From assembly GCF_013177635.1 (NCBI RefSeq), contig NZ_CP030944.1:1550001-1614000 (forward strand): 64,000 nt of DNA. Direction: 5' to 3'. Every line of letters starts with the position of its first letter. Within the stretch, counting starts at the first letter, position 1. Under the pieces are notes generated by a model. That model worked only from the letters and a program-made list of their open reading frames with translations. It searched no databases and had not been told where the DNA came from. Below are positions 1-64,000 of this stretch, piece by piece. Made by a program: the position numbers and the translations under genes. Origin of the DNA: Arcobacter aquimarinus (GTDB taxonomy: Bacteria > Campylobacterota > Campylobacteria > Campylobacterales > Arcobacteraceae).

Positions 1-346
1 ATAAAATATTTGAGGGTGCAAATTCAAAAAGAGATTTATAATTTACCTCTTTTAAATCATTTTTAGCTTCAACCACAAAAATTTCTTTTGATTTAGAATT
101 TTCATTTAAATCTTCAACTACATTTTCAATCCATTGAACATAAGGAGAAGTTGAATCAATAACTGAAATATCAGATATTCCTACAACTTTGTATTTACCT
201 TTTAAATCAGTTGTTAATAAAACTCCTTGTGAATAAGGAACTATATTTCTTGTTTCATTTACAATTTGAAAATATAACTCTTTTATATTTTCACAATTTC
301 TACAGTTATGTTCTAACTGTAGAAGTTTTGAGATGTTTGATTCCAA
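1..346 (-). CDS. GAF-like protein, last gene of the adhesin operon (3' end outside window)
   Basis: This partial gene starts at TTG 346 and runs off the left edge, with about 115 residues visible. An in-frame stop lies just upstream of the TTG, and an AGGA sits about 11 bases before it, so this start is the only good one. The N-terminus has a CxxC pair (residues about 15-18), followed by a segment that resembles the GAF-like module (VNETRNIVPYSQG, then ISVIDSTSPYVQWIE) which I recall at the start of HlyD-type adaptor proteins linked to large DUF4347 adhesins. It begins 22 bases after the adhesin gene, so it is very likely in the same transcript. A role in export or surface display of the adhesin is inferred from context. 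The rest of the protein is needed to name it. Confidence 0.55.
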   Translation of the reverse strand, partial: MESNISKLLQLEHNCRNCENIKELYFQIVNETRNIVPYSQGVLLTTDLKGKYKVVGISDISVIDSTSPYVQWIENVVEDLNENSKSKEIFVVEAKNDLKEVNYKSLFEFAPSNIL

Positions 347-368
347 TCTTTATTTTATCCTTTATTTT

Positions 369-3300
369 TTAAGCAAATAATCTCGTAAGATATGAACCAT
401 AATCATCAAGTTTTTGATTCTCTAAAGCTATTTGCTCTTTTAATCCCATATATTTTTCATCTGCATCAACTTGATTTTTTTGAGCTTTTTTCAACTCTTT
501 TAAATCAAGTTTTAGATTTAACACTCTTGTTGTTCCATCTTGATTAATTGCTTTTATACTTATTTCTAACTTTTCTAAATCTTCTGGAATTGTTCCTGAA
601 ATATTACCAGTTCTTGGGTCAAAAAACAATCCTGCTGGAAGTGCTGTTCCATCAATCTGTGTAACTATGAAGTTTTGAGAAAGATTTGTATCTACTACTT
701 TTATCTCTATAGAGTTATTTTCAATTTTTATATCTTCTATTGTAATTCCAACTATTGAAAAAGAGTCTTGATTTGCTTCATTAAATACAATTTGTCCATT
801 TGTTAATACATTTAAATCAACATTTGCTTGTAATACTCCTCTTGAATCATTTGTATTTGATGTATTATTTGTTGAAAAATTATTTGAACCTTCTGTTCCA
901 CCATTTTGATTATTAGAAGAAGTTAATTCAAAACCATTTGTTGTTGAACTATTTGAAGTATCTAAAAAACCAATTCCCGTATCAACTAATAAACCATCAT
1001 TTGAATTAAAATTTAAAACACCTAGATTAGTAGTATTATCTGTAAAAGTATTTAAGCCATCTATTAAATTATTTGTATTTGTATCACCATTAGTCGTTGA
1101 AATAAAAGGTGAACTAGGTTTTGCAGAATCTGTAATTCTTGCTGGTGCAACAACTAACATATTATAAGTTCTTGTTACACTAGCTCCTGATGAATCAATT
1201 CCCGTTATAACAATTACAAAATTTCCTGATTGCGCTACTCTTCCCGAAATAATTCCAGTATTAGAATCAATAGTTAAACCTAAAGGTAAATTTGTTGCTT
1301 CAAATTTAAATTTATTAGTTAAATCCTTATCACTAAATAAAGATGAAATATCCTTATTATAAACTTCTCCAAAAGGTATTTCAAAATCAATATTTTCAAA
1401 AGACACTGTTGGAATATCATTACTTCCTATTATTGTTACAGTTACATCTTGAGTTAATTCTACACCATCATCATCTGTTACTGTTATACTAAATACTGCT
1501 GTTACGGTTTCTCCTGCTCCTAAAAAGTTTATTTTATCTTGACTTATTGTGTAATCCCAAGTTATAGTACCATTATTTACATTTGTTGGTAAATTCATAA
1601 TAGAAAATGCATTTTCTATATCACTTATTTGTTTTTGCGTTAAAGATAAGTTTGTTCCATCTTGTGCTTTTCCTATAATTGATTTTGTATTTTCTACTGC
1701 CGTTGGTCTATCTGTAATATCAGCATCAGTAAATTTAATACTTCCTTTATCATTTAATTTACTTCCATCAATAATAGATCCTGTAACATCTACTACCTCT
1801 ATTTGAGGAATATCATTTACAGAGTTGATTGTAAAATTAATAGTTTGATTAGAAATCTTATTTCCACCCTCTCCTGAAGCACCCAAATCATCTAAAATAA
1901 TAGTTAAATAATCTTTTCCAAAATAGTTATTTTTTGGTGTATATATCAAATTTTTAATTGTTTCTTGAAGATTATCTAAAGTTCCTCTTAAAACAATTTT
2001 AGAGCTAGCATTTTCTCCTTCTAATATAGTAACATTAGATAAATCAATTAAATTTATTTTCCCCTCAATAACTTCAATTTGTAATTCTAACTCTTGAGTT
2101 GGAATATTATCAATATCTGAAATAACTATAAAATTACTATTATCAAAAGTATATGGTGTATCTTCATCTATAGTAATATCACTTGTTGTTACACTAATTA
2201 CTGGTTTATCATTTACTGGTAACACAAAAACATTTATTTGTGCTATAAGACTTGTATCTCCGTCTCCTGATGTATATTGATAAACAAAAGTTTCATTTCC
2301 ATACCAATTTTCATTTGGAATAAAAATAAATTGCCCATCTTTACTTGTAAAATTACTCTCTAAAGATGAACTAGAATCTGCTAAAATTAATTTACCACTT
2401 GTTAATTGATATCCAATTGCATTAGAATTTTCATCATAAATTATATCTGTAACATCGAATGATGATATATTTCCAGCAGTTGTAATGTTTCCATTTATAT
2501 CTGTAATATCAGCACTTCCTACTCCAAAAGTAAAAAATCCATTATTATCGTTTATATCTAAAATTAGACTCTCCAAATCAACACTAGCAGGATTATCCTC
2601 TTTATTAACAATATTTTTACTATCTGCATTTGGAATTGCAGGTAAAACAACTACCATTTTACTTGATACAGAAGTTCCTGAAAGTTCATCTATTGCAGTT
2701 ACTTTTATAAAATCAGCTCCTGGAGTTACAAAATCATTTCCAATTCCTGCAGTATAAACAATTCCATTAACAGAAGCTAATGTTTTATTTATTTCTTCAA
2801 TTGTTCCAGTTAATGTCACACTATTCGTATTATTTCCAACTATTTGTGAAGAGATAAGCCCATTTGCAATAGTATTGTTAATCGTAAGTGTTCCATAATT
2901 TGTAGTTTCTAAAACAACTGTTAAAACTTCTCCATCTAAATCAGCAAAACTAATCTTATCTAAAACTAAAGTTCCATCTTCATTTATATTGATTATTTTT
3001 TCTACCACATACGATGAATTATTAAAATTAATTTGAGGTAAATCATTTATTGTTTGAATATTAACTATTGACTCTTTTGAAGAAAATCTCATACTATTAT
3101 CGCTATCTCCACCATCATTTACCCTAAATTCAATAACTCTTGAAGTATTACTTAAATCATCAGTTGAATTTACGAAAGCAATAGCTCGAGCTAAAGCTTG
3201 AACTTGATGAGAATAAGCTTTATCATTTAAATTAATTTTTAAAGATTTTCCATTTTCTCCATTTTGTAAAGTATCAATTGTTCCTATTTTAATTCCAGAA

Positions 3301-6300
3301 TATAAAACATTTCCTCTATCAAGTGTTATGCCACCTACTTCTAAAATGGTTAAATTATCACTACCTTCTTTTCCTTGTAAATAATCAACTCTTAAATATC
3401 CTGCACCAAAATCTGCATATTCAGGATCAACTATTGTAATATTTGAATCAATAATAATAGGTTTAGAGTTTTCAACAAATGTTACTTCTGATTTATCTCC
3501 TCCAATTAAAGGCATTGCATTTACATAATCTATTTTTACTGTTAGATTTTGAATAGAAGATGTTGAACTATCACTAACTTTAATTTTAAAATTCTCTGTA
3601 GCACTACTTGTTAAAGCATTTATTTTTGTATTATTTGGAATATACTCATATTGTCCTGTTGTACTATTTAGTTTTAGTACTCCATAAACTCCAACTAATT
3701 CTTGAATAGGATTATTACTAGAATTTAAAATATTATATGTTAAATTATCATTATCTAAATCAGTTGTATCAATCGTACCAGTAACTTTACTAAAACTCTC
3801 TGAACTATTGCTTGTATTCACAATCTCAATTGGAATTAAAGGATTTACAACAACTGTATCATTTGTTCCAGTTATAATTACATCAATCGTCTGTTCTGTA
3901 AGTCCCCCATTTCCATCATCTGCTTGGAAAGTATAAGTAAGTTTTAGAACTTCTCCTGCTTTTAAATAATTAAATGCTTCATTCCCAGAATTAAAATACC
4001 ACTCAAAAGAACCTTTTGTACTTCCACTTTCTATAATTAAAGTAGAATCAAGTGATAACATAGATAAAAGTTGCTCATTTGTAGTTTGACTTAAGCTATT
4101 TGAAATTAAGTTATTATTACTATCTCTTAAATCTACACTAACACTTTTCACACTCACTGTTACACTATCTTTTAAATCTTTATCTTCAATTGACATAGTT
4201 CCTGAAGAGCTTAGTCCTGAATTTGTTTCAGTTAATCCAGTTTCAATTATAAAACTTTCTCCTGCAGGAATTGGAGCATTTGTATCTTGTTGTAAAGGAG
4301 CAAATACTTGATTATTTAAAGTTGTCGTTCCCACAAGATTGTCAACGAACAAATATGGATTTAAAGCAGTATCTCCTAGATTAAATACAGATAAACCTAA
4401 GGTATAACTTCCACTTTCTAAAACTTGAATTGTTGTAGTTTGCCAACCCGTACTTCCATAAGACGAAGTCGTATAATTTCCAGTTCCAGGATTTGTAGCT
4501 CCAAGAAGTATAACTTCTGCTTTTACTCCATCTAGAACAGCTGTAGAACTTGGATTTGTATTATTTGCAAAAGTTAATACTGAACCATCATTCCATGGAA
4601 CATAATCTCCTGAAATATAATTCCAAGCAATAGAGTAAGTTGTTCCTGCTTCTGCATAAAATGTTTTAGATATATATGCCATATTTGTAGGAGCTTTATT
4701 TGAAGTTGCATAAAATGTATCTTTTATATATTTCACAGTGTCACTTGATACATTTAAATCTGATTGGAAATTTGTATTAAACTCATTACTCGCCCCATTA
4801 GCTTCAAGTTTAACCATACCTGTTCCATGAGAATCAACAACCCAAGTCATTTGATTTGAATTTCCTAAAATAGCTTTTACTTCAGGTGTCATTTGCATAC
4901 TTGATGAAGCAGAAAAAGTAACTATATCTTTATCTACAACTGAAGCATTTCCATTTGTTGTCCACCCTGTTAAACCATTTTCGAAACCCGCATTATCAAA
5001 TATCTGTTTTGGTGTTGAACTTATTGGATTTGCATTAGCTGGATCTTGAGAGCCAAATGTAGGAGCATCATTTGTCCCAATTATTTTAAATGTAACTATT
5101 TTCGTATCTGTTGCATTTTGAGTATCTGTTGCTATTATAGTATAAGAGAATGTTATTGTTTCACCTTTTGCTAAAAAGTTTAAATCAATATTACTTACAT
5201 TATAACTCCAAGTTCCACCACCACTTTGTACATTATTATTTGTATTTATAGTAAATCCATTTATTAAAGCTGTAGCAATTGTATTATCAAGAACTCCTCC
5301 ACTATAAACTATAGAGCCATTTATTTTTGTTATATTTACATTGTTATCTAAATCACTAAAATTTATAGTTCCACTTTTAAATAAATTTTGATTATTTGAA
5401 TCTAAGCTTTCTGTAAAATTATTTTTCAAATCTAAAATTTCAAGAGTAGGAGCATCATTTACTCCTAAAACTTTTATTGTCGAAGTTGAAACTACACTAT
5501 TTAGTACCCCATCATTTACAGTCCAAGAAACAATTCTTGTTTGTTCGCTTAAGCTTAAAGCTTCACTTGTTGAATCATAACTAACACTTTTTAAGGCATT
5601 TTCCCATTGAGAAAGAGTTGCTGTTTGTCCAGCAGAAGTTAACGTTAAAACTCCAGTTGTACTATTGTAAGAAGCTATAATATTCCCCATAGTAGAAGCA
5701 TCATTTGTAAAATTCAACCTATCCCCACTAACAAATCCACCAATACTAACTGTTGCACTTGCTAATGTTGTATTATCTACATCATTTATAGTTATAGTAG
5801 GAGATAAAACTATTCCTGAAGCATTTTCTACATAGTTTATTGTATTTGTAGAGTTATTTATTGTTGGAGCATCATTTACAGGTAAAACTGTAACTGTAAG
5901 AAACGCCTGTTGTAAATTATCTCCAGCTAATCCTCCATATTCAACTATATATCCAGATATTGAACTTGTGTTATTTGTATTAAAATCATTCCATTTTCCA
6001 GCATTTACTCCTGTATAGTAAAAGTGAGCTACATCTTCACCATCAATACCTGAATCATTTGGTTCACCAGATGCCCAATTAGTAAAATAATTACTTAATA
6101 ATTGTCCGGCTTCAGGTCCCGTTACCCATTTCCAAACTCCTTCATTTTCTGCATCACTAGCTCCAATCCAACCATTTCCACCAGCCATAGAAGTAATAAG
6201 AGCATTTTCACTATCTGAAGTAATTGTAACAAGATAGCCATTTAATCCGTAAAGAGTTCTATTTTCTGCATCAATTTTAGCTTGATCCCATGTAATTCCA

Positions 6301-8501
6301 GAAGCACTTACAAATTCATAATAGTGTCCATTATTAGGATTATAAAATTTTCCTGTTTGGTTTATTTTATATGGTTGTTCACCACTTCCTTGACCATCAT
6401 TTATAGTAATTGTCAAAGGATCCTGTCCAGACCAATTTGAATCACCTTGATATCTAAGTGTTGCAAGTGCATTATTCAAATTTGTTACTGTTCCCGTTAT
6501 TTGAAAAGTCTTATTTATTGCATCCCATGAAGTAGTTACTCCAGTTGAATTTCCTAAACTTAGAGTTCCATAATTTGCATCTATTGTAACAGTTAAATTA
6601 CTACTTCCACTATCATTATCTCCAACAGTTAAACCAGAAATTGTAATAGAAGTATCTTCATTTACAGTTACTGTTTCTTTTCCTGAAATATATGGTAAAT
6701 CATTTACTCCAATAATTTCAATAGATCTACTCAAAGAAACATCAGTAGTTCCACCTGAAGTAATTCCATTTATATTTATATTTTTTGTTTCACCTACTAT
6801 ATTTAAAGTTTCTGAACTATTATGATAAGTCAAATTTCTAGTAATATATTGTAAAACACTTCCACTAATTGCTGGTGGCATAACAGCTTGTGTTACAACT
6901 ATATTATCTATATAAAGACTTGCCCCTGCTGCTCTTCCAAAAGTTTCATCAAATGTTCCAGAAACAAATACAAATTTATAAGTTCCTGCTGTATTTATAT
7001 TTGTATTTTTTGTTGCCCATGCAGTTGCACTTGTTCCAACACCTGTTTGATTAAGTAACTCTACAGTTGCTCCTGTATCAACATTTAATAAATAAGCATA
7101 AATATCATAAGCATCATCTCCACCTTGTGCTTTCCAGTCAAAAGATACAGAATCTCCACTTGATAAAGTTACAGTACTATCTGAAACAACATAAGGACCA
7201 TGAACAATATCTCCATCTCCTGCTGTTGTCATACCTGAGGAATAAAGTCTTAATGCTCCATCTTCAAAAGCATAAGAATATATAGCACCTGAAGGTGTAT
7301 AATCATCTCCTCTACTTACTTCACTTGAATCATTTGGATTTGATGGTGTTGGTGTTGAATCAATAGGTGTTGCCCAACCATCAATAGTAGAAGTTCCAGC
7401 AACTCCATTTTGTCCTAACATTAACTGTTGAAGATAAATAGTCCACCCACTAATATCAACAACCGTACCAGTTTGAGTAGCAGTAGTATCAGAAAAATTT
7501 CCATTTGCAAAAGTATTACTAAAATTAATTCTTAATTTTTGTCCATTTTCACCATTATATGTATTATCAATAGAACCAACTAAAATAGCAACTGTTCCAT
7601 TTCCTATATAAACTCCATTTCCAACTATACTAATTTGTCCATTTGTAGTACTTGCTGTTATCTCTTTTACTAAAGATAGTGTCTCTGTACTTGTACTTTC
7701 TGATAAACTAAACTCAACATATCCTCCTGAAAAATTAGTTCCAGAACTAATAGTTACATTATTTGCTACCAATGTTGCAGAATCATTTTCAGTATATGTC
7801 ACATCAGCAAGTCTTGAAGAATAGTTTTCAACTACTATAGTAGAAGTTTCAATACTTCCAGTTTCGATTTCTAAATCCCAATCCCCATTTACATTAGAAT
7901 TTCCAGTTACATCATTTGAAGCTGCAACATCAGCCTCTGTTATAGAAGCTAAAGTATTAATAAACTCTTGTCCTGTTCCATCATTTGCTACATTACATCC
8001 ATAAAGTAATATATCTCCATTTTCAGATAAAGAATTTTTCATTGTTTGTAAAACAGCATCAAAATTATTTAGTGTATTTTGATTTAAAACATCATTTCCT
8101 ACACTTATTTCACCTACATTACCATGAGATAAAATATGTATAGCATCTATATTTGTTTCACTTTTTAATATAGAATTTATATCATCTAGAGAACTTACAA
8201 GATATACTTCAACACCTTCACCTACACCATCAACTAAAGTTTGATAATCTTTTACAGTTATATCTATAAAAGCGACCTCTCTTCTGTCTCTTTCAAATCC
8301 TTGAACAGCTTGTGCTTCGTGTACAGAATTTTCAGCATTATTTTGTGTCACATCATTTGAAGTTGTAGTAGTTTCTGTATTATTTGAAGAGAAACTACTT
8401 TCATCTAAAACATCAACAGCTGTAGCAACAGCAGCACCATCAAAAAGAATTCTTTGCTCTAAGGCACTTATCATTGGTTTTTTTAAATTTTTTCTTTTCA
8501 T
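369..8501 (-). CDS. Giant LEPR/DUF4347 adhesin with C-type lectin and cadherin-like repeats (2710 aa)
   Basis: This is a very large, predicted surface-exposed or secreted adhesin. Residues 14-21 (LEQRILFD) match the LEPR-XLL type N-terminal motif of huge repetitive proteins. Residues about 75-215 form a DUF4347 domain with ILSHG (His126) and LYGCN (Cys169), which resemble the His/Cys dyad of clan CD peptidases. Residues about 714-857 are a C-type lectin domain with WIGA, EPN (about 811) and WND (about 836). Most of the remainder is VCBS/cadherin-like modules of about 100 residues, recognisable by recurring VNDAP and GTND linkers. Near the C-terminus are two putative-Ig (He_PIG-like) modules, a Ser/Thr/Asn-rich spacer and a short charged tail. 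No GGxGxD RTX nonapeptide run is visible. It lies between an adaptor gene and a GAF-like gene in one operon. Adhesion or biofilm formation is inferred. Confidence 0.85.
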   Translation of the reverse strand: MKRKNLKKPMISALEQRILFDGAAVATAVDVLDESSFSSNNTETTTTSNDVTQNNAENSVHEAQAVQGFERDRREVAFIDITVKDYQTLVDGVGEGVEVYLVSSLDDINSILKSETNIDAIHILSHGNVGEISVGNDVLNQNTLNNFDAVLQTMKNSLSENGDILLYGCNVANDGTGQEFINTLASITEADVAASNDVTGNSNVNGDWDLEIETGSIETSTIVVENYSSRLADVTYTENDSATLVANNVTISSGTNFSGGYVEFSLSESTSTETLSLVKEITASTTNGQISIVGNGVYIGNGTVAILVGSIDNTYNGENGQKLRINFSNTFANGNFSDTTATQTGTVVDISGWTIYLQQLMLGQNGVAGTSTIDGWATPIDSTPTPSNPNDSSEVSRGDDYTPSGAIYSYAFEDGALRLYSSGMTTAGDGDIVHGPYVVSDSTVTLSSGDSVSFDWKAQGGDDAYDIYAYLLNVDTGATVELLNQTGVGTSATAWATKNTNINTAGTYKFVFVSGTFDETFGRAAGASLYIDNIVVTQAVMPPAISGSVLQYITRNLTYHNSSETLNIVGETKNININGITSGGTTDVSLSRSIEIIGVNDLPYISGKETVTVNEDTSITISGLTVGDNDSGSSNLTVTIDANYGTLSLGNSTGVTTSWDAINKTFQITGTVTNLNNALATLRYQGDSNWSGQDPLTITINDGQGSGEQPYKINQTGKFYNPNNGHYYEFVSASGITWDQAKIDAENRTLYGLNGYLVTITSDSENALITSMAGGNGWIGASDAENEGVWKWVTGPEAGQLLSNYFTNWASGEPNDSGIDGEDVAHFYYTGVNAGKWNDFNTNNTSSISGYIVEYGGLAGDNLQQAFLTVTVLPVNDAPTINNSTNTINYVENASGIVLSPTITINDVDNTTLASATVSIGGFVSGDRLNFTNDASTMGNIIASYNSTTGVLTLTSAGQTATLSQWENALKSVSYDSTSEALSLSEQTRIVSWTVNDGVLNSVVSTSTIKVLGVNDAPTLEILDLKNNFTESLDSNNQNLFKSGTINFSDLDNNVNITKINGSIVYSGGVLDNTIATALINGFTINTNNNVQSGGGTWSYNVSNIDLNFLAKGETITFSYTIIATDTQNATDTKIVTFKIIGTNDAPTFGSQDPANANPISSTPKQIFDNAGFENGLTGWTTNGNASVVDKDIVTFSASSSMQMTPEVKAILGNSNQMTWVVDSHGTGMVKLEANGASNEFNTNFQSDLNVSSDTVKYIKDTFYATSNKAPTNMAYISKTFYAEAGTTYSIAWNYISGDYVPWNDGSVLTFANNTNPSSTAVLDGVKAEVILLGATNPGTGNYTTSSYGSTGWQTTTIQVLESGSYTLGLSVFNLGDTALNPYLFVDNLVGTTTLNNQVFAPLQQDTNAPIPAGESFIIETGLTETNSGLSSSGTMSIEDKDLKDSVTVSVKSVSVDLRDSNNNLISNSLSQTTNEQLLSMLSLDSTLIIESGSTKGSFEWYFNSGNEAFNYLKAGEVLKLTYTFQADDGNGGLTEQTIDVIITGTNDTVVVNPLIPIEIVNTSNSSESFSKVTGTIDTTDLDNDNLTYNILNSSNNPIQELVGVYGVLKLNSTTGQYEYIPNNTKINALTSSATENFKIKVSDSSTSSIQNLTVKIDYVNAMPLIGGDKSEVTFVENSKPIIIDSNITIVDPEYADFGAGYLRVDYLQGKEGSDNLTILEVGGITLDRGNVLYSGIKIGTIDTLQNGENGKSLKINLNDKAYSHQVQALARAIAFVNSTDDLSNTSRVIEFRVNDGGDSDNSMRFSSKESIVNIQTINDLPQINFNNSSYVVEKIININEDGTLVLDKISFADLDGEVLTVVLETTNYGTLTINNTIANGLISSQIVGNNTNSVTLTGTIEEINKTLASVNGIVYTAGIGNDFVTPGADFIKVTAIDELSGTSVSSKMVVVLPAIPNADSKNIVNKEDNPASVDLESLILDINDNNGFFTFGVGSADITDINGNITTAGNISSFDVTDIIYDENSNAIGYQLTSGKLILADSSSSLESNFTSKDGQFIFIPNENWYGNETFVYQYTSGDGDTSLIAQINVFVLPVNDKPVISVTTSDITIDEDTPYTFDNSNFIVISDIDNIPTQELELQIEVIEGKINLIDLSNVTILEGENASSKIVLRGTLDNLQETIKNLIYTPKNNYFGKDYLTIILDDLGASGEGGNKISNQTINFTINSVNDIPQIEVVDVTGSIIDGSKLNDKGSIKFTDADITDRPTAVENTKSIIGKAQDGTNLSLTQKQISDIENAFSIMNLPTNVNNGTITWDYTISQDKINFLGAGETVTAVFSITVTDDDGVELTQDVTVTIIGSNDIPTVSFENIDFEIPFGEVYNKDISSLFSDKDLTNKFKFEATNLPLGLTIDSNTGIISGRVAQSGNFVIVITGIDSSGASVTRTYNMLVVAPARITDSAKPSSPFISTTNGDTNTNNLIDGLNTFTDNTTNLGVLNFNSNDGLLVDTGIGFLDTSNSSTTNGFELTSSNNQNGGTEGSNNFSTNNTSNTNDSRGVLQANVDLNVLTNGQIVFNEANQDSFSIVGITIEDIKIENNSIEIKVVDTNLSQNFIVTQIDGTALPAGLFFDPRTGNISGTIPEDLEKLEISIKAINQDGTTRVLNLKLDLKELKKAQKNQVDADEKYMGLKEQIALENQKLDDYGSYLTRLFA

Positions 8502-8516
8502 AACTCTTCCTTAATG

Positions 8517-9239
8517 TTAGTTATTTTGTTGGTAAAATGTTGCTGTTGCACTCATACCAGGTATTATATTTTCAAATGGTTCTACAAGTTTCGCTCTTAT
8601 ACTTATAGATTGACTTGTTGGATCAACTATTGAATCTATTTGAACAATTTGAGCTTTCACTGTTGTTTGAGTCTCATCTACACCTAAATCAAACTCTATT
8701 CCTTTTTTTAACCAAATAAGCCAAGAAGAAGGAACTACAACTTTTGCTTCAAGATTATCAACTCCAACTATTTCCAAAAGTTCATCTTGTGGTTTAATAT
8801 TTTGATACTTTGATACTTTTTTAGTTGCAACTTTTCCATCAAATGGAGCTTTAATATCACATCTTGAGATATTAATAGCTGCTATATCACTCTCTGCTTT
8901 TTGTTTATTTAAATTTTCTTGAGAAATTTGTATCTCAAAAGTTCCAATAGAACCAAAAGTGTCAAGTTTTTTATTTTTTTCAAGTTCTAGCCTTGCTATA
9001 TCTTTTTCAACATCAATTTTTCTTTTTTGAGCTTTATAAACAGAACAATCAATTTTAATTAAGCTTTCTCCTTTTTTAAAAGAATCTCCTTCAAATTTTG
9101 AAAGCTGTATTATTTCACCAGCTATTTCACTTGAAAGAATTGTTCTATCAAGCGAAACTATTACTGCTCTTGCTGTTTGACTCTCACTTGCATACAAAGT
9201 TGAAAACAGTAAAGCAAAACTTAGAAACTTTTTCATCAA
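8517..9239 (-). CDS. Periplasmic adaptor (HlyD/RND membrane-fusion type) of the adhesin export operon
   Basis: This 240-residue protein has an N-terminal signal peptide (about 1-18). A lipoyl/barrel-sandwich half follows (EIAGEIIQLSKFEGDSFKKG, about 36-56), then a short alpha-hairpin and the second lipoyl half (FDGKVATKKVSKYQ). The C-terminal beta-barrel contains VDPTSQSISIRAKL. This is the layout of efflux RND/HlyD adaptor subunits, though it is short for the family. Such proteins bridge an inner-membrane pump and a TolC channel. It sits 8 bases after the TolC-type gene and 15 bases before the adhesin gene, so adhesin export is the likely job. No partner ABC or RND pump is encoded in the visible part of the operon. 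The family is clear; the cargo is inferred. Confidence 0.85.
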   Translation of the reverse strand: MMKKFLSFALLFSTLYASESQTARAVIVSLDRTILSSEIAGEIIQLSKFEGDSFKKGESLIKIDCSVYKAQKRKIDVEKDIARLELEKNKKLDTFGSIGTFEIQISQENLNKQKAESDIAAINISRCDIKAPFDGKVATKKVSKYQNIKPQDELLEIVGVDNLEAKVVVPSSWLIWLKKGIEFDLGVDETQTTVKAQIVQIDSIVDPTSQSISIRAKLVEPFENIIPGMSATATFYQQNN

Positions 9240-9247
9240 ATAACCTT

Positions 9248-11053
9248 TTATTTAAACTCTACTCTATTTTTTTCTACTAACCAAAAATTCTCAACTACAA
9301 TTTGTTTTATAGAAACACCTTGTTTTTTCGAGATTTTTGAAATATCATCATCTTTTTTAACTATATACTCTTTATCATTTATTAATAATCTTTCATTTTC
9401 ATAAATTTTAATTTTTGAATTATTAAAATTTTTGTTAAATATAGAATCTTTTATTTTTACTTCTTTTTTCAAAGGTGTTTCAATATTTTCAGAAAATTCT
9501 TTTATCTCTTCTTTAGCAACTATTTTATTTTCTTCTTTTATATCTTCTACAATAACTTTTTCTTTTTGATTGAAAGATATTTCTTCTGTAGTTACTTCTT
9601 CTACTTTATCTGTAATAGAGTTTTTATTTTCATTTATTCCTAAAGAGGCAAATATTCTTCCATAACTATTTTGTACATTTGCATAAGAAGATGAATATCT
9701 AAGAGTTGCTAAAATATTATTTAGTTTTTCTTTTATTAAAATTAATCTACTATTTACATTAACTTCATTTTCTATTTTAGTTAAATCATAAATATCATCA
9801 GCAACAGTCAAATACTCTTTTGCAAGTAAATACTCTTTTTTGGCTTGATTAAATTTTACTATTGATAAATGAACTTGAGATAATACAGCCATTGAAAGAG
9901 CTAACTTTTGCTCTTTTGCTACTTCAACTTGAGTTTTAGCTAATTTATTCATTTCAGTTGCTTTAAATACATTTAAAAGATTCCATGAAACATTTGCACC
10001 ATAAGAATACCAATCATTATTTAATAAATAATCACTATTTTCATAAGATAAAGACGCACTTAAATTTATTCCTGGAAGCATTTTAAGTTTTGCTGCTGTT
10101 ATCTCTTTTTCAGAGATTCTTTCTTGATATCTACTCTCTGCTAATTCAGGTCTATTTTCAAGAGCTAAAATTTCCATCTCTTCAAGATTCATATCGATAG
10201 TTGGAATTTCATAATCTTTTTCTACTTTATCAGCTAAATCAAAAGCAATTCCAGGTTTTAAACCCATCAATTCAGCTAATTCAACTTTTGCAGAAATCAA
10301 ACTACTTTCTAAAGTGTGAAGTGATCTTAAAATATCAAGTAACTCTCTTTGATAAGATAAAGCTTCCATAGGAGTTTTTGCAACTCTTTGTTCTTGCATT
10401 TTTTTAGAATCTTCTAAAGCTTGTTTTACTTCAACCATCATAGGCTGAATTCTTTTTAATAAATCTTGAGAAGAAACTGCCTGATAATAGGCTCTTCTTA
10501 TCTCCTGAGTTAAACTGTGCTCAACTTTTTTTTGTTTTTCTTGAGCAATTAAAAATTTATCAGCTTGTTGTTGAGCTCTTACATAAGATAATCCAAAATC
10601 TAAAATATTCCAACTAAATGTTAAATCAGCTGTAGTTCTTTCTTTTTCTTGTGAAACTGAATAAGATGGATTTGAACCTAAAGGTTGAGGCTCACCATTT
10701 ACGAAAGATGTACTTGCACTTGCAGCATAATTATTTCTTTCTGATAATCCAGAACTTGCTGTTAAACTAGGTAACATATCATAATATACTAAATCTAATT
10801 GTTGTTGAGAAAGAGCAGATTCTAAAACTTTTACTCTTTTTTGTAAATTATGTTCAAGTCCTCTTTGAATAGCCTCATCTAAAGAGATTGGTTTAGTAAC
10901 AGGTTGAACTACTTCACTTAAAATAGTTAAATCATTTTTAACCATTTGTTTCACATCTTCTTTTAAAATTGCTTCTGGTTTTACTGCACAACCAGTTATT
11001 ACAAAAGAAGCAACAACAGAAATAACTACACCTTTAGAAACTTTTTTTAACAT
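9248..11053 (-). CDS. TolC-family outer-membrane lipoprotein with long C-terminal extension
   Basis: This 601-residue outer-membrane efflux protein has a lipobox (ITGC, Cys22) after a hydrophobic N-terminus, so it is probably lipidated. Two OEP repeats with coiled-coil helices cover about 55-445; features include LDEAIQRGLEHN, WNILDFGLSY and the second-repeat equivalent WNLLNVFKA. After the usual end of the fold there is an extra tail of about 130 residues. It is rich in Lys and Glu and ends in a LysM-like stretch (INDKEYIVKKDDDISKISKK), which may contact peptidoglycan. It is the first gene of the minus-strand operon with the adaptor and the giant adhesin. It should form the outer-membrane exit channel. 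The tail's role is inferred. Confidence 0.88.
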   Translation of the reverse strand: MLKKVSKGVVISVVASFVITGCAVKPEAILKEDVKQMVKNDLTILSEVVQPVTKPISLDEAIQRGLEHNLQKRVKVLESALSQQQLDLVYYDMLPSLTASSGLSERNNYAASASTSFVNGEPQPLGSNPSYSVSQEKERTTADLTFSWNILDFGLSYVRAQQQADKFLIAQEKQKKVEHSLTQEIRRAYYQAVSSQDLLKRIQPMMVEVKQALEDSKKMQEQRVAKTPMEALSYQRELLDILRSLHTLESSLISAKVELAELMGLKPGIAFDLADKVEKDYEIPTIDMNLEEMEILALENRPELAESRYQERISEKEITAAKLKMLPGINLSASLSYENSDYLLNNDWYSYGANVSWNLLNVFKATEMNKLAKTQVEVAKEQKLALSMAVLSQVHLSIVKFNQAKKEYLLAKEYLTVADDIYDLTKIENEVNVNSRLILIKEKLNNILATLRYSSSYANVQNSYGRIFASLGINENKNSITDKVEEVTTEEISFNQKEKVIVEDIKEENKIVAKEEIKEFSENIETPLKKEVKIKDSIFNKNFNNSKIKIYENERLLINDKEYIVKKDDDISKISKKQGVSIKQIVVENFWLVEKNRVEFK

Positions 11054-11212
11054 TTTTTACTACCTATATTTATTATTTTTTTTATAATAACATTTTATAA
11101 TCCTAGACAAATCTCAACTTAGTCTATTTTTTATATTATTTATGAGATGTATTTGAGATTTGGATATGATAAAATAAATTCAAATGAATAAAAAATAATA
11201 AAAAGGTTTATT
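11054..11212. promoter_or_regulatory. Divergent promoter region between the adhesin operon and the two-component genes
   Basis: This is a 159-base non-coding stretch between two outward-facing operons. It is extremely AT-rich. On the plus strand, TATGATAAAAT around 11165-11175 could serve as a -10 box for the response regulator, which has AAAAAGG about 8 bases before its ATG. I cannot single out a convincing -10 for the minus strand. The only short ORF here reads antisense to the regulator start and is not credible. A regulator binding site is expected from the layout, but I see no clear repeat. Confidence 0.45.
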
Positions 11213-11887
11213 ATGAACTTCTTTAATGACAAAAAACTTCTACTTTTAGAGGATAGTAATGAATTTGTAGAAAATGCTATTGCACTTTTTAATATGTTTG
11301 TAAAAAAAACTCTTGTAGCAAAAAACATAAAAGAAGCATTTGAAATATTAGAAACAAATAAGATTGATTTAATAATTTCTGATATTCATCTAAAAAATGA
11401 GTGCGGATTTGACTTTATAAAAAAATTTAGAGAGACAAATAATGAAACTCCTATTTTAATCTTATCAGGATATAAAGATGAAGAATTGCTATTTAAAGCT
11501 ATGACTTTAAATCTAAGTGGATATTTGATAAAACCAATAAATTTTAAAGCCCTAATTGAAGCTTTTGAAAAGTGCGAAGAAAAAATAAAATTTAATAACC
11601 AAACGGTGATAGAATTAAAAGATGGATTTAAATATGATAAAGACTTAAAAAAACTTGTAAAACAAGATGAAATATTTGAATTAAATAAAAAAGAGATTCT
11701 ATTTTTTGAAATGATTTGTGAAAATAAAAAAAAGGTAATTACAAAAGATATGTTTGCAAAATTTGTATATGAGTATGAGCCAATGAGTGATAGTGCATTA
11801 AATAATTTTATTTTAAGACTTAGAAAAAGATTTGGAAAAAGTTTTTTACATACTATCCCTGATATAGGATATAAATTTATTTTATGA
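11213..11887 (+). CDS. OmpR/PhoB-type response regulator
   Basis: This 224-residue two-component regulator has a receiver domain at about 1-120. The acidic pocket is ED at residues 13-14, the phosphorylated Asp is in DLIISDIHL (about Asp57), and the switch Ser is in ILILSG. The conserved Lys is in LIKPINF. The C-terminal winged helix (about 140-224) has the Trans_reg_C pattern with LRKRFG and the terminal IGYKFIL. Its stop overlaps the kinase start by 4 bases (ATGA), so the pair is co-translated. It diverges from the adhesin export operon and may regulate it; that link is inferred from position only. Confidence 0.92.
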   Translation: MNFFNDKKLLLLEDSNEFVENAIALFNMFVKKTLVAKNIKEAFEILETNKIDLIISDIHLKNECGFDFIKKFRETNNETPILILSGYKDEELLFKAMTLNLSGYLIKPINFKALIEAFEKCEEKIKFNNQTVIELKDGFKYDKDLKKLVKQDEIFELNKKEILFFEMICENKKKVITKDMFAKFVYEYEPMSDSALNNFILRLRKRFGKSFLHTIPDIGYKFIL

Positions 11888-14800
11888 TTAAAAAACTACT
11901 AAAAATCATATTTATTTTTACTATTTCAATAAATAATTTATTATTTGGTTTAGAAAAAGTAACCCTACAACTAGAATGGAAACATCAGTTTGAATTTGCT
12001 GGTTTTTATACTGCTATTGAAAAAGGTTATTATGAAGACATTGGTATTGACCTTGAAATCAAAGAGTTTCATGATGGCATTAACATTTCTCAAGACGTCT
12101 TAAATGGCAAATCTACTTTTGGTATCTCTTCTTCTGCTTTAATTTTAGAAAGGCTCAACAACAAACCTATTGTTTTAATCGCTTCTTATTTCAAGCAAAA
12201 TGCTCTTGCTTTAGTTACCAAACCTGAAATTAAATCTCCAAATGATTTAAAAAACAAAAAAATTATGGCTTTAGATTGGGAAATGGGTCATACTAGTTTA
12301 GGAGTTATGTTAAAAGATTTTGGCATTAACAAGAACGATTATGATTTAGTTTTACACGATTATCAAATTGAAAAGTTCATAAATGGAGAAGTTGATGCTA
12401 TGAGCATATTTACTACTTCTCAACCTTACGAGCTAGACAAGCTTGGAGTTAATTACAATATTTTAAATCCTGCTAATTTTGGAATATACTCTTATGATGT
12501 TGAGTTATTTACAAGCGAGGACACAATAAACAAACATCCAAAGATGGTAGAGGATTTTGTAAATGCTACAAATAAAGGTTGGGAGTATGCCTTTAACAAT
12601 AAAGAAGAGATAGTAGATTTAATATATAACAAATATTCAAAAAGAAAAACAAAAGAAGCTTTATTATATGAAGCAAATCAAACAGAGCAGATATTCAAAA
12701 CAAACATATTTAAAATAGGAGCAATAGCTCCTGAGTTAATAAAACTAAATGCTGACATGTATACAAATCTTGGTTTAGTTGACAAAAACTTAAAAATTAC
12801 TAATTTATTGAATGGGTATTACTATTTTAACAATCCAAATAAATATACTTTTTCTTATGAAGAACTATTATATTTAAAAAACAACCCTACCCTTAAAATA
12901 CACAATGAATCAAATTGGCCCCCTTTTAATTTTATAAAAAATAATAAAGCAACTGGTTTTTCTATTGATTATATGAATCTTTTAGCCTCAAAACTTGGAA
13001 TACAAGTAGAATATATTTCAGGTTTTAGCTGGGATGAGTATATAGAAAAATTAAAAAACAATGAAATTGATGTAATGTTAAATATCTCAAAAACACCTCA
13101 AAGAGAAAATTTTTTTAATTTTACTACTTCATATATGGAATCAATAGACACTGTATTTGTAAAAAGTAACATAAATAATTTTAAATCTTTAAATGATTTT
13201 AAAGGCAAAAAATTAGCTGTTTTAAAAGGTTTCTATGAGGAAGAGTTATTGAAAAAACTTTACCCAGAAATAAAACTTATTTTTGTAGAAAATTCATTAG
13301 ATGGTCTAAAAAAAGTTATGTTTAATGAAGTGGATGGTTTTTTTGATAATCTAATAGTTGCGAACTATTTCTTAAAAAATAATTTTATAACAAATCTAAA
13401 ACCTGCTTTTGAAATAAAGGATAAAAATTTCAACTTAGATTTAAGAATAGCTACCAATAAATCAAATACCATTTTAAGAGATATTTTAGAAAAAGGTAAA
13501 AACCTAATAACAGAAGATGAACTTTTAGATTTAAAAAGAAAATGGATTGATTCTAAAAAAGAAAAATTTGTACCAGAAATAAATCTAACAAAAAATGAAA
13601 AAATATATCTTCAAAAAAAACAAGTTATCACTATGTGTGTTGACCCAGATTGGGTGCCTTTTGAAAAAATAAATGAAAATAAAGAACATGAAGGAATTGC
13701 TGCTGATTTAATCGCTATTATTTCAAAAAAACTAAATATTGATATAAAACTTATCCCTACAAAAACTTGGGAAGAGAGTCTTGAATTCTCAAAAAATAAA
13801 AAATGTGATATTTTAAGTTTTTTAAATGAAACTCCAAAAAGAAAAGAGTGGTTAAATTTCACTAATACTATCTTTAAAGATCCGAATGTAATAATTGCAA
13901 GAAATGAATTTCAAAATACTAAAAGTTTACTAGAGATTGAAAATAGAACTATAGCAATACCTAAAGAAAGTGCAATGTATGAACTTTTTGAAAAAGATTT
14001 TCCAAATTTAAAAATTATTCCTGTTGATTCCGAAAATGAAGCTTTTTCTTTAGTTGAAAATAGAAAAGTAGATATGACTGTTAGGTCATTAATAATAGCA
14101 GTTCATACAATACAAAAAGAGAATCTTTTTAATTTAAAAATAGTTGACAAACCTTTAAAATATAAAAATTTATTAAAAATTGGAGTTATAAAAGAAGAAC
14201 CTATTTTATTAAATATTTTAAATAAAACTATAGAAACTATCACTAAAGAAGAAGAAGAAAATATAATAAATAAACATCTTACTATAAAAATCCCTAATAA
14301 TAAAGAATATATTGATATTTTCATATATACAATTATTTTTATTATTTTACTTACTCTATTAATAATTTTTTGGAATTATCAATTAAGAAAAAGAATAGAA
14401 ATAGAAATTAAAAAAAACAATGAACAACAAAATATTATGTTTCAACAAAATAAACAAGCAGAACTTGGAAACTTAATAGGAAATATTTCCCATCAATGGA
14501 GAGATTCTCTTACAAAAATTGGTTATATAAATTTAAATTTAAGAGCTAGACTTTTACAAAATAAAGAAATTCCAAAAGAATTTATGGATAAAAGTACTCT
14601 TGAAATTGAAAAAAGCTTAGATTTTATGTCTGAAACTATGCAGAATTTTTTAGATTATTATAAACCTTCATCAAATATTTATAAATTCGAAGTTTATGAC
14701 TCCATAATAAGTGCATTAAGTATAATAGATACTAAAATCAAAAATTCTAATCTTCATATTGAATTTTTAGGGGATTTTGATGTGAAAATAAAAGGAATTA

Positions 14801-15093
14801 GAAATGAATGGATGCAAGTTTGGATAAATATAATTATAAATTCTATAAATATTTCAATTATGAGAGATATAAAGAATCCTCAAATTGAGATTTATTTAAG
14901 TAAAAATGAGATTGTATTTCAAGATAATTGTGGAAAAATAAAAGAAGAACTTTTGGAAAAAATAAATAAAGAAAAATATACAGGTATTGGTATAAAAATG
15001 GCAAAAGAGATAGCTAATAAAAATAATCAAGAAATGATTATTTCAAATTCAAAAAAAGGTGCGATATTTAAATTTGTAAAATATTCTAACTAA
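11884..15093 (+). CDS. Sensor histidine kinase with NMT1-like and two SBP3-like periplasmic domains
   Basis: This 1069-residue membrane kinase has a signal sequence at about 1-22. An NMT1/THI5-like binding domain follows (about 23-240; LQLEWKHQFEFAGFYTAIEK). Two bacterial solute-binding family 3 modules come next, at about 330-560 (NWPPFNFI) and 565-805 (DPDWVPFEKINENKEHEGIA). One transmembrane helix lies at about 809-829. The kinase core has the H-box in NISHQWRD (His about 870), an N-box in EWMQVWINIIINS, DNCG near 1014 and TGIGIKMA near 1033. The C-terminus closes the ATPase fold. The ligand cannot be read from sequence; NMT1 relatives bind thiamine precursors or sulfonates and SBP3 relatives bind amino acids. 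Codons at about 11950-12550 use more C-ending forms than the rest of the gene. Confidence 0.9.
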   Translation: MIKKLLKIIFIFTISINNLLFGLEKVTLQLEWKHQFEFAGFYTAIEKGYYEDIGIDLEIKEFHDGINISQDVLNGKSTFGISSSALILERLNNKPIVLIASYFKQNALALVTKPEIKSPNDLKNKKIMALDWEMGHTSLGVMLKDFGINKNDYDLVLHDYQIEKFINGEVDAMSIFTTSQPYELDKLGVNYNILNPANFGIYSYDVELFTSEDTINKHPKMVEDFVNATNKGWEYAFNNKEEIVDLIYNKYSKRKTKEALLYEANQTEQIFKTNIFKIGAIAPELIKLNADMYTNLGLVDKNLKITNLLNGYYYFNNPNKYTFSYEELLYLKNNPTLKIHNESNWPPFNFIKNNKATGFSIDYMNLLASKLGIQVEYISGFSWDEYIEKLKNNEIDVMLNISKTPQRENFFNFTTSYMESIDTVFVKSNINNFKSLNDFKGKKLAVLKGFYEEELLKKLYPEIKLIFVENSLDGLKKVMFNEVDGFFDNLIVANYFLKNNFITNLKPAFEIKDKNFNLDLRIATNKSNTILRDILEKGKNLITEDELLDLKRKWIDSKKEKFVPEINLTKNEKIYLQKKQVITMCVDPDWVPFEKINENKEHEGIAADLIAIISKKLNIDIKLIPTKTWEESLEFSKNKKCDILSFLNETPKRKEWLNFTNTIFKDPNVIIARNEFQNTKSLLEIENRTIAIPKESAMYELFEKDFPNLKIIPVDSENEAFSLVENRKVDMTVRSLIIAVHTIQKENLFNLKIVDKPLKYKNLLKIGVIKEEPILLNILNKTIETITKEEEENIINKHLTIKIPNNKEYIDIFIYTIIFIILLTLLIIFWNYQLRKRIEIEIKKNNEQQNIMFQQNKQAELGNLIGNISHQWRDSLTKIGYINLNLRARLLQNKEIPKEFMDKSTLEIEKSLDFMSETMQNFLDYYKPSSNIYKFEVYDSIISALSIIDTKIKNSNLHIEFLGDFDVKIKGIRNEWMQVWINIIINSINISIMRDIKNPQIEIYLSKNEIVFQDNCGKIKEELLEKINKEKYTGIGIKMAKEIANKNNQEMIISNSKKGAIFKFVKYSN

Positions 15094-15148
15094 AATAGAT
15101 AATTTATTTTATATATAATATACTTCACTATCACAAAAAGGAAGAAAT

Positions 15149-15643
15149 TTGACAATAGATATGACAAAAGTAGCAAATGTAATTTTATATATGCTACATA
15201 AACAAGTAAAACATTTAAATGATAAAAAAGTAGCTATCATGCTTTTTTTAATGGATTATAATCATCAAAAACATTGTGGAGAGAAAATATTTAATGAAGA
15301 ATATATAAAAGGTTCAAGACATCCTGAGCCTGCTATTGTAGGAGAACTTTTTGATATAGTGGCAAATCAAGAGGATTTAGATGAAGATGATGAAAGAATT
15401 TATTTAATGCAAGAATTACTTGATTATTTAGATATTGAAATTATTGAAAAAGAAAAATTTATAGAATTGAGTTTTATAAAAATGGAAGAAGAGTTTGATG
15501 AATCACTATTTACAAAAGATGAACTAAAAACTATTCATAAAATTGTAAGTTTATATTCAGACTTAAGCCCAAGAAACATTGCAAATGAGTGTTTTAAAAT
15601 AGATGAAGTAAGAACTACACCAAAAGGTGAGAAAATAATATAA
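15149..15643 (+). CDS. Panacea/SocA-like domain protein
   Basis: This 164-residue soluble protein starts at TTG 15149, with AAAAGGAAG just upstream; the ATG four codons further in has no better site. The N-terminus (MTKVANVILYML, then KVAIMLFLMDYNHQ) and the following segment resemble the Panacea (DUF4065/SocA-like) fold. That fold occurs in antitoxins and in phage- or division-related adaptor proteins. No toxin gene is adjacent: the next gene, 9 bases downstream, is a SlyD-like isomerase. A toxin-antitoxin role is therefore not supported here, and a generic protein-interaction role is all I would claim. Confidence 0.6.
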   Translation: MTIDMTKVANVILYMLHKQVKHLNDKKVAIMLFLMDYNHQKHCGEKIFNEEYIKGSRHPEPAIVGELFDIVANQEDLDEDDERIYLMQELLDYLDIEIIEKEKFIELSFIKMEEEFDESLFTKDELKTIHKIVSLYSDLSPRNIANECFKIDEVRTTPKGEKII

Positions 15644-15652
15644 GGAAAAAAA

Positions 15653-16072
15653 ATGGCAATAAAAAATAATCAAGTAATATCAATGCAATATGAATTAAAA
15701 GTAAATGGAAATCTAATAGAATCAAATTTAGATGGTGATTCAATAGAATTTGTATTTGGAAGTGGAGATATAGTTCCCGGATTGGAAGCAAGAATAATAG
15801 ATATGAATGAAGGAGAATCTAAAGATATAAAAGTTCCAGCTATTGAAGCTTATGGAAATTATGATGAAAATTTATCAGAAATTGTACCTATTGAAGAGTT
15901 TAAAGGTATTGATTTACAAATTGGAATGATTCTTGAAGGTGAAAATGAAAATGGAGAACTATTTAAAGCTACTGTAAGTGATGTAACAAAAGAGAATGTA
16001 ACTGTTGATTACAACCATCCCTTAGCAGGAAATGATTTAGATTTTAAAATAGTTATAAATAAAATAGTTTAA
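15653..16072 (+). CDS. FKBP-type peptidyl-prolyl isomerase, SlyD-like
   Basis: This 139-residue protein has the SlyD architecture. The FKBP half at the N-terminus (YELKVNGNLIESN, then FVFGSGDIVPGLEARI) is interrupted by an IF chaperone insert (AIEAYGNYDENLSEIVP to VTVDYNHPLAGNDLDF). It closes with FKIVINKIV. It catalyses prolyl isomerisation and acts as a folding chaperone in the cytoplasm. Unlike E. coli SlyD it has no His/Cys-rich metal-binding tail, so a nickel-storage role is unlikely for this copy. It is probably co-transcribed with the preceding Panacea-like gene. A hairpin terminator follows directly. Confidence 0.88.
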   Translation: MAIKNNQVISMQYELKVNGNLIESNLDGDSIEFVFGSGDIVPGLEARIIDMNEGESKDIKVPAIEAYGNYDENLSEIVPIEEFKGIDLQIGMILEGENENGELFKATVSDVTKENVTVDYNHPLAGNDLDFKIVINKIV

Positions 16073-16096
16073 AAAAAAGAGTTTAACTCTTTTTTT

Positions 16097-16098
<2 letters not shown>
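16071..16098. terminator. Bidirectional terminator between slyD-like gene and guaB
   Basis: GAGTTTAACTC forms a short stem (16079-16089) flanked by A8 on the left and T9 on the right, so it can work as a Rho-independent terminator in both directions. It lies exactly between two convergent gene ends. Confidence 0.75.
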
Positions 16099-17551
<1,453 letters not shown>

Positions 17552-17563
17552 CTAGATTAATAT

Positions 17564-18925
17564 TTATTTTGTATAATTAATAGCTTTTTCCAAAGATAAA
17601 GCACCATCAAATAAAGTTTGTTCATTATATGCGTTTGCAATAAATTGAAGTCCCACTGGCATTCCATCTTCATCTTTATCAACAGGTAATGAAATAGCTG
17701 GAAGTCCCGCTAGATTTACAGAAATTGTATAAATATCACTTAAATACATCTCTAAAGAAGTTTTAAATGAACCAAATTTTGGAGCAGTTGTTGGAGCAAC
17801 TGGAGAAAGAATTAAATCAGCTTCATTAAATATAGCTGAATATTCATCTTTTATTAAATGTCTTACTTTTTGAGCCTTAATATAATATGCATCATAATAT
17901 CCAGAACTTAATACAAACGAACCTAACATTATTCTTTTTTGTACTTCTGAACCAAATCCTTGAGATTTAGTTTGAACATACATATCTTTTAAGCCAGAAT
18001 CACCTTTTCTATTTCCATATCTAACACCATCAAATCTAGCTAAATTTGCACTAGCTTCTGCTGTTGCTACAATATAATAAGTTGAAACAATTTTTTGAGT
18101 ATCTAACATATTTTTATGAATTATTTTATGCCCAGCTTCTTCTAATGCTTTTACAGCTTTTGCAAAACCTTTTTTTATTGCTGGACTTGCTTGTTCAACA
18201 AAATTATCAATTACAGCAATTGTTAATTTTCTATTGCTATTTAATTTTGGAGTAACAGCTTCATAGTCTATATTTGCAGAAGTTGAATCCATAGGATCAT
18301 ATCCTGAAATAATATCATATAAAATTGCAGCATCTTCAACATTTTGTGTAATTGGTCCACATTGATCAAGTGAAGATGAATAAGCAGTTATTCCATATCT
18401 TGAAACTCTTCCATAAGTTGGTTTCATTCCAACACAACCACAATACGCAGCAGGTTGTCTAATACTTCCACCTGTATCTGTTCCAAGTGCAGCAATTGCT
18501 ATTCCAGCAGCAACAGCAGCAGCTGAACCACCTGAACTTCCTCCTGGAACTTTTGTATTATCAAGTGGATTTAATGTTCTTCCATAACAAGAAGATTCTG
18601 TTGAACTTCCCATTGCAAACTCATCCATATTTGTTCTACCAAATGGACTTAAACCAGCTTTTTCAAGATTATTTATAACTGTTGCGTTATATGGTGAAAT
18701 ATAACCTTTTAAAATATTACTAGAACAAGTAATTTCCCAATTTTTAACATTTATATTATCTTTTATGGCTATTGGAATACCTATTCCAGATTTTGAAATA
18801 TCAGTTGAAACTAACTGTTCAACGTAAGCACCTATATTATTTTCTTTTATTTTTAAACTTAAATCATCTCTTAATTTTTTTATATCATCACTAGCTAATG
18901 TTAGTGCTTTTTTTAGGGTTATCAA
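17564..18925 (-). CDS. gatA: Aspartyl/glutamyl-tRNA amidotransferase subunit A
   Basis: This 453-residue amidase subunit of GatCAB releases ammonia from glutamine to convert misacylated Glu-tRNA(Gln) or Asp-tRNA(Asn). The Ser-cisSer-Lys triad is visible as Lys55 (PIAIKDN), Ser130 in PGGSSGGSAA and Ser154 in DTGGSIRQPA. The start is TTG at 18925 with AGGAG six bases upstream; no ATG fits better. gatB and gatC are not in this window, which is common in Campylobacterota. It is followed closely by guaB. Confidence 0.96.
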   Translation of the reverse strand: MITLKKALTLASDDIKKLRDDLSLKIKENNIGAYVEQLVSTDISKSGIGIPIAIKDNINVKNWEITCSSNILKGYISPYNATVINNLEKAGLSPFGRTNMDEFAMGSSTESSCYGRTLNPLDNTKVPGGSSGGSAAAVAAGIAIAALGTDTGGSIRQPAAYCGCVGMKPTYGRVSRYGITAYSSSLDQCGPITQNVEDAAILYDIISGYDPMDSTSANIDYEAVTPKLNSNRKLTIAVIDNFVEQASPAIKKGFAKAVKALEEAGHKIIHKNMLDTQKIVSTYYIVATAEASANLARFDGVRYGNRKGDSGLKDMYVQTKSQGFGSEVQKRIMLGSFVLSSGYYDAYYIKAQKVRHLIKDEYSAIFNEADLILSPVAPTTAPKFGSFKTSLEMYLSDIYTISVNLAGLPAISLPVDKDEDGMPVGLQFIANAYNEQTLFDGALSLEKAINYTK

Positions 18926-19026
18926 TCGGTTCTCCTATGATTTTGCAATTATAATATGCATCGAATTGTATCAAATAATTGATTAAAAAAAGGTTATAAA
19001 GGAGGTTTTTATTAAAATTTAAGAAA
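18926..19026. other. Spacer upstream of gatA
   Basis: This is the non-coding stretch between the gatA start and the rplQ terminator. It should hold the gatA promoter on the minus strand, but I see no clear -10/-35 pair. A GGAGG near 18991-18996 faces no open frame. Confidence 0.4.
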
Positions 19027-19062
19027 TAAAAAAAGGGAATAGAAATTAAATTCTATTCCCTT
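19027..19062 (-). terminator. Rho-independent terminator of the ribosomal alpha operon
   Basis: On the minus strand a stem GGGAATAGAA / TTCTATTCCC with a short AT loop is followed by a run of seven T. It lies about 20 bases after the rplQ stop and ends the rpmJ-rplQ operon. Confidence 0.85.
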
Positions 19063-19082
19063 GGAAGTATAATTTTTTACTC

Positions 19083-19433
19083 TTATACAAAAGAGATGAA
19101 TGCCATTGGAGTAGCATCACCTTTTCTTATTCTAGTTTTAACTATTGAAGTATATCCACCATTTCTACCTTCGTATTTTGGTGCAATTTCATTAATTAAT
19201 TTTTTAGTAGCTTCTTTTGATTGTAATGCAGCAAATACAAATCTATGTGTATTTAAGTCTGCATTTCTAGCAGATGTTACTAATTTTTCAATATATCTTT
19301 TTAATTCTTTTGCTTTTGGTACAGTTGTTTCTATTTTTTCTCTTTCGATAATAGCAATTGCCATATTTTTTAACAATGCTTTTCTATGAGAAGAAGTTCT
19401 ACTTAACTTTCTATATCCATGCTTATGTCTCAT
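19083..19433 (-). CDS. rplQ: 50S ribosomal protein L17
   Basis: This 116-residue protein is recognised by its opening [20 protein letters not shown] and by [20 protein letters not shown]. The C-terminus ([20 protein letters not shown]) is equally typical. It binds 23S rRNA near the exit tunnel. It is the last gene of the alpha operon, 12 bases after rpoA, and is followed by a strong terminator. Confidence 0.98.
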
Positions 19434-19445
19434 ATTAAACCCTTA

Positions 19446-20444
19446 TTATGCTTTTAGTTGCTCTAATTTTCTTCTTAATGCAGAAGCAACATTTTCCGGA
19501 AGTGTATTTTCAACAGGGTATCCTAAAGATTCTAACTTTTCAGCTATTTCATCATAAGATTTTTTCCCTAGATTTTTGATATTTTTAACTTCAACTTCAC
19601 TCATAAGTACTAATTCACCTAAGAATTTAAGCCCAGCTCTATCTAAAGAGTTGAAACTTCTAGCACTTAAATTTAAATCATCAATTTTAACTACTAATTC
19701 TCTTAGTTCAACTGGTTCTTCACCACTTTCACTAACTGTTACTTCTGATAAATCAAAAACTTTATTAAATACTGACATTTGAGAATACATAACAGATACA
19801 GCTTCTTTAAAAGCAGTAATTGGAGAAATTTGTCCATTTGTTTGTATAGTAAACACAGCCTTTTCAAAGTTAGGATTATCTTCAACTAACATTTTTTCAA
19901 TACCATAAACCACTTTTTTAACAGGAGTAAAGAATGCATCAATTGGAATATAATCTGGTCCAACAATATCTCTAATATCTTCAGAAGGCATATAACCAAT
20001 ACCTCTTTGAATAATTACAGAAAAAGTTAAATTACAATCGCTATTAATCGTTGCTAAATGAGCATCTTTTGATACAACTTCAACATCAGAGTTAATTAAA
20101 TCTTCACCTTTAATTTCTCTTGGTCCATTGAAAGAATACTCAACAACAACTTGTTCTTTATCACCATTTATTTTAAACTTAATATTCTTTAAATTTATAA
20201 CAAAAATAGCTATATCTTCTAACATACCTCTTAATGAGTCAAACTCATGAGTAGCACCCTCTATTTTCACAGCTATTGGTGCATAACCAACTGATGAACT
20301 TAAAAGAAGTCTTCTCAAAGGGTGTGCTAAAGTAATTGCAAAACCATCCTCAAATGGGTATGCTGATATTTTAGCCTCATTATCACTGATAGCCTCTATT
20401 TCAACTTCAGTTGGTAAAAACGGAGTTTCTGCAAACTTTTTCAT
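19446..20444 (-). CDS. rpoA: DNA-directed RNA polymerase subunit alpha
   Basis: This 332-residue alpha subunit has an N-terminal dimerisation domain with FAITLAHPLRRLLLSS and VGPDYIPIDAFFTPVKKV. A linker leads to the C-terminal domain at about 250-332, with RSFNSLDRAGLKFLGEL and NIKNLGKKSYDEI. That C-terminal domain binds UP elements and activators. It lies between rpsD and rplQ as in most bacteria. Length is normal for Campylobacterota. Confidence 0.98.
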   Translation of the reverse strand: MKKFAETPFLPTEVEIEAISDNEAKISAYPFEDGFAITLAHPLRRLLLSSSVGYAPIAVKIEGATHEFDSLRGMLEDIAIFVINLKNIKFKINGDKEQVVVEYSFNGPREIKGEDLINSDVEVVSKDAHLATINSDCNLTFSVIIQRGIGYMPSEDIRDIVGPDYIPIDAFFTPVKKVVYGIEKMLVEDNPNFEKAVFTIQTNGQISPITAFKEAVSVMYSQMSVFNKVFDLSEVTVSESGEEPVELRELVVKIDDLNLSARSFNSLDRAGLKFLGELVLMSEVEVKNIKNLGKKSYDEIAEKLESLGYPVENTLPENVASALRRKLEQLKA

Positions 20445-20461
20445 TAGCTACCTTTTATTTA

Positions 20462-21088
20462 TTATTTAGAATATAACTCTACTATTAATCTCTCTTCAAC
20501 AGGGATAACAACTTCTTCTCTAGCTGGTATTCTTGTGAAAATTCCAAATACTTTATCTTTATCAACATTAACCCAATCAACCATTCCTGTTTGATTTGTT
20601 AATTCTAATGCTCTTACAACTTGAGGATTAGTTTTAGATTTTTCTTTAATTTCGATTTTTTGTCCAGGTCTTACGATATAAGAAGGAATATCTACTTTCT
20701 TACCATCAACTAAAACATGTCCATGTGTTGTAAATTGTCTTGCATTTGCTCTAGTTGTAGCAAATCCCATTCTAAATACAACATTATCTAATCTTTGTTC
20801 AATTAAAGTAATTAGGTTAGCCCCTGTATTACCTTCTCTTCTTGCTGCTTCTTTAAAGTATTTTCTAAATTGTTTTTCAGAAACACCATACATAAATTTA
20901 GCTTTTTGTTTTTCTCTTAATTGTAATCCATACTCAGAAATTTTAGCTCTTCTTTGTCCGTGTTGTCCTGGAGCAAATGGTCTTTTTTCTAAAGCACTTT
21001 TACCTGATAATCTTCTCTCACCTTTTAACCCAAGATCCGCATCAAGTCTTCTTTCGATTTTTTCTACTGGTCCTCTGTATCTTGCCAT
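20462..21088 (-). CDS. rpsD: 30S ribosomal protein S4
   Basis: This 208-residue protein begins [14 protein letters not shown] and contains [19 protein letters not shown]. An S4 RNA-binding domain lies at about 97-160 ([23 protein letters not shown]). It is a primary 16S rRNA binder and, in many bacteria, a translational repressor of the alpha operon. It lies 10 bases after rpsK and 17 bases before rpoA. It is the zinc-free form, without the N-terminal Cys cluster. Confidence 0.98.
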
Positions 21089-21098
21089 TATTTACTCC

Positions 21099-21491
21099 TT
21101 ACACTCTTCTTCTTTTAGGAGGTCTACAACCATTGTGTGGTAATGGTGTAACATCTTTTAACCAAGTAACTCTAACTCCATCCATAGAACCAACTGCTTT
21201 AACAGCTGTATCTCTACCTGAACCTGGTCCTTGAATTTTAATCCCAACATTTTTGATTCCGTGTTCCATAGCTTTATTCATAGCATCTTCAACAGCAGCT
21301 TGAGCAGCAAATGGAGTTGATTTTTTAGAACCTTTAAATCCTAAATTTCCAGCACTTGACCATGCGATTGCATTACCTGCATTATCTGTAACTGTAACCA
21401 TTGTATTATTGAAACTTGCAGCAATATGTACGATACCGTCAGCAATATTTTTTCTTACAATTTTTTTTCTAGTAACTTTTCTTTTTGCCAT
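21099..21491 (-). CDS. rpsK: 30S ribosomal protein S11
   Basis: This 130-residue protein has the characteristic [19 protein letters not shown] and [19 protein letters not shown]. The C-terminus [15 protein letters not shown] is diagnostic. It forms part of the 30S platform at the mRNA exit. It sits in the alpha operon between rpsM and rpsD with about 10-base spacers. Confidence 0.98.
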
Positions 21492-21501
21492 CTACAATCC
21501 C

Positions 21502-21870
21502 TTATTTAGTTGCTGCACCAACAGTTTTCTTTTTACCTTTTCTTGTTCTAGCATTAGTTTTAGTCTTTTGCCCTCTACAAGGTAAACCTTTTCTATGTCT
21601 TAATCCTCTATATGAACCTAAATCCATTAAAGCTTTAATATCCATTGCAACTTTTTTTCTTAGGTCTCCCTCAACTAAATAGTTATCTTGGATCTCTTTT
21701 CTAATAATTGCCGCTTCATCTTCTGTTAATTCATATGCTCTTTTGTTGTAATCAATTCCAACTGCATCTAAAATTAATCTTGAGTTATGTAATCCAATCC
21801 CGTAAATATACGTTAAAGCGTATTCCATTCTCTTTTTATTTGGTAAATCAACACCCGCTATCCTTGCCAT
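21502..21870 (-). CDS. rpsM: 30S ribosomal protein S13
   Basis: This 122-residue protein begins [20 protein letters not shown] and contains the helix-two-turn-helix region. Its basic C-terminus ([20 protein letters not shown]) contacts tRNA and 16S rRNA in the 30S head. It follows rpmJ by 5 bases. Confidence 0.98.
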
Positions 21871-21875
21871 GTGTC

Positions 21876-21989
21876 TTATCCTTGTCTTTGTTTATGTTTT
21901 TTGTTTTCGCAGATTACTCTTACGATACCTCTTCTTTTGATAACCTTACATTTATCACACATTTTCTTTACTGAAGCTCTTACTTTCAT
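21876..21989 (-). CDS. rpmJ: 50S ribosomal protein L36
   Basis: This 37-residue protein opens [15 protein letters not shown] and closes with [12 protein letters not shown]. It keeps the C-C-C-H zinc ribbon (CDKC, then C and H near the end) of the zinc-binding L36 type. It is the first gene of the rpmJ-rpsM-rpsK-rpsD-rpoA-rplQ operon and has AGAGGA a few bases before its ATG. Unlike many bacteria, infA is not directly upstream. Confidence 0.97.
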
Positions 21990-22031
21990 AAGCCTGTCCT
22001 CTTTCTTTGTGTTATTGCCACTTTCAACAGG

Positions 22032-22107
22032 AAAAAGCCTTAAAAAATAAATATATTTTATTTTTAAGCTTTTACCAACTCTTTATAAAATAAAAATATT
22101 TTATAAA
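22032..22107 (-). promoter_or_regulatory. Two AT-rich inverted repeats in the rpmJ leader
   Basis: Arms at 22032-22050 and 22056-22073 pair around AAGCTTAAAAATAAA-type sequence, and a second repeat TTTATAAAATA / TATTTTATAAA lies at 22082-22107. Both are 40-120 bases before rpmJ on its coding strand. They could be leader hairpins controlling the ribosomal operon, or simply AT-rich DNA. Confidence 0.4.
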
Positions 22108-22246
22108 AACTTCCTCGATGGTTGAAAAAATGGATTTGGATTATAATTAATTTTTACTTAAAGCTAGTTGAATATAAGAATAAATATTTATTTTAACAAA
22201 ATTTATAGTAGAATAATCCAAATTATGTTTAATGAAAGGATATATT

Positions 22247-22609
22247 TTGTCTATTATTTACAAAAATGAACTGATAAAAATTGAAATTGAACCGTCTGAA
22301 ATTCCTTGGTTAAAAATATTTACAAATGAACCAATAAAAGAGTTTTCTGAATGTAATAGTGAAACAAAACAAGAAATATGGAAATATTTAGATTTAATTG
22401 AAAAAGAGATGATATCTTATTTTAAACCTGAAAAAATAAATATTGCATCTTTTGGAAACTATGTCCCTCATGTTCATTTTCATATTATGGCAAGATTTAA
22501 AGAAGATTCATTTTTTCCAGAACCAATGTGGGGGAAAAAACAAAGAGAAGCAAAACTAGATTTACCCTCTTTTGATGATTTTTATGAAAAAATAAAAAAG
22601 AAGTTTTAA
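22247..22609 (+). CDS. HIT-family hydrolase
   Basis: This protein of about 120 residues carries the histidine-triad signature HVHFHIMAR near residue 80. HIT proteins hydrolyse or transfer nucleotides, typically AMP-linked substrates. I choose TTG 22247 as start because AAAGGA lies six bases before it; the ATG at 22232 has no ribosome site and would itself overlap that site. The fold matches the short bacterial HIT form. It converges with the DHH-family gene across a shared hairpin. The exact substrate is unknown. Confidence 0.85.
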   Translation: MSIIYKNELIKIEIEPSEIPWLKIFTNEPIKEFSECNSETKQEIWKYLDLIEKEMISYFKPEKINIASFGNYVPHVHFHIMARFKEDSFFPEPMWGKKQREAKLDLPSFDDFYEKIKKKF

Positions 22610-22620
22610 ACTTCTTTTTT
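22594..22620. terminator. Bidirectional terminator between HIT and DHH genes
   Basis: AAAAAAGAAG pairs with CTTCTTTTTT around a TTTTAAA centre. It overlaps the HIT stop codon and has A and T runs suited to both convergent genes. Confidence 0.7.
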
Positions 22621-23548
22621 ATCCATCTTGATTTATTTTAGCAATTAACTCTTGTAATACAACTTCTGCTTTATCTGTATCAATTTGACAACCTCCAGCA
22701 GCTTTATGTCCACCACCATTGTATTTAAGCATTAATTCACCAACATTTGTATTTGAAGATTTATTGATAATTGATTTTCCAGTACTAAATACAATATTTT
22801 GTTTATCTTTACCCCAAACAACATGAATAGAAATATTTTGTTCTGGATGCATTGCATAAACCATAAATCTGTTTCCAGGATAAATAATCTCTTCATTTCT
22901 ATAATCAATAATTAAAAGATTTCCTACAACTTTTGTACATCTTTTTAATTGTTCTTTAAAATCATCTTCATATTTAAAGTATAAATCAATTCTTTCTTTA
23001 ATATCTGGTAAATCTAAAATTTCATCTATATTATGTCTAGCACAATATTCTATTAAATCCATCATTAATTGGTAATTTGAAATTCTAAAATCTCTAAATC
23101 TTCCAAGACCTGTTCTTGAATCCATTAAAAAGCTAAGTAATGCCCAACCTCTTGGTTTTAAAATATCATCAATACTAAAATCTGCTGAATCTGCTTTATT
23201 TGCACCATTCATCATAGCTGTAAAATATCCTGGGAAAACTTCATCTCCTCCATAATATTCATAAACAACTTGAGCTGCACTTGGTGCATCAGGATTAATA
23301 ATATGATTATCCTTTTTATCATTTCTTAATGTCTCACTAAAATGATGATCAAAAGCTAGATATACACCATCAACATATGGTAGATTTGTTGTTATGTCAT
23401 TTGATGTTATTACAATTTTTCCATCTTGCATATCCTTTGGATGTACAAAAGCAATTTCATCAATTATATTCAAATATTTAAGCAGTGTTCCACACACTAA
23501 ACCATCCATATCACTTCTAGTAACTAATCTATATTTTTTTTCGTTCAT
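22619..23548 (-). CDS. DHH/DHHA1-family phosphoesterase
   Basis: This 309-residue protein has the DHH-family metal motifs: RSDMDG (Asp13, Asp15) and FDHHF (Asp67, His68, His69). The C-terminal DHHA1 motif is GGGHKAAGG. Such enzymes include RecJ, NrnA oligoribonucleases and exopolyphosphatase-like proteins. The length and the C-terminal GGGHKAAGG suit the NrnA-like or exopolyphosphatase-like group, but the substrate cannot be fixed. It lies downstream of leuB with a gap of about 40 bases. Confidence 0.85.
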   Translation of the reverse strand: MNEKKYRLVTRSDMDGLVCGTLLKYLNIIDEIAFVHPKDMQDGKIVITSNDITTNLPYVDGVYLAFDHHFSETLRNDKKDNHIINPDAPSAAQVVYEYYGGDEVFPGYFTAMMNGANKADSADFSIDDILKPRGWALLSFLMDSRTGLGRFRDFRISNYQLMMDLIEYCARHNIDEILDLPDIKERIDLYFKYEDDFKEQLKRCTKVVGNLLIIDYRNEEIIYPGNRFMVYAMHPEQNISIHVVWGKDKQNIVFSTGKSIINKSSNTNVGELMLKYNGGGHKAAGGCQIDTDKAEVVLQELIAKINQDG

Positions 23549-23589
23549 AATTAATCCTGATTTTATAATTTTTTATTCTAACACAAAAA

Positions 23590-24657
23590 TTATTTATTTA
23601 TATAATCAACTATAATGTCACCCATTTGAACAGTATTTAAAACTTTTTTAGCATCAAATGCAGCTAAATCTTTTGTTCTATATCCATCTTTTAACACTGC
23701 TTTTATTGCTTCTTCTATCATATCTGCTGCTTTATCTTCATTTAAAGAGTATCTTAGCATCATTGCTGCGCTTACTATTGTTGCTAGTGGATTTGCTATC
23801 CCCATTCCTGCTATATCTGGTGCACTTCCATGTATTGGTTCATATATTGCTGTTTTATCTCCTGTTGATGCACTTGGAAGTAATCCAATTGAACCTACTA
23901 CCATTGATGCTGTATCTGAAAGAATATCTCCAAAAATATTTCCTGTTACTATAACATCAAATTGTTTTGGATTTCTTACAAGTTGCATTGCTGCGTTATC
24001 TACATACATATGTGTTAATTCAACATCTGGGTAATCTTTAGCTAATTCATTCATAGTATCTCTCCAAAGTTGAGAAACTTCTAAAACATTTGCTTTATCA
24101 ACTGAGCAAACTCTTTTATCTCTTTTTCTTGCAAGTTCAAATGCTGTTTTACCAATTCTTACAATTTCTGGTTTTGTATAAACCATTGTATTAAATGCTT
24201 TAAATCCATCATTTTCTCTTGGTTTTCCAAAATAGATTCCACCAATTAATTCTCTTACAATCATAATATCAACACCTTTAATTACTTCAGGTTTTAAAGT
24301 AGAGGCATTTACTAATTCATCATAAATAATTGCAGGTCTTAAGTTTGCGTATACACCCATTTCTTCTCTAAATTTTAATAATCCAGTTTCAGGTCTTAAT
24401 TCTCTAGGAAGTGTATCCCATTTTTCTCCACCAATTGCACCAAATAAACAAGCATCAGAATTTAAAACACCTTCAACTGTTTCAGCAGGAAGTGGAACAC
24501 CTGTAGTATCAATAGCAATACCACCCATTAAATACTCTTTATAAGATAAAGAGAAATCACATTTTTTTGCAACTGCGTTTAATACTTTTATTGCTTCATC
24601 TACGATTTCTGGACCTATCCCATCACCTTTGATTATTGATATTTTATAGTTTTTCAT
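23590..24657 (-). CDS. leuB: 3-isopropylmalate dehydrogenase
   Basis: This 355-residue NAD-dependent enzyme oxidatively decarboxylates 3-isopropylmalate in leucine synthesis. The N-terminus [17 protein letters not shown] is typical. Substrate residues lie in [13 protein letters not shown] and [13 protein letters not shown], and the metal/NAD region in [12 protein letters not shown] and [12 protein letters not shown]. It overlaps the leuD stop by one base (TAATG) and is translated with it. leuA and leuC are elsewhere. Confidence 0.97.
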
Positions 24658-25157
24658 TAGTTAGCCTTTTTCATTTCTTCAATTGCATAATTTATTAATC
24701 CACCACTTGCAATTAACTCTTGCATAAAAGGAGGAATTGGAATAAATTTATAAGTTTTGTTTGTTGTATTATTTGTAATTTCACCTTTATCTAAATCAAT
24801 AGAGATTTCTTCACCCTCTTTTATCTCTAAAGATTCAGGTAATTCAAATATTGGTAAACCCATATTAAATGCATTTCTATAAAAAATTCTTGCAAATGAT
24901 GGTGCAACAACTGCGGCAACTCCAGCAGCTTTTAATGCAATTGGTGCATGTTCCCTACTTGAACCACAACCAAAATTCTCACCTGCAACAATAATATCAC
25001 CTCTTTGTAATTTTTTTGGAAAGTCAGGATCTGCATCTTCCATTACATATTTTGCTAAATGTTCAGGGTCTGAACTATTTAAATATCTAGCTGCTATGAT
25101 AACATCTGTATCAATATTTGCACCAAAATTCCATACTTTTCCACTAATTTTATTCAT
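24657..25157 (-). CDS. leuD: 3-isopropylmalate dehydratase small subunit
   Basis: This 166-residue swivel subunit pairs with LeuC to isomerise 2- to 3-isopropylmalate. It has [28 protein letters not shown] and [14 protein letters not shown]. The short length matches the archaeal/Campylobacterota LeuD type rather than the 200-residue enterobacterial form. leuC is not in this window. It is the first gene of the leuD-leuB pair and diverges from rpoD. Confidence 0.95.
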
Positions 25158-25289
25158 ATTTTATATCCTTACATTTAACAAACTAACTATTTATTAAACA
25201 AATTATTTTCAAAAAAATGCATTTTAGCCAATTTTTTAGTAATATTTGTTTAAATAATTTTCTTTAATAGGATATTTAATTAATTTGGG

Positions 25290-25317
25290 TATAATATCCC
25301 CCTATCTTACAAGGAGG
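25290..25317 (+). promoter_or_regulatory. rpoD promoter -10 and ribosome site
   Basis: TATAAT at 25290-25295, preceded by TTGGG, is a good -10 element with T-rich DNA upstream and no clear -35, as usual for Campylobacterota housekeeping promoters. AAGGAGG at 25311-25317 is a strong ribosome site before the ATG at 25331. The 173-base gap also has to hold the leuD promoter on the other strand. Confidence 0.65.
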
Positions 25318-25330
25318 ATTTCCTAAAACA

Positions 25331-27217
25331 ATGAGCGTAAAAGATATAAATAAAGTAATTGAACAATTAGTAAAAGAGTATAAAGACTCTATACTAACTT
25401 ATGAAAAAATCATTAAAATCTTTCCTAAAGCTCCTTCTGGTCCAACGGTTAAAAAACTTTTAGCATTAATACAATTATATAACGTAACTGTTATTAGTTC
25501 TCAAGAACAAGCAAAAAGAATGAATGCAGAAGAAGCAAAAAAAAGAAAAGAATTAAGAGAGAAATTAATTGAAAATGAAGATGATGTTTACGATTTATTA
25601 AAAAATAAAGAGTTACTTGAGTGGTCAAGATCAGATTCTCCTGTTAGAATGTATTTAAGAGAAATGGGACAAATTCCATTACTTACAAAAGAAGAAGAGA
25701 TAGAAATCTCTAAAAAAATTGAAATGGGTGAAGATATTATTCTTGATGCTATTTGTTATGTTCCATATTTAATAGATTTCATTTTAGAATATAAAGAACC
25801 TTTAGTAAATAGAGAAAGAAAAGTTAAAGAATTATTTAAAAACTTTGATGATGATGAAAATGAAAATGAAGAAGATGAAGAACTTGATGATGAGGATTTA
25901 GATGATGCAGATTTAGAAGACTCTTCAGCTGATAGTGATGACGAAAAAATAAGCGGTAAAAAACAAAAAAAACTTGATAAAAGAGCTCAAACAATTATTG
26001 AAGCATTTAAAGAGTTAGAAAAAGCAAAAAAAGATTGGCTTAAATTTCAAGCAAAAGAGACTGCAAAATCAGATGATGAAATGGATCAAATGACATTTAA
26101 TCTTGCTGTTGCTTTCAAAAAAAGAATTTTAAAAGAAGCTCTTTTAAATTTAGGACCAACTTCTAAATTAATTACTGAAATAGTAAGAGCTATGGAAACA
26201 GCGTTAAAATCTGAAACAGGTTTTGATGGTGAATTAAAAAGATTAGAGTATAAGTTACCATTATTTAATGAAACATTATTGAAAAATCACCAAAAGATTT
26301 TGGACAATATTGTTAATTTATCAAAAGCTCAAATTACTTCAATGGTTCCAGAAGCTACAATGGTTTCTACTTATATGGAAATTAAAAAACTTTTCCAAAC
26401 AGCTGAAGCTTCTAAAGGTGGTTTTGATTTAGCACCTGAAGAATTAAAAGATGTTCTTGAGCAAATAAAAAGAGGTAAACAAATAACTGATACTTCAAAA
26501 ACAAGAATGGCAAAGTCAAACCTAAGACTTGTTGTATCTATTGCAAAAAGATATACAAACAGAGGTTTACCATTCTTAGACTTGATTCAAGAAGGTAATA
26601 TCGGTCTTATGAAAGCTGTTGATAAATTTGAGTATAAAAAAGGTTATAAATTTTCTACTTATGCAACATGGTGGATTAGACAAGCAATTTCTAGAGCAAT
26701 TGCAGATCAAGCAAGAACTATTAGAATTCCAATTCATATGATTGAAACTATTAATAGAATCAATAAAATTATTAGAAAAGGTATTCAAGAAAATGGAAGA
26801 GAGCCTGATGTAGATGAAATTGCAAAAGAAGTTGGACTTCCTGTTGATAAAGTAAAACAAGTAATTAAAATTACTAAAGAACCTGTATCTTTAGAAGCAC
26901 CTATAGGAAGTGATGATGATGGTAAATTTGGAGATTTTGTTCCTGATGAAAAAGCTCCAACACCAATTGATAATATCATGAAAGAAGATTTACAAGGGCA
27001 AATTGATCAAATATTAGGTCAATTAAATGAGAGAGAACAAGCAGTTATTAGAATGAGATTTGGTCTTATGGAAGATGCAAGTGATAGAACATTAGAAGAA
27101 ATTGGGAAAGAACTTTCTGTAACAAGAGAGAGAGTTAGACAAATTGAATCAAGTGCTATTAAAAAATTAAAGCATCCAAAAGTAGGTAAAAATCTTAAAA
27201 ACTATGTAGAAAGTTAA
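25331..27217 (+). CDS. rpoD: Housekeeping RNA polymerase sigma factor (sigma-70)
   Basis: This 628-residue primary sigma has region 1.1 at the N-terminus ([18 protein letters not shown]) and region 1.2 ([21 protein letters not shown]). An acidic Asp/Glu-rich stretch follows at about 175-205. Region 2 contains [18 protein letters not shown] and [16 protein letters not shown]. Region 4.2 contains [20 protein letters not shown]. It diverges from leuD. A small hypothetical gene follows after 4 bases and probably shares the transcript. Confidence 0.98.
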
Positions 27218-27221
27218 ACCT

Positions 27222-27902
27222 ATGAGTTTTTTTGAAGAATGGGTTGAATTAGATTTAAATCCTATACTATCTTTTTCATCTAGTTCTAAAATTTTATATT
27301 CTAATTCTGAAGCACAATTTTTATTGAATAGAATAAAACCAAAAGAACTCTTTGATTTAGCCTTAGCGTATGCTCCAAAAACATTTGGAGCATCCACTTC
27401 TTACATTGATTTAACTATTAAAAATTATACATTTTATGCTATTAGTGTTAAATATGAAAATGATGAAGAAATTCATATGAAACTATATAAAAGTGCAATG
27501 GTTAAAAAAGAATCAAAATTAAATATAAAAAATATAAATACAACTAATATTTTTACTTTAGTTGACCTCTCTATTTCTACGAGTAAAATTAAGAAAAATA
27601 TAAATTTTATAAAAAACTATGATCCTTCTATTCCAGAATTTAAGTTAGATGCAAGTTCATTTATAAAAAGTCTAAATCAAGTTATTGAATCTTTTAATAA
27701 TTCAGAAAATATAACTTGTTCAATACTTCTTAAAATTGGAGAATACATAAAAATTGATGGAAAAAAATATTCACTAATTAGTGTAGAAATTGCTTCAAAT
27801 GAAAAAGCAGATTTTTCAGATATAAATATAAAAGAAAACAACTCTTTTATTTTATCTTTAGATGATTATAAAGCTACTTTAGATTTACCTTTAATTATTT
27901 AA
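27222..27902 (+). CDS. Conserved hypothetical protein downstream of rpoD
   Basis: This 226-residue soluble protein starts 4 bases after the rpoD stop and is probably co-transcribed. I recognise no domain with certainty. The first 80 residues (DLNPILSFSSSSKILYSNSE, then AYAPKTFGA) resemble the opening of a PAS-like sensor fold. The remainder alternates strands and helices without a catalytic motif. There is no signal peptide or membrane segment. A regulatory role is only a guess. Confidence 0.7.
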   Translation: MSFFEEWVELDLNPILSFSSSSKILYSNSEAQFLLNRIKPKELFDLALAYAPKTFGASTSYIDLTIKNYTFYAISVKYENDEEIHMKLYKSAMVKKESKLNIKNINTTNIFTLVDLSISTSKIKKNINFIKNYDPSIPEFKLDASSFIKSLNQVIESFNNSENITCSILLKIGEYIKIDGKKYSLISVEIASNEKADFSDINIKENNSFILSLDDYKATLDLPLII

Positions 27903-27905
27903 TAA

Positions 27906-27933
27906 TTTCAAAGCTATATTTTTAGCTTTGAAA
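27906..27933. terminator. Hairpin at convergent gene ends
   Basis: TTTCAAAGCTA pairs perfectly with TAGCTTTGAAA around a TATTTT loop. It sits between the gene after rpoD and the convergent membrane-protein gene, whose 3' end it overlaps. A long T run is lacking, so terminator function is likely but not proven. Confidence 0.6.
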
Positions 27934-28459
27934 TTAAAACTCCAAATGGAACGACACTTAAACCAATAATAAAAGAAATTGGCATAAATATTTGATTGTT
28001 ATTTAAAGCAAAAAAACCGAAAATCAATATGGCATAACCAAGTATTCTATAAAGAGATAAAAATCCACTTGCGCTAAATATAGCATTTTTAATACTATTT
28101 TTTTTCAATTTAGATTTTTCATCATTTATTATCTCTTTTATTTTTTCTGGTGTTAAATCTTCTTCTTTTACAGGTTCATAATCACTATATAAATCAAAAG
28201 GGTCATCAATTTCATCTATCTTATCCCTTTCAATACCTTCTTGTGCTTTATTTGAATCAAAATTTGATAATCTATTTTGAATATTCTTTTTATAAGATAA
28301 AAAAGAGCCTGTAATAACTAATAAAGATGAAAAAAATGCAACCTGAGTATTTAAAAGCCATAAATTATTTTGAAAAATCAATGCATAAATAACTAAGCAA
28401 AAGTCTAAAAAAATAAAGACTTTTGCAAATTTTAGAATTTCAGGATTAATCTTCGTCAT
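27914..28459 (-). CDS. Predicted inner-membrane protein downstream of atpZ-like gene
   Basis: This protein of about 181 residues has two hydrophobic segments near the N-terminus (FAKVFIFLDFCLVIYALIF and LNTQVAFFSSLLVITGSFL). A charged cytoplasmic middle with many Asp/Glu/Lys follows, then two C-terminal helices (YRILGYAILIFGFFALNN, MPISFIIGLSVVPFGVLIS). I choose ATG 28459, which overlaps the stop of the preceding AtpZ-like gene; a longer reading from 28522 would lie inside that gene. I do not recognise the family. Coupling to the AtpZ-like gene suggests co-expression. Confidence 0.7.
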   Translation of the reverse strand: MTKINPEILKFAKVFIFLDFCLVIYALIFQNNLWLLNTQVAFFSSLLVITGSFLSYKKNIQNRLSNFDSNKAQEGIERDKIDEIDDPFDLYSDYEPVKEEDLTPEKIKEIINDEKSKLKKNSIKNAIFSASGFLSLYRILGYAILIFGFFALNNNQIFMPISFIIGLSVVPFGVLISKLKI

Positions 28460-28754
28460 CAAAAGATTTATCTCCATGTTTTGCTCTATAAGAATATCTT
28501 GGGTCATTTTCCATACCCTCATAAGATTTTTGAGCTCTTTTATAAGCTTTATAAATATTAAGAGCAGCTGCAGCTATCCCCCAAAATATTCCAAGCCATA
28601 AAGTCCATGTGTATCCTGTTAAATATTTTAAACCATATCCTATACCAAATCCAATAGCAATAGCAACAACAATTGAAATTCCTAAAGACATATTATCTAA
28701 AGCTTCTAGTTTATCTCTATGTTTTGGCTTTTCTATTTCTTCATTATTTTTCAT
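28446..28754 (-). CDS. AtpZ/AtpI-family membrane protein
   Basis: This 102-residue protein has a charged N-terminus followed by two transmembrane helices (SLGISIVVAIAIGFGIGYGL and WLGIFWGIAAAALNIYKAY). The spacing, the helix start LGISI and the short loop match AtpZ/AtpI-like proteins, which accompany F-type ATP synthase genes and have been linked to Mg/Ca transport or c-ring assembly. No ATP synthase genes are nearby here. The C-terminal tail is charged. The next gene overlaps its 3' end by 14 bases. Confidence 0.7.
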   Translation of the reverse strand: MKNNEEIEKPKHRDKLEALDNMSLGISIVVAIAIGFGIGYGLKYLTGYTWTLWLGIFWGIAAAALNIYKAYKRAQKSYEGMENDPRYSYRAKHGDKSFDDED

Positions 28755-28767
28755 AAAAAATTACCAA

Positions 28768-29082
28768 CTATTTTATGAAAGAACAACAATAATCTGTTAT
28801 AACTTTTACTTTAATATCAAAACTTGAATTTGCAGGAACATTAAAAGATGAATCTGCTGTATAAGTTTGCCATTGTGTTGAATCTTTTAATCTAACTTCT
28901 ACTTCACCTGCAATTATTTCCATAAGTTCTGCTTCATTTGTACCAAAAGTATACTCACCTGGCATCATAATACCTAAAGTTTTTTTATCTCCATTTGATT
29001 CGATAAATGTTCTACTTGTAACATTTCCATCAAAATAAATATTTGCCTTTTTTACTAATTCAACATTTTTAATACTTTCCAT
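28768..29082 (-). CDS. ppnP: Pyrimidine/purine nucleoside phosphorylase (PpnP/YaiE type)
   Basis: This 104-residue single cupin-like domain matches the former DUF1255 family: ANIYFDGNVTSRTF, LGIMMPGEYTFGTNEAELME and FNVPANSSFDIKV. E. coli PpnP phosphorolyses many nucleosides to free base and ribose-1-phosphate. Length and motif order are standard. It follows hemL by 12 bases and likely shares its transcript; no functional link is obvious. Confidence 0.93.
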   Translation of the reverse strand: MESIKNVELVKKANIYFDGNVTSRTFIESNGDKKTLGIMMPGEYTFGTNEAELMEIIAGEVEVRLKDSTQWQTYTADSSFNVPANSSFDIKVKVITDYCCSFIK

Positions 29083-29094
29083 TTTTTTTCCTTT

Positions 29095-30375
29095 TTATAA
29101 ATTTTTCATAACTATTGAAGCAGCTTCTAAACAAGCTTCTATATCTTCATTTGTAATTTCCGTACACATAAATCCAGCCTCATACTGAGAACAAGCAAAA
29201 TAAAAACCTTTTTTAATCATCTCATGATGAAAAGTTGCAAATCTTTTGAAGTCACACTTTCCAACCTCTTTAAAATTTGTAGGACTCTCTTCACAAAAGA
29301 AAAATCCAAACATACTTCCTCTTGTATTAACTTGTAAAGAAATATTATTTTCATTTGCTATTTTTTTTAGTCCATTTACAAGTTTTAAAGCTTTTTGATT
29401 TAACTCATCGTAAATTTTTGGATTTGCTTTTAATTTTTTTAAACTCACTAGTCCTGCTGCCATAGCAACAGGATTTCCACTTAAAGTTCCAGCTTGATAA
29501 ATTTTACCTTCAGGGCTTAAATTTGACATAATCTCTTTTGAAGCTGCAAAAGCACCAACGGGCATTCCAGCGCCTATTACTTTTCCAAAAGTTAAAATAT
29601 CAGCTTGTGTTTTTAATATTCCACTGGCACCTTTTAACGAAGCTCTAAATCCACTCATAACTTCATCAAAAATAAGTAATGCACCATTTTTATCGCAAAG
29701 TTCTCTACAAGTAGCTAAAAACTCATCACTAGCTGGTACTAATCCCATATTGCCAGCTATTGGCTCGATTATAATACAAGCAATATCAGATGAATCTTCA
29801 AAACATTTTTTTAAATTTTCAATATTATTATATTCACAAAGTAAAGTATGTTTTGTTAAATCTGCTGGAACTCCTGGACTACTTGGACTTCCAAAAGTTG
29901 CCATTCCAGAACCTGCTTGAACAAGTAATGAATCAGAGTGTCCATGATAACAACCTTCAAATTTTACAATATCATTTTTTCCTGTAACTCCCCTTGCAAG
30001 CCTTATAGCACTCATTACAGCTTCTGTTCCTGAACTAACAAATCTTACTTTTCCAATATTATCAAACATCTCAACAATTTCATTTGCTAATTGTGTTTCA
30101 AGTAAAGTAGGAGCACCAAAAGATAAACCTTTTTTAGTAGTTTCAATAACAGCATCTTCAATATCTTTATCACAGTGCCCAAAAATTAAAGGTCCCCAAC
30201 TTTGAACAAAATCTACATACTTATTTCCATCTACATCGTATAAATAAGCACCCTTTCCTTTTTCTATAAAAGGTGGCGTTCCCCCTACACTTTTAAAAGC
30301 ACGAACGGGTGAATCAACTCCACCTGGTATTACTTCACAAGCCTCTTCATAAGCCTTAATTGATTTTTCAAACAT
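29095..30375 (-). CDS. hemL: Glutamate-1-semialdehyde 2,1-aminomutase
   Basis: This 426-residue PLP enzyme makes 5-aminolevulinate from glutamate-1-semialdehyde, the C5 route to haem. It has [16 protein letters not shown] at the start, [18 protein letters not shown] for cofactor binding and [16 protein letters not shown] with the catalytic Lys. The family ending is also typical. It heads a hemL-ppnP-atpZ-like-membrane protein run on the minus strand. Confidence 0.97.
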
Positions 30376-30453
30376 AAAAATTCCTAATTAATCATTTTGA
30401 GGCAATTGTACTATAACTTCTCTAAATGATTATTTAGCATCTTTGCTATGATT

Positions 30454-30612
30454 CTATTTTTTAAAGAATTCTTCAATTTCAACTTCAAATAAAATTGATA
30501 GTTTATATAAATGTGTTAAATTAAAATGTTTTTTATGTTTATAATTTTCCATATGTGAATAAAAGCCTGAAGATTTTTGTCCTATTGACAAAGATACTTC
30601 TAATTGACTCAT
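30454..30612 (-). CDS. Short XRE-type helix-turn-helix ORF, possibly a remnant
   Basis: This 52-residue ORF from ATG 30612 reads as a nearly complete XRE/HTH_3 core: MSQLEVSLSIG, SSGFYSHMEN, then LTHLYKLSILFEVEIEEFF. In-frame codons upstream (IRLEKK) fit the first helix of the same fold but are cut off by a stop and lack a usual start. The gene may therefore be a 5'-truncated remnant or use an odd start. It lies alone between hemL and tonB. It may be a real small repressor; evidence is sequence pattern only. Confidence 0.55.
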   Translation of the reverse strand: MSQLEVSLSIGQKSSGFYSHMENYKHKKHFNLTHLYKLSILFEVEIEEFFKK

Positions 30613-30660
30613 TTTTTTTTCTAACCTAATTCTTTAGATTAATTTTAGGGGGATTTATAC

Positions 30661-30666
30661 TATAAT
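30661..30666 (+). promoter_or_regulatory. -10 box of the tonB-family gene
   Basis: A perfect TATAAT lies only 7 bases before the ATG at 30674. Transcription from it would start at or next to the start codon, which implies a leaderless mRNA. No purine-rich ribosome site lies between them. Confidence 0.5.
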
Positions 30667-30673
30667 CCTGCCC

Positions 30674-31447
30674 ATGAAAATAGTAATACTTGCGTTTATA
30701 ATTTCCTTATCACTACATCTGTTTTTATTTAAAAAATATGAGCATAAAGAATTATTAAAAAACTCTCAAAAAGAAGAGATTAAAAATAAAAAAACTGATG
30801 TTAAATTTGTAAAACTTAAAGAGAATAAACCAATTATTGAAAAAATTGAAACTGAAAAAGTTATAGAAAAACCTATTGAAAAAATAGTTAAAAAAAAAGA
30901 ATCTATAAAAAAACCTGTTAAAAAAGAGAATATAATTCCTGTAAAAAAAGTTGAAAAAAAATCTAAAGTTGACATAGAAAAAGCTAAAAAATTGCAAGAA
31001 AATATTTTAAAAGAACAGATTGTTAATAAAGAAAATTCAATTCAAAATAAAACTTTAGAAAGTTTTTTATCTCAAAAAGAACCTGTAAATCAAGAGATAT
31101 TAAATGAATTAGAAAAACTTTATGGAGAAGAGTATAAAACTTTTACAAAAGTTCAAAAAGCATATTTGGAAAAAAATATAAATAATTTTCAAGTTATAAC
31201 TCAAAGAGTTTTAGATAGACTTGGTTATCCAAAACTTGCGGCTAAACTTAAAATCGGAGGTGTAAATATTGTTGAATTTATGTTTCATCCAGATGGAAGT
31301 ATTACAGGACTTAAAATAATTAATTCATCAGGTTATGCTGTTTTAGATGACTATTCTATAGAATTAATAGAAATAGCTTATAAAGATTATCCAAGACCAA
31401 CAACCACAACAAAACTTCGATTTAAAGTATTTTACAGATTATATTAG
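30674..31447 (+). CDS. TonB-family energy transducer
   Basis: This 257-residue protein has an N-terminal membrane anchor (about 1-18) and a long Lys/Glu/Pro-containing periplasmic spacer (about 20-130). A C-terminal TonB-like domain lies at about 165-257, with LGYPKLAAKLKIGGVNIVEF, GSITGLKIINSSGY and terminal LRFKVFYRLY. TonB passes proton-motive energy from ExbBD to outer-membrane receptors. No exbB/exbD or receptor gene is adjacent. TolA is an alternative reading, but there are no tol neighbours. Confidence 0.83.
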   Translation: MKIVILAFIISLSLHLFLFKKYEHKELLKNSQKEEIKNKKTDVKFVKLKENKPIIEKIETEKVIEKPIEKIVKKKESIKKPVKKENIIPVKKVEKKSKVDIEKAKKLQENILKEQIVNKENSIQNKTLESFLSQKEPVNQEILNELEKLYGEEYKTFTKVQKAYLEKNINNFQVITQRVLDRLGYPKLAAKLKIGGVNIVEFMFHPDGSITGLKIINSSGYAVLDDYSIELIEIAYKDYPRPTTTTKLRFKVFYRLY

Positions 31448-31459
31448 GTAAAAACTATT

Positions 31460-32140
31460 ATGGAAAGAATAAAAAAATATTTAAAAAATCTTTTTAATGG
31501 AAATATCTCCTTAGCTATTGTATTTTGGTTTTGGTTTGTATTTATATCTGTTTTAATTGAATACTTTTTTAATTACAATAACAACTCTGTTAATTTCGTA
31601 ATTCAATCTATTTTATTGTTATATTCAATATCTATTTTTTTTATTATCTTTAAAAGTGCAAACAAATATGAAGGTAATAAAATTTGGTCTTTTTTAGCTA
31701 AAACCATAATAAGTATTAATTTGTTTATCTCAACATCATATTTTATAGAAGTTTATAAATTTAATTTTTTAGAAGATTATTATATAGAAAAAGAGATAAA
31801 AAGTTTAAAAGGAAATCTTCCTATTCAAGTTGATATGAATAGTATCTTAGTAGATATTTATAAAGAAAATAAAAATATTTTTTATAAATATAGTTTAAAT
31901 AATATTGATTTATCTTTAGCAAAAAATCAAAATATTTTAAAAAGAAAAATTCAAGAATCAATTTGTGAAGATTACAATACAACTGATTTATTAAAAAAAG
32001 ATTATATTTTAATATATGAATATACAAATGAAAAAGAAGAAAAAGTTATAGATATTAAAACAACTAAAGAGAATTGTCCTAAATCTATTTATGATTTGGA
32101 AATTTTAGCAGAAATATTAAAACAACAAGGGATGCTTTAA
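31460..32140 (+). CDS. Hypothetical membrane protein downstream of tonB-family gene
   Basis: This 226-residue protein has three transmembrane helices in the first 100 residues (LAIVFWFWFVFISVLIEYFF, FVIQSILLLYSISIFFIIF, IISINLFISTSYFIEVY). A soluble C-terminal part of about 120 residues follows, containing two Cys (SICEDYN, KENCPKS). I do not recognise the family. It starts 12 bases after the TonB-like gene, so they are probably one transcript and may work together. Confidence 0.65.
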   Translation: MERIKKYLKNLFNGNISLAIVFWFWFVFISVLIEYFFNYNNNSVNFVIQSILLLYSISIFFIIFKSANKYEGNKIWSFLAKTIISINLFISTSYFIEVYKFNFLEDYYIEKEIKSLKGNLPIQVDMNSILVDIYKENKNIFYKYSLNNIDLSLAKNQNILKRKIQESICEDYNTTDLLKKDYILIYEYTNEKEEKVIDIKTTKENCPKSIYDLEILAEILKQQGML

Positions 32141-32172
32141 ATTTAAATCTTAATTTAAAACATCTTAGTTAT

Positions 32173-33279
32173 TTATAATTTTCTTTCATAACTATATAAA
32201 TTCATATATCTAAATGCTAATAAATTTTCCAAAATTGCAAAAGTTACTATAAAGTTTATAAAAGAACTTCCTCCATAAGAGAATAAAGGTAAAGGAAGTC
32301 CAACAACAGGTGCAAATCCTATAACCATCAATATATTTATACTCATATTAAAAAATATAAGTAAAGCAAGTCCTGAAGCAAAAGCCCTGACTATATAGTC
32401 TTCTTTAAAGTAAAAATTCATACTCAAAAGATGAAAAATCAATAATGTATACAAAACAATTAGACCAATAGCTCCTAAAAAACCATATCTTTCAACAAAA
32501 TAAGCAAAAATAAAATCGCTAGTTGCAATTGGTAAAAATTTTAATTGAGTTTGAGTTGCTTCTTCTGAATCTTTCCCTATCAATCCACCTGAACCAATAG
32601 CAATTATTGATTGCTGTACGTGATAACTTGGCTTTTCAGATAAAAAATCAACTATTCTTTTTTTCTGATAATCTTTGATTAAATAAGTATAAATAAAAGG
32701 TGAAGATATTCCTATAATCAAAAATATTGAAGCCCAAATTTTCCAATTTACTCCAATTAAAAATAAAATTCCATAACCAACAAAAAGTAAAACCAGTGCT
32801 GTTCCTAAATCAGGTTCTTTTGCAATCAAAATAAATGGCAGTAATATATAAAAAGAAAAATATGCAAACTCTTTTAAATTATATCCATTTACAGATGGTG
32901 GTTTTTGTTGAATTAAATATCCTAACATCAAAATAAATACTGGTTTAATAAGTTCTGATGGCTGAATGGTTGTACCCAAAAATGGTATATAAATCCATCT
33001 TTTAGCACCTAATTTGGTAATTCCCCAAAACTCAACAGCTAATAATAAAATAATTCCTAACCAATATAAAATAGGTATAATTCTTATTTTTCTTCTTATT
33101 GGCAAAAGAAATACTACAACAAAAGCAAATATAGCAATAGTATAATAAAATATTTGCTTTTCAGCTAACTGTTCGTTTGTTTCACTAATTAAATGGTATG
33201 ATAAGAATATCAATGGTAAAACAAATATTATTAACAAATAATCAAAATGGGAAATAATTCTTTTATCAAATAAACGCAT
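32173..33279 (-). CDS. rodA: Rod-shape peptidoglycan polymerase RodA
   Basis: This 368-residue SEDS-family protein has about ten membrane helices. Typical segments include GAKRWIYIPFLGTTIQPSEL, IAKEPDLGTALVLLFVGYG and PLPLFSYGGSSFI near the C-terminus. It polymerises glycan strands for cell elongation with a class B PBP. The Campylobacter equivalent (mrdB) is likewise next to an rluD-type gene and flpA. Its start is only about 19 bases from the divergent rluD-type start. Confidence 0.93.
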   Translation of the reverse strand: MRLFDKRIISHFDYLLIIFVLPLIFLSYHLISETNEQLAEKQIFYYTIAIFAFVVVFLLPIRRKIRIIPILYWLGIILLLAVEFWGITKLGAKRWIYIPFLGTTIQPSELIKPVFILMLGYLIQQKPPSVNGYNLKEFAYFSFYILLPFILIAKEPDLGTALVLLFVGYGILFLIGVNWKIWASIFLIIGISSPFIYTYLIKDYQKKRIVDFLSEKPSYHVQQSIIAIGSGGLIGKDSEEATQTQLKFLPIATSDFIFAYFVERYGFLGAIGLIVLYTLLIFHLLSMNFYFKEDYIVRAFASGLALLIFFNMSINILMVIGFAPVVGLPLPLFSYGGSSFINFIVTFAILENLLAFRYMNLYSYERKL

Positions 33280-33298
33280 AGTGAAAGAGTATCTAAAT

Positions 33299-34285
33299 AT
33301 GGATAAAAATTTTATTGTAAATGAAGAAAATAGATTAGATAAATTTCTTGCATCAAAAATAGATGCTTCAAGGAATCAAATCGAACAATTAATAAAAAAA
33401 GAGTACGTAAAAGTAGATGGTAAAATTGTAAGTAAAACAGGACTTAAATTAAAAGAAAATCAATTAGTTGATGTTCACTTTCCACAAGCTGAATTAAATA
33501 CAAAAAAAGATGAAATTTTCGTAAAAGATTCATTAGAAAATAAAAATGTTGAAATAATTTATGAAGATGATCACATTTTAGTTGTAAATAAACCTTATAA
33601 TCTCACAGTTCATGATGCACCTAGTGTAAAAGATGCTACTTTAGTGGATTGGTTAAAACTAAATAATATCTCTTTATCAACTTTAAGTGGTGAAGAAAGA
33701 CATGGAATTGTTCATAGACTCGATAAAGGGACAAGTGGTGTTATGGTTGTAGCAAAAACAAATGAAGCTCATACTGGTTTATCTAAACAACTTGAAGAAA
33801 AATCAATGGGAAGATACTATTTAGCACTTATTGATATGCCATTAAAAGAGAACCTTTTTATCGAAAAACCAATAGGAAGAAATCCAAATAATAGACTAAA
33901 AATGTCTATTGAAGAAAACGGAAGAAACGCAAAATCTGCTTTTTCAAAAATTGCTTTAAGTGATAATGAAAAAATAGAATTAATTGCTTGTAAACTTTTT
34001 ACAGGAAGAACTCATCAAATAAGAGTCCACTTAAGTTCGATAAATAGGCATATACTTGGAGATAATTTATATGGTTTTAAGGGCGAATTAAATAAAATAA
34101 ATAGATTTTATTTGCATGCTTATTATCTTTATTTAACTCACCCAATTACAAATAAGCAAATGAGTTTCAAAGCAAATTTACCAGAAGATATAAACAATTT
34201 CTTAAATAAAAACTTTCAAAAGGAGAATATCAGTGATAAAATTAATGAAAGCAACATCATTGGCAGTTTTACTACTTCTTTCTAG
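33299..34285 (+). CDS. RluA/RluD-family 23S rRNA pseudouridine synthase
   Basis: This protein of about 328 residues has an S4 domain at the N-terminus (RLDKFLASKIDASRNQIEQL). The catalytic domain contains HGIVHRLDKGTSGVMVVAKT, with the catalytic Asp, and TGRTHQIRVHLSS. I prefer ATG 33299 because AAAGAG sits about 10 bases before it; a GTG at 33281 is possible. The last 18 residues (INESNIIGSFTTSF end) are read over the start of flpA in another frame, an overlap of 53 bases. The target uridines cannot be assigned from sequence. Confidence 0.9.
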   Translation: MDKNFIVNEENRLDKFLASKIDASRNQIEQLIKKEYVKVDGKIVSKTGLKLKENQLVDVHFPQAELNTKKDEIFVKDSLENKNVEIIYEDDHILVVNKPYNLTVHDAPSVKDATLVDWLKLNNISLSTLSGEERHGIVHRLDKGTSGVMVVAKTNEAHTGLSKQLEEKSMGRYYLALIDMPLKENLFIEKPIGRNPNNRLKMSIEENGRNAKSAFSKIALSDNEKIELIACKLFTGRTHQIRVHLSSINRHILGDNLYGFKGELNKINRFYLHAYYLYLTHPITNKQMSFKANLPEDINNFLNKNFQKENISDKINESNIIGSFTTSF

Positions 34286-35516
34286 TGGTTGTACTAATAT
34301 ATTTGATAATCTTAATACTCCTTCAAAACCAAAAATTAACCAAAATATCGAAAGTGTAGATTTTAATTCTATAAAATCTATTTCTGATATAACATCTATT
34401 GGATTTGAATGGAAAAGAGTAAATGACCCAAAAGTTGTGGGTTATAACTTTTACAGAACAGATTTACAAAAAGGTAGTAAAACTCTAAATCTTATTAAAT
34501 CAATAAATAATAGATATTCTACTCATTTTGTTGATAAAGATTTAGAACCAAATACAAAATATGCTTATCAAATATCTGCAAGATTAGCAGATGGAACAGA
34601 ATCACCTACAACTGATGCATATATTGCTCAAACTCTTCCAAGAATAGTTCCTGTTAGTTTTCTTCAAGCTATATCAAATTTACCAAATAGAGTAAAATTG
34701 GTGTGGAGACCACATCCTGATCATAGAATTGAATATTATAGAATTGAAAAATTCAATACTACTTTGAATGAATGGATACACCTAAAAACTATAAATCAAA
34801 GATTATCTGTTGAGTACATAGATACAGGATTAGATAATAATTCTACTCATAAATATAGACTTAAAGCTTTTACATTTAATCACGTAGAATCAGCTCCAAC
34901 ACCTCCTGTTACAGCAAAAACAAAACCTTTACCTTTGGGAGCAAAAAATGTTAGGGTTTCAAATAATATTCCTAAAAAAATATTTTTAGCTTGGGATGCT
35001 TCAACTACTTCTGATGTCATAAAATATGATATTCATAGAAGTTCTTATGAATCTTTTGGATATAAAAATATAGGAACTGTTGATGCTAAAACTTTAGAAT
35101 TTACTGATAAAGTAGACGATGATGGTAGAGTTTATTATTATAAAGTTATCGCTATTGATAAAGATAATTTAGGAAGTTCGTTTGACATTAAACCTGTAAA
35201 AGGAATAACTCTTCCAAAACCTGCTAAACCTATTTTAACATTGGCTCAAATTCAAGGTAATAAAGCTATATTAAACTGGAGAGCAGGAGATAATAGAGCC
35301 ACATCATATAATGTACATAAAAAAATAAAAATTAATTTTTTTGAACATAAATTAGTTAAATTCAATAATATAACTGATTTAAGATTTGAAGATAATGATA
35401 TTATAAGTGGAGTTGAGTATAAATACTCTATTCAAGCAAATGATGAATTTGGTTTAATTTCTGATAATACAAATGAAGCTAAATTAGTTATACCAAAATC
35501 AAAAAATCAACAATAA
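34233..35516 (+). CDS. flpA: Fibronectin type III lipoprotein, FlpA-like
   Basis: This 427-residue protein starts at GTG 34233, with AGGAG seven bases upstream. A lipobox LLLLSSGC marks a lipoprotein. At least four fibronectin type III-like modules follow, with the W...Y.I.R pattern (IGFEWKRVNDPKVVGYNFYR, LVWRPHPDHRIEYYRIEK, LAWDASTTSDVIKYDIHR, LNWRAGDNRATSYNVHK). Campylobacter FlpA is a fibronectin-binding adhesin, and its gene neighbours (rluD-type, trmB, ftsE, ftsX) are the same as here. Adhesin function is inferred from that homology; a structural cell-envelope role is also possible. Confidence 0.85.
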   Translation: MIKLMKATSLAVLLLLSSGCTNIFDNLNTPSKPKINQNIESVDFNSIKSISDITSIGFEWKRVNDPKVVGYNFYRTDLQKGSKTLNLIKSINNRYSTHFVDKDLEPNTKYAYQISARLADGTESPTTDAYIAQTLPRIVPVSFLQAISNLPNRVKLVWRPHPDHRIEYYRIEKFNTTLNEWIHLKTINQRLSVEYIDTGLDNNSTHKYRLKAFTFNHVESAPTPPVTAKTKPLPLGAKNVRVSNNIPKKIFLAWDASTTSDVIKYDIHRSSYESFGYKNIGTVDAKTLEFTDKVDDDGRVYYYKVIAIDKDNLGSSFDIKPVKGITLPKPAKPILTLAQIQGNKAILNWRAGDNRATSYNVHKKIKINFFEHKLVKFNNITDLRFEDNDIISGVEYKYSIQANDEFGLISDNTNEAKLVIPKSKNQQ

Positions 35517-35524
35517 GAAGATAG

Positions 35525-36718
35525 ATGCCACACATATTATTTGAAAAAAATGATTTAATTAGAGTTCCTTCTATAAAGAATGATATTGAATTTGATTTTA
35601 TTGCAAAGTCTTATAATTTTACTCAAAAAGAGAGAAAAACAGAGTATAGAGTTGCCGTAAAAAATCAAAATAAAGAGTTTATGTTATCTTTAAAACCAAA
35701 AGATGAAAACTTTATGATTAAAGCTGATAAGGTTACAAGAATTTCTCCTGTAGCACTTATAAAAGGTGCTTTAAATGCTTATGTTGAATTAAATAATGCA
35801 AAAGTTTTATTTTCTAATACAAATAATCTTATTGTGAAAGAAGATACAGTTCATGAGTATTTAAAAGATATAAACTATTTTGTTAATGATTTTAAAACAA
35901 ATAAAGAGATTCAAATAGAGATAGGTTTTGGAAGTGGAAGACATCTTTTACATCAAGCAAAAACAAATCCAGATATTCAATTTATTGGTCTTGAAATTCA
36001 CTATCCTTCGATTGAACAACTTCTAAAACAACTTGAACTTCAAAATATCACAAATGTTTTAGTTGTAAATTATGATGCAAGATTATTTATGGAATTTATA
36101 GAATCAAATAAAGTAGGAAAAATATTCGTACATTTTCCAGTTCCTTGGGATAAAAAACCTCATAGAAGAATCTATTCAGATGAATTTGTAAATGAAGCTT
36201 TAAGAGTTTTAAAAATTGGTGGAACATTAGAGCTTAGAACTGATAGTAGAAAATATTTTGATTTTTCTACAGAAGTTTTGACAAAACTTCCAAAAGGAAG
36301 AATAACAATTGATATTAATAAAGATTTAGCAGTATCAAGTAAATATGAAGATAGATGGAAAAAACAAGGAAAAAATATCTACGATGTTACTTTAGAATCT
36401 TGGAATGAAGATGAAAAAATAGACTTGAATGTTGATTTTTCTTTTGAATTTAAAATTGATTTTAGTAAAATTCTAACGTCAATTCCTACAAAATCAATTA
36501 TTGAAAAAAACTATTTTGTTCATGTTGAAGAATTATATATTATAGAGAATATGGAAAATTCAGGATTGATAAAAGTAACAATGGGTAATTTTGATAGACC
36601 AGTAACTAAATATCTTTTAGTTAAAGATGGATTTATCTCTTATTATCAAGGAAATCCTCTTCCAACAAGTTCAAATATAAATGCACATAAAAAATTAAAA
36701 GAGATTTTAAGTAAATGA
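35525..36718 (+). CDS. trmB: tRNA (guanine-N7-)-methyltransferase
   Basis: This 397-residue protein is longer than most TrmB because of extra N- and C-terminal parts, as in Campylobacter. The SAM site is IEIGFGSGRHLLHQA at about residue 122. Further motifs are FIGLEIHYPSIEQLL, FVHFPVPWDKKPHRRIYSDEF and LELRTDSRKYFDF. It makes m7G46 in tRNA. Its stop overlaps the ftsE start by 4 bases. Confidence 0.93.
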   Translation: MPHILFEKNDLIRVPSIKNDIEFDFIAKSYNFTQKERKTEYRVAVKNQNKEFMLSLKPKDENFMIKADKVTRISPVALIKGALNAYVELNNAKVLFSNTNNLIVKEDTVHEYLKDINYFVNDFKTNKEIQIEIGFGSGRHLLHQAKTNPDIQFIGLEIHYPSIEQLLKQLELQNITNVLVVNYDARLFMEFIESNKVGKIFVHFPVPWDKKPHRRIYSDEFVNEALRVLKIGGTLELRTDSRKYFDFSTEVLTKLPKGRITIDINKDLAVSSKYEDRWKKQGKNIYDVTLESWNEDEKIDLNVDFSFEFKIDFSKILTSIPTKSIIEKNYFVHVEELYIIENMENSGLIKVTMGNFDRPVTKYLLVKDGFISYYQGNPLPTSSNINAHKKLKEILSK

Positions 36719-37377
36719 TAGAAGCTAAGAATATTTACCTTACATACGATGATAATAAATACATTATAAAAAAAGGAAATTTTTCTATAAAATCTAAAGA
36801 GTTTATCTTTATTGGTGGAAACTCTGGAAGTGGAAAATCAACTCTATTAAAATCATTTTATGGAGATATTCCTTTAAAACATGGAAGTTTAAAAATAGAA
36901 AATCAAGAAGTTTTTGGAATAAAAGGAAAAAAGTTAAGACTTCTTAGAAAAGATATTGGAATTATTTTTCAAGATTATAAATTGGTAAATGAGTTTACAA
37001 TCGAAGAAAATATAATGATACCTCTTAAAATAAATGGCTATACACATGAAGTTTCAAGAGATCAGGCAAATAAACTTTTAGCTCACGTAAGATTGAGTCA
37101 TAGAGCTGGTTATCATCCAAATGAATTAAGTGGTGGAGAACAGCAAAGAGTTGCTGTAGCACGTGCACTTGCACATAATCCTAAAATTATCATTGCCGAT
37201 GAACCAACGGGAAATCTTGATGATTATTCTGCTGAAGTTGTGTGGAATTTACTCAAAGGTGCTAATGAACAACTAGGTATTACTGTTGTTGTTGTAACTC
37301 ACAGAGTTCCTAAAAATTTAGGAATTAAATTTAGACAGCTATCTATAGAGGATGGAATAATTTATGAAGTCTCTTAA
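36715..37377 (+). CDS. ftsE: Cell-division ATP-binding protein FtsE
   Basis: This 220-residue ABC ATPase has Walker [12 protein letters not shown]-loop [10 protein letters not shown], signature LSGGEQQR, Walker [10 protein letters not shown] and H-switch VVTH. With FtsX it drives septal cell-wall hydrolase activation. It overlaps trmB upstream (ATGA) and ftsX downstream (14 bases). The adjoining ftsX and envC-like genes confirm the assignment against other ABC proteins. Confidence 0.92.
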
Positions 37378-38182
37378 GAATATCTTAGCTTTTTTTATTC
37401 CATTACTATCTATGTTGATAGCTTTTTCTATATATTTACTAATAAATAATGTAGTTGATGATTACAAATCTAAAATTTCAAGGGATTATTCTATTGTAAT
37501 TGTTTCAAATGTTCCTATAATAAAAGAGAATATTTCGGAATTAGCTGGAATAAAAGTAGAAAGAATTCAAGCTTTACCAAATGATAAAATTGTTGCTGGA
37601 ATAAAATCTAGTTTATCTGATAATTCAATTGAATTACTAAAACAAAAATTACCAAACTTTTATCAAATTTATTTGGAAATTTTTCCAACAAGTAGTGAGT
37701 TAGAAGAGATTAAACAAACATTATTAAAAAATAAAAATATTAAAAAAGTAGAAGTATTTTACAAAAATCATAATCAAACATATTTATTATTACTTTTATT
37801 AAATAGTGTATCTTTCATATTATTTTTTATTATTACTCTATTTGCTATAATAATTATTGCAAAGCAGATTAAATTATGGTTTCATGAGCATAATGTTAAA
37901 ATATCGATATTAAGGCTACATGGTGCTTCAATTTTATATAGTGCTTCATCTATTTTAAATTATGCATTATTTAGTTCATTTTTATCATTTATAATTTCTG
38001 CTGGGTTTTTATTTTATGTTTCAAATAATATTGACGTTTTATTTCCTTTAGAACTTCAAGATATTGTGGATGTAGAAATAAATTTAGGTGTTGAGTTAGT
38101 AAAAATCTTTTTATTATCTTTCAGTATATCGATTTTTACAATTTTTGGTGTATTATTAAAGTATAAGATAAACAATGATTAA
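37364..38182 (+). CDS. ftsX: Cell-division membrane protein FtsX
   Basis: This 272-residue protein has one N-terminal membrane helix (ILAFFIPLLSMLIAFSIYLL) and a periplasmic domain of about 100 residues. Three further helices follow (VSFILFFIITLFAIIIIA, FSSFLSFIISAGFLFYVS, IFLLSFSISIFTIFGVLL), the FtsX/MacB-type layout. The sequence is divergent, as usual for FtsX, and the call leans on overlap with ftsE and on the downstream envC-like gene. It transmits the ATPase cycle to the periplasmic activator. Confidence 0.87.
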   Translation: MKSLKNILAFFIPLLSMLIAFSIYLLINNVVDDYKSKISRDYSIVIVSNVPIIKENISELAGIKVERIQALPNDKIVAGIKSSLSDNSIELLKQKLPNFYQIYLEIFPTSSELEEIKQTLLKNKNIKKVEVFYKNHNQTYLLLLLLNSVSFILFFIITLFAIIIIAKQIKLWFHEHNVKISILRLHGASILYSASSILNYALFSSFLSFIISAGFLFYVSNNIDVLFPLELQDIVDVEINLGVELVKIFLLSFSISIFTIFGVLLKYKINND

Positions 38183-39485
38183 AATATTTTTTCTACTAAT
38201 TTTATTAAATAGTATAATATTCTCTTCTAATATTGATAAAAAGATTAAACAAAATAAAGAAATCTTAAATTCAAGTAGTGAAAAAAAAGAGACTACAAAC
38301 CTAAAAATCAAAGAATTAGCAGATAAAATTGAAGCTCAAAATAATAATATTATAAATCTTGAAAAAGATATAAAACAGATAAATGAAGATATTGATCAAC
38401 ATCAAAAATTACTTGAAGAGCAAAAAAATAAACTTTTAGAATTAAAATCAAAATCTACTGAACTAATAAAAGAAAAAAACAATAATGAAGAAGAGATAGT
38501 AAATACTATTATTGAAGAATTTTCAATATCAATGGCATTAAAATTAGCATCTGAAAATAGTCTACAAGAGTTAATAGATAGTGAGATTTATACTCTTTTA
38601 TCTGAACACTCAAAAGAAAAAGTAACAAAACTAAATAGTAATTATGATGCTGTATCTTCGTCAACAAAAGTTAATCAAAAAGAGATAGAAAAAATCTCAT
38701 CATATATTGAAAATAGACAAAAAACAAAAGATAAATTAACCAACTTAAAACAAAAACACTCTTCTTCATTATCTAGTTTAGAAGAACAACATAAATCTTA
38801 TCAAGAAGAATTAAATAAAGTAGTTAAACAACAAGAATCATTAAAAACTCTTCTTGCAGAATTAAATATATTAAAAGAAGAAGAAGATAGAAAAGCTGCT
38901 CAAAGAGAAGAAGAAAAAAGAAGAAAACTACAAGAACTTCTTGCTAAGAAAAAAGAGAATAAAAAAGAAGTTGTAACAGAAAATGAAACTGAAGAGATTC
39001 AAACAGCTGATGTTAGAAATCAAAAATTTGCAAAAGATTTAAATTTAGATGTTAGGAAAATTGGTTCATCTACAGAAGGTATAAAAATAGTAAGTTATAA
39101 AGGACAAAAAACTATAGCACCTTTAAAATCATTTAAAATAATCAAAAATTTTGGTACATATTATGATCCTGTTTATAAAATAAAACTCTTTAATGAATCA
39201 ATTGTTTTAAAAAGTAATGAACCTAAATCAAAAGTTGTATCAGTTTTAAATGGTAAAGTTGTATATGCTAAAAAAAATGCTGGAATGCTTGATAATGTTG
39301 TGATAATTCAACACGAAGGTGGACTACATACAATTTACTCTCATTTAGATGAAATATCACCTACTTTAGTAGTTGGTAAATGGATTAAACAAGGTTATGT
39401 TGTTGGACGTGTTGATAATAGCTTAATGTTTCAAGTTACAAAAGACTCTTCTCACATCAATCCAAGAGAGTTAATCAAATTATAA
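38175..39485 (+). CDS. EnvC-like murein hydrolase activator (degenerate LytM domain)
   Basis: This 436-residue protein has a signal peptide (1-18), a long periplasmic coiled coil (about 20-270) and a C-terminal LytM/M23-like domain (about 310-436; VVSVLNGKVVYAKKNAG, VVIIQHEGGLHTIYSHLD). The zinc ligands of active M23 enzymes look lost: there is no H-x3-D at the FGTYYDPVYKIKLF position, and the final HxH is replaced by MFQV. This fits EnvC, which activates amidases without cutting itself. It overlaps ftsX by 8 bases. The partner amidase is not in the window. Confidence 0.85.
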   Translation: MIKIFFLLILLNSIIFSSNIDKKIKQNKEILNSSSEKKETTNLKIKELADKIEAQNNNIINLEKDIKQINEDIDQHQKLLEEQKNKLLELKSKSTELIKEKNNNEEEIVNTIIEEFSISMALKLASENSLQELIDSEIYTLLSEHSKEKVTKLNSNYDAVSSSTKVNQKEIEKISSYIENRQKTKDKLTNLKQKHSSSLSSLEEQHKSYQEELNKVVKQQESLKTLLAELNILKEEEDRKAAQREEEKRRKLQELLAKKKENKKEVVTENETEEIQTADVRNQKFAKDLNLDVRKIGSSTEGIKIVSYKGQKTIAPLKSFKIIKNFGTYYDPVYKIKLFNESIVLKSNEPKSKVVSVLNGKVVYAKKNAGMLDNVVIIQHEGGLHTIYSHLDEISPTLVVGKWIKQGYVVGRVDNSLMFQVTKDSSHINPRELIKL

Positions 39486-39937
39486 TGAGACTTTTTATAG
39501 ATGGTGATGCTTTTCCAAATTTGCTAAAACCGATTATATTAAGAGCAATTGAAAAACAAAAAATAGATACTATTGTAATTGCAAATAAAAAAATCAATAT
39601 AGGTATTTCTAAACATATTAGTTATATCATTGTTGATACAAAAGAAAATGAAGCTGATGATAAAATAGTTGAAATGTTAGAAGAAAATGACCTTGTAATA
39701 ACAGCAGATATTCCACTAGCTGATAGAACTATACAAAAAAATGCTCATGCTATTGACCATAGAGGTGCAACTTATACACAAGACAATATAAAACAGTATC
39801 TTGCAATTAGAAATTTAATGCAAGAAATAAGAGATAGTGGAGAAATAACAAAAGGTCCAGCTCCTTTTAGTCAAAAAGATGCACAACAATTTGCAAATTC
39901 ATTTAATGCTTTTTTGCAAAAATATAACAAAAAATAA
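39485..39937 (+). CDS. DUF188/YaiI-family protein
   Basis: This 150-residue protein matches UPF0178 (YaiI/YqxD). It begins RLFIDGDAFPNLLKPIILRA and has VDTKENEADDKIVEML, LVITADIPLADR and AHAIDHRGATYTQDNI. The family adopts a PIN-like nuclease fold with conserved Asp residues, but no activity is established that I know of. Its start overlaps the stop of the envC-like gene by one base, so it is part of the division operon transcript. Confidence 0.9.
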   Translation: MRLFIDGDAFPNLLKPIILRAIEKQKIDTIVIANKKINIGISKHISYIIVDTKENEADDKIVEMLEENDLVITADIPLADRTIQKNAHAIDHRGATYTQDNIKQYLAIRNLMQEIRDSGEITKGPAPFSQKDAQQFANSFNAFLQKYNKK

Positions 39938-40015
39938 GGATTTACCATAATTTTAATAGACCAATCAACAAAAAATCAATTTAGAATTTTTTGTAAAGAA
40001 AACAACATCACAGAT

Positions 40016-40825
40016 ATGGAAAAAGCTGTTCAATATTTTATAGTATTTGGCGGTTTAAATATAAAAATAGATACAAAAAAACCATTACTTGAACTAATAG
40101 AACAACATATTTTAAATAACTATTTACAATTAAGAAATGAAATTCATAGTTTAACGGGTGGTTATAAAGTTGACCATGCTGTGTTAACAGGAATTGCTCA
40201 AGGTGATAGAAGAACTAATTCATCTTTTAAAAGAGCCTTTGTAAGTTTTGAAGAGGGTTCAAAATGTGTTGAAAAATTAGTAGAAAGAGGAATAATTGAA
40301 GTTGAATCATCTCAACATCACTTAGCAAATAAAAGAGGTGATGATAAAGTTGCTAGAAAACTACTATTTACAACTCCATTTTTAAGATTTTGGTTTGCTT
40401 TTGTTTCTCCAATATATAAAGGTATAAAAGAGAAAAATTATGAAGAATTTTATACTCTTTTTGAAAATAAACAAGCTGAATTTGGAAACTTTGTATTTGA
40501 AGAATTATCAATGGAATTTATCAGAGATTTATTAAGTGAAGACCCAATAAAACAGTTTGGAAAATATTGGGATGAAAAAAGAGAAATAGATTTAGTTGCA
40601 AAAACAACAAGCGGAAAAATCATCGCAGGAAATTGCAAATATATAAACTCTAAAATCAAAAAAAATGAATTAAACAGACTAATGGATGATTGTAAAGGTG
40701 CAGGTTTAAATGTAGATATCTTTGTAATCTTTAGTAAAAATGGATTTTCAAATGAGTTAAAATCACTTAAAAGTGATTCTTTAAGACTATTTACTCCGAA
40801 GAGCTTTAAGCTATTATTAGCTTAA
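40016..40825 (+). CDS. DUF234-type protein without ATPase domain
   Basis: This 269-residue protein (from ATG 40016) has a winged-helix-like middle (GVEHAV-type LTGIAQGDRRTNSSFKRAF) and LLFTTPFLRFWFAFVSPIY, typical of DUF234. A nuclease-like core follows with REIDLVAKTTSGKIIAGNCKY. DUF234 is normally the C-terminus of archaeal-type AAA ATPases; here no ATPase part is present. The usual Glu of the (D/E)xK motif reads Asn (GNCK). Coding character extends 23 codons upstream to an ATA at 39947 with AAGGA before it, so the true start may be there. The 3' end overlaps the convergent ABC-F gene by 4 bases. Confidence 0.7.
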   Translation: MEKAVQYFIVFGGLNIKIDTKKPLLELIEQHILNNYLQLRNEIHSLTGGYKVDHAVLTGIAQGDRRTNSSFKRAFVSFEEGSKCVEKLVERGIIEVESSQHHLANKRGDDKVARKLLFTTPFLRFWFAFVSPIYKGIKEKNYEEFYTLFENKQAEFGNFVFEELSMEFIRDLLSEDPIKQFGKYWDEKREIDLVAKTTSGKIIAGNCKYINSKIKKNELNRLMDDCKGAGLNVDIFVIFSKNGFSNELKSLKSDSLRLFTPKSFKLLLA

Positions 40826-42609
40826 ACCTCGTTCATTCTTCTTTCAAACTCTTTATTCATATCATCAAGTTTAAATTGAGTTGCTTGTAACAATTCAAAT
40901 TTTTGTTCAATCTCTTTTTCAATTTTTGGAATATCTCTTGAAAGTTTAACTCTTGCATCTTCAAGTGCATCTTCAAGTTTTTCTATTTGTTCTTCTAAAT
41001 CTTGAATCTCTTTTTTAAGTGGCGCTGTTGCTTTACTTTTTTCAGAAACAATTGCAGCTCTTAATTTTTTACTCTCTTTTTTATTTACTTTTGGTTTTTC
41101 AACTTTTTTCTTTTCAACTGTGTCATCTTCTTCCCAACCAATTTTTTCTAAAAACTCATCATAAGTTCCATTGAAATAATCAGCTCCATCATTTGTAAAT
41201 ACAATCAATCTATCACAAATTGCTCTTAATAAATCTTCACTATGCGTTACAATAATACAAGAACCTTCAAAAGCTTTAATTGCATTTGTAAGTGCATCGA
41301 TAGAATCCATATCAAGGTGGTTTGTAGGCTCATCTAAAAAAAGTAAGTTTACATCTTTTGCTATAATTTTTCCAAGCATTACCCTACTTTTTTCTCCCCC
41401 TGATAGAAGTGAAATTTTCTTTTTAGCATTATCACCACTAAACATCATCAATCCAGCAATTCCTCTAATAGTTGACTCAGGAAGTTTTACATTTGTAGAG
41501 TGAATTTCATCCATAATAGTATTGTTTTTATTTAGGTGAGAAATATTTGTTTGCCCAAAATGCCCAAAAACTGTACTTGTATGATAATCAATTGTTCCAG
41601 TTAAAGCTTTTAGTTCTCCTGCAATTACATTTAATAGTGTTGATTTTCCTTTACCATTTTTCCCGATGATTCCAAGAGTTTCACCACGACTAAGAGCAAA
41701 AGAAATATCTTTAAACAAAATATTTTCAGGTGTATATCCAAAACTCACATCTTTTACTTCAAGTAAAAATTTTGCTGCTGTATCTTTATAATTGAAGTTA
41801 AAACTTAGATTTGAATCATATTGTAAGTCTTCCATAACTTCCATTTTTTCAAGAATTTTTACTTTTGATTGTGCTAGGGTTGCTGTTGCAGCACGTGCTT
41901 TATTTTTAGCAATAAACTCTTCAAGCTCTTTGATTTTTTTCTCTTGAGCTATTTTTTGTTTTTCATAATGCTCTTCATTACTTGCTAATAATTCATAGAA
42001 TTTATGTGTGCTTCCTTGAACCATAAAAGCACTTTTTCTAATAATTCCCATAGTATGAGTACAAACGCTATCCATAAAATCTCTATCGTGAGTGATAAGA
42101 ATTACTTCTCCCTCAAAAGATTTTAGAAAAGCTTTTAGCCATCTAATAGATAAGATATCCAAGTAGTTTGTAGGCTCATCAAGTAATAACATATTTGGTT
42201 CTGTTAAAAGAAGTTTTGCAAGATTTATTCTGATTTGATAACCACCTGAAAACTCTTTTGGAGCTTTTTCTAAATCATCTTGAGTAAATCCAAGACCAAA
42301 TAAAATCTTTTCAGCTTTATAGATATTGTATTTATCATCTTCTCCTAAAGCTAAAGCTGTTTCATCAAGAAGAGTTTTCTCTGTAAAATCAAAATATTGC
42401 TTTAAAGCACCAATTTTATAATTTTTAGGAATTGCAATTTCTCCACTATCTGGTTGTTCTTCTCCTAAAATCAACTTAAAAAGTGTCGATTTTCCACTTC
42501 CATTTCTTCCAACTAATCCTACTTTATTTCCAGCATTTAGTCTTAACTCAAGTTCGCTATAAAGCTCATTTGTTGGATAACTTTTTGATATGTTTACTAG
42601 TTCTATCAT
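40822..42609 (-). CDS. ABC-F family ribosome-associated ATPase
   Basis: This 595-residue protein has two ABC domains with no membrane part. Walker A motifs are GRNGSGKST (about 35) and GKNGKGKST (about 320). Signatures are FSGGYQIR and LSGGEKSR, and Walker B segments are LLLDEPTNYLD and LFLDEPTNHLD. A charged linker and a C-terminal coiled coil (about 520-595) resemble Uup/YheS-type members. ABC-F proteins act on stalled or antibiotic-bound ribosomes; the subgroup is uncertain here. Confidence 0.92.
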   Translation of the reverse strand: MIELVNISKSYPTNELYSELELRLNAGNKVGLVGRNGSGKSTLFKLILGEEQPDSGEIAIPKNYKIGALKQYFDFTEKTLLDETALALGEDDKYNIYKAEKILFGLGFTQDDLEKAPKEFSGGYQIRINLAKLLLTEPNMLLLDEPTNYLDILSIRWLKAFLKSFEGEVILITHDRDFMDSVCTHTMGIIRKSAFMVQGSTHKFYELLASNEEHYEKQKIAQEKKIKELEEFIAKNKARAATATLAQSKVKILEKMEVMEDLQYDSNLSFNFNYKDTAAKFLLEVKDVSFGYTPENILFKDISFALSRGETLGIIGKNGKGKSTLLNVIAGELKALTGTIDYHTSTVFGHFGQTNISHLNKNNTIMDEIHSTNVKLPESTIRGIAGLMMFSGDNAKKKISLLSGGEKSRVMLGKIIAKDVNLLFLDEPTNHLDMDSIDALTNAIKAFEGSCIIVTHSEDLLRAICDRLIVFTNDGADYFNGTYDEFLEKIGWEEDDTVEKKKVEKPKVNKKESKKLRAAIVSEKSKATAPLKKEIQDLEEQIEKLEDALEDARVKLSRDIPKIEKEIEQKFELLQATQFKLDDMNKEFERRMNEV

Positions 42610-42741
42610 GATTCTTCTTTTGTATGTTTTTCTATTTTTTAAGGTTAGGATTATATGATAATGTGGGTTATATGTTGATTAGAGTAAATTTTTATTTCGA
42701 AGGTTTATTTCTTCTTACTAACTATACATTTTCTTTTAAAT
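42610..42741. other. Spacer upstream of ABC-F gene
   Basis: This is a short AT-rich non-coding stretch between the ABC-F start and the stop of the frameshifted gene. It should hold the ABC-F promoter on the minus strand. I see no clear repeat. Confidence 0.4.
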
Positions 42742-43165
42742 TTATTCTTCAAGATACTGATAATAAACTTTTATATCACTCCAAATTTTTCCTATTTTTA
42801 ATATATCCTCAAATTCTAAATTATTATGGTCATATAAACAATGAAACCACCAACAATGATATTCATTTTTCATAAAATGGTCTGTTCTACCAAAAAATTC
42901 ATTATGATTTTCACTCCATCTCCAAATATGTTGGTCTTTATTTAGAGATATGTTTTTTTAAATGTTCTTCAATACTTGAAAAAACATTTTCCTCATCTTC
43001 TTTAAGATAAAATGAAATAGTAAGTTCAATTTCATAATCAAATAAAAAATCATTTTTATTTGATACTCTTTTTAAAAGTTCTTTATCAAGTTTAATTGCT
43101 TCACTTAAAAGTTTATCTTGTAATTTTTTAAGTCTATTATTTACTATTTGAAGTTCATTCAACAT
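42742..43165 (-). pseudogene. Unknown protein, reading frame broken at an A7 tract
   Basis: The first part (42938-43165, 75 residues, MLNELQIVNNRLKKLQDKLL onward) ends early at HLKKHISK. A second open stretch in another frame (42742-42951) reads NKDQHIWRWSENHNEFFG, NEYHCWWFHCLYDHNN and ends YYQYLEE, with strong coding character but no normal start. Removing one A from the seven-A run (42953-42959 on the plus strand as T7) joins them into one protein of about 140 residues. It may be a pseudogene, a phase-variable gene, or a sequencing error. The N-terminal half is coiled coil. The family is unknown. It is last in the WYL/nuclease cluster. Confidence 0.65.
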
Positions 43166-43172
43166 TTTAAAA

Positions 43173-43565
43173 TTAATTCTTTTGATAAACTAGGTTAAAA
43201 AATATTTTATCTATATCTTTGATAATAATATTGGCTAAATGTATATTGGATTCTTTATTAAATTTATTCAAATCATCTAAAAAACCATTAGCATAAAAAT
43301 CAATTAATTCTTCTTCACTACTTGAAATACAATTTAACAACAAAGTTTTTACATTTTGGAACTCTTCAAAATTTATCTCTTCTATTATTTGTTCAAAAAT
43401 TTCACCCTCTTCTTTAAAATATGAAAAAAAACTTTCTTTTGAACACATCTCTTGATTTTCCATAATTTTATATATTAAACTATTTTCTAAATAACTATTT
43501 CTATCTTTATATGAAACTACATTTTCTAATAGATTTTTAATACAACTATCAAGTTTATTTTCCAT
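43173..43565 (-). CDS. Hypothetical protein in the WYL/nuclease cluster
   Basis: This 130-residue acidic, helix-rich protein has no recognised domain. It is rich in Glu, Asn and Ile and contains two Cys (CSKESFFSYF, LLLNCISSSEEEL). There is no signal peptide or membrane segment. It follows the PD-(D/E)XK gene by 12 bases and precedes the frameshifted gene by 7 bases, so all three are probably co-transcribed. A partner or immunity-like role to the nuclease is only a positional idea. Confidence 0.6.
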   Translation of the reverse strand: MENKLDSCIKNLLENVVSYKDRNSYLENSLIYKIMENQEMCSKESFFSYFKEEGEIFEQIIEEINFEEFQNVKTLLLNCISSSEEELIDFYANGFLDDLNKFNKESNIHLANIIIKDIDKIFFNLVYQKN

Positions 43566-43577
43566 TTTGTTTTACCT

Positions 43578-44795
43578 TTAGTTTAATTCTTTAACAATAA
43601 TATCCATATAGCTTTTTATTTCATTAAAAATATTTTCAACAATTTCATCTAATTTCTTATCATCAAAAATATCATAAGTTGGTTCTTCTTTATAATCTTT
43701 AGAAAAATTTAATTTTATATTTGAATCTTTATATCTTAATTTCCCTTCTCTATATTTAAAATTTATTTTATTAGAAATTAGAGATATATCTTTTGAATTA
43801 TCAAAAAAAATTTGATATCTAAAATTACAACTAGAATAAGAATATATTTTAAAATAAAAATCATCTTTTATTAAATCAAAAGATATACAATCTGATGATT
43901 TATTTCTAATATTTATTATTTTATTGATTACATCCTCTTGAGATTCATTGTAATTTTCATCATATTCATTGAAAAAAACATCTGATATCTCAAATTTCCA
44001 ATCTTTATTTTCAATATATGTAAATACTTTTTCTTCCAATTTTTTCCAAAATAAAAACTCTCTTTCTGCCCAAGCATAAGCTAGATTTTTTGACATAATT
44101 GTCGCTGATTTTGCCATTTCTGGAGTATTTATGAATTTTATGCTTTCCATTTGTAATTCCTCTGTTGTTTGATTTGTAATTTTTAGTATCAAATTTTTAT
44201 ATTGAATTAGACTTTCCCTTATTATTGGTAAATTAGCACTTTTTTCAATAGATTTTTCTATAAAATTCAATATATCCAATTGAAAAGAGATTTTTTCATA
44301 TTTTTTAAAACTATTTTCTGTCGAATCTCTACCATCTAAAGTTAAATAGTAAACCTTTGAAAATTCTTTATTTTGTTTTATACTATATTTATAATAATCA
44401 CTTAATTGATTTTCTTGATCTGTTGCATCTATTTTCATTTCAATTGCAATATAGTAATCTTTGTTTTCTATTGTAAAATCTATTCTTCTTGAAGTATCCG
44501 TTAATGTTTCTCTACCAACTTTTATATTATTAAAATCAAAATCTTTAATATTTAAAACTTCCTCAATAAATATCTCCAAATATTTATTGCCTTGAAAATG
44601 TGTTCCATTCGGATTTATAAGTTCATATATAAAAGCTGAATGGGTATCAACTTCTAATCTTTCCATTTTTAAAATAGAAAAGATATTAAACTTATCTCCT
44701 CTATGTTTTTGAAGCTCTTCAATAATTTCAATTTTTCCATATAACTTTATTAAAGCATTTTCTAGTTCTCTAAAATCTATATTTTTATCACTCAT
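43578..44795 (-). CDS. PD-(D/E)XK nuclease superfamily protein
   Basis: This 405-residue protein matches the PDDEXK_4-type pattern. Near the N-terminus it has IFSILKMERLEVDTHSAFIYELINP. The nuclease core is RRIDFTI then YYIAIEMKIDATDQENQLSDYY, giving the D...ExK motif plus the downstream Gln typical of the fold. The C-terminal half (about 220-405) has no recognised domain. Such proteins are common in defence islands. It lies 57 bases after a WYL regulator gene and starts a three-gene run. Confidence 0.8.
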   Translation of the reverse strand: MSDKNIDFRELENALIKLYGKIEIIEELQKHRGDKFNIFSILKMERLEVDTHSAFIYELINPNGTHFQGNKYLEIFIEEVLNIKDFDFNNIKVGRETLTDTSRRIDFTIENKDYYIAIEMKIDATDQENQLSDYYKYSIKQNKEFSKVYYLTLDGRDSTENSFKKYEKISFQLDILNFIEKSIEKSANLPIIRESLIQYKNLILKITNQTTEELQMESIKFINTPEMAKSATIMSKNLAYAWAEREFLFWKKLEEKVFTYIENKDWKFEISDVFFNEYDENYNESQEDVINKIINIRNKSSDCISFDLIKDDFYFKIYSYSSCNFRYQIFFDNSKDISLISNKINFKYREGKLRYKDSNIKLNFSKDYKEEPTYDIFDDKKLDEIVENIFNEIKSYMDIIVKELN

Positions 44796-44852
44796 TTCAA
44801 CAATTCCTTTTTAATTTACAAAATCTTACCATCACTAAATCCCCAAACTCCA

Positions 44853-45779
44853 TCACTCAAACCTTTTCAAATACAAATCAATATTACTTTTAACTTTCAT
44901 TTTCAACTCATCAGGTTCAATCACACCAATAAAAGGAATATATCTTTGAATAGTTGGAATTATTTCCATATAGTCTGTAATAGTTAGTTCTAAATCAACT
45001 GATTCATCATCATAGGTTTTCAGTATTCTTTGGGTTTTATTTAGTGGTTTTCTTAAAAAATATCTTGATACTTTTGAATCTATAAAAAGTTGAACTAAAA
45101 TAGATTCATTATTTGGTTTATAGTAAGCACTTATTGCATTATCAAAGGTTTTGATTTTTTCTTCATCGAATGAAAAGTGAGTATTTAGAACTTCTATATT
45201 TTTTATAGTATTTAGGTGGAAAGTTTTGATTTTATTATCATTTGGTTCATATATGATTAGATACCAAAATCCTTCAAGATTAAGAATCTTTAGAGGATAT
45301 ATTTCTCTATTTTTACCATTATAAAAGCATTTGATAATAGATTTTGATTCAACTGCATTTTTAATCTGAATTATTTCATTTTTAAAGTTATCTATTTTTT
45401 CAATTGAGCTTGTTTGATATAGTTTATTAGTTAATTCATCTTCAAATTTTAAAAATAAACTATCAACTTTTGGGGATAAATCAACATCGCTATATTTATC
45501 TTTTGATTTGTTTTTTAATATAGCAATAATTGATAATTCATCTGCACTAAACAAAGTTTTTGTTAGAAAGTTATTTTTTGCTTTATAAGTTTTTGAAGAG
45601 TAATCATAATAGATTTTATCATCTACAAATAAAGGTAAAATATACTCTTTAAAATCAGTTTGAATAATTTTTTTAGAAACACCAAATCTTTCTACAAGAC
45701 TAGGAGTTGATAACTCATAGCCTTTACTTAATAGTTCTAGTATTAGTGATAATCTATTTATTTTATTTTGAAAATTCAT
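44853..45779 (-). CDS. WYL-domain transcriptional regulator
   Basis: This protein of about 308 residues has an N-terminal winged HTH (INRLSLILELLSKGYELSTP, then SLVERFGVSKKIIQTDFKEY). A WYL domain follows, with SIIKCFYNGKNREIYPLKIL and EGFWYLIIYEPND, and the C-terminal WCX extension ends it. I choose ATG 45779; a GTG at 45830 would run through the tandem repeats that look like its operator. WYL proteins such as BrxR and CapW repress phage-defence operons. Here it precedes a nuclease gene on the same strand. Confidence 0.87.
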   Translation of the reverse strand: MNFQNKINRLSLILELLSKGYELSTPSLVERFGVSKKIIQTDFKEYILPLFVDDKIYYDYSSKTYKAKNNFLTKTLFSADELSIIAILKNKSKDKYSDVDLSPKVDSLFLKFEDELTNKLYQTSSIEKIDNFKNEIIQIKNAVESKSIIKCFYNGKNREIYPLKILNLEGFWYLIIYEPNDNKIKTFHLNTIKNIEVLNTHFSFDEEKIKTFDNAISAYYKPNNESILVQLFIDSKVSRYFLRKPLNKTQRILKTYDDESVDLELTITDYMEIIPTIQRYIPFIGVIEPDELKMKVKSNIDLYLKRFE

Positions 45780-45818
45780 TTTATTCTTTAATAATAATTT
45801 AGCAATTATTATATCAAT

Positions 45819-45839
45819 CAAATGACTCACAAATGACTC
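45819..45839. repeat. Tandem CAAATGACTC repeats upstream of the WYL gene
   Basis: CAAATGACTC occurs at 45819-45828 and again at 45830-45839, an 11-base period equal to one DNA turn. It lies 40-60 bases before the preferred WYL start, where a promoter -35 is expected. It is a good candidate operator. Confidence 0.6.
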
Positions 45840-45869
45840 TTTTTATAAAATATAAAAAAATTTATAATT

Positions 45870-46205
45870 TTAGACTAATCCAGTAAAAAGTATTTTACAT
45901 TTAACCTTATTTTCTGGCATATTTTCATTGATTGTAGTTTTAAAGATTATTTCACAATCTTCATCTATTTTTTCATTGAAAAAACTCATAATATCATTTA
46001 TTGTAAAGATTGAAACAGTAGGTAAGATTTCAAACTCTATCCAAACACCTTTAGCACTTTTTAATTCATTAGAAAATTCATTTTGAACATCTAAAGCAAT
46101 ATTATCATCAAGACTAAAAACTTTAACATAACCAGCAACTTTTCCAATTTTTGACAAGATTGTTTGTAAATCAAATAAATCATCTTTTTTTGTATCTAAA
46201 CTCAT
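45870..46205 (-). CDS. Small protein resembling a stand-alone FtsZ C-terminal domain
   Basis: This 111-residue protein has no GTPase domain. Residues about 50-110 follow the FtsZ_C (tubulin C-terminal-like) pattern: SAKGVWIEFEI, then FTINDIMSFFNEKIDEDCEI and IIFKTTINENMPENKVKCKI ending FTGL. This compares with FtsZ's AKGVLxNI, VNEAAxxI, NIIFGxxIDExL and VTVIATG. The N-terminal 40 residues carry VAGYVKVFSLDD. It might modulate FtsZ or another tubulin-like partner, or be an unrelated protein of the same fold. It lies between the WYL gene and dapD, and its upstream region holds the dapD terminator. Confidence 0.55.
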   Translation of the reverse strand: MSLDTKKDDLFDLQTILSKIGKVAGYVKVFSLDDNIALDVQNEFSNELKSAKGVWIEFEILPTVSIFTINDIMSFFNEKIDEDCEIIFKTTINENMPENKVKCKILFTGLV

Positions 46206-46281
46206 TTCATTCTCCTATTGTTTATATATTGAAATTATAAACTAGGTGAATTACTTAGGTTGGGAATTTAATAGTAGAAAT

Positions 46282-46315
46282 AAAAAAAGGTAAGAGAAAA
46301 AACTCTTACCTTTTG
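46282..46315 (-). terminator. dapD terminator
   Basis: On the minus strand GGTAAGAG / CTCTTACC with a T6 loop is followed by T7. It is about 20 bases past the dapD stop and separates dapD from the small FtsZ_C-like gene. Confidence 0.85.
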
Positions 46316-46334
46316 ATAGTAAAATAAAAGAAGA

Positions 46335-47522
46335 TTAGTGTAAATCAGCGTTTAATTTAACTTCTCTTGTACTTCTCATAGCGATAGTTTGACCTGTACT
46401 TGAATTTACTCTAAAGTGAACTCCATTTACTCCTTGGAAGTCACTTCCTTTCATAACATTTGAAATCTCTTTTCCTGGATTTATTGCTTTTAATTGCTCA
46501 ACAGCTTTATCAGAAAGAGTGATTTTAGTTCCTGGTAAAATTGTAACACCTGCATCTAAAATACAACCATCACCAATTGCTGTTCCTGTACAAGAGTTAG
46601 CACCTAAAAGTGTATTTTCTCCAATAGTTACAGGCACACCATCAGTTCCTGATAGAACTCCTAGAATTGAAGCTCCTCCACCAACATCTGAACCAGCTCC
46701 AACAACAGCACTTGAAGAGATTCTTCCTTCAACCATAACAGCACCTAAAGTTCCAGCGTTGAAGTTGATATAAGCAGCACCTGGCATAACAGTTGTTCCA
46801 GCTGCTAATTGAGCTCCCATTCTAACTTTTGAAGTTTCTAATATTCTTGTATTATCAGCTAAAATTACATGTTGTAATAATCTTGGGAATTTATCAACGA
46901 AATCAATATTTGGATATTTTCCAGAAAGTTTTAATACGATTTCATTTGCTCTTAACCAGTCAAGCTCGATTGGTTGATTTCCAACCCATGCGCAATTATG
47001 TAGTTTTCCAAATGCACCATTTAAGTTTAAGCTTCTTAAAGCTGCTTTTCCAGTTGAAAGGGCATAAAGCTTTAAATATACAGCTTCTGTACTTTCAGGT
47101 GCTGCGTCTTCAAAAATAAATACAACTCTATAATCATCAGCACTTAATCCTGAATCAATTGGTAAAGATGCAAGTGTTGATATAACTTGAACATTTTTAT
47201 GTGCTTCACCTTTAGCTTCAGGAATAAATGGTCTAAAAGCTTCAATACAAGAAGTTAAAAACTCATCACTTATTTTGCATACTAATTCTGATTTTGAAGT
47301 ATCTACGTTTTCACCAGCTACTTTTAAAGCGTTTAATAATACTGCTGCACTTCCAAAATTTTCATTCCAATTTATCAAAGGGAAAGTTGCTTGAAGTATT
47401 TTATCTTTGTTTAATTGTCCTCTATCAACTCTTGCAATACCAAATCCGATTGGATTTTTGTACCAAGATTGTGATTGAATATCATCTACTAATTGTTTAA
47501 ATTCATCTTTTGTATAAGCCAT
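46335..47522 (-). CDS. dapD: 2,3,4,5-tetrahydropyridine-2,6-dicarboxylate N-succinyltransferase
   Basis: This 395-residue enzyme has a long N-terminal domain and a left-handed beta-helix of hexapeptide repeats at about 230-345 (TTVMPGAAYINFNAGTLGAV, SSAVVGAGSDVGGGASILG, GENTLLGANSCTGTAIGDGC). It adds succinyl from succinyl-CoA in lysine and diaminopimelate synthesis. The length matches the long Campylobacterota/Actinobacteria DapD form rather than the 274-residue E. coli form. It has its own strong terminator. Confidence 0.95.
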   Translation of the reverse strand: MAYTKDEFKQLVDDIQSQSWYKNPIGFGIARVDRGQLNKDKILQATFPLINWNENFGSAAVLLNALKVAGENVDTSKSELVCKISDEFLTSCIEAFRPFIPEAKGEAHKNVQVISTLASLPIDSGLSADDYRVVFIFEDAAPESTEAVYLKLYALSTGKAALRSLNLNGAFGKLHNCAWVGNQPIELDWLRANEIVLKLSGKYPNIDFVDKFPRLLQHVILADNTRILETSKVRMGAQLAAGTTVMPGAAYINFNAGTLGAVMVEGRISSSAVVGAGSDVGGGASILGVLSGTDGVPVTIGENTLLGANSCTGTAIGDGCILDAGVTILPGTKITLSDKAVEQLKAINPGKEISNVMKGSDFQGVNGVHFRVNSSTGQTIAMRSTREVKLNADLH

Positions 47523-47580
47523 TAGTTCTCCTATTAAATTTTTGCGTATTTTACAATAAACTTGACTAATATAAGGTTAA

Positions 47581-49428
47581 TTAATAAATCGTATCCATAT
47601 CTATTGTAGCATTTGGTGAATTTATGGAGTGTAAAGCATTTAAAAGTGCTTTTATATTATTTGAACGAAGAAGAATTTCATACCTATATTTATTTGCCAT
47701 TTTAAAAATAGGACTTTGTCCAAAACCAACAACTTCTATTTGTTTATTATCTTTAAAAATCTTTGCATAATCTTCCATTTCATCTTTTACTTTTAAGCCA
47801 TTTGAACTTGAAAAAATCACTTTTGCCATTTTTAAAAATGGTGGATAAAAATCTTGACGAAACTCTAATTCACTTTTTAAAAACTCTTCATAATTTGATT
47901 CATTTAAGTAATGACTAAAAAACTCTTGATTTTTTGTTTGAATTATTACTTCACCCTCACCACTTCTTCCACTTCTTCCTGATATTTGAATCAATAAAGA
48001 CAAAGCTTTTTCCCTAGATTTATAAGAGTTCATATTTAAAACTGAATCAATTCCAAGAACAACTGCTAGTTTTACATTATGATAATCATGCCCTTTTGAA
48101 AGCATTTGAGTTCCCACTAAAATATCAATTTTTCCATCATTAAACTCGTTTAAAACTGTTTTTAATTGATTATCTGTTTTGATTTCATCCCTATCAAATC
48201 TTTTTATTTTGATATTTGGAAAATGAAATTTCAACTCCTCCTCAATTTGTGCCGTTCCAACTCGTAAATTATGAATAATTCCACTATTACAAGAAGGACA
48301 AGAATCAGGTATTTTTTGAGTATATCCACAATAATGGCACTTTAATGCCAAATCATTTTTATGTAAACTCATAGAAACCGAACAAAAAGGACACTCAACA
48401 GATTTTCCACAAGTTGTACAAATCTGATATTTAAAATTTGCACGTGTAGGTAAAAATACAATTACTTGATTTTTATCTTTTATAGTTTTTTCTATTTTTT
48501 CTATAATTTTAGAAGATAAATTTGATTGACTATCATCAAAACTATAAACTTTCTTTGTTTTATGAAAAGTCTCATTTAGTCTAAAAAATGGTATTTTATG
48601 AAAAGAACTACTACTTACAGTTGCACTTCCTAAAACTAGTTGTAAGTTATATTTTTTAGCTATATAAATTGCTAAATCTTTAGTATTTAATCTTGGTTTT
48701 GAATCACTTTTATATGAATCATCATGCTCTTCATCTACAACAATAACTCCAAGATTAAAATAAGGTAAAAACAGAGCTGATCTTGCACCTGCGATTAATC
48801 TTATAGTTCCTTCTTGTAAACCTTTTAAAATCTCAATTTTTTTCTTTTTTGTGATTTTTGAGTGCCAAATAGCAACACTTTTACCAAAAACTTTTTCCAA
48901 TCTCTTTTGCATTTGAGGAGTTAAAGATATTTCAGGCATAAGTAAAACTGCTTGTCTATTTTGATTTAGATGTTCTTCTATAATTTTTATGTAAATTTCA
49001 GTTTTGCCAGCTCCTGTATTTGCAAAAAGTAGAGCCTGTTTTTTTTCATCTAAAAACTCTTTAGCTTTTTGTTGTAAAGAAGATAAAACAATTTTACTAT
49101 CAAATTTCTCTTCGTTTGAAATTTTTTCTATATTTTTATCAAAAGGATTATAAACACTTAAAGCTTCACCAATTGAACAAACATAATAAGTAGAAATAAA
49201 ACTTGCTATTTGAAGCATTTTTTCATCATAAAATTGATTTGTAATTTCACTTATATTTGTACAATCAAAAGTTGGTTTTTCAACCTCTTTTATAATAACA
49301 GCTTCATCTAAGACTTTTCTATTTCTTAATTTTATAAAAACTTTTGAACCAATATCTATTTTCTCTTCATTTTGAAAAGTAAGATTATTTAAAGGGGATT
49401 TTAATAAAGCAACTTCATAATAAAACAC
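47581..49428 (-). CDS. priA: Primosomal helicase PriA
   Basis: This 615-residue replication-restart helicase has Walker A ANTGAGKTEIY (about 135), a DEEH-type box VVVDEEHDDSYK (about 230) and zinc-binding Cys pairs at about 336-385 (CTTCGKSVECPFC, CHYCGYTQ, CPSC). Helicase motifs VGTQMLSKGHDYH and QISGRSGRSGEG follow. It starts at GTG 49428, overlapping the stop of the pseudopilin gene by one base. The N-terminal 3'-DNA-binding domain is shorter than in E. coli. Confidence 0.95.
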   Translation of the reverse strand: MFYYEVALLKSPLNNLTFQNEEKIDIGSKVFIKLRNRKVLDEAVIIKEVEKPTFDCTNISEITNQFYDEKMLQIASFISTYYVCSIGEALSVYNPFDKNIEKISNEEKFDSKIVLSSLQQKAKEFLDEKKQALLFANTGAGKTEIYIKIIEEHLNQNRQAVLLMPEISLTPQMQKRLEKVFGKSVAIWHSKITKKKKIEILKGLQEGTIRLIAGARSALFLPYFNLGVIVVDEEHDDSYKSDSKPRLNTKDLAIYIAKKYNLQLVLGSATVSSSSFHKIPFFRLNETFHKTKKVYSFDDSQSNLSSKIIEKIEKTIKDKNQVIVFLPTRANFKYQICTTCGKSVECPFCSVSMSLHKNDLALKCHYCGYTQKIPDSCPSCNSGIIHNLRVGTAQIEEELKFHFPNIKIKRFDRDEIKTDNQLKTVLNEFNDGKIDILVGTQMLSKGHDYHNVKLAVVLGIDSVLNMNSYKSREKALSLLIQISGRSGRSGEGEVIIQTKNQEFFSHYLNESNYEEFLKSELEFRQDFYPPFLKMAKVIFSSSNGLKVKDEMEDYAKIFKDNKQIEVVGFGQSPIFKMANKYRYEILLRSNNIKALLNALHSINSPNATIDMDTIY

Positions 49429-49856
49429 TATTCAATCTCTTTACATAATTTTTCTTCACTTTTACACAAAAAAACACCCTCTTCTAAAGTAAACAAAAAA
49501 GGATTAGTAGATGTATAAAAATAGTAACTATTCGATGAAGTTTTAGCCCAACTTCCTATTTTTTTTTCATTTAAATCTGTAGAAATAATGTCAAAATCAA
49601 TAACTTTAGTAAAAAGTTTTTCATTTTTTTTATTTATTGAAGCATCATCTAAACTATTTATTTTTTGATTATCTAATAATAGAACTTTTTGATTTTTTGA
49701 TTTTGCAACTCCAAAACGGATTAAAGAAAGTTCTGATTTTAAAGTTGTTATATGAGTTTTGTCATTTATTTGACTAAATTTAGGAATAGCAAAAACCGTT
49801 ATTATAGAGATTAAAACTATCACTATTATGATTTCTAATAAAGAAAAGCCTTTTAT
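49428..49856 (-). CDS. Type IV pilin/pseudopilin-like protein, apparent ATA start
   Basis: This protein of about 142 residues has a classic prepilin N-terminus, MKGFSLLEIIIVIVLISII, if ATA at 49856 initiates. The G/F peptidase site, Glu5 of the mature protein and the hydrophobic helix are intact. In this frame a stop (TAG) lies six codons upstream and no ATG, GTG or TTG lies between it and the leader. AAGG stands seven bases before the ATA. Two Cys near the C-terminus (FLCKSEEKLCKEI) may form the pilin disulfide. It is coupled to priA. A role in DNA uptake or type II-like secretion is inferred. Confidence 0.7.
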   Translation of the reverse strand: MKGFSLLEIIIVIVLISIITVFAIPKFSQINDKTHITTLKSELSLIRFGVAKSKNQKVLLLDNQKINSLDDASINKKNEKLFTKVIDFDIISTDLNEKKIGSWAKTSSNSYYFYTSTNPFLFTLEEGVFLCKSEEKLCKEIE

Positions 49857-49857
49857 T

Positions 49858-50067
49858 TTAAAACCTTGCTAATTTATTTGTAATATCTTCCACATCTTTT
49901 TTGAAAACATGATATTCATGAGATAGTCTTAAATATGCAACTAACAAATCTTTTGTATCATTATTTTTACTTACATCTAAATATTTTGTTAATTCTTTAA
50001 ATATATTATCATCAACATTTACGGTATAAGCCATATTATTTATATGGAATGTTACTTCTTTATTCAC
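49858..50067 (-). CDS. Small hypothetical protein, ZapA-like
   Basis: This 69-residue protein has an N-terminal strand pair (KEVTFHINNMAYTVNVDD) and a helical remainder. That layout recalls the ZapA division-factor family, but similarity is weak and I do not assign it. It overlaps the preceding coiled-coil gene by 8 bases and ends one base before the apparent pilin start, so all are probably one transcript ending in priA. Confidence 0.6.
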   Translation of the reverse strand: MNKEVTFHINNMAYTVNVDDNIFKELTKYLDVSKNNDTKDLLVAYLRLSHEYHVFKKDVEDITNKLARF

Positions 50068-50260
50068 TTCTTTGTGCCTTTATCAATGTCAATGTACTAT
50101 CTATTCTTAAAAACATATCTTGATTATTTCTAACTAATTCATCATTGTCATTTTTCAATTTTTCAATCTCCTGCATCAAAGCAAGATTTTCTAATCTTAA
50201 TTTTTCATAATCATGAATTAATTTATCAACTTTACTGTTTAATGTTTCTATTATTTCCAT
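50060..50260 (-). CDS. Small coiled-coil protein
   Basis: This 66-residue protein is almost entirely a heptad coiled coil (MEIIETLNSKVDKLIHDYEK, LRLENLALMQEIEKLKNDND). It resembles ZapB-like or other small division coiled coils only by shape. Its gene overlaps the next small gene by 8 bases, suggesting that the two products may interact. No further assignment is possible from sequence. Confidence 0.6.
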   Translation of the reverse strand: MEIIETLNSKVDKLIHDYEKLRLENLALMQEIEKLKNDNDELVRNNQDMFLRIDSTLTLIKAQRSE

Positions 50261-50303
50261 GAAGAGATTTTATCTAAAATTTCCTACTATTAGAGTTTAA
50301 AAT

Positions 50304-50723
50304 TTAGTTAATGAAGTTTTTTTTTTCATTTATAAAAATTTTTGCCACTTCATAAAGCATAGCTACTGATTTCCCCCATTGAGAATAATCATTTACGTCG
50401 TTTATTTCTATTCCAAAACTATCTGAAATTTTTTCAATTAATATCTGCTCATTTATGTTAAAACTATGGTCAATATGAATTAAAATCATCAATTCTAAAA
50501 TTACAATTCTTTTACTTGCTTCTGATTTAAAATCTTTTAAAATATCTTCTAAACTAAACTTATCCATATCAAATGAATCTAAATTTTCAATTCCCATTTC
50601 TGTGCAATATTCAGATATTATTTCTTCTTCTCTTTCACCATATTTATTATCTATTCTTGCTAAATAATGTGCTAATTGTAAAAAAGAAAACTTCTCTTTT
50701 GATTGTAATTTCATTAATAACAT
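50304..50723 (-). CDS. TerB-like domain protein
   Basis: This 139-residue helical protein has the layout of the TerB/DjlA-N-like fold: FLQLAHYLARIDNKYGEREE, VILELMILIHIDHSFNINEQ, KISDSFGI. The acidic helix starts match TerB metal-binding positions. The start ATG 50723 has AGGAAG seven bases upstream. The function of single-domain TerB-like proteins is unknown. It lies between hypA and the small coiled-coil gene without tellurite-resistance neighbours. Confidence 0.6.
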   Translation of the reverse strand: MLLMKLQSKEKFSFLQLAHYLARIDNKYGEREEEIISEYCTEMGIENLDSFDMDKFSLEDILKDFKSEASKRIVILELMILIHIDHSFNINEQILIEKISDSFGIEINDVNDYSQWGKSVAMLYEVAKIFINEKKNFIN

Positions 50724-50788
50724 TTTAATCTTCCTGATTTTATATTTCGAATTATAATTAATTTAAGTTAATAAGAGATAAATGAATT

Positions 50789-51130
50789 TCAATCCATCTC
50801 TAAACTCATCAGATACATATCTTCTCCATCAGTTACTTTTATATTTACACTTTGACATTTTGGGCAAGAAAATTCATGTTTTTCTAAAGTGGATTTTGTA
50901 TTACAATCAAGGCATAAAATCTCAATTTTTTGGACATTTATCAAAAACTGTGCATCATGGCAAACAGTTTGTTCTTTAAAAGTATCAAAAGCAGTTTGAA
51001 GTAAATCAGGCTCAACTCCACTTAAAACTCCAATTTTTACAACTACTTTTGTAACTTTTTTTGCTTCATTTACCCTTGCATGTTCTTCACAACTCTCTAA
51101 TAAAGATTGAACAATACTATATTCGTGCAT
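50789..51130 (-). CDS. hypA: Hydrogenase nickel-insertion protein HypA
   Basis: This 113-residue protein begins MHEYSIVQSLLESCEEH, where His2 is the nickel ligand. It has a zinc ribbon (CLDCNTKS, CPKCQS) at about 72-95. It delivers nickel to NiFe hydrogenase with HypB. I use ATG 51130, which overlaps the hypE stop, instead of an upstream TTG, because the N-terminal Met-His is needed. It is the last gene of the hyp run. Confidence 0.95.
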   Translation of the reverse strand: MHEYSIVQSLLESCEEHARVNEAKKVTKVVVKIGVLSGVEPDLLQTAFDTFKEQTVCHDAQFLINVQKIEILCLDCNTKSTLEKHEFSCPKCQSVNIKVTDGEDMYLMSLEMD

Positions 51131-52128
51131 CAGCAAATCCTTGGAAGTAATTCACCAGTTGGTGTATCTAAAAATCTTTTTGTTCCCCAAGAACTGTTTA
51201 ATATAACTCTTTGCGGATATTGCTGTGTAACTTTTCCAATAATACAAGCATTTTTTGCCTCTACAAACTTATGTAAAACTTCTATTGCTTTGGCAGCATC
51301 TTCTTTTGAAATTGCTAGTACAAATGTTCCCTCATTTGCTAGATTTGTTGCTTCAAATCCTAGCATTTCACAAATTCCTTTTACCTCATCACTAACTGGA
51401 ATATTTTCTTCTTCTACTTCTATACAAATATTTGATTGTTTTGCCCACTCATTTAAAACTGCACTCACTCCTCCTCTTGTAGCATCTCTTAAAGCAGTTA
51501 TTTTAACACCACTATCAATAAGTGCTTTTACTTGAGGATATAAAGAGTTACAATCACTTTTTAAATTTGAGTGCATATCCATACCCTCACGTGCAGTAAA
51601 TATAGTAGCTCCATGAGCTCCAATGTCACGGCTAACAAGTATCAAGTCATCTTCACTAATATTGTTTGAGCTTATTCCACTATAAAGTATCTCTCCAATA
51701 CCAGTTGTATTTATAAAGATTTTATCAACTGCACCACGTGGTACTACTTTTGTATCACCACTTACTATTATCGCTTCATTTTTTGCTAACTCTTCTTTCA
51801 TAGAGTTTACGATGATTTCAAGTTGCTCTACTTCAAACCCCTCTTCTATGATAACTGAACAAGTAAGATATTTTGGCTTTGCTCCCATCATGGCTAAGTC
51901 ATTGCAAGTTCCACAAATGGCAAGTTTTCCTATATTTGCTCCATTAAAAAAAAGTGGACTAACGGTAAAACTATCTGTACTAAAAGCAAGTTTTCCATTT
52001 TCTATAACAGCTGCATCTTCACTTTTTTCTAATATCTCATTTTTAAAAGCATTATAAAATACTTTTGTTATAAGCTCATTGTTCTCTGCTCCACCATTTC
52101 CTTGGGCCAATGTTATTGTTTTTGTCAT
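51130..52128 (-). CDS. hypE: Hydrogenase maturation protein HypE (carbamoyl dehydratase)
   Basis: This 332-residue ATP-dependent enzyme of the AIR-synthase fold dehydrates the thiocarbamate on its own C-terminal Cys to thiocyanate. That is the source of the CN ligands of the NiFe centre. The C-terminus PRIC keeps this Cys. Other motifs are LAQGNGGAENNELI, FSTDSFTVSPLFF, GTCNDLAMMGAKP and RDATRGGVSAVLNE. It normally follows hypD, but here three unrelated genes intervene. Its start follows the MazG-like stop directly. Confidence 0.96.
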   Translation of the reverse strand: MTKTITLAQGNGGAENNELITKVFYNAFKNEILEKSEDAAVIENGKLAFSTDSFTVSPLFFNGANIGKLAICGTCNDLAMMGAKPKYLTCSVIIEEGFEVEQLEIIVNSMKEELAKNEAIIVSGDTKVVPRGAVDKIFINTTGIGEILYSGISSNNISEDDLILVSRDIGAHGATIFTAREGMDMHSNLKSDCNSLYPQVKALIDSGVKITALRDATRGGVSAVLNEWAKQSNICIEVEEENIPVSDEVKGICEMLGFEATNLANEGTFVLAISKEDAAKAIEVLHKFVEAKNACIIGKVTQQYPQRVILNSSWGTKRFLDTPTGELLPRIC

Positions 52129-52485
52129 TTATCTATTTTCCCTACTCTTACTATATTTTTTACTTCCACCTTGAGATGTTTCAACTGGATATTTTTTTTC
52201 ATTTTTTGTCATTTTATTCATAATCGCATCTTCAAGATTTATATCTAGCTTCATACAAATTCTAAGAAGATAAATAGCAATATCTGCAACCTCTTCTTTT
52301 GTATGTTCTTTTACATCATCAGGTAAATTCATCGATTCTTCAAAATTTAGCCATTGGAAAATCTCATTTAGTTCACCTACTTCTCCATTTAATGCCATAA
52401 CTAGATTTTTTGGATTATGAAAACTTTCCCAATTTCTATCATCACTAAACTTTTGAATTCTTTGTTTTATTTTTTCTATATTCAT
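52129..52485 (-). CDS. MazG-like nucleotide pyrophosphohydrolase
   Basis: This 118-residue all-alpha NTP pyrophosphatase has NLVMALNGEVGELNEIFQWL and EEVADIAIYLLRICMKLDIN, giving the metal-binding ExxE and ExxD pattern. It is like RS21-C6/iMazG proteins that hydrolyse dCTP or modified nucleotides. It lies directly between mcrB and hypE, with 2-base and 0-base spacing. The pairing with a modification-dependent restriction system hints at shared nucleotide control, but this is inference. Confidence 0.88.
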   Translation of the reverse strand: MNIEKIKQRIQKFSDDRNWESFHNPKNLVMALNGEVGELNEIFQWLNFEESMNLPDDVKEHTKEEVADIAIYLLRICMKLDINLEDAIMNKMTKNEKKYPVETSQGGSKKYSKSRENR

Positions 52486-52487
52486 AT

Positions 52488-53987
52488 TTACTCTTTTATA
52501 TCTAAAATTTCTATTGTTTTCTTGAAGTTTATCTCATCACCGTAAAAATATTCTTCAAGTAATGGTTTGATTTTATACTCTTTTACAAAGGTTAAATCAT
52601 CTTCATTTTCAACATTCATAAAATAACTATGTCCTAGTTGATAATCTTCATTAATAGTTTTTTCAATATGATCATTTAATTTTGTAAATACCTCTTTTGA
52701 AATTTGTGGAACTAAATTTATGTTTGGTTTCATTTTCAAAAATGTAAATCTTCTTCTTAAAGCTATATCAATAGTTGCTATAGATTTATCTGTACTATTC
52801 ATAGTAGCTATGATATATAAGTTTGAAGGAATTTTAAATTTCTCTTTAGAGTATGGAAGTGTAACTTCATAGTTATCTCTTTTATCTTCTTCTATAAGAG
52901 TTATTAGTTCTCCAAAGATTTTAGAGATATTTCCTCTGTTTATTTCATCTATTACTATATAAAAGTTTTTTAATGGATTTTTATTTGCTTCATTACAAAG
53001 TGTTTTAAATATTCCATCTTCTCTATCTATAATCCCATTTTTTTGTGGTCTAAATCCTTCAATAAAATCTTCATAAGAATAGCTTTGATGGAAAGTTACA
53101 AACTCAATTCTTTTTTCATTTTTTACTAAATTATATAAAGTGTCAACACTGCCTTCTAATATTTCATCATCTCTATTGTTTATAATAAAATCAAAAATCT
53201 CATTTTCTACAAAATCTTGACCTTCAATCAAAGCTACCAATTTTTTATAATTATAAGTTTTACCAACACCAGGAGCTCCATAAAGCATTATATTTTTTGT
53301 TTTTACACTTATAATATTCATATTAATATTTAAATCTTCTTCTTTTTCTACATTCCAAATATTTTTAAATTCATCCAAATATAATATTTTTGATAATAAA
53401 AGACCTATGTTATCATCATTATTTAAATTTATATCATTAAGGACATCTTTAAAATAATTTTTTATTTCTTCAAAGTATTTACTTGGATTATATTCATTTT
53501 TTAATAATCGCTTCGAGGTATCCTCTCGATGTTTTTCTGATAATTGTGTTAAATTTATCTTTGGATTTTGAATATATAAAATAGCATTTTTTACACTATC
53601 TGATGACAGTCTATTAATATCCTTTGTCAACTTATACACTATAAGATTTTTAGTCCAAATATTTTGTCTAACATTAGCTCTCGCAATAACTCTTTTATCA
53701 TCATAAGGATTCCAAATATTTTTGTTATAACCATTTGTATCAAAAATCGAAATCATTTTTCCAATTAATTCTAATAAATCTTTATATTTATAATTTTCTT
53801 CTATTAATTCCTTGAATGAGAAAGGTTGCTTAGTACCTATAATATTTAGTAGCTTATTTAATTCATCATTTGATATATCAAATTGCATATAACTTTGAAA
53901 ATAATCTTGAAGCTTTTTATAAAAAAATTCTTTACTTTCAATAATTTTTTTTATCATTTCATCATTTAATAACATATTTACATTCAT
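52488..53987 (-). CDS. mcrB: McrB-type AAA GTPase of a McrBC restriction system
   Basis: This 499-residue protein has a divergent N-terminal part (about 1-220) that should read the DNA modification. The AAA domain has Walker A YGAPGVGKTYNY (about 236), FHQSYSYEDFIEGFRP, Walker B IVIDEINRGNISKIFGELIT (about 344) and the McrB signature MNSTDKS (about 397). McrB translocates DNA using GTP and works with McrC nuclease. Its ATG overlaps the 3' end of mcrC by 26 bases, and a GGAGAGGTGA lies before it. The order mcrC-mcrB is the reverse of E. coli. Confidence 0.88.
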   Translation of the reverse strand: MNVNMLLNDEMIKKIIESKEFFYKKLQDYFQSYMQFDISNDELNKLLNIIGTKQPFSFKELIEENYKYKDLLELIGKMISIFDTNGYNKNIWNPYDDKRVIARANVRQNIWTKNLIVYKLTKDINRLSSDSVKNAILYIQNPKINLTQLSEKHREDTSKRLLKNEYNPSKYFEEIKNYFKDVLNDINLNNDDNIGLLLSKILYLDEFKNIWNVEKEEDLNINMNIISVKTKNIMLYGAPGVGKTYNYKKLVALIEGQDFVENEIFDFIINNRDDEILEGSVDTLYNLVKNEKRIEFVTFHQSYSYEDFIEGFRPQKNGIIDREDGIFKTLCNEANKNPLKNFYIVIDEINRGNISKIFGELITLIEEDKRDNYEVTLPYSKEKFKIPSNLYIIATMNSTDKSIATIDIALRRRFTFLKMKPNINLVPQISKEVFTKLNDHIEKTINEDYQLGHSYFMNVENEDDLTFVKEYKIKPLLEEYFYGDEINFKKTIEILDIKE

Positions 53988-55122
53988 TAATCACCTCTCC
54001 TATTTTAATTCTGATTTCATCAATATACTCTTTATATTTATTCCCATAAAAATCCAAATCAATAGTGCTAATTTTTAGATTAACAATACTCTCTTTCCCT
54101 AAAACTAAATCATATTTTATACTATCTAAATGTTTTGGATATAAAAGCATTACATTTTCAACTTTATAATTTATACCATAACTAAAAGCTTGAAGTTTAT
54201 CACTTTGTTTTATATCTTCTAAACTATTTAGTTTTTTATATTTTGTATCTATTATCTGATTTTTTAGTATTATATCTGGCTTTAAAGTTAAATCTCCAAA
54301 ATAGTGTTTATTTTGTATTTTTGCATTATTATCTAATTCTTTTACCATTCTAGCTATAAACTTCTCAAATAATATATTCATATCAAATAAAAATGCAAAT
54401 GATTTTTTATCTTTATTAAACAATGGGATAGATTGTCTCAAAAGTAAAAGAGCTATTTCAAAACTTGTTTTAAAACGTACCTTTAATCTATTAAAATTAA
54501 TAGTTTCAACTCTATTTATATCTACTGACTTATATTCAACTTCATCAAAGATTAATTCACACTGTTTTAGAAGTTTCTTATCATTTACAAACTTTTGCAG
54601 ATATTTTATAGCATATAAGAAAAATTGATTTAAACTATTATTTTCACTAAACTCATCATATTCACAATAGATTTTGTTTTTTGTGAAATTATATTTTAAA
54701 TTCTCATTTATTAGATATTTTCCTTTTAAAACTGGAAGATTATCTTGTTTAGTTAAATACTCTTTATATAAACCTTTTTTTAGTTCATTTAAAAGATTTA
54801 TTGCAAACATTTGTACAAATACTTCTAAAATAGTATGCTTTTGATTTGCACAAGAGGCTATTTGTTCATTTGATAGTTTTACATCATAAGCATACATCAA
54901 CATATAAATAAAAATATTTAGATTTTGTTCATCATTGTGATTTGCAATTTTAGGCAAGATATAAAAATCTTGATTATCAAAATTTAAAATCCCACAATAT
55001 TGTCTAGCTTTTAGAGTTTTCCAATCAAGTTTAAAATATTTATGTAATTCTGTTGTATTAATAATATGATTTTTTAATTCTTCATTTGTTATAGATTCAT
55101 ATTCATATATCGTATTTTGCAT
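53962..55122 (-). CDS. mcrC: McrC-type nuclease subunit
   Basis: This 386-residue McrC-family protein has a PD-(D/E)XK-like core at about 285-300 (LKPDIILKNQIIDTKYKKL), with PD and DTK as metal-binding residues. The N-terminal half has FKLDWKTLKARQYCGIL and LPKIANHNDEQNLN. It starts only 8 bases after the hypD stop with no strong ribosome site, so translation may depend on hypD. It would cut DNA carrying modified bases together with the adjacent McrB. Confidence 0.87.
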   Translation of the reverse strand: MQNTIYEYESITNEELKNHIINTTELHKYFKLDWKTLKARQYCGILNFDNQDFYILPKIANHNDEQNLNIFIYMLMYAYDVKLSNEQIASCANQKHTILEVFVQMFAINLLNELKKGLYKEYLTKQDNLPVLKGKYLINENLKYNFTKNKIYCEYDEFSENNSLNQFFLYAIKYLQKFVNDKKLLKQCELIFDEVEYKSVDINRVETINFNRLKVRFKTSFEIALLLLRQSIPLFNKDKKSFAFLFDMNILFEKFIARMVKELDNNAKIQNKHYFGDLTLKPDIILKNQIIDTKYKKLNSLEDIKQSDKLQAFSYGINYKVENVMLLYPKHLDSIKYDLVLGKESIVNLKISTIDLDFYGNKYKEYIDEIRIKIGEVINECKYVIK

Positions 55123-55130
55123 TTACTATT

Positions 55131-56255
55131 TTACAACAAATTACCATATTTATAATAAGCACTACAAGCACCTTCACTGCTTACCATACAAGAACCTATT
55201 GGATTAGTTGGAGTACATACATTTCCAAAAATTTTACAGTCGGTTGGTTTTGCAATTCCCATTAAAATCTCAGGACATTTACAAGCTTTATTCTCTTTTA
55301 CTTCATGTGTTGGCAATATATCTTTATAAACTATTTTTGCATTGTATTTACTATATTCATCTTTTAGTTCATAACCACTCTCTTCTACCTCACCTACTCC
55401 TCTAAATTTGAAAGGAACTTTTTTGAAGTATTTATTTATAAGCTCTTGAGCTTTTAGATTTCCCTCATATGATACAAGTCTTTTATACTCGATTTCCAAA
55501 TCAGCTCTTTTTTCTTTGAACTGTTTTACTATCATAGAGATACTTTGCATTACATCCACTGGTTCAAATCCACTTACAACAACTGGTTTGTTATAATCTC
55601 TTGGGAACTCTTCATATATTTTACTTCCACTTATAACACTAACATGTGAGGGTCCTAAAAAAGCATTTATCTTACAATCACTGTTTTGTACTAATACACG
55701 CATTACTTCTGGAACTGTTATGTGATTTATATGAAACAGAATATTTTTAATATCTTGTTTTATAACTTGTTCCATTAAAGCACAAGTCATTGGAGTTGTT
55801 GTTTCAAAACCAATTGCAAAAAACACTACTGTTTTATCTTTGTTCTCATATGCAATTTTCAGACAATCCATAGGAGAATAAACAAATCTTACATCAGCAC
55901 CTTCACTTCTTGCTTTTTGTAAACTTCCTTTACTTCCCGGTACTTTTATCATATCTCCAAGTGTTACAAGTATTACATCTTTTTGTAAACTTAACTCATA
56001 AGCACTATCTATTCTATCTTTTGGCATAACACAAACAGGACATCCAGGACCATGAATAAAGTTTATTTTTTTATTTAAAAGTTGTGGTATTCCATACTTC
56101 ATAATAGTATGAGTATGTCCTCCACAAACTTCCATGATATTTATAATTCCATCATAATCTTTTAAATCTTCATCTATTAGTTTTTTATATGCCTTTATAA
56201 CTTTAGCATCTCTAAAACCATCATATAAATCTTTTAGTTGTAACTCTTTTTCCAT
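55131..56255 (-). CDS. hypD: Hydrogenase maturation protein HypD
   Basis: This 374-residue iron-sulfur scaffold holds Fe(CN)2CO with HypC. It has MEVCGGHTHTIMKYG (Cys44), IHGPGCPVCVMP and the cluster and redox Cys residues near 320-360 (KACKCPEILMG, CKIFGNVCTPTNPIGSCMVSS). All signature segments look intact. It follows hypC by 3 bases. Immediately downstream comes mcrC rather than the usual hypE. Confidence 0.96.
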   Translation of the reverse strand: MEKELQLKDLYDGFRDAKVIKAYKKLIDEDLKDYDGIINIMEVCGGHTHTIMKYGIPQLLNKKINFIHGPGCPVCVMPKDRIDSAYELSLQKDVILVTLGDMIKVPGSKGSLQKARSEGADVRFVYSPMDCLKIAYENKDKTVVFFAIGFETTTPMTCALMEQVIKQDIKNILFHINHITVPEVMRVLVQNSDCKINAFLGPSHVSVISGSKIYEEFPRDYNKPVVVSGFEPVDVMQSISMIVKQFKEKRADLEIEYKRLVSYEGNLKAQELINKYFKKVPFKFRGVGEVEESGYELKDEYSKYNAKIVYKDILPTHEVKENKACKCPEILMGIAKPTDCKIFGNVCTPTNPIGSCMVSSEGACSAYYKYGNLL

Positions 56256-56258
56256 AAC

Positions 56259-56540
56259 TTACCTATTCGGACAGTTTTCAGCTTCTTCAATAGCAGCTAA
56301 ACGGTCATTTTCTTCCATCTTATCTATGATTTCTTGATAGACTTTCAAACTTTCTAGGGCATCCTCTTCATCTATTTTATTCATTGCAAAACCAATATGA
56401 ATTAAAACATAATCTCCAATTTTTACATCTTGGTCTATTAAATCTAAACTTGCACTTCTTTCAACTCCCATAGTATCAACTACACAAGTATTCATCTCAG
56501 GGTCTATACTTTTAATTTTTGAAGGTATTGATAAACACAT
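56259..56540 (-). CDS. hypC: Hydrogenase assembly chaperone HypC
   Basis: This 93-residue chaperone begins MCLSIPSKI; Cys2 binds the Fe cofactor and the hydrogenase large subunit. The OB-like fold has VDTMGVERSASLDLI and VGDYVLIHIGFAMNKIDEED. Length and motifs are standard. It lies between hypB and hypD with 3-6 base spacers. Confidence 0.96.
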   Translation of the reverse strand: MCLSIPSKIKSIDPEMNTCVVDTMGVERSASLDLIDQDVKIGDYVLIHIGFAMNKIDEEDALESLKVYQEIIDKMEENDRLAAIEEAENCPNR

Positions 56541-56546
56541 ATACTT

Positions 56547-57353
56547 CTATCTCATCTTTCTTTTGAAATTAATCCAATCAATTACATTTTGAAGTGATTG
56601 TTTATCTTTGATATTTACTTCTAAAATATCAACATTTGGTTTTAATTTTCTAGCTTCCATTTTCTCTTTTTCAATATCATAATCAAAATATGGAAGTAAA
56701 TCTGTTTTTGTAATAAGTATTAAATCAGCACTTCTAAACATAACTGGATATTTAGCTATTTTATCTTCTCCTTCTGGAACTGAAACAAGAACGATATTTA
56801 AGTGAGTTCCCACATCATAAGATGCTGGACATACTAGATTTCCTACATTTTCCACAAAACAAACATCAATACCATCTAAAGAGATATCGTGTAAACCTTT
56901 ATGAACCATAAACGCATCAAGATGACAAGCACTTCCTGTTTGTATTTGAACTGCATTTATTCCTTTTGCTTTTAATCTATCTGCATCTCTTGAAGTTTCT
57001 AAATCACCCTCAACAACTGCAAATTTAAAATCTACCATATCAGCAATATTTTCTAAAAGTGTAGTTTTCCCACTTCCAGGACTACTCATCAGATTTATTC
57101 CTAAAACTTTATGATTATCAAAATGCGCTCTATTGTGAGCTGCTTCATGGTCATTTTTATCTAAAATTTTTTGAATAACTGAGATTGTTTTTGCATCATT
57201 TAGTTGAGGATTATGATGAAGTGTTTCATGTGCTGCTTGGTGAGATGCACTATGATTATGAGAGTGAGAATGTTCATGACTATGGTCATGGTCGTGATGA
57301 TGATGGTGATTATTTTCTTGTCCTGCTATTACACAGCCGCAATCTTTACACAT
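56547..57353 (-). CDS. hypB: Hydrogenase nickel-incorporation GTPase HypB
   Basis: This 268-residue GTPase has the N-terminal CxxCGC nickel site (CKDCGC, residues 2-7) and a His-rich stretch (about 15-45) able to store nickel. The G domain begins with LMSSPGSGKTTLLE. Further elements are VVEGDLETSRDADRL, GSACHLDAFM and ILITKTDLL. It is the first gene of the hyp run, preceded by AAAAAGGA. Together with the downstream nik operon it indicates a nickel hydrogenase elsewhere in the genome. Confidence 0.97.
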   Translation of the reverse strand: MCKDCGCVIAGQENNHHHHHDHDHSHEHSHSHNHSASHQAAHETLHHNPQLNDAKTISVIQKILDKNDHEAAHNRAHFDNHKVLGINLMSSPGSGKTTLLENIADMVDFKFAVVEGDLETSRDADRLKAKGINAVQIQTGSACHLDAFMVHKGLHDISLDGIDVCFVENVGNLVCPASYDVGTHLNIVLVSVPEGEDKIAKYPVMFRSADLILITKTDLLPYFDYDIEKEKMEARKLKPNVDILEVNIKDKQSLQNVIDWINFKRKMR

Positions 57354-57470
57354 ATTAAAATCCTTTTTAGTGAATATTTATTCATTTTATTGGATTTTAT
57401 CTTTTTTGATTTTAAATAACTATAATCTTTTAAATTTCTTAGGTATTTTTAGAACTATTTTATCAACAAC

Positions 57471-58118
57471 TTATAATTTTGTAAATTCTTCATCCAATCT
57501 ATAAACAGTTGAAGTCAAACTCTCTATAAAACTTCTATGATGAGATACTATAATCATTGATTTTTTTATTGAATTTAGAATTTCAATTATTCTTTTTTCA
57601 CTTTGTTCATCTAAAGCATTTGTAGGTTCATCTAAAAGTAGGATTTTTGGTTTTAGTATTAGTAATCCAGCAAGTGCAACTATTTTTTGTTCTCCGCCAC
57701 TTAAATCAAAAATTATTCTATCTTTTAAGTGTGTTATTTTTAGCTCTTCTAAAATTTCATTACCTTGAATTAAGGCCTCTTCTTTTGAAACTCCCTTTGC
57801 TCTTAATGAAAAAATCACATCTTCTATAACTGTTGGACATAAAAAATGATTTGTTACATCTTGAGGAAGATAAGCTATATCATTTCTATAAGTTTTAAAC
57901 TCTTTTAGATTATTTATTTTACTATGAAAAATTTCCACATAGCCTTCACTTGGGTTTATCAGTCCTGCTATGATTTTTAAAAGTGTACTTTTACCACTTC
58001 CATTTGAACCAATTATTGCTATTTTTTCTTCATGTCCTAAATTTAAATTTATATTTTTAAATATCTCTTTTTCATCATTTTTATAAGATATTTCTCTTAA
58101 ATTAACTGAACAACTCAT
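57471..58118 (-). CDS. nikO: Nickel/cobalt ECF transporter ATPase (NikO/CbiO)
   Basis: This protein of about 215 residues is an ABC ATPase. Walker A is IGSNGSGKST, signature LSGGEQKI, Walker B ILLLDEPTNALD and H-switch VSHH. I use ATG 58118 because AAAGG lies six bases upstream; a TTG two codons earlier lacks that spacing. It overlaps nikQ by 17 bases. It powers the NikMLKQO-type energy-coupling transporter. Nickel rather than cobalt is inferred from the hyp genes nearby. Confidence 0.88.
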   Translation of the reverse strand: MSCSVNLREISYKNDEKEIFKNINLNLGHEEKIAIIGSNGSGKSTLLKIIAGLINPSEGYVEIFHSKINNLKEFKTYRNDIAYLPQDVTNHFLCPTVIEDVIFSLRAKGVSKEEALIQGNEILEELKITHLKDRIIFDLSGGEQKIVALAGLLILKPKILLLDEPTNALDEQSEKRIIEILNSIKKSMIIVSHHRSFIESLTSTVYRLDEEFTKL

Positions 58119-58749
58119 AAACAACCTTTAATAAAATAATAACCACACTAAAAAACAAAAATTTATCTAAAAATCCAATATTTGAACTATTTAAAAAATA
58201 GATTTTATCTACAAATCCTCTTGCATTCATACTATATTTCATATCTTCTGATTTTTTTAAAGCTTTTATAAAAATCATCGCAAAAATATTTCCATAAGTT
58301 TGATAAGTAAACATAGAAGTATTAGCTCTAAATCCCCTTGCTTTTAAACTATTTTTTGTTTTTTTTAAATCAATAAGTAAATAATCAATAAGTGAAATAG
58401 TAAAGTAAAAAACACTAACTAACTTAGAAGGAAATTTCAAAGAATCCAATGCTCTTACAATATCATAACCCTTTGATTTATAAAAAAGAGAAATACTAAA
58501 TAAAAGTATTAAATTTGTTCTAATAAAAAGCTCTATAGCTTCTGCTTTATTTTGAAAAAGAACAAATAAAACCAAAACAATAATAAAAAAATTTAAAAAA
58601 AATAGTTTTTTAAAAATATTAAAAATATAATCTTTTTCTTTTATCAAAACTATAAAAATAGGAAATAAAACAAAATAATTCAACTGAAAAAAAGCTACCA
58701 AAATAGAGTATAAAAAAGCAGTTATTAGAGATATTGCTTCTTTTGTCAT
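58102..58749 (-). CDS. nikQ: Nickel/cobalt ECF transporter transmembrane subunit (NikQ/CbiQ)
   Basis: This 215-residue membrane protein has four or five helices and the T-component coupling motif ALKKSEDMKYSMNARGF near residue 185. A related segment KTKNSLKARGF lies near 140. These Ala-Arg-Gly helices contact the ATPase. It overlaps nikL by 4 bases at its 5' end and nikO at its 3' end. Confidence 0.88.
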   Translation of the reverse strand: MTKEAISLITAFLYSILVAFFQLNYFVLFPIFIVLIKEKDYIFNIFKKLFFLNFFIIVLVLFVLFQNKAEAIELFIRTNLILLFSISLFYKSKGYDIVRALDSLKFPSKLVSVFYFTISLIDYLLIDLKKTKNSLKARGFRANTSMFTYQTYGNIFAMIFIKALKKSEDMKYSMNARGFVDKIYFLNSSNIGFLDKFLFFSVVIILLKVVYELFS

Positions 58750-59156
58750 TTTTTAACTTTTTTCAAAACTAAAAATACTAAAAATATTAAAGTAAGTCCT
58801 AGTAAAATATTAAAATATTTTTTATTCTCTTCTTCTTTTATATGAGTTTGTAAATTCTCTTGTTTTATATTTTCTAATACTAGTTTTTCTTTTGCAATAT
58901 GTCCACCACTTGCATCAACTACAATTTCTATAGCTTTAACTGTTGGTCTATAAATATATCTTCCTTCCTCATTTAAAACATCTTCTAAAATAATTTTATC
59001 TTCATTTTTTATAAGAAGTTTACAACTTTTACAAGGATTTCCAGAAGCAAAATAAGAATAAATCTCTAAAGTATTATTTTCATTTGTAACAAAGAGATTT
59101 ATTTTATGTGCATAAGAAAAATTAAATATTAAACAAAATAAAAATATATATTTCAA
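58746..59156 (-). CDS. nikL: NikL-like small membrane subunit
   Basis: This 136-residue protein has a signal peptide ending at about residue 16 (NFSYAHKINLFV). A small periplasmic beta domain contains a Cys pair (NPCKSCKLL), and one C-terminal helix follows (YFNILLGLTLIFLVFLVL). The layout matches NikL, which has one or two helices and a periplasmic domain in NikKMLQO systems. Sequence alone is weak; the position between nikM and nikQ supports the call. Confidence 0.7.
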   Translation of the reverse strand: MKYIFLFCLIFNFSYAHKINLFVTNENNTLEIYSYFASGNPCKSCKLLIKNEDKIILEDVLNEEGRYIYRPTVKAIEIVVDASGGHIAKEKLVLENIKQENLQTHIKEEENKKYFNILLGLTLIFLVFLVLKKVKK

Positions 59157-59157
59157 A

Positions 59158-59751
59158 TCAAACCTTCAAAATTTTTGGATAGACTTTTTTGATAAATAGA
59201 AGTAAAAACATACTTACAATCCCTTCTATAATCATAGTTATAATATTAACCGAAAAGATACTAAAAGCCGCATAATTAAACTCTTCTTTTGAAAAGTATA
59301 ATATTAAAGTTAAAAATAACGTAGCAAAAAATGTACCTAAAAAACCTACTAAAAAAAACTTTATTTTCTCATTTAATTTTTTTACTATTTGTAAATTATA
59401 TAAATAATAAATTATCACAGCAGGTGCTGCCATTATAAATAGATTTACTCCAAGACTTGATATACCACCATATCCTAAAAGTAAAGCTTGTAAAAGTAAT
59501 GCCACAAAAATAGCTACAAAACTACTCCAAGAAATAAGTATTCCAATAACACCTAAAAGTATAAGATGTATTTGAGTAACACCAAAAGGTATATGAATAA
59601 ATGAAGCTATAAAAAACATAGCACTAGCTACTGCTGTAAGTGAAATATCTTCATTTTTCAACTCTTTTATAGCTTTAAAAAGTGCAAGTGCTGAAACAGC
59701 ACTTACAATAATAGTAGTCTCTAAACCTAAAACACCATCAGATATATGCAT
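59158..59751 (-). CDS. nikM: Nickel/cobalt ECF transporter substrate-binding subunit (NikM/CbiM)
   Basis: This 197-residue S-component begins MHISDGVLG, where Met1-His2 and a second His in AFIHIPFGVTQIHLILLG chelate the metal. Six to seven membrane helices follow. It ends 1 base before nikL and starts 1 base after nikK, so the operon is tightly packed. Nickel is the probable substrate given the adjacent hyp genes. Confidence 0.9.
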   Translation of the reverse strand: MHISDGVLGLETTIIVSAVSALALFKAIKELKNEDISLTAVASAMFFIASFIHIPFGVTQIHLILLGVIGILISWSSFVAIFVALLLQALLLGYGGISSLGVNLFIMAAPAVIIYYLYNLQIVKKLNEKIKFFLVGFLGTFFATLFLTLILYFSKEEFNYAAFSIFSVNIITMIIEGIVSMFLLLFIKKVYPKILKV

Positions 59752-59752
59752 A

Positions 59753-60478
59753 TTAGTAAGCTTTTACCCACATTAAGGCACCATTTTCGATTACGTACAT
59801 TTTTCCATCAGTGTGTTTTAACTCACCCTCTTCTATTAGTGCTGCAAATCCCCACCAACCTTTATGATTCATAACAAATGAAAAAACTCCATTATCATCT
59901 GTTTTTACAACTTGCGTTATATGTGCATCACTGGCAGCTTCTAAACCAAATTCATTATATAATTCTACTTCTACTTCTGTATTAATTGCAGGTTTTCCAT
60001 TATGTAAAACTTTCCCTTGAAATAAATTCCCAGCATAAAGTGCAAATGGTTTTACCATAGGAATAATCTCATATTTTAATCCAACTGGCTCATCCCAACC
60101 ATCTTCAAGACCAAAAGAACTGATAACTACTTTTGGAACATGTGAAATAAATTTTTCTTCTGAAGGTTCAAAATATGGTTGTGGTTGTACAAAAAACTTA
60201 TAAACTCCTGGAGTTTTTATATCATAAGAACTATTCCAAGCTTTATGGTCAAACTTTTTTGTTTCGTTTAAACTTAGAGTTTTATCTAAACTATTTAAAT
60301 ATAATTTTGGTTTTTCCATTGTCATTCCACTTTGCTCAAAAGGGTGAATAAATGAAATATCAAAATCTATTTTTGTTTTACTCTTATCTGAAATGTTGTC
60401 ACTACTTGGCAAAAATGTTAAAAAGTGTGCATTTGCTAAAACTGCCAATCCTAAAGTTAATGTTGCTATTTTTTTCAT
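59753..60478 (-). CDS. nikK: Periplasmic DUF4198-family nickel protein NikK
   Basis: This 241-residue protein has a signal peptide (about 1-17). The mature part starts HFLTFLPSSDNIS and contains FDISFIHPFEQSGMTMEKPK. It has a Gly-rich metal-handling region HKGWWGFAALIEEG and ends GALMWVKAY. DUF4198/NikK proteins are extracytoplasmic components of NikMLKQO transporters. It is the first gene of the nik operon and should carry the operon promoter upstream. Confidence 0.85.
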   Translation of the reverse strand: MKKIATLTLGLAVLANAHFLTFLPSSDNISDKSKTKIDFDISFIHPFEQSGMTMEKPKLYLNSLDKTLSLNETKKFDHKAWNSSYDIKTPGVYKFFVQPQPYFEPSEEKFISHVPKVVISSFGLEDGWDEPVGLKYEIIPMVKPFALYAGNLFQGKVLHNGKPAINTEVEVELYNEFGLEAASDAHITQVVKTDDNGVFSFVMNHKGWWGFAALIEEGELKHTDGKMYVIENGALMWVKAY

Positions 60479-60857
60479 AATATTTCCTATTCATTGAATT
60501 TTGAGTGATTATATATATGAAGTTGTTATATTAGTATAAATTTTTATATTCACTTAGGTATTTTTTGAACAAAAAATAGATATTTATGAATTTATAAAAT
60601 ATTTTATAAAATTTTAAAATTTTATAAATCTTTAAATTTCAACTATTTATAAGAAAAAATTTTTTCCTTAAATAGTTATAAATAGGTTATTAAAGAGATA
60701 TAAATATAATTATCTGTTATATCTACATAATATTACTTTTTTATAATATTTTCATTTTGTAGTTGTTTTATAGTATTTTTATAAATTTATTTAAGTTATT
60801 ATTTTGCTATTTTGATATAAATTATCAGTTACTTTATGAATCCTTGGAGGTCTTGCC
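60479..60857. promoter_or_regulatory. 379-base AT-only spacer between nik operon and chemoreceptor gene
   Basis: No gene is visible. The stretch is almost pure A/T. It holds a run of overlapping palindromes at 60591-60628 (TTTATAAAATATTTTATAAA type) and an inverted repeat at 60641-60677 (AACTATTT ... AAATAGTT with an A6T6 centre). It must contain the nikK promoter (minus) and the chemoreceptor promoter (plus). A TTGGAGG ribosome site lies just before the receptor ATG. A NikR-like operator might be among the repeats, but none stands out. Confidence 0.5.
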
Positions 60858-62813
60858 ATGCTAAATAATCTTTCTACTAAAAAGAAATTAATGCTTCTGC
60901 CCATTACATTTGTGGGAATTGTAATCATTTGTGCCTTTGTATTTAGTTATTTTAATCAAATAACTAATCAAAGAATTAAAACTTCTATACAAACAGATGT
61001 TTTTATTCAACAAGTTTTAAAAGGAAGAATTTCTGTATATCAATTTTTAAGAGTTCCATCAGAAGAAAATGCTCAAAAAGTTAAAACTGATTTTAAAGAG
61101 TTAAATAACTCTGTTGAAAGCTTAAAACCTTCATTAACAGAAAAAGAAAATATTGATTTAAGTAATCAAATTTTGAAATTATCTACTGATTATATATCAA
61201 ATTTTGATAAATTCTATCAAATAAGAATTGATGATTATAACAAGGGTGTACAAAATGAAAGTGAAGAAATTTTAGCTATCATCAAACAAATGGTAAATGT
61301 TGGATTAGAACTAGAAGAAAAGTTAGCACATATAAATAAAAATGCTGTAGAACTAAAATCTAAATCAGAAAAAACTATGACTACAGTTTTAATTTTAATT
61401 GCAATAATTTCTATAATGATTTTTGTAACATTCTCTATAATTTTATCGAATCAATTAATTAACTCTTTAAAAAACTTCCAAAATGGACTGTTAAGTTTCT
61501 TTGGTTATGTAAATAAAGAGAATTCAAATGTTGAAATGTTAGATGATAAGGCTGAAGATGAATTTGGAAATATGGCAAAAATTGTAAATGAAAATATTCT
61601 AAAAACAAAAAAAACTATTGATTCTGATAATAAATTTTTAGCTGAAATAAATGAAGTTGTACAAGTTGTAAGAAATGGTTATTTAAATAAAAGACTTGAA
61701 AATAAAGTTGAATCTGAAAGTATGGAAAAACTAAGAGAGCATATAAATGAAATGTTATATAGCTTACAACTTAGAGTTTGTACAAATATAAATGATATCT
61801 CTCATGCATTAGAAAGATACGCAAAACTTGATTTTACACATAGAATAAAAGGCTGTAATAGCGGAGTTACTGTAGGATTAAATAATTTAGCAGATATTAT
61901 AAATGAAATGCTTGTTGAAAATAAATCAAATGGTTTAACTTTAGATGTAAGTAGTGGTATTTTATTAAATAATGTGGATATTTTAAATAGAAATTCAAAT
62001 GAAGCAGCAGTAGCACTAGAAGAAACAGCAGCAGCTGTTGAAGAGATTTCTAGTAATATTTCAAATAATACGGATAATATTATTCAAATGTCTAAATTAG
62101 CTTCAAATGTAACAAACTCTGTAACAAAAGGTGAAACATTAGCAAGTCAAACAACAGAAGCTATGAATGAAATAGATAAAGAAGTAAATGCAATAAATGA
62201 AGCAATTAGCGTAATAGACCAAATTGCTTTTCAAACCAATATATTATCACTTAATGCGGCTGTTGAAGCTGCAACTGCAGGAGAAGCTGGAAAAGGATTT
62301 GCAGTTGTTGCACAAGAAGTTCGAAATCTAGCATCACGAAGTGCAGAAGCTGCAAAAGAGATAAAAGATTTAGTTGAAAATGCTACTAAAAAAGCAGACC
62401 AAGGTAAAAGAATCTCTGAAGATATGATAAGTGGATATAAAGCTTTAAATGAAGACATTATTCAAACTATTGATTTAATAAAAGGTGTTGAATCATCAAG
62501 TAAAGAGCAACTTTCTGGTATTGAGCAAATAAATCATGCAATCAACTCTTTAGACCAACAAACTCAACAAAATGCACAAATAGCTTCACAAACATATAGT
62601 GTTGCAACACAAACAGATACTATTGCAAAACTTATCGTTTCAAATGCAAATGCAAAAGAGTTTATTGGTAAAAATGAAGTAAAAGCTAAAACTTTAGATG
62701 AAAATAGTGTAAACAAACCTGCTTTAAATATCAAAAAACCTAATCTTAAAAAAGATAAGCCAAAAATTACTCCTTCAAAAAATGAAGATACAGAAAAATG
62801 GACAAGTTTTTAA
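60858..62813 (+). CDS. Methyl-accepting chemotaxis protein with C-terminal tether
   Basis: This 651-residue receptor has membrane helices at about 10-31 and 175-198. The periplasmic helical sensor between them is small (about 32-174). A HAMP and linker region follow (about 200-370), then the signalling domain, with hairpin tip [20 protein letters not shown] at about 455-475. The last residues EKWTSF end a flexible Lys/Pro-rich tail and resemble the WxxF pentapeptide that tethers CheR/CheB. The ligand is not readable from sequence. Confidence 0.93.
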
Positions 62814-62821
62814 AACTTGTT
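62803..62821. terminator. Palindrome at the chemoreceptor stop codon
   Basis: ACAAGTTTTTAAAACTTGT is a perfect palindrome around one T and overlaps the stop codon. It may act as a weak terminator; the T run after it is short. Confidence 0.45.
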
Positions 62822-62841
62822 CATTTAAATAAAATATCTTT

Positions 62842-63474
62842 ATGATTTGTAAATACTGTAAAAACAATACTTTTTATCAACTTAAAAATGATTATATAAA
62901 ATGTAAATCTTGTGCAAAAAAATATTCTCTAAAAAAACTAAAAACAGATGAAAATATTCTTATTGGTTTTTGGCAAAATAAGACAGCTTTAGAGCTTTCA
63001 AAAGAGTTGAACTTAAACTATAAAACTATAAAGACAAGATTTGATGAAATTCGATATAAACTCTCAAAATTTTTGGAAGAAGAGTATTTTAAAATTCCTA
63101 AAGATTATAGTGAATATGAAGAGTTTTATTATTTTTCAAAAAAACAAAAATTACTAAATGTAAAATCTTTATATGAAGCTGTAAACATAATAGGTTTTTA
63201 CTCAAATGAAAAAGTTTATACTCTTTTAATGCCAAATTTAAAACATAGACGTGAATCTAAAAATGAAGGATTTGAAGAGTATTTAAACTGGCATAAAATC
63301 TACTCAAAAGAGTCATATAAAACAAAATTATACGATTTTTGGAGATTTTTAGAAGAGAACCTAAAAAAATATAAAGGTGTAGAATATGATACATTTTTTT
63401 TCTATCTAAAAGAGTGTGAATTTAAGTTTAATTATGAAAAAGAGGAGCAATTAGAAATTTTGAAAAATTTATAA
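62842..63474 (+). CDS. IS1595-like transposase-derived protein lacking catalytic residues
   Basis: This 210-residue protein has an N-terminal zinc ribbon (Cys3, Cys6, Cys21, Cys24) and an HTH (TALELSKELNLNYKTIKTRF, about 48-67), as at the start of IS1595/ISXO2 transposases. Its C-terminus (YDFWRFLEENLKKYKGVEYD, then FFFYLKECEFKFNYEKEE) matches the end of that fold (ESFWSLLKRG...YLDEFEFRFN). The expected DDE residues appear replaced: EYEEF at the first Asp position and Tyr at the final Glu before FW. No inverted repeats flank it. It may be a domesticated DNA-binding protein or a decayed element. Confidence 0.6.
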   Translation: MICKYCKNNTFYQLKNDYIKCKSCAKKYSLKKLKTDENILIGFWQNKTALELSKELNLNYKTIKTRFDEIRYKLSKFLEEEYFKIPKDYSEYEEFYYFSKKQKLLNVKSLYEAVNIIGFYSNEKVYTLLMPNLKHRRESKNEGFEEYLNWHKIYSKESYKTKLYDFWRFLEENLKKYKGVEYDTFFFYLKECEFKFNYEKEEQLEILKNL

Positions 63475-63490
63475 TTGTTTCTTTTTTATA

Positions 63491-64000
63491 TTATTTTCTT
63501 AATTTTCCTGCTAAAAAGCCACTTGAAAAAGACCATTGAAGATTATATCCACCACAAGGTCCATCTATATTTACAACTTCACCACAAAAGTACAAACCAT
63601 CTATTATTTTACTTTGCATAGTTTTTGAATCAATCTCTTTTAATTCAACTCCACCTCTTGTAATCATGGCATTTTTAAATCCCTCATGACCTATGATTGT
63701 AAAAGGTGTCCAAGCTAAAGTTTTGACCAATTTTTCTCTTTTAACACCTTCAATTTGTTTAAATCGTAAACTTGTATCTATTTGGCAAATATTTAAAATT
63801 TCAGTTGCAACACTAGTTGCAAGTAGAGTTTCTAAATTTTCTAAAATAGTATGTGTTGGATTTTTTGCTATTTCATTTTTTAGATGAGAAAAAATCTCTT
63901 CTTCATTTTTACCTTTCAAAAAGTTTATCAAAAGTGGAACTTCATTGTGTTTTGCTAAAATAGGAGTAATTTCTCTAGCAAAATCCAAAATAACTGGACC
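63491..64000 (-). CDS. HI0933/YhiN-family flavoprotein, C-terminal part (5' end outside window)
   Basis: The frame runs in from beyond base 64000, and about 170 residues are visible. It shows RFKQIEGVKREKLVKTLAWT, GFKNAMITRGGVELKEIDSK and the FAD-binding end GLYFCGEVVNIDGPCGGYNL with SSGFLAGK. This is the C-terminus of NAD(P)/FAD-dependent oxidoreductases of the HI0933/YhiN type, whose physiological role is not well known. It converges with the transposase-derived gene. Confidence 0.88.
   Translation of the reverse strand, partial: GPVILDFAREITPILAKHNEVPLLINFLKGKNEEEIFSHLKNEIAKNPTHTILENLETLLATSVATEILNICQIDTSLRFKQIEGVKREKLVKTLAWTPFTIIGHEGFKNAMITRGGVELKEIDSKTMQSKIIDGLYFCGEVVNIDGPCGGYNLQWSFSSGFLAGKLRK

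Follow-up and report, generated by a model that had tools for sequence, protein, structure and literature searches.

The locus lies in a 2.52-Mb chromosome, within the window, that is, the whole stretch of 64,000 nucleotides that was analysed, to which all coordinates refer. In the order of transcription, it holds the gene of a 111-aa protein with an FtsZ C-terminal domain (FtsZ_C; 46205-45870), a WYL-type regulator gene (45779-44853), a nuclease gene (44795-43578), the gene of a 130-aa protein, P130 (43565-43173), and the frameshifted gene 3 (43165-42742), all on the minus strand. The features of the locus are listed below.

42689-46277, no strand: inserted cassette at the junction of the ABC-F gene and dapD, delimited by homology breaks against empty sites.
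46247-46270, -10 box TATAAT at 46234-46239 on the minus strand: R-box1, an operator-like imperfect palindrome upstream of the FtsZ_C gene, recognised by motif rank, dyad and fixed spacing.
45870-46205, minus strand: stand-alone FtsZ C-terminal-domain protein of 111 aa that travels with WYL (Pfam FtsZ_C).
45808-45839, minus strand: WYL promoter with tandem GAGTCATTTG repeats (45830-45839 and 45819-45828) and the -10 box TATAAT (45808-45813).
44853-45779, minus strand: WYL-domain transcriptional regulator of 308 aa, HTH-WYL-WCX, assigned by Pfam domains and by profile matches to the structures of PafBC, CapW and BrxR.
44823-44849, minus strand: cargo promoter with the operator-like half-site AGTTTGGGGATTTA (R-box2, 44836-44849), a 7-nt gap and the -10 box TAAGAT (44823-44828).
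43578-44795, minus strand: PD-(D/E)XK nuclease of 405 aa (PDDEXK_4, PADLOC candidate PDC-S26), assigned by profiles and catalytic residues.
43173-43565, minus strand: P130, an undescribed acidic protein of 130 aa, found solely beside this nuclease.
42742-43165, minus strand: gene 3, about 141 codons, split by a frameshift into an N part (42938-43165) and a C part (42742-42957), with an intact copy at L082:8904-9326.

The first-pass annotation had proposed, on one strand, a WYL regulator, a PD-(D/E)XK nuclease of 405 aa, an unknown protein of 130 aa and a gene of about 140 codons with a frameshift, and each of these was confirmed in its place. However, the locus had been drawn too short, as the upstream FtsZ_C gene (45870-46205) and its operator, both of which travel together with the WYL gene, had been missed.

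The gap between dapD and the ABC-F gene measures approximately 140 bp in ten congeners, which represent empty sites. Homology of the window to these sites ends at 42683-42691 and restarts at 46264-46282, and as it breaks at both ends, the cassette in its entirety represents an insertion of approximately 3.6 kb. At the insertion ends, direct repeats of at least 8 bp were not found. Two mutually inverted 14-bp elements at the module ends were considered as terminal inverted repeats of a transposon, but they fit better as operators, since each of them sits in a promoter at a fixed distance from the -10 box. The junction is a recurrent insertion spot, with unrelated genes in different congeners (L141, L142, L143, L144, L147): a 533-aa gene, a DNA-methyltransferase-like gene, which we take to be such from reading its sequence, or small genes. 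Adjoining the ABC-F gene lies a DUF234-type protein (40016-40825), for which Pfam gave no nucleotide-binding domain match.

The regulator matched Pfam WYL (2.4e-8) and WCX (2.2e-5), both over the cutoff, and residues 9-44 matched HTH_11 under the cutoff (0.0044). The GTG start that would give a protein of 325 aa is probably too early, the conserved start being the ATG of the 308-aa form. When solved structures were searched with the family profile (A6), CapW (1.4e-6) and BrxR (2.5e-4) were found, and the top PDB sequence was PafBC; the single WYL sequence as a query gave no match to solved CapW or BrxR. One WYL orthologue (L073 in genome G090) has no cargo behind it. Two contigs of genome G020 (L100 and L101) share the same 18-kb block including a WYL gene, which is either a true duplication or an assembly artefact.

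What follows the regulator differs between genomes. At the same dapD/ABC-F site, genome G005 carries an 8.2-kb insert that is 94% identical to the window from 44807 to 47600, comprising the FtsZ_C gene, the WYL gene and the flank. The homology stops at 44807, within the spacer between WYL gene and cargo and 12 bases before the nuclease start, and the cargo behind it, without homology to ours, is a DISARM-like helicase operon of a DrmD-like SNF2 helicase, a large AAA protein and a PDC-S31 protein. Genome G003 is 83% identical over 44808-46270, followed by a DrmD-like helicase and a type IIG restriction enzyme, and genome G001 has FtsZ_C, WYL, nuclease and P130 in common with the window. Genome G009 carries the three cargo genes together with the spacer (42730-44846, 85%), without the WYL gene and approximately 0.1 kb after a phage-integrase-like gene. 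Read from these alignments, the exchange point is the WYL-cargo spacer. Overall, WYL relatives at 68-90% identity have Druantia, type IIG, type I restriction or CBASS-effector genes behind them; those at 68-72% head Druantia DruE operons, a CBASS-effector-type patatin phospholipase, HsdM and a leucine-rich-repeat protein, and at 59% identity, a WYL gene heads a type I CRISPR operon (Cas6-Cas8b-Cas7-Cas3). Since one control gene is paired with unrelated defence cargo, the evidence is much stronger than guilt by neighbourhood.

The spacer 3' of the WYL stop showed a mean pairwise identity of 65% over 34 nt in ten cassettes with differing cargo (34% when shuffled), and the following 26 nt reached 39% (36% when shuffled). 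In the conserved part, AGTTTGGknATTTA is followed after 7 nt by a TAnnnT box, and this cargo element stands at a fixed distance from the WYL stop in the ten cassettes. The full half-site pattern AGTTTGGGGATTTA occurs without mismatch only once in the genome. A half-site of similar sequence, likewise spaced by 7 nt, was found upstream of the FtsZ_C gene in 6/6 cassettes checked and, with this spacing, also in the WYL-less cargo of G009, so that overall 17/17 half-sites lie 7 nt from a TAnnnT box. With a motif built from other species only, position 44836 ranked first and 46257 second among approximately 128,000 window positions. R-box1 (46247-46270) pairs at 7 of 12 dyad positions, and the 59% WYL homologue (L250) has a near-perfect palindrome of the half-site directly upstream of its WYL gene. 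The tandem operator-like repeats that the first-pass annotation had pointed out before the WYL gene also held up: there are two copies of GAGTCATTTG, 11 bp apart (45819-45839), with p ~0.02 against shuffles. They belong to the promoter of the WYL gene itself and are retained in four of its orthologues.

Taken as a whole, the locus is in our view probably a mobile, exchangeable anti-phage cassette, in which a BrxR/CapW-like WYL repressor and the co-travelling FtsZ_C gene are fixed and the effectors vary, here being the PDC-S26 nuclease, P130 and the broken gene 3. In the uninfected cell, a WYL dimer would sit on R-box1 (46247-46270), on the repeats of its own promoter and on R-box2 (44836-44849) and hold transcription down. 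A ligand made during infection, perhaps a nucleotide or a DNA-damage product, would be bound by the WYL domain and cause the release of the WYL protein. From the released promoter, the nuclease would then be made and degrade either the DNA of the phage or, in abortive infection, that of the cell itself. Protection against phages, as well as any roles of P130 and gene 3 in it, is what we infer from this arrangement. The layout of the putative operators in the window parallels that of BrxR, which works through R-BOX1 and R-BOX2, located at brxR and at the cargo promoter (PMC9122601).

The same cassette could also be run by an activator. A PafBC/DriD-like WYL protein would bind 5' of the -10 box and recruit RNA polymerase on a single-stranded DNA or nucleotide signal, and WYL proteins can indeed also activate, as PafBC and DriD do. 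Such a mode would suit the exact 7-nt distance between the end of the element and the -10 box, the best score of PafBC among PDB sequences and the cargo promoter, at which no -35 box was seen. However, the missing -35 box is weak evidence, because Campylobacterota sigma-70 promoters are generally without a conserved -35 box. With the defence-linked relatives CapW and BrxR both acting as repressors (PMC9122588, PMC9122601), we regard activation as unlikely and retain the repressor reading.

Within the cargo, the nuclease matched Pfam PDDEXK_4 (7.9e-30; 104.6 bits, cutoff 22.3) and, over its full length, PADLOC PDC-S26 (8.6e-73, residues 21-401). Residues D106, E119-x-K121 and Q130 do not vary among 17 diverse homologues from several phyla, and the catalytic D...ExK is intact. 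In the AlphaFold2 model (mean pLDDT 82.6), residues 37-190 aligned best with the PD-(D/E)XK enzymes BspD6I, McrC, EndoMS and Can2, at modest Z scores of 5-7.6 that lie under the firm threshold; Foldseek gave no match with E <0.001 for the model, and no identity was found for the C-terminal half (residues 238-405). A single-sequence search of the genome contigs returned zero nuclease relatives and an alignment-based search 412. The nuclease is patchily distributed (14/104 genomes), and no paper on PDC-S26 or PDDEXK_4 was found in the literature searched. The earlier statement that none of the downstream genes belongs to a recognised system does not wholly hold for the nuclease, which is already listed as the defence candidate PDC-S26.

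The nuclease and WYL genes are also linked elsewhere. A search for nuclease homologues near other WYL genes, as suggested earlier, found WYL within 10 kb of 8/18 nuclease genes in Arcobacteraceae, all on the same strand (expected 0.14), and within 8 kb in 24/80 nuclease loci from GTDB. The latter figure rests on strand and distance controls: the same-strand ratio is 24:1 (p 1.5e-6), and WYL genes are three times as dense within 4 kb as at 4-8 kb. This linkage recurs across phyla. Single nuclease genes without WYL, which had been named beforehand as evidence to the contrary, do occur in two Sulfurospirillum genomes (L153, L158), where the nuclease stands alone at one site without WYL, P130 and gene 3, flanked by genes that are presumably trpB-like and mqnE-like; these lone copies count in part against the proposal, and against a fixed system. 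The L158 copy is divided over two frames. The three cargo genes do not form an obligatory trio. A second recurrent cluster combines a PDDEXK_4 nuclease, a DUF2779-type gene and WYL (L087, L088, L099, L234, L235) and is found on Aliarcobacter plasmids as well; L235 has a shortened nuclease gene followed by a transposase gene. With regard to the proposal of an undescribed defence locus, the cargo exchange with recognised systems behind a near-identical WYL gene and the cross-phylum linkage support its defence type and a WYL regulator of the BrxR/CapW kind, but "undescribed" is only partly apt, given the match of the nuclease to PDC-S26.

P130 was found in three genomes only, each time directly downstream of this nuclease. 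It had no relative in plasmids or viral contigs and nothing above chance level in Pfam, NCBIfam, PADLOC and PHROGs, and a scan of the phylum gave one marginal 30-residue match only. Its exclusive place beside the nuclease, together with the occurrence of the nuclease family on plasmids too, would be consistent with a cargo that is not anti-phage, namely a selfish or anti-plasmid restriction-like element, or a nuclease toxin with P130 as its antidote that is kept by addiction. However, recognised defence systems take this position in other cassettes, nuclease homologues without P130 exist, and we consider a selfish or toxin-antidote cargo quite improbable beside the anti-phage cassette.

Between 42930 and 42960, gene 3 is broken within a run of seven A. 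The break is real relative to its relatives, as G009 holds a near-identical intact copy (140 aa, 95% identical), and since the frame after the break is shifted by -1 against the frame before it, a slip at the seven A could give some full-length product. No curated family model matched; a HCW..H.LY motif is conserved in the intact Arcobacteraceae members. Relatives are present in other Arcobacteraceae, in one viral contig, in Bacteroidota (L219, L227), where a PDDEXK_4 nuclease and also a WYL gene are their neighbours, and on an Aliarcobacter plasmid, where the relative lies immediately 5' of two regulator genes, one of them annotated as a WYL-domain protein. The AF2 model of the family, with the L227 homologue as lead, had a pLDDT of 60, too weak for a structure search. 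Absent from the G001 cassette and most nuclease loci, gene 3 is not needed everywhere, and a decayed remnant, dead here by the frameshift that the intact relative reveals, is very unlikely given this absence, the possible -1 slip and the intact nuclease, P130, WYL and operator elements.

The first gene of the cassette encodes a 111-aa protein that scored just above the cutoff for Pfam FtsZ_C (3.1e-6; 27.8 bits, cutoff 27), and an orthologue (L072) scored 19.4 bits only. Over residues 31-110, it is approximately 40% identical to the C-domain of the host FtsZ, with which it aligns from the T7 loop onward, and the acidic T7-loop region is kept. Against PDB sequences, phmmer returned chance-level matches only. 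Approximately 9/13 stand-alone FtsZ_C copies in the family have a WYL gene within about 2 kb, and others are near McrBC, GmrSD or UvrD-PDDEXK genes. The family recurs in defence neighbourhoods (45870-46205, L071, L072, L074, L075, L103, L252, L253, L254, L255, L257), and no description of it was found in the literature searched. In a related genome, a uracil-DNA-glycosylase domain follows a full FtsZ, with its GTPase and C-terminal domains, within one protein of 1462 aa (L258:4214-8602). A complex of FtsZ with the phage inhibitor Gp0.4 triggers the defence protein CapRel-Ebc (PMC13423816), and in view of this, a role as a decoy or in stopping division is conceivable. A further reading, to which we give little probability, is that stand-alone FtsZ_C and WYL might form a portable sensor-control module whose two outer promoters carry matched operators and which takes up defence systems unrelated to each other, the PDC-S26 nuclease and P130 being one cargo. 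The FtsZ fragment would be a decoy for phage FtsZ inhibitors or a division-stopping cap and so couple an attack on division to defence.

Among known systems, PDC-S26 is a single-gene phage defence candidate of PADLOC that resembles the locus in the full-length match of the nuclease; it is a candidate only, and WYL, P130 and gene 3 would, judging by its name, lie outside the single-gene entry. BrxR and CapW (PMC9122601, PMC9122589, PMC9122588) share the HTH-WYL-WCX architecture, the place at the head of diverse defence operons and operator-like sites at their own and the cargo promoters. However, the sequence similarity is distant only, an FtsZ_C gene precedes the regulator here, and the operator-like sites of the window are direct repeats, single half-sites and an imperfect dyad, in contrast to the clean inverted repeats of BrxR and CapW. 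In RptR restriction islands (PMC12255303), a repressor gene likewise heads a defence island and direct repeats lie in the promoter, but the minimal site TAGCTA and the 9-bp repeats, compared by description, are unlike the window elements. CapRel-Ebc (PMC13423816) illustrates that FtsZ can be a sensed host factor in phage defence; it differs in using the cell's own FtsZ, without a stand-alone FtsZ domain or a WYL regulator.

The cassette thus amounts to a natural experiment with one regulator unit, one site and differing defence cargo, in which the exchange point and the promoter element are visible to the base. The cargo exchange backs PDC-S26, so far a candidate only, as a real defence effector, and the predicted operator provides a means of finding new cargos. 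Stand-alone FtsZ domains, finally, emerge as a recurrent and apparently undescribed component of defence loci.
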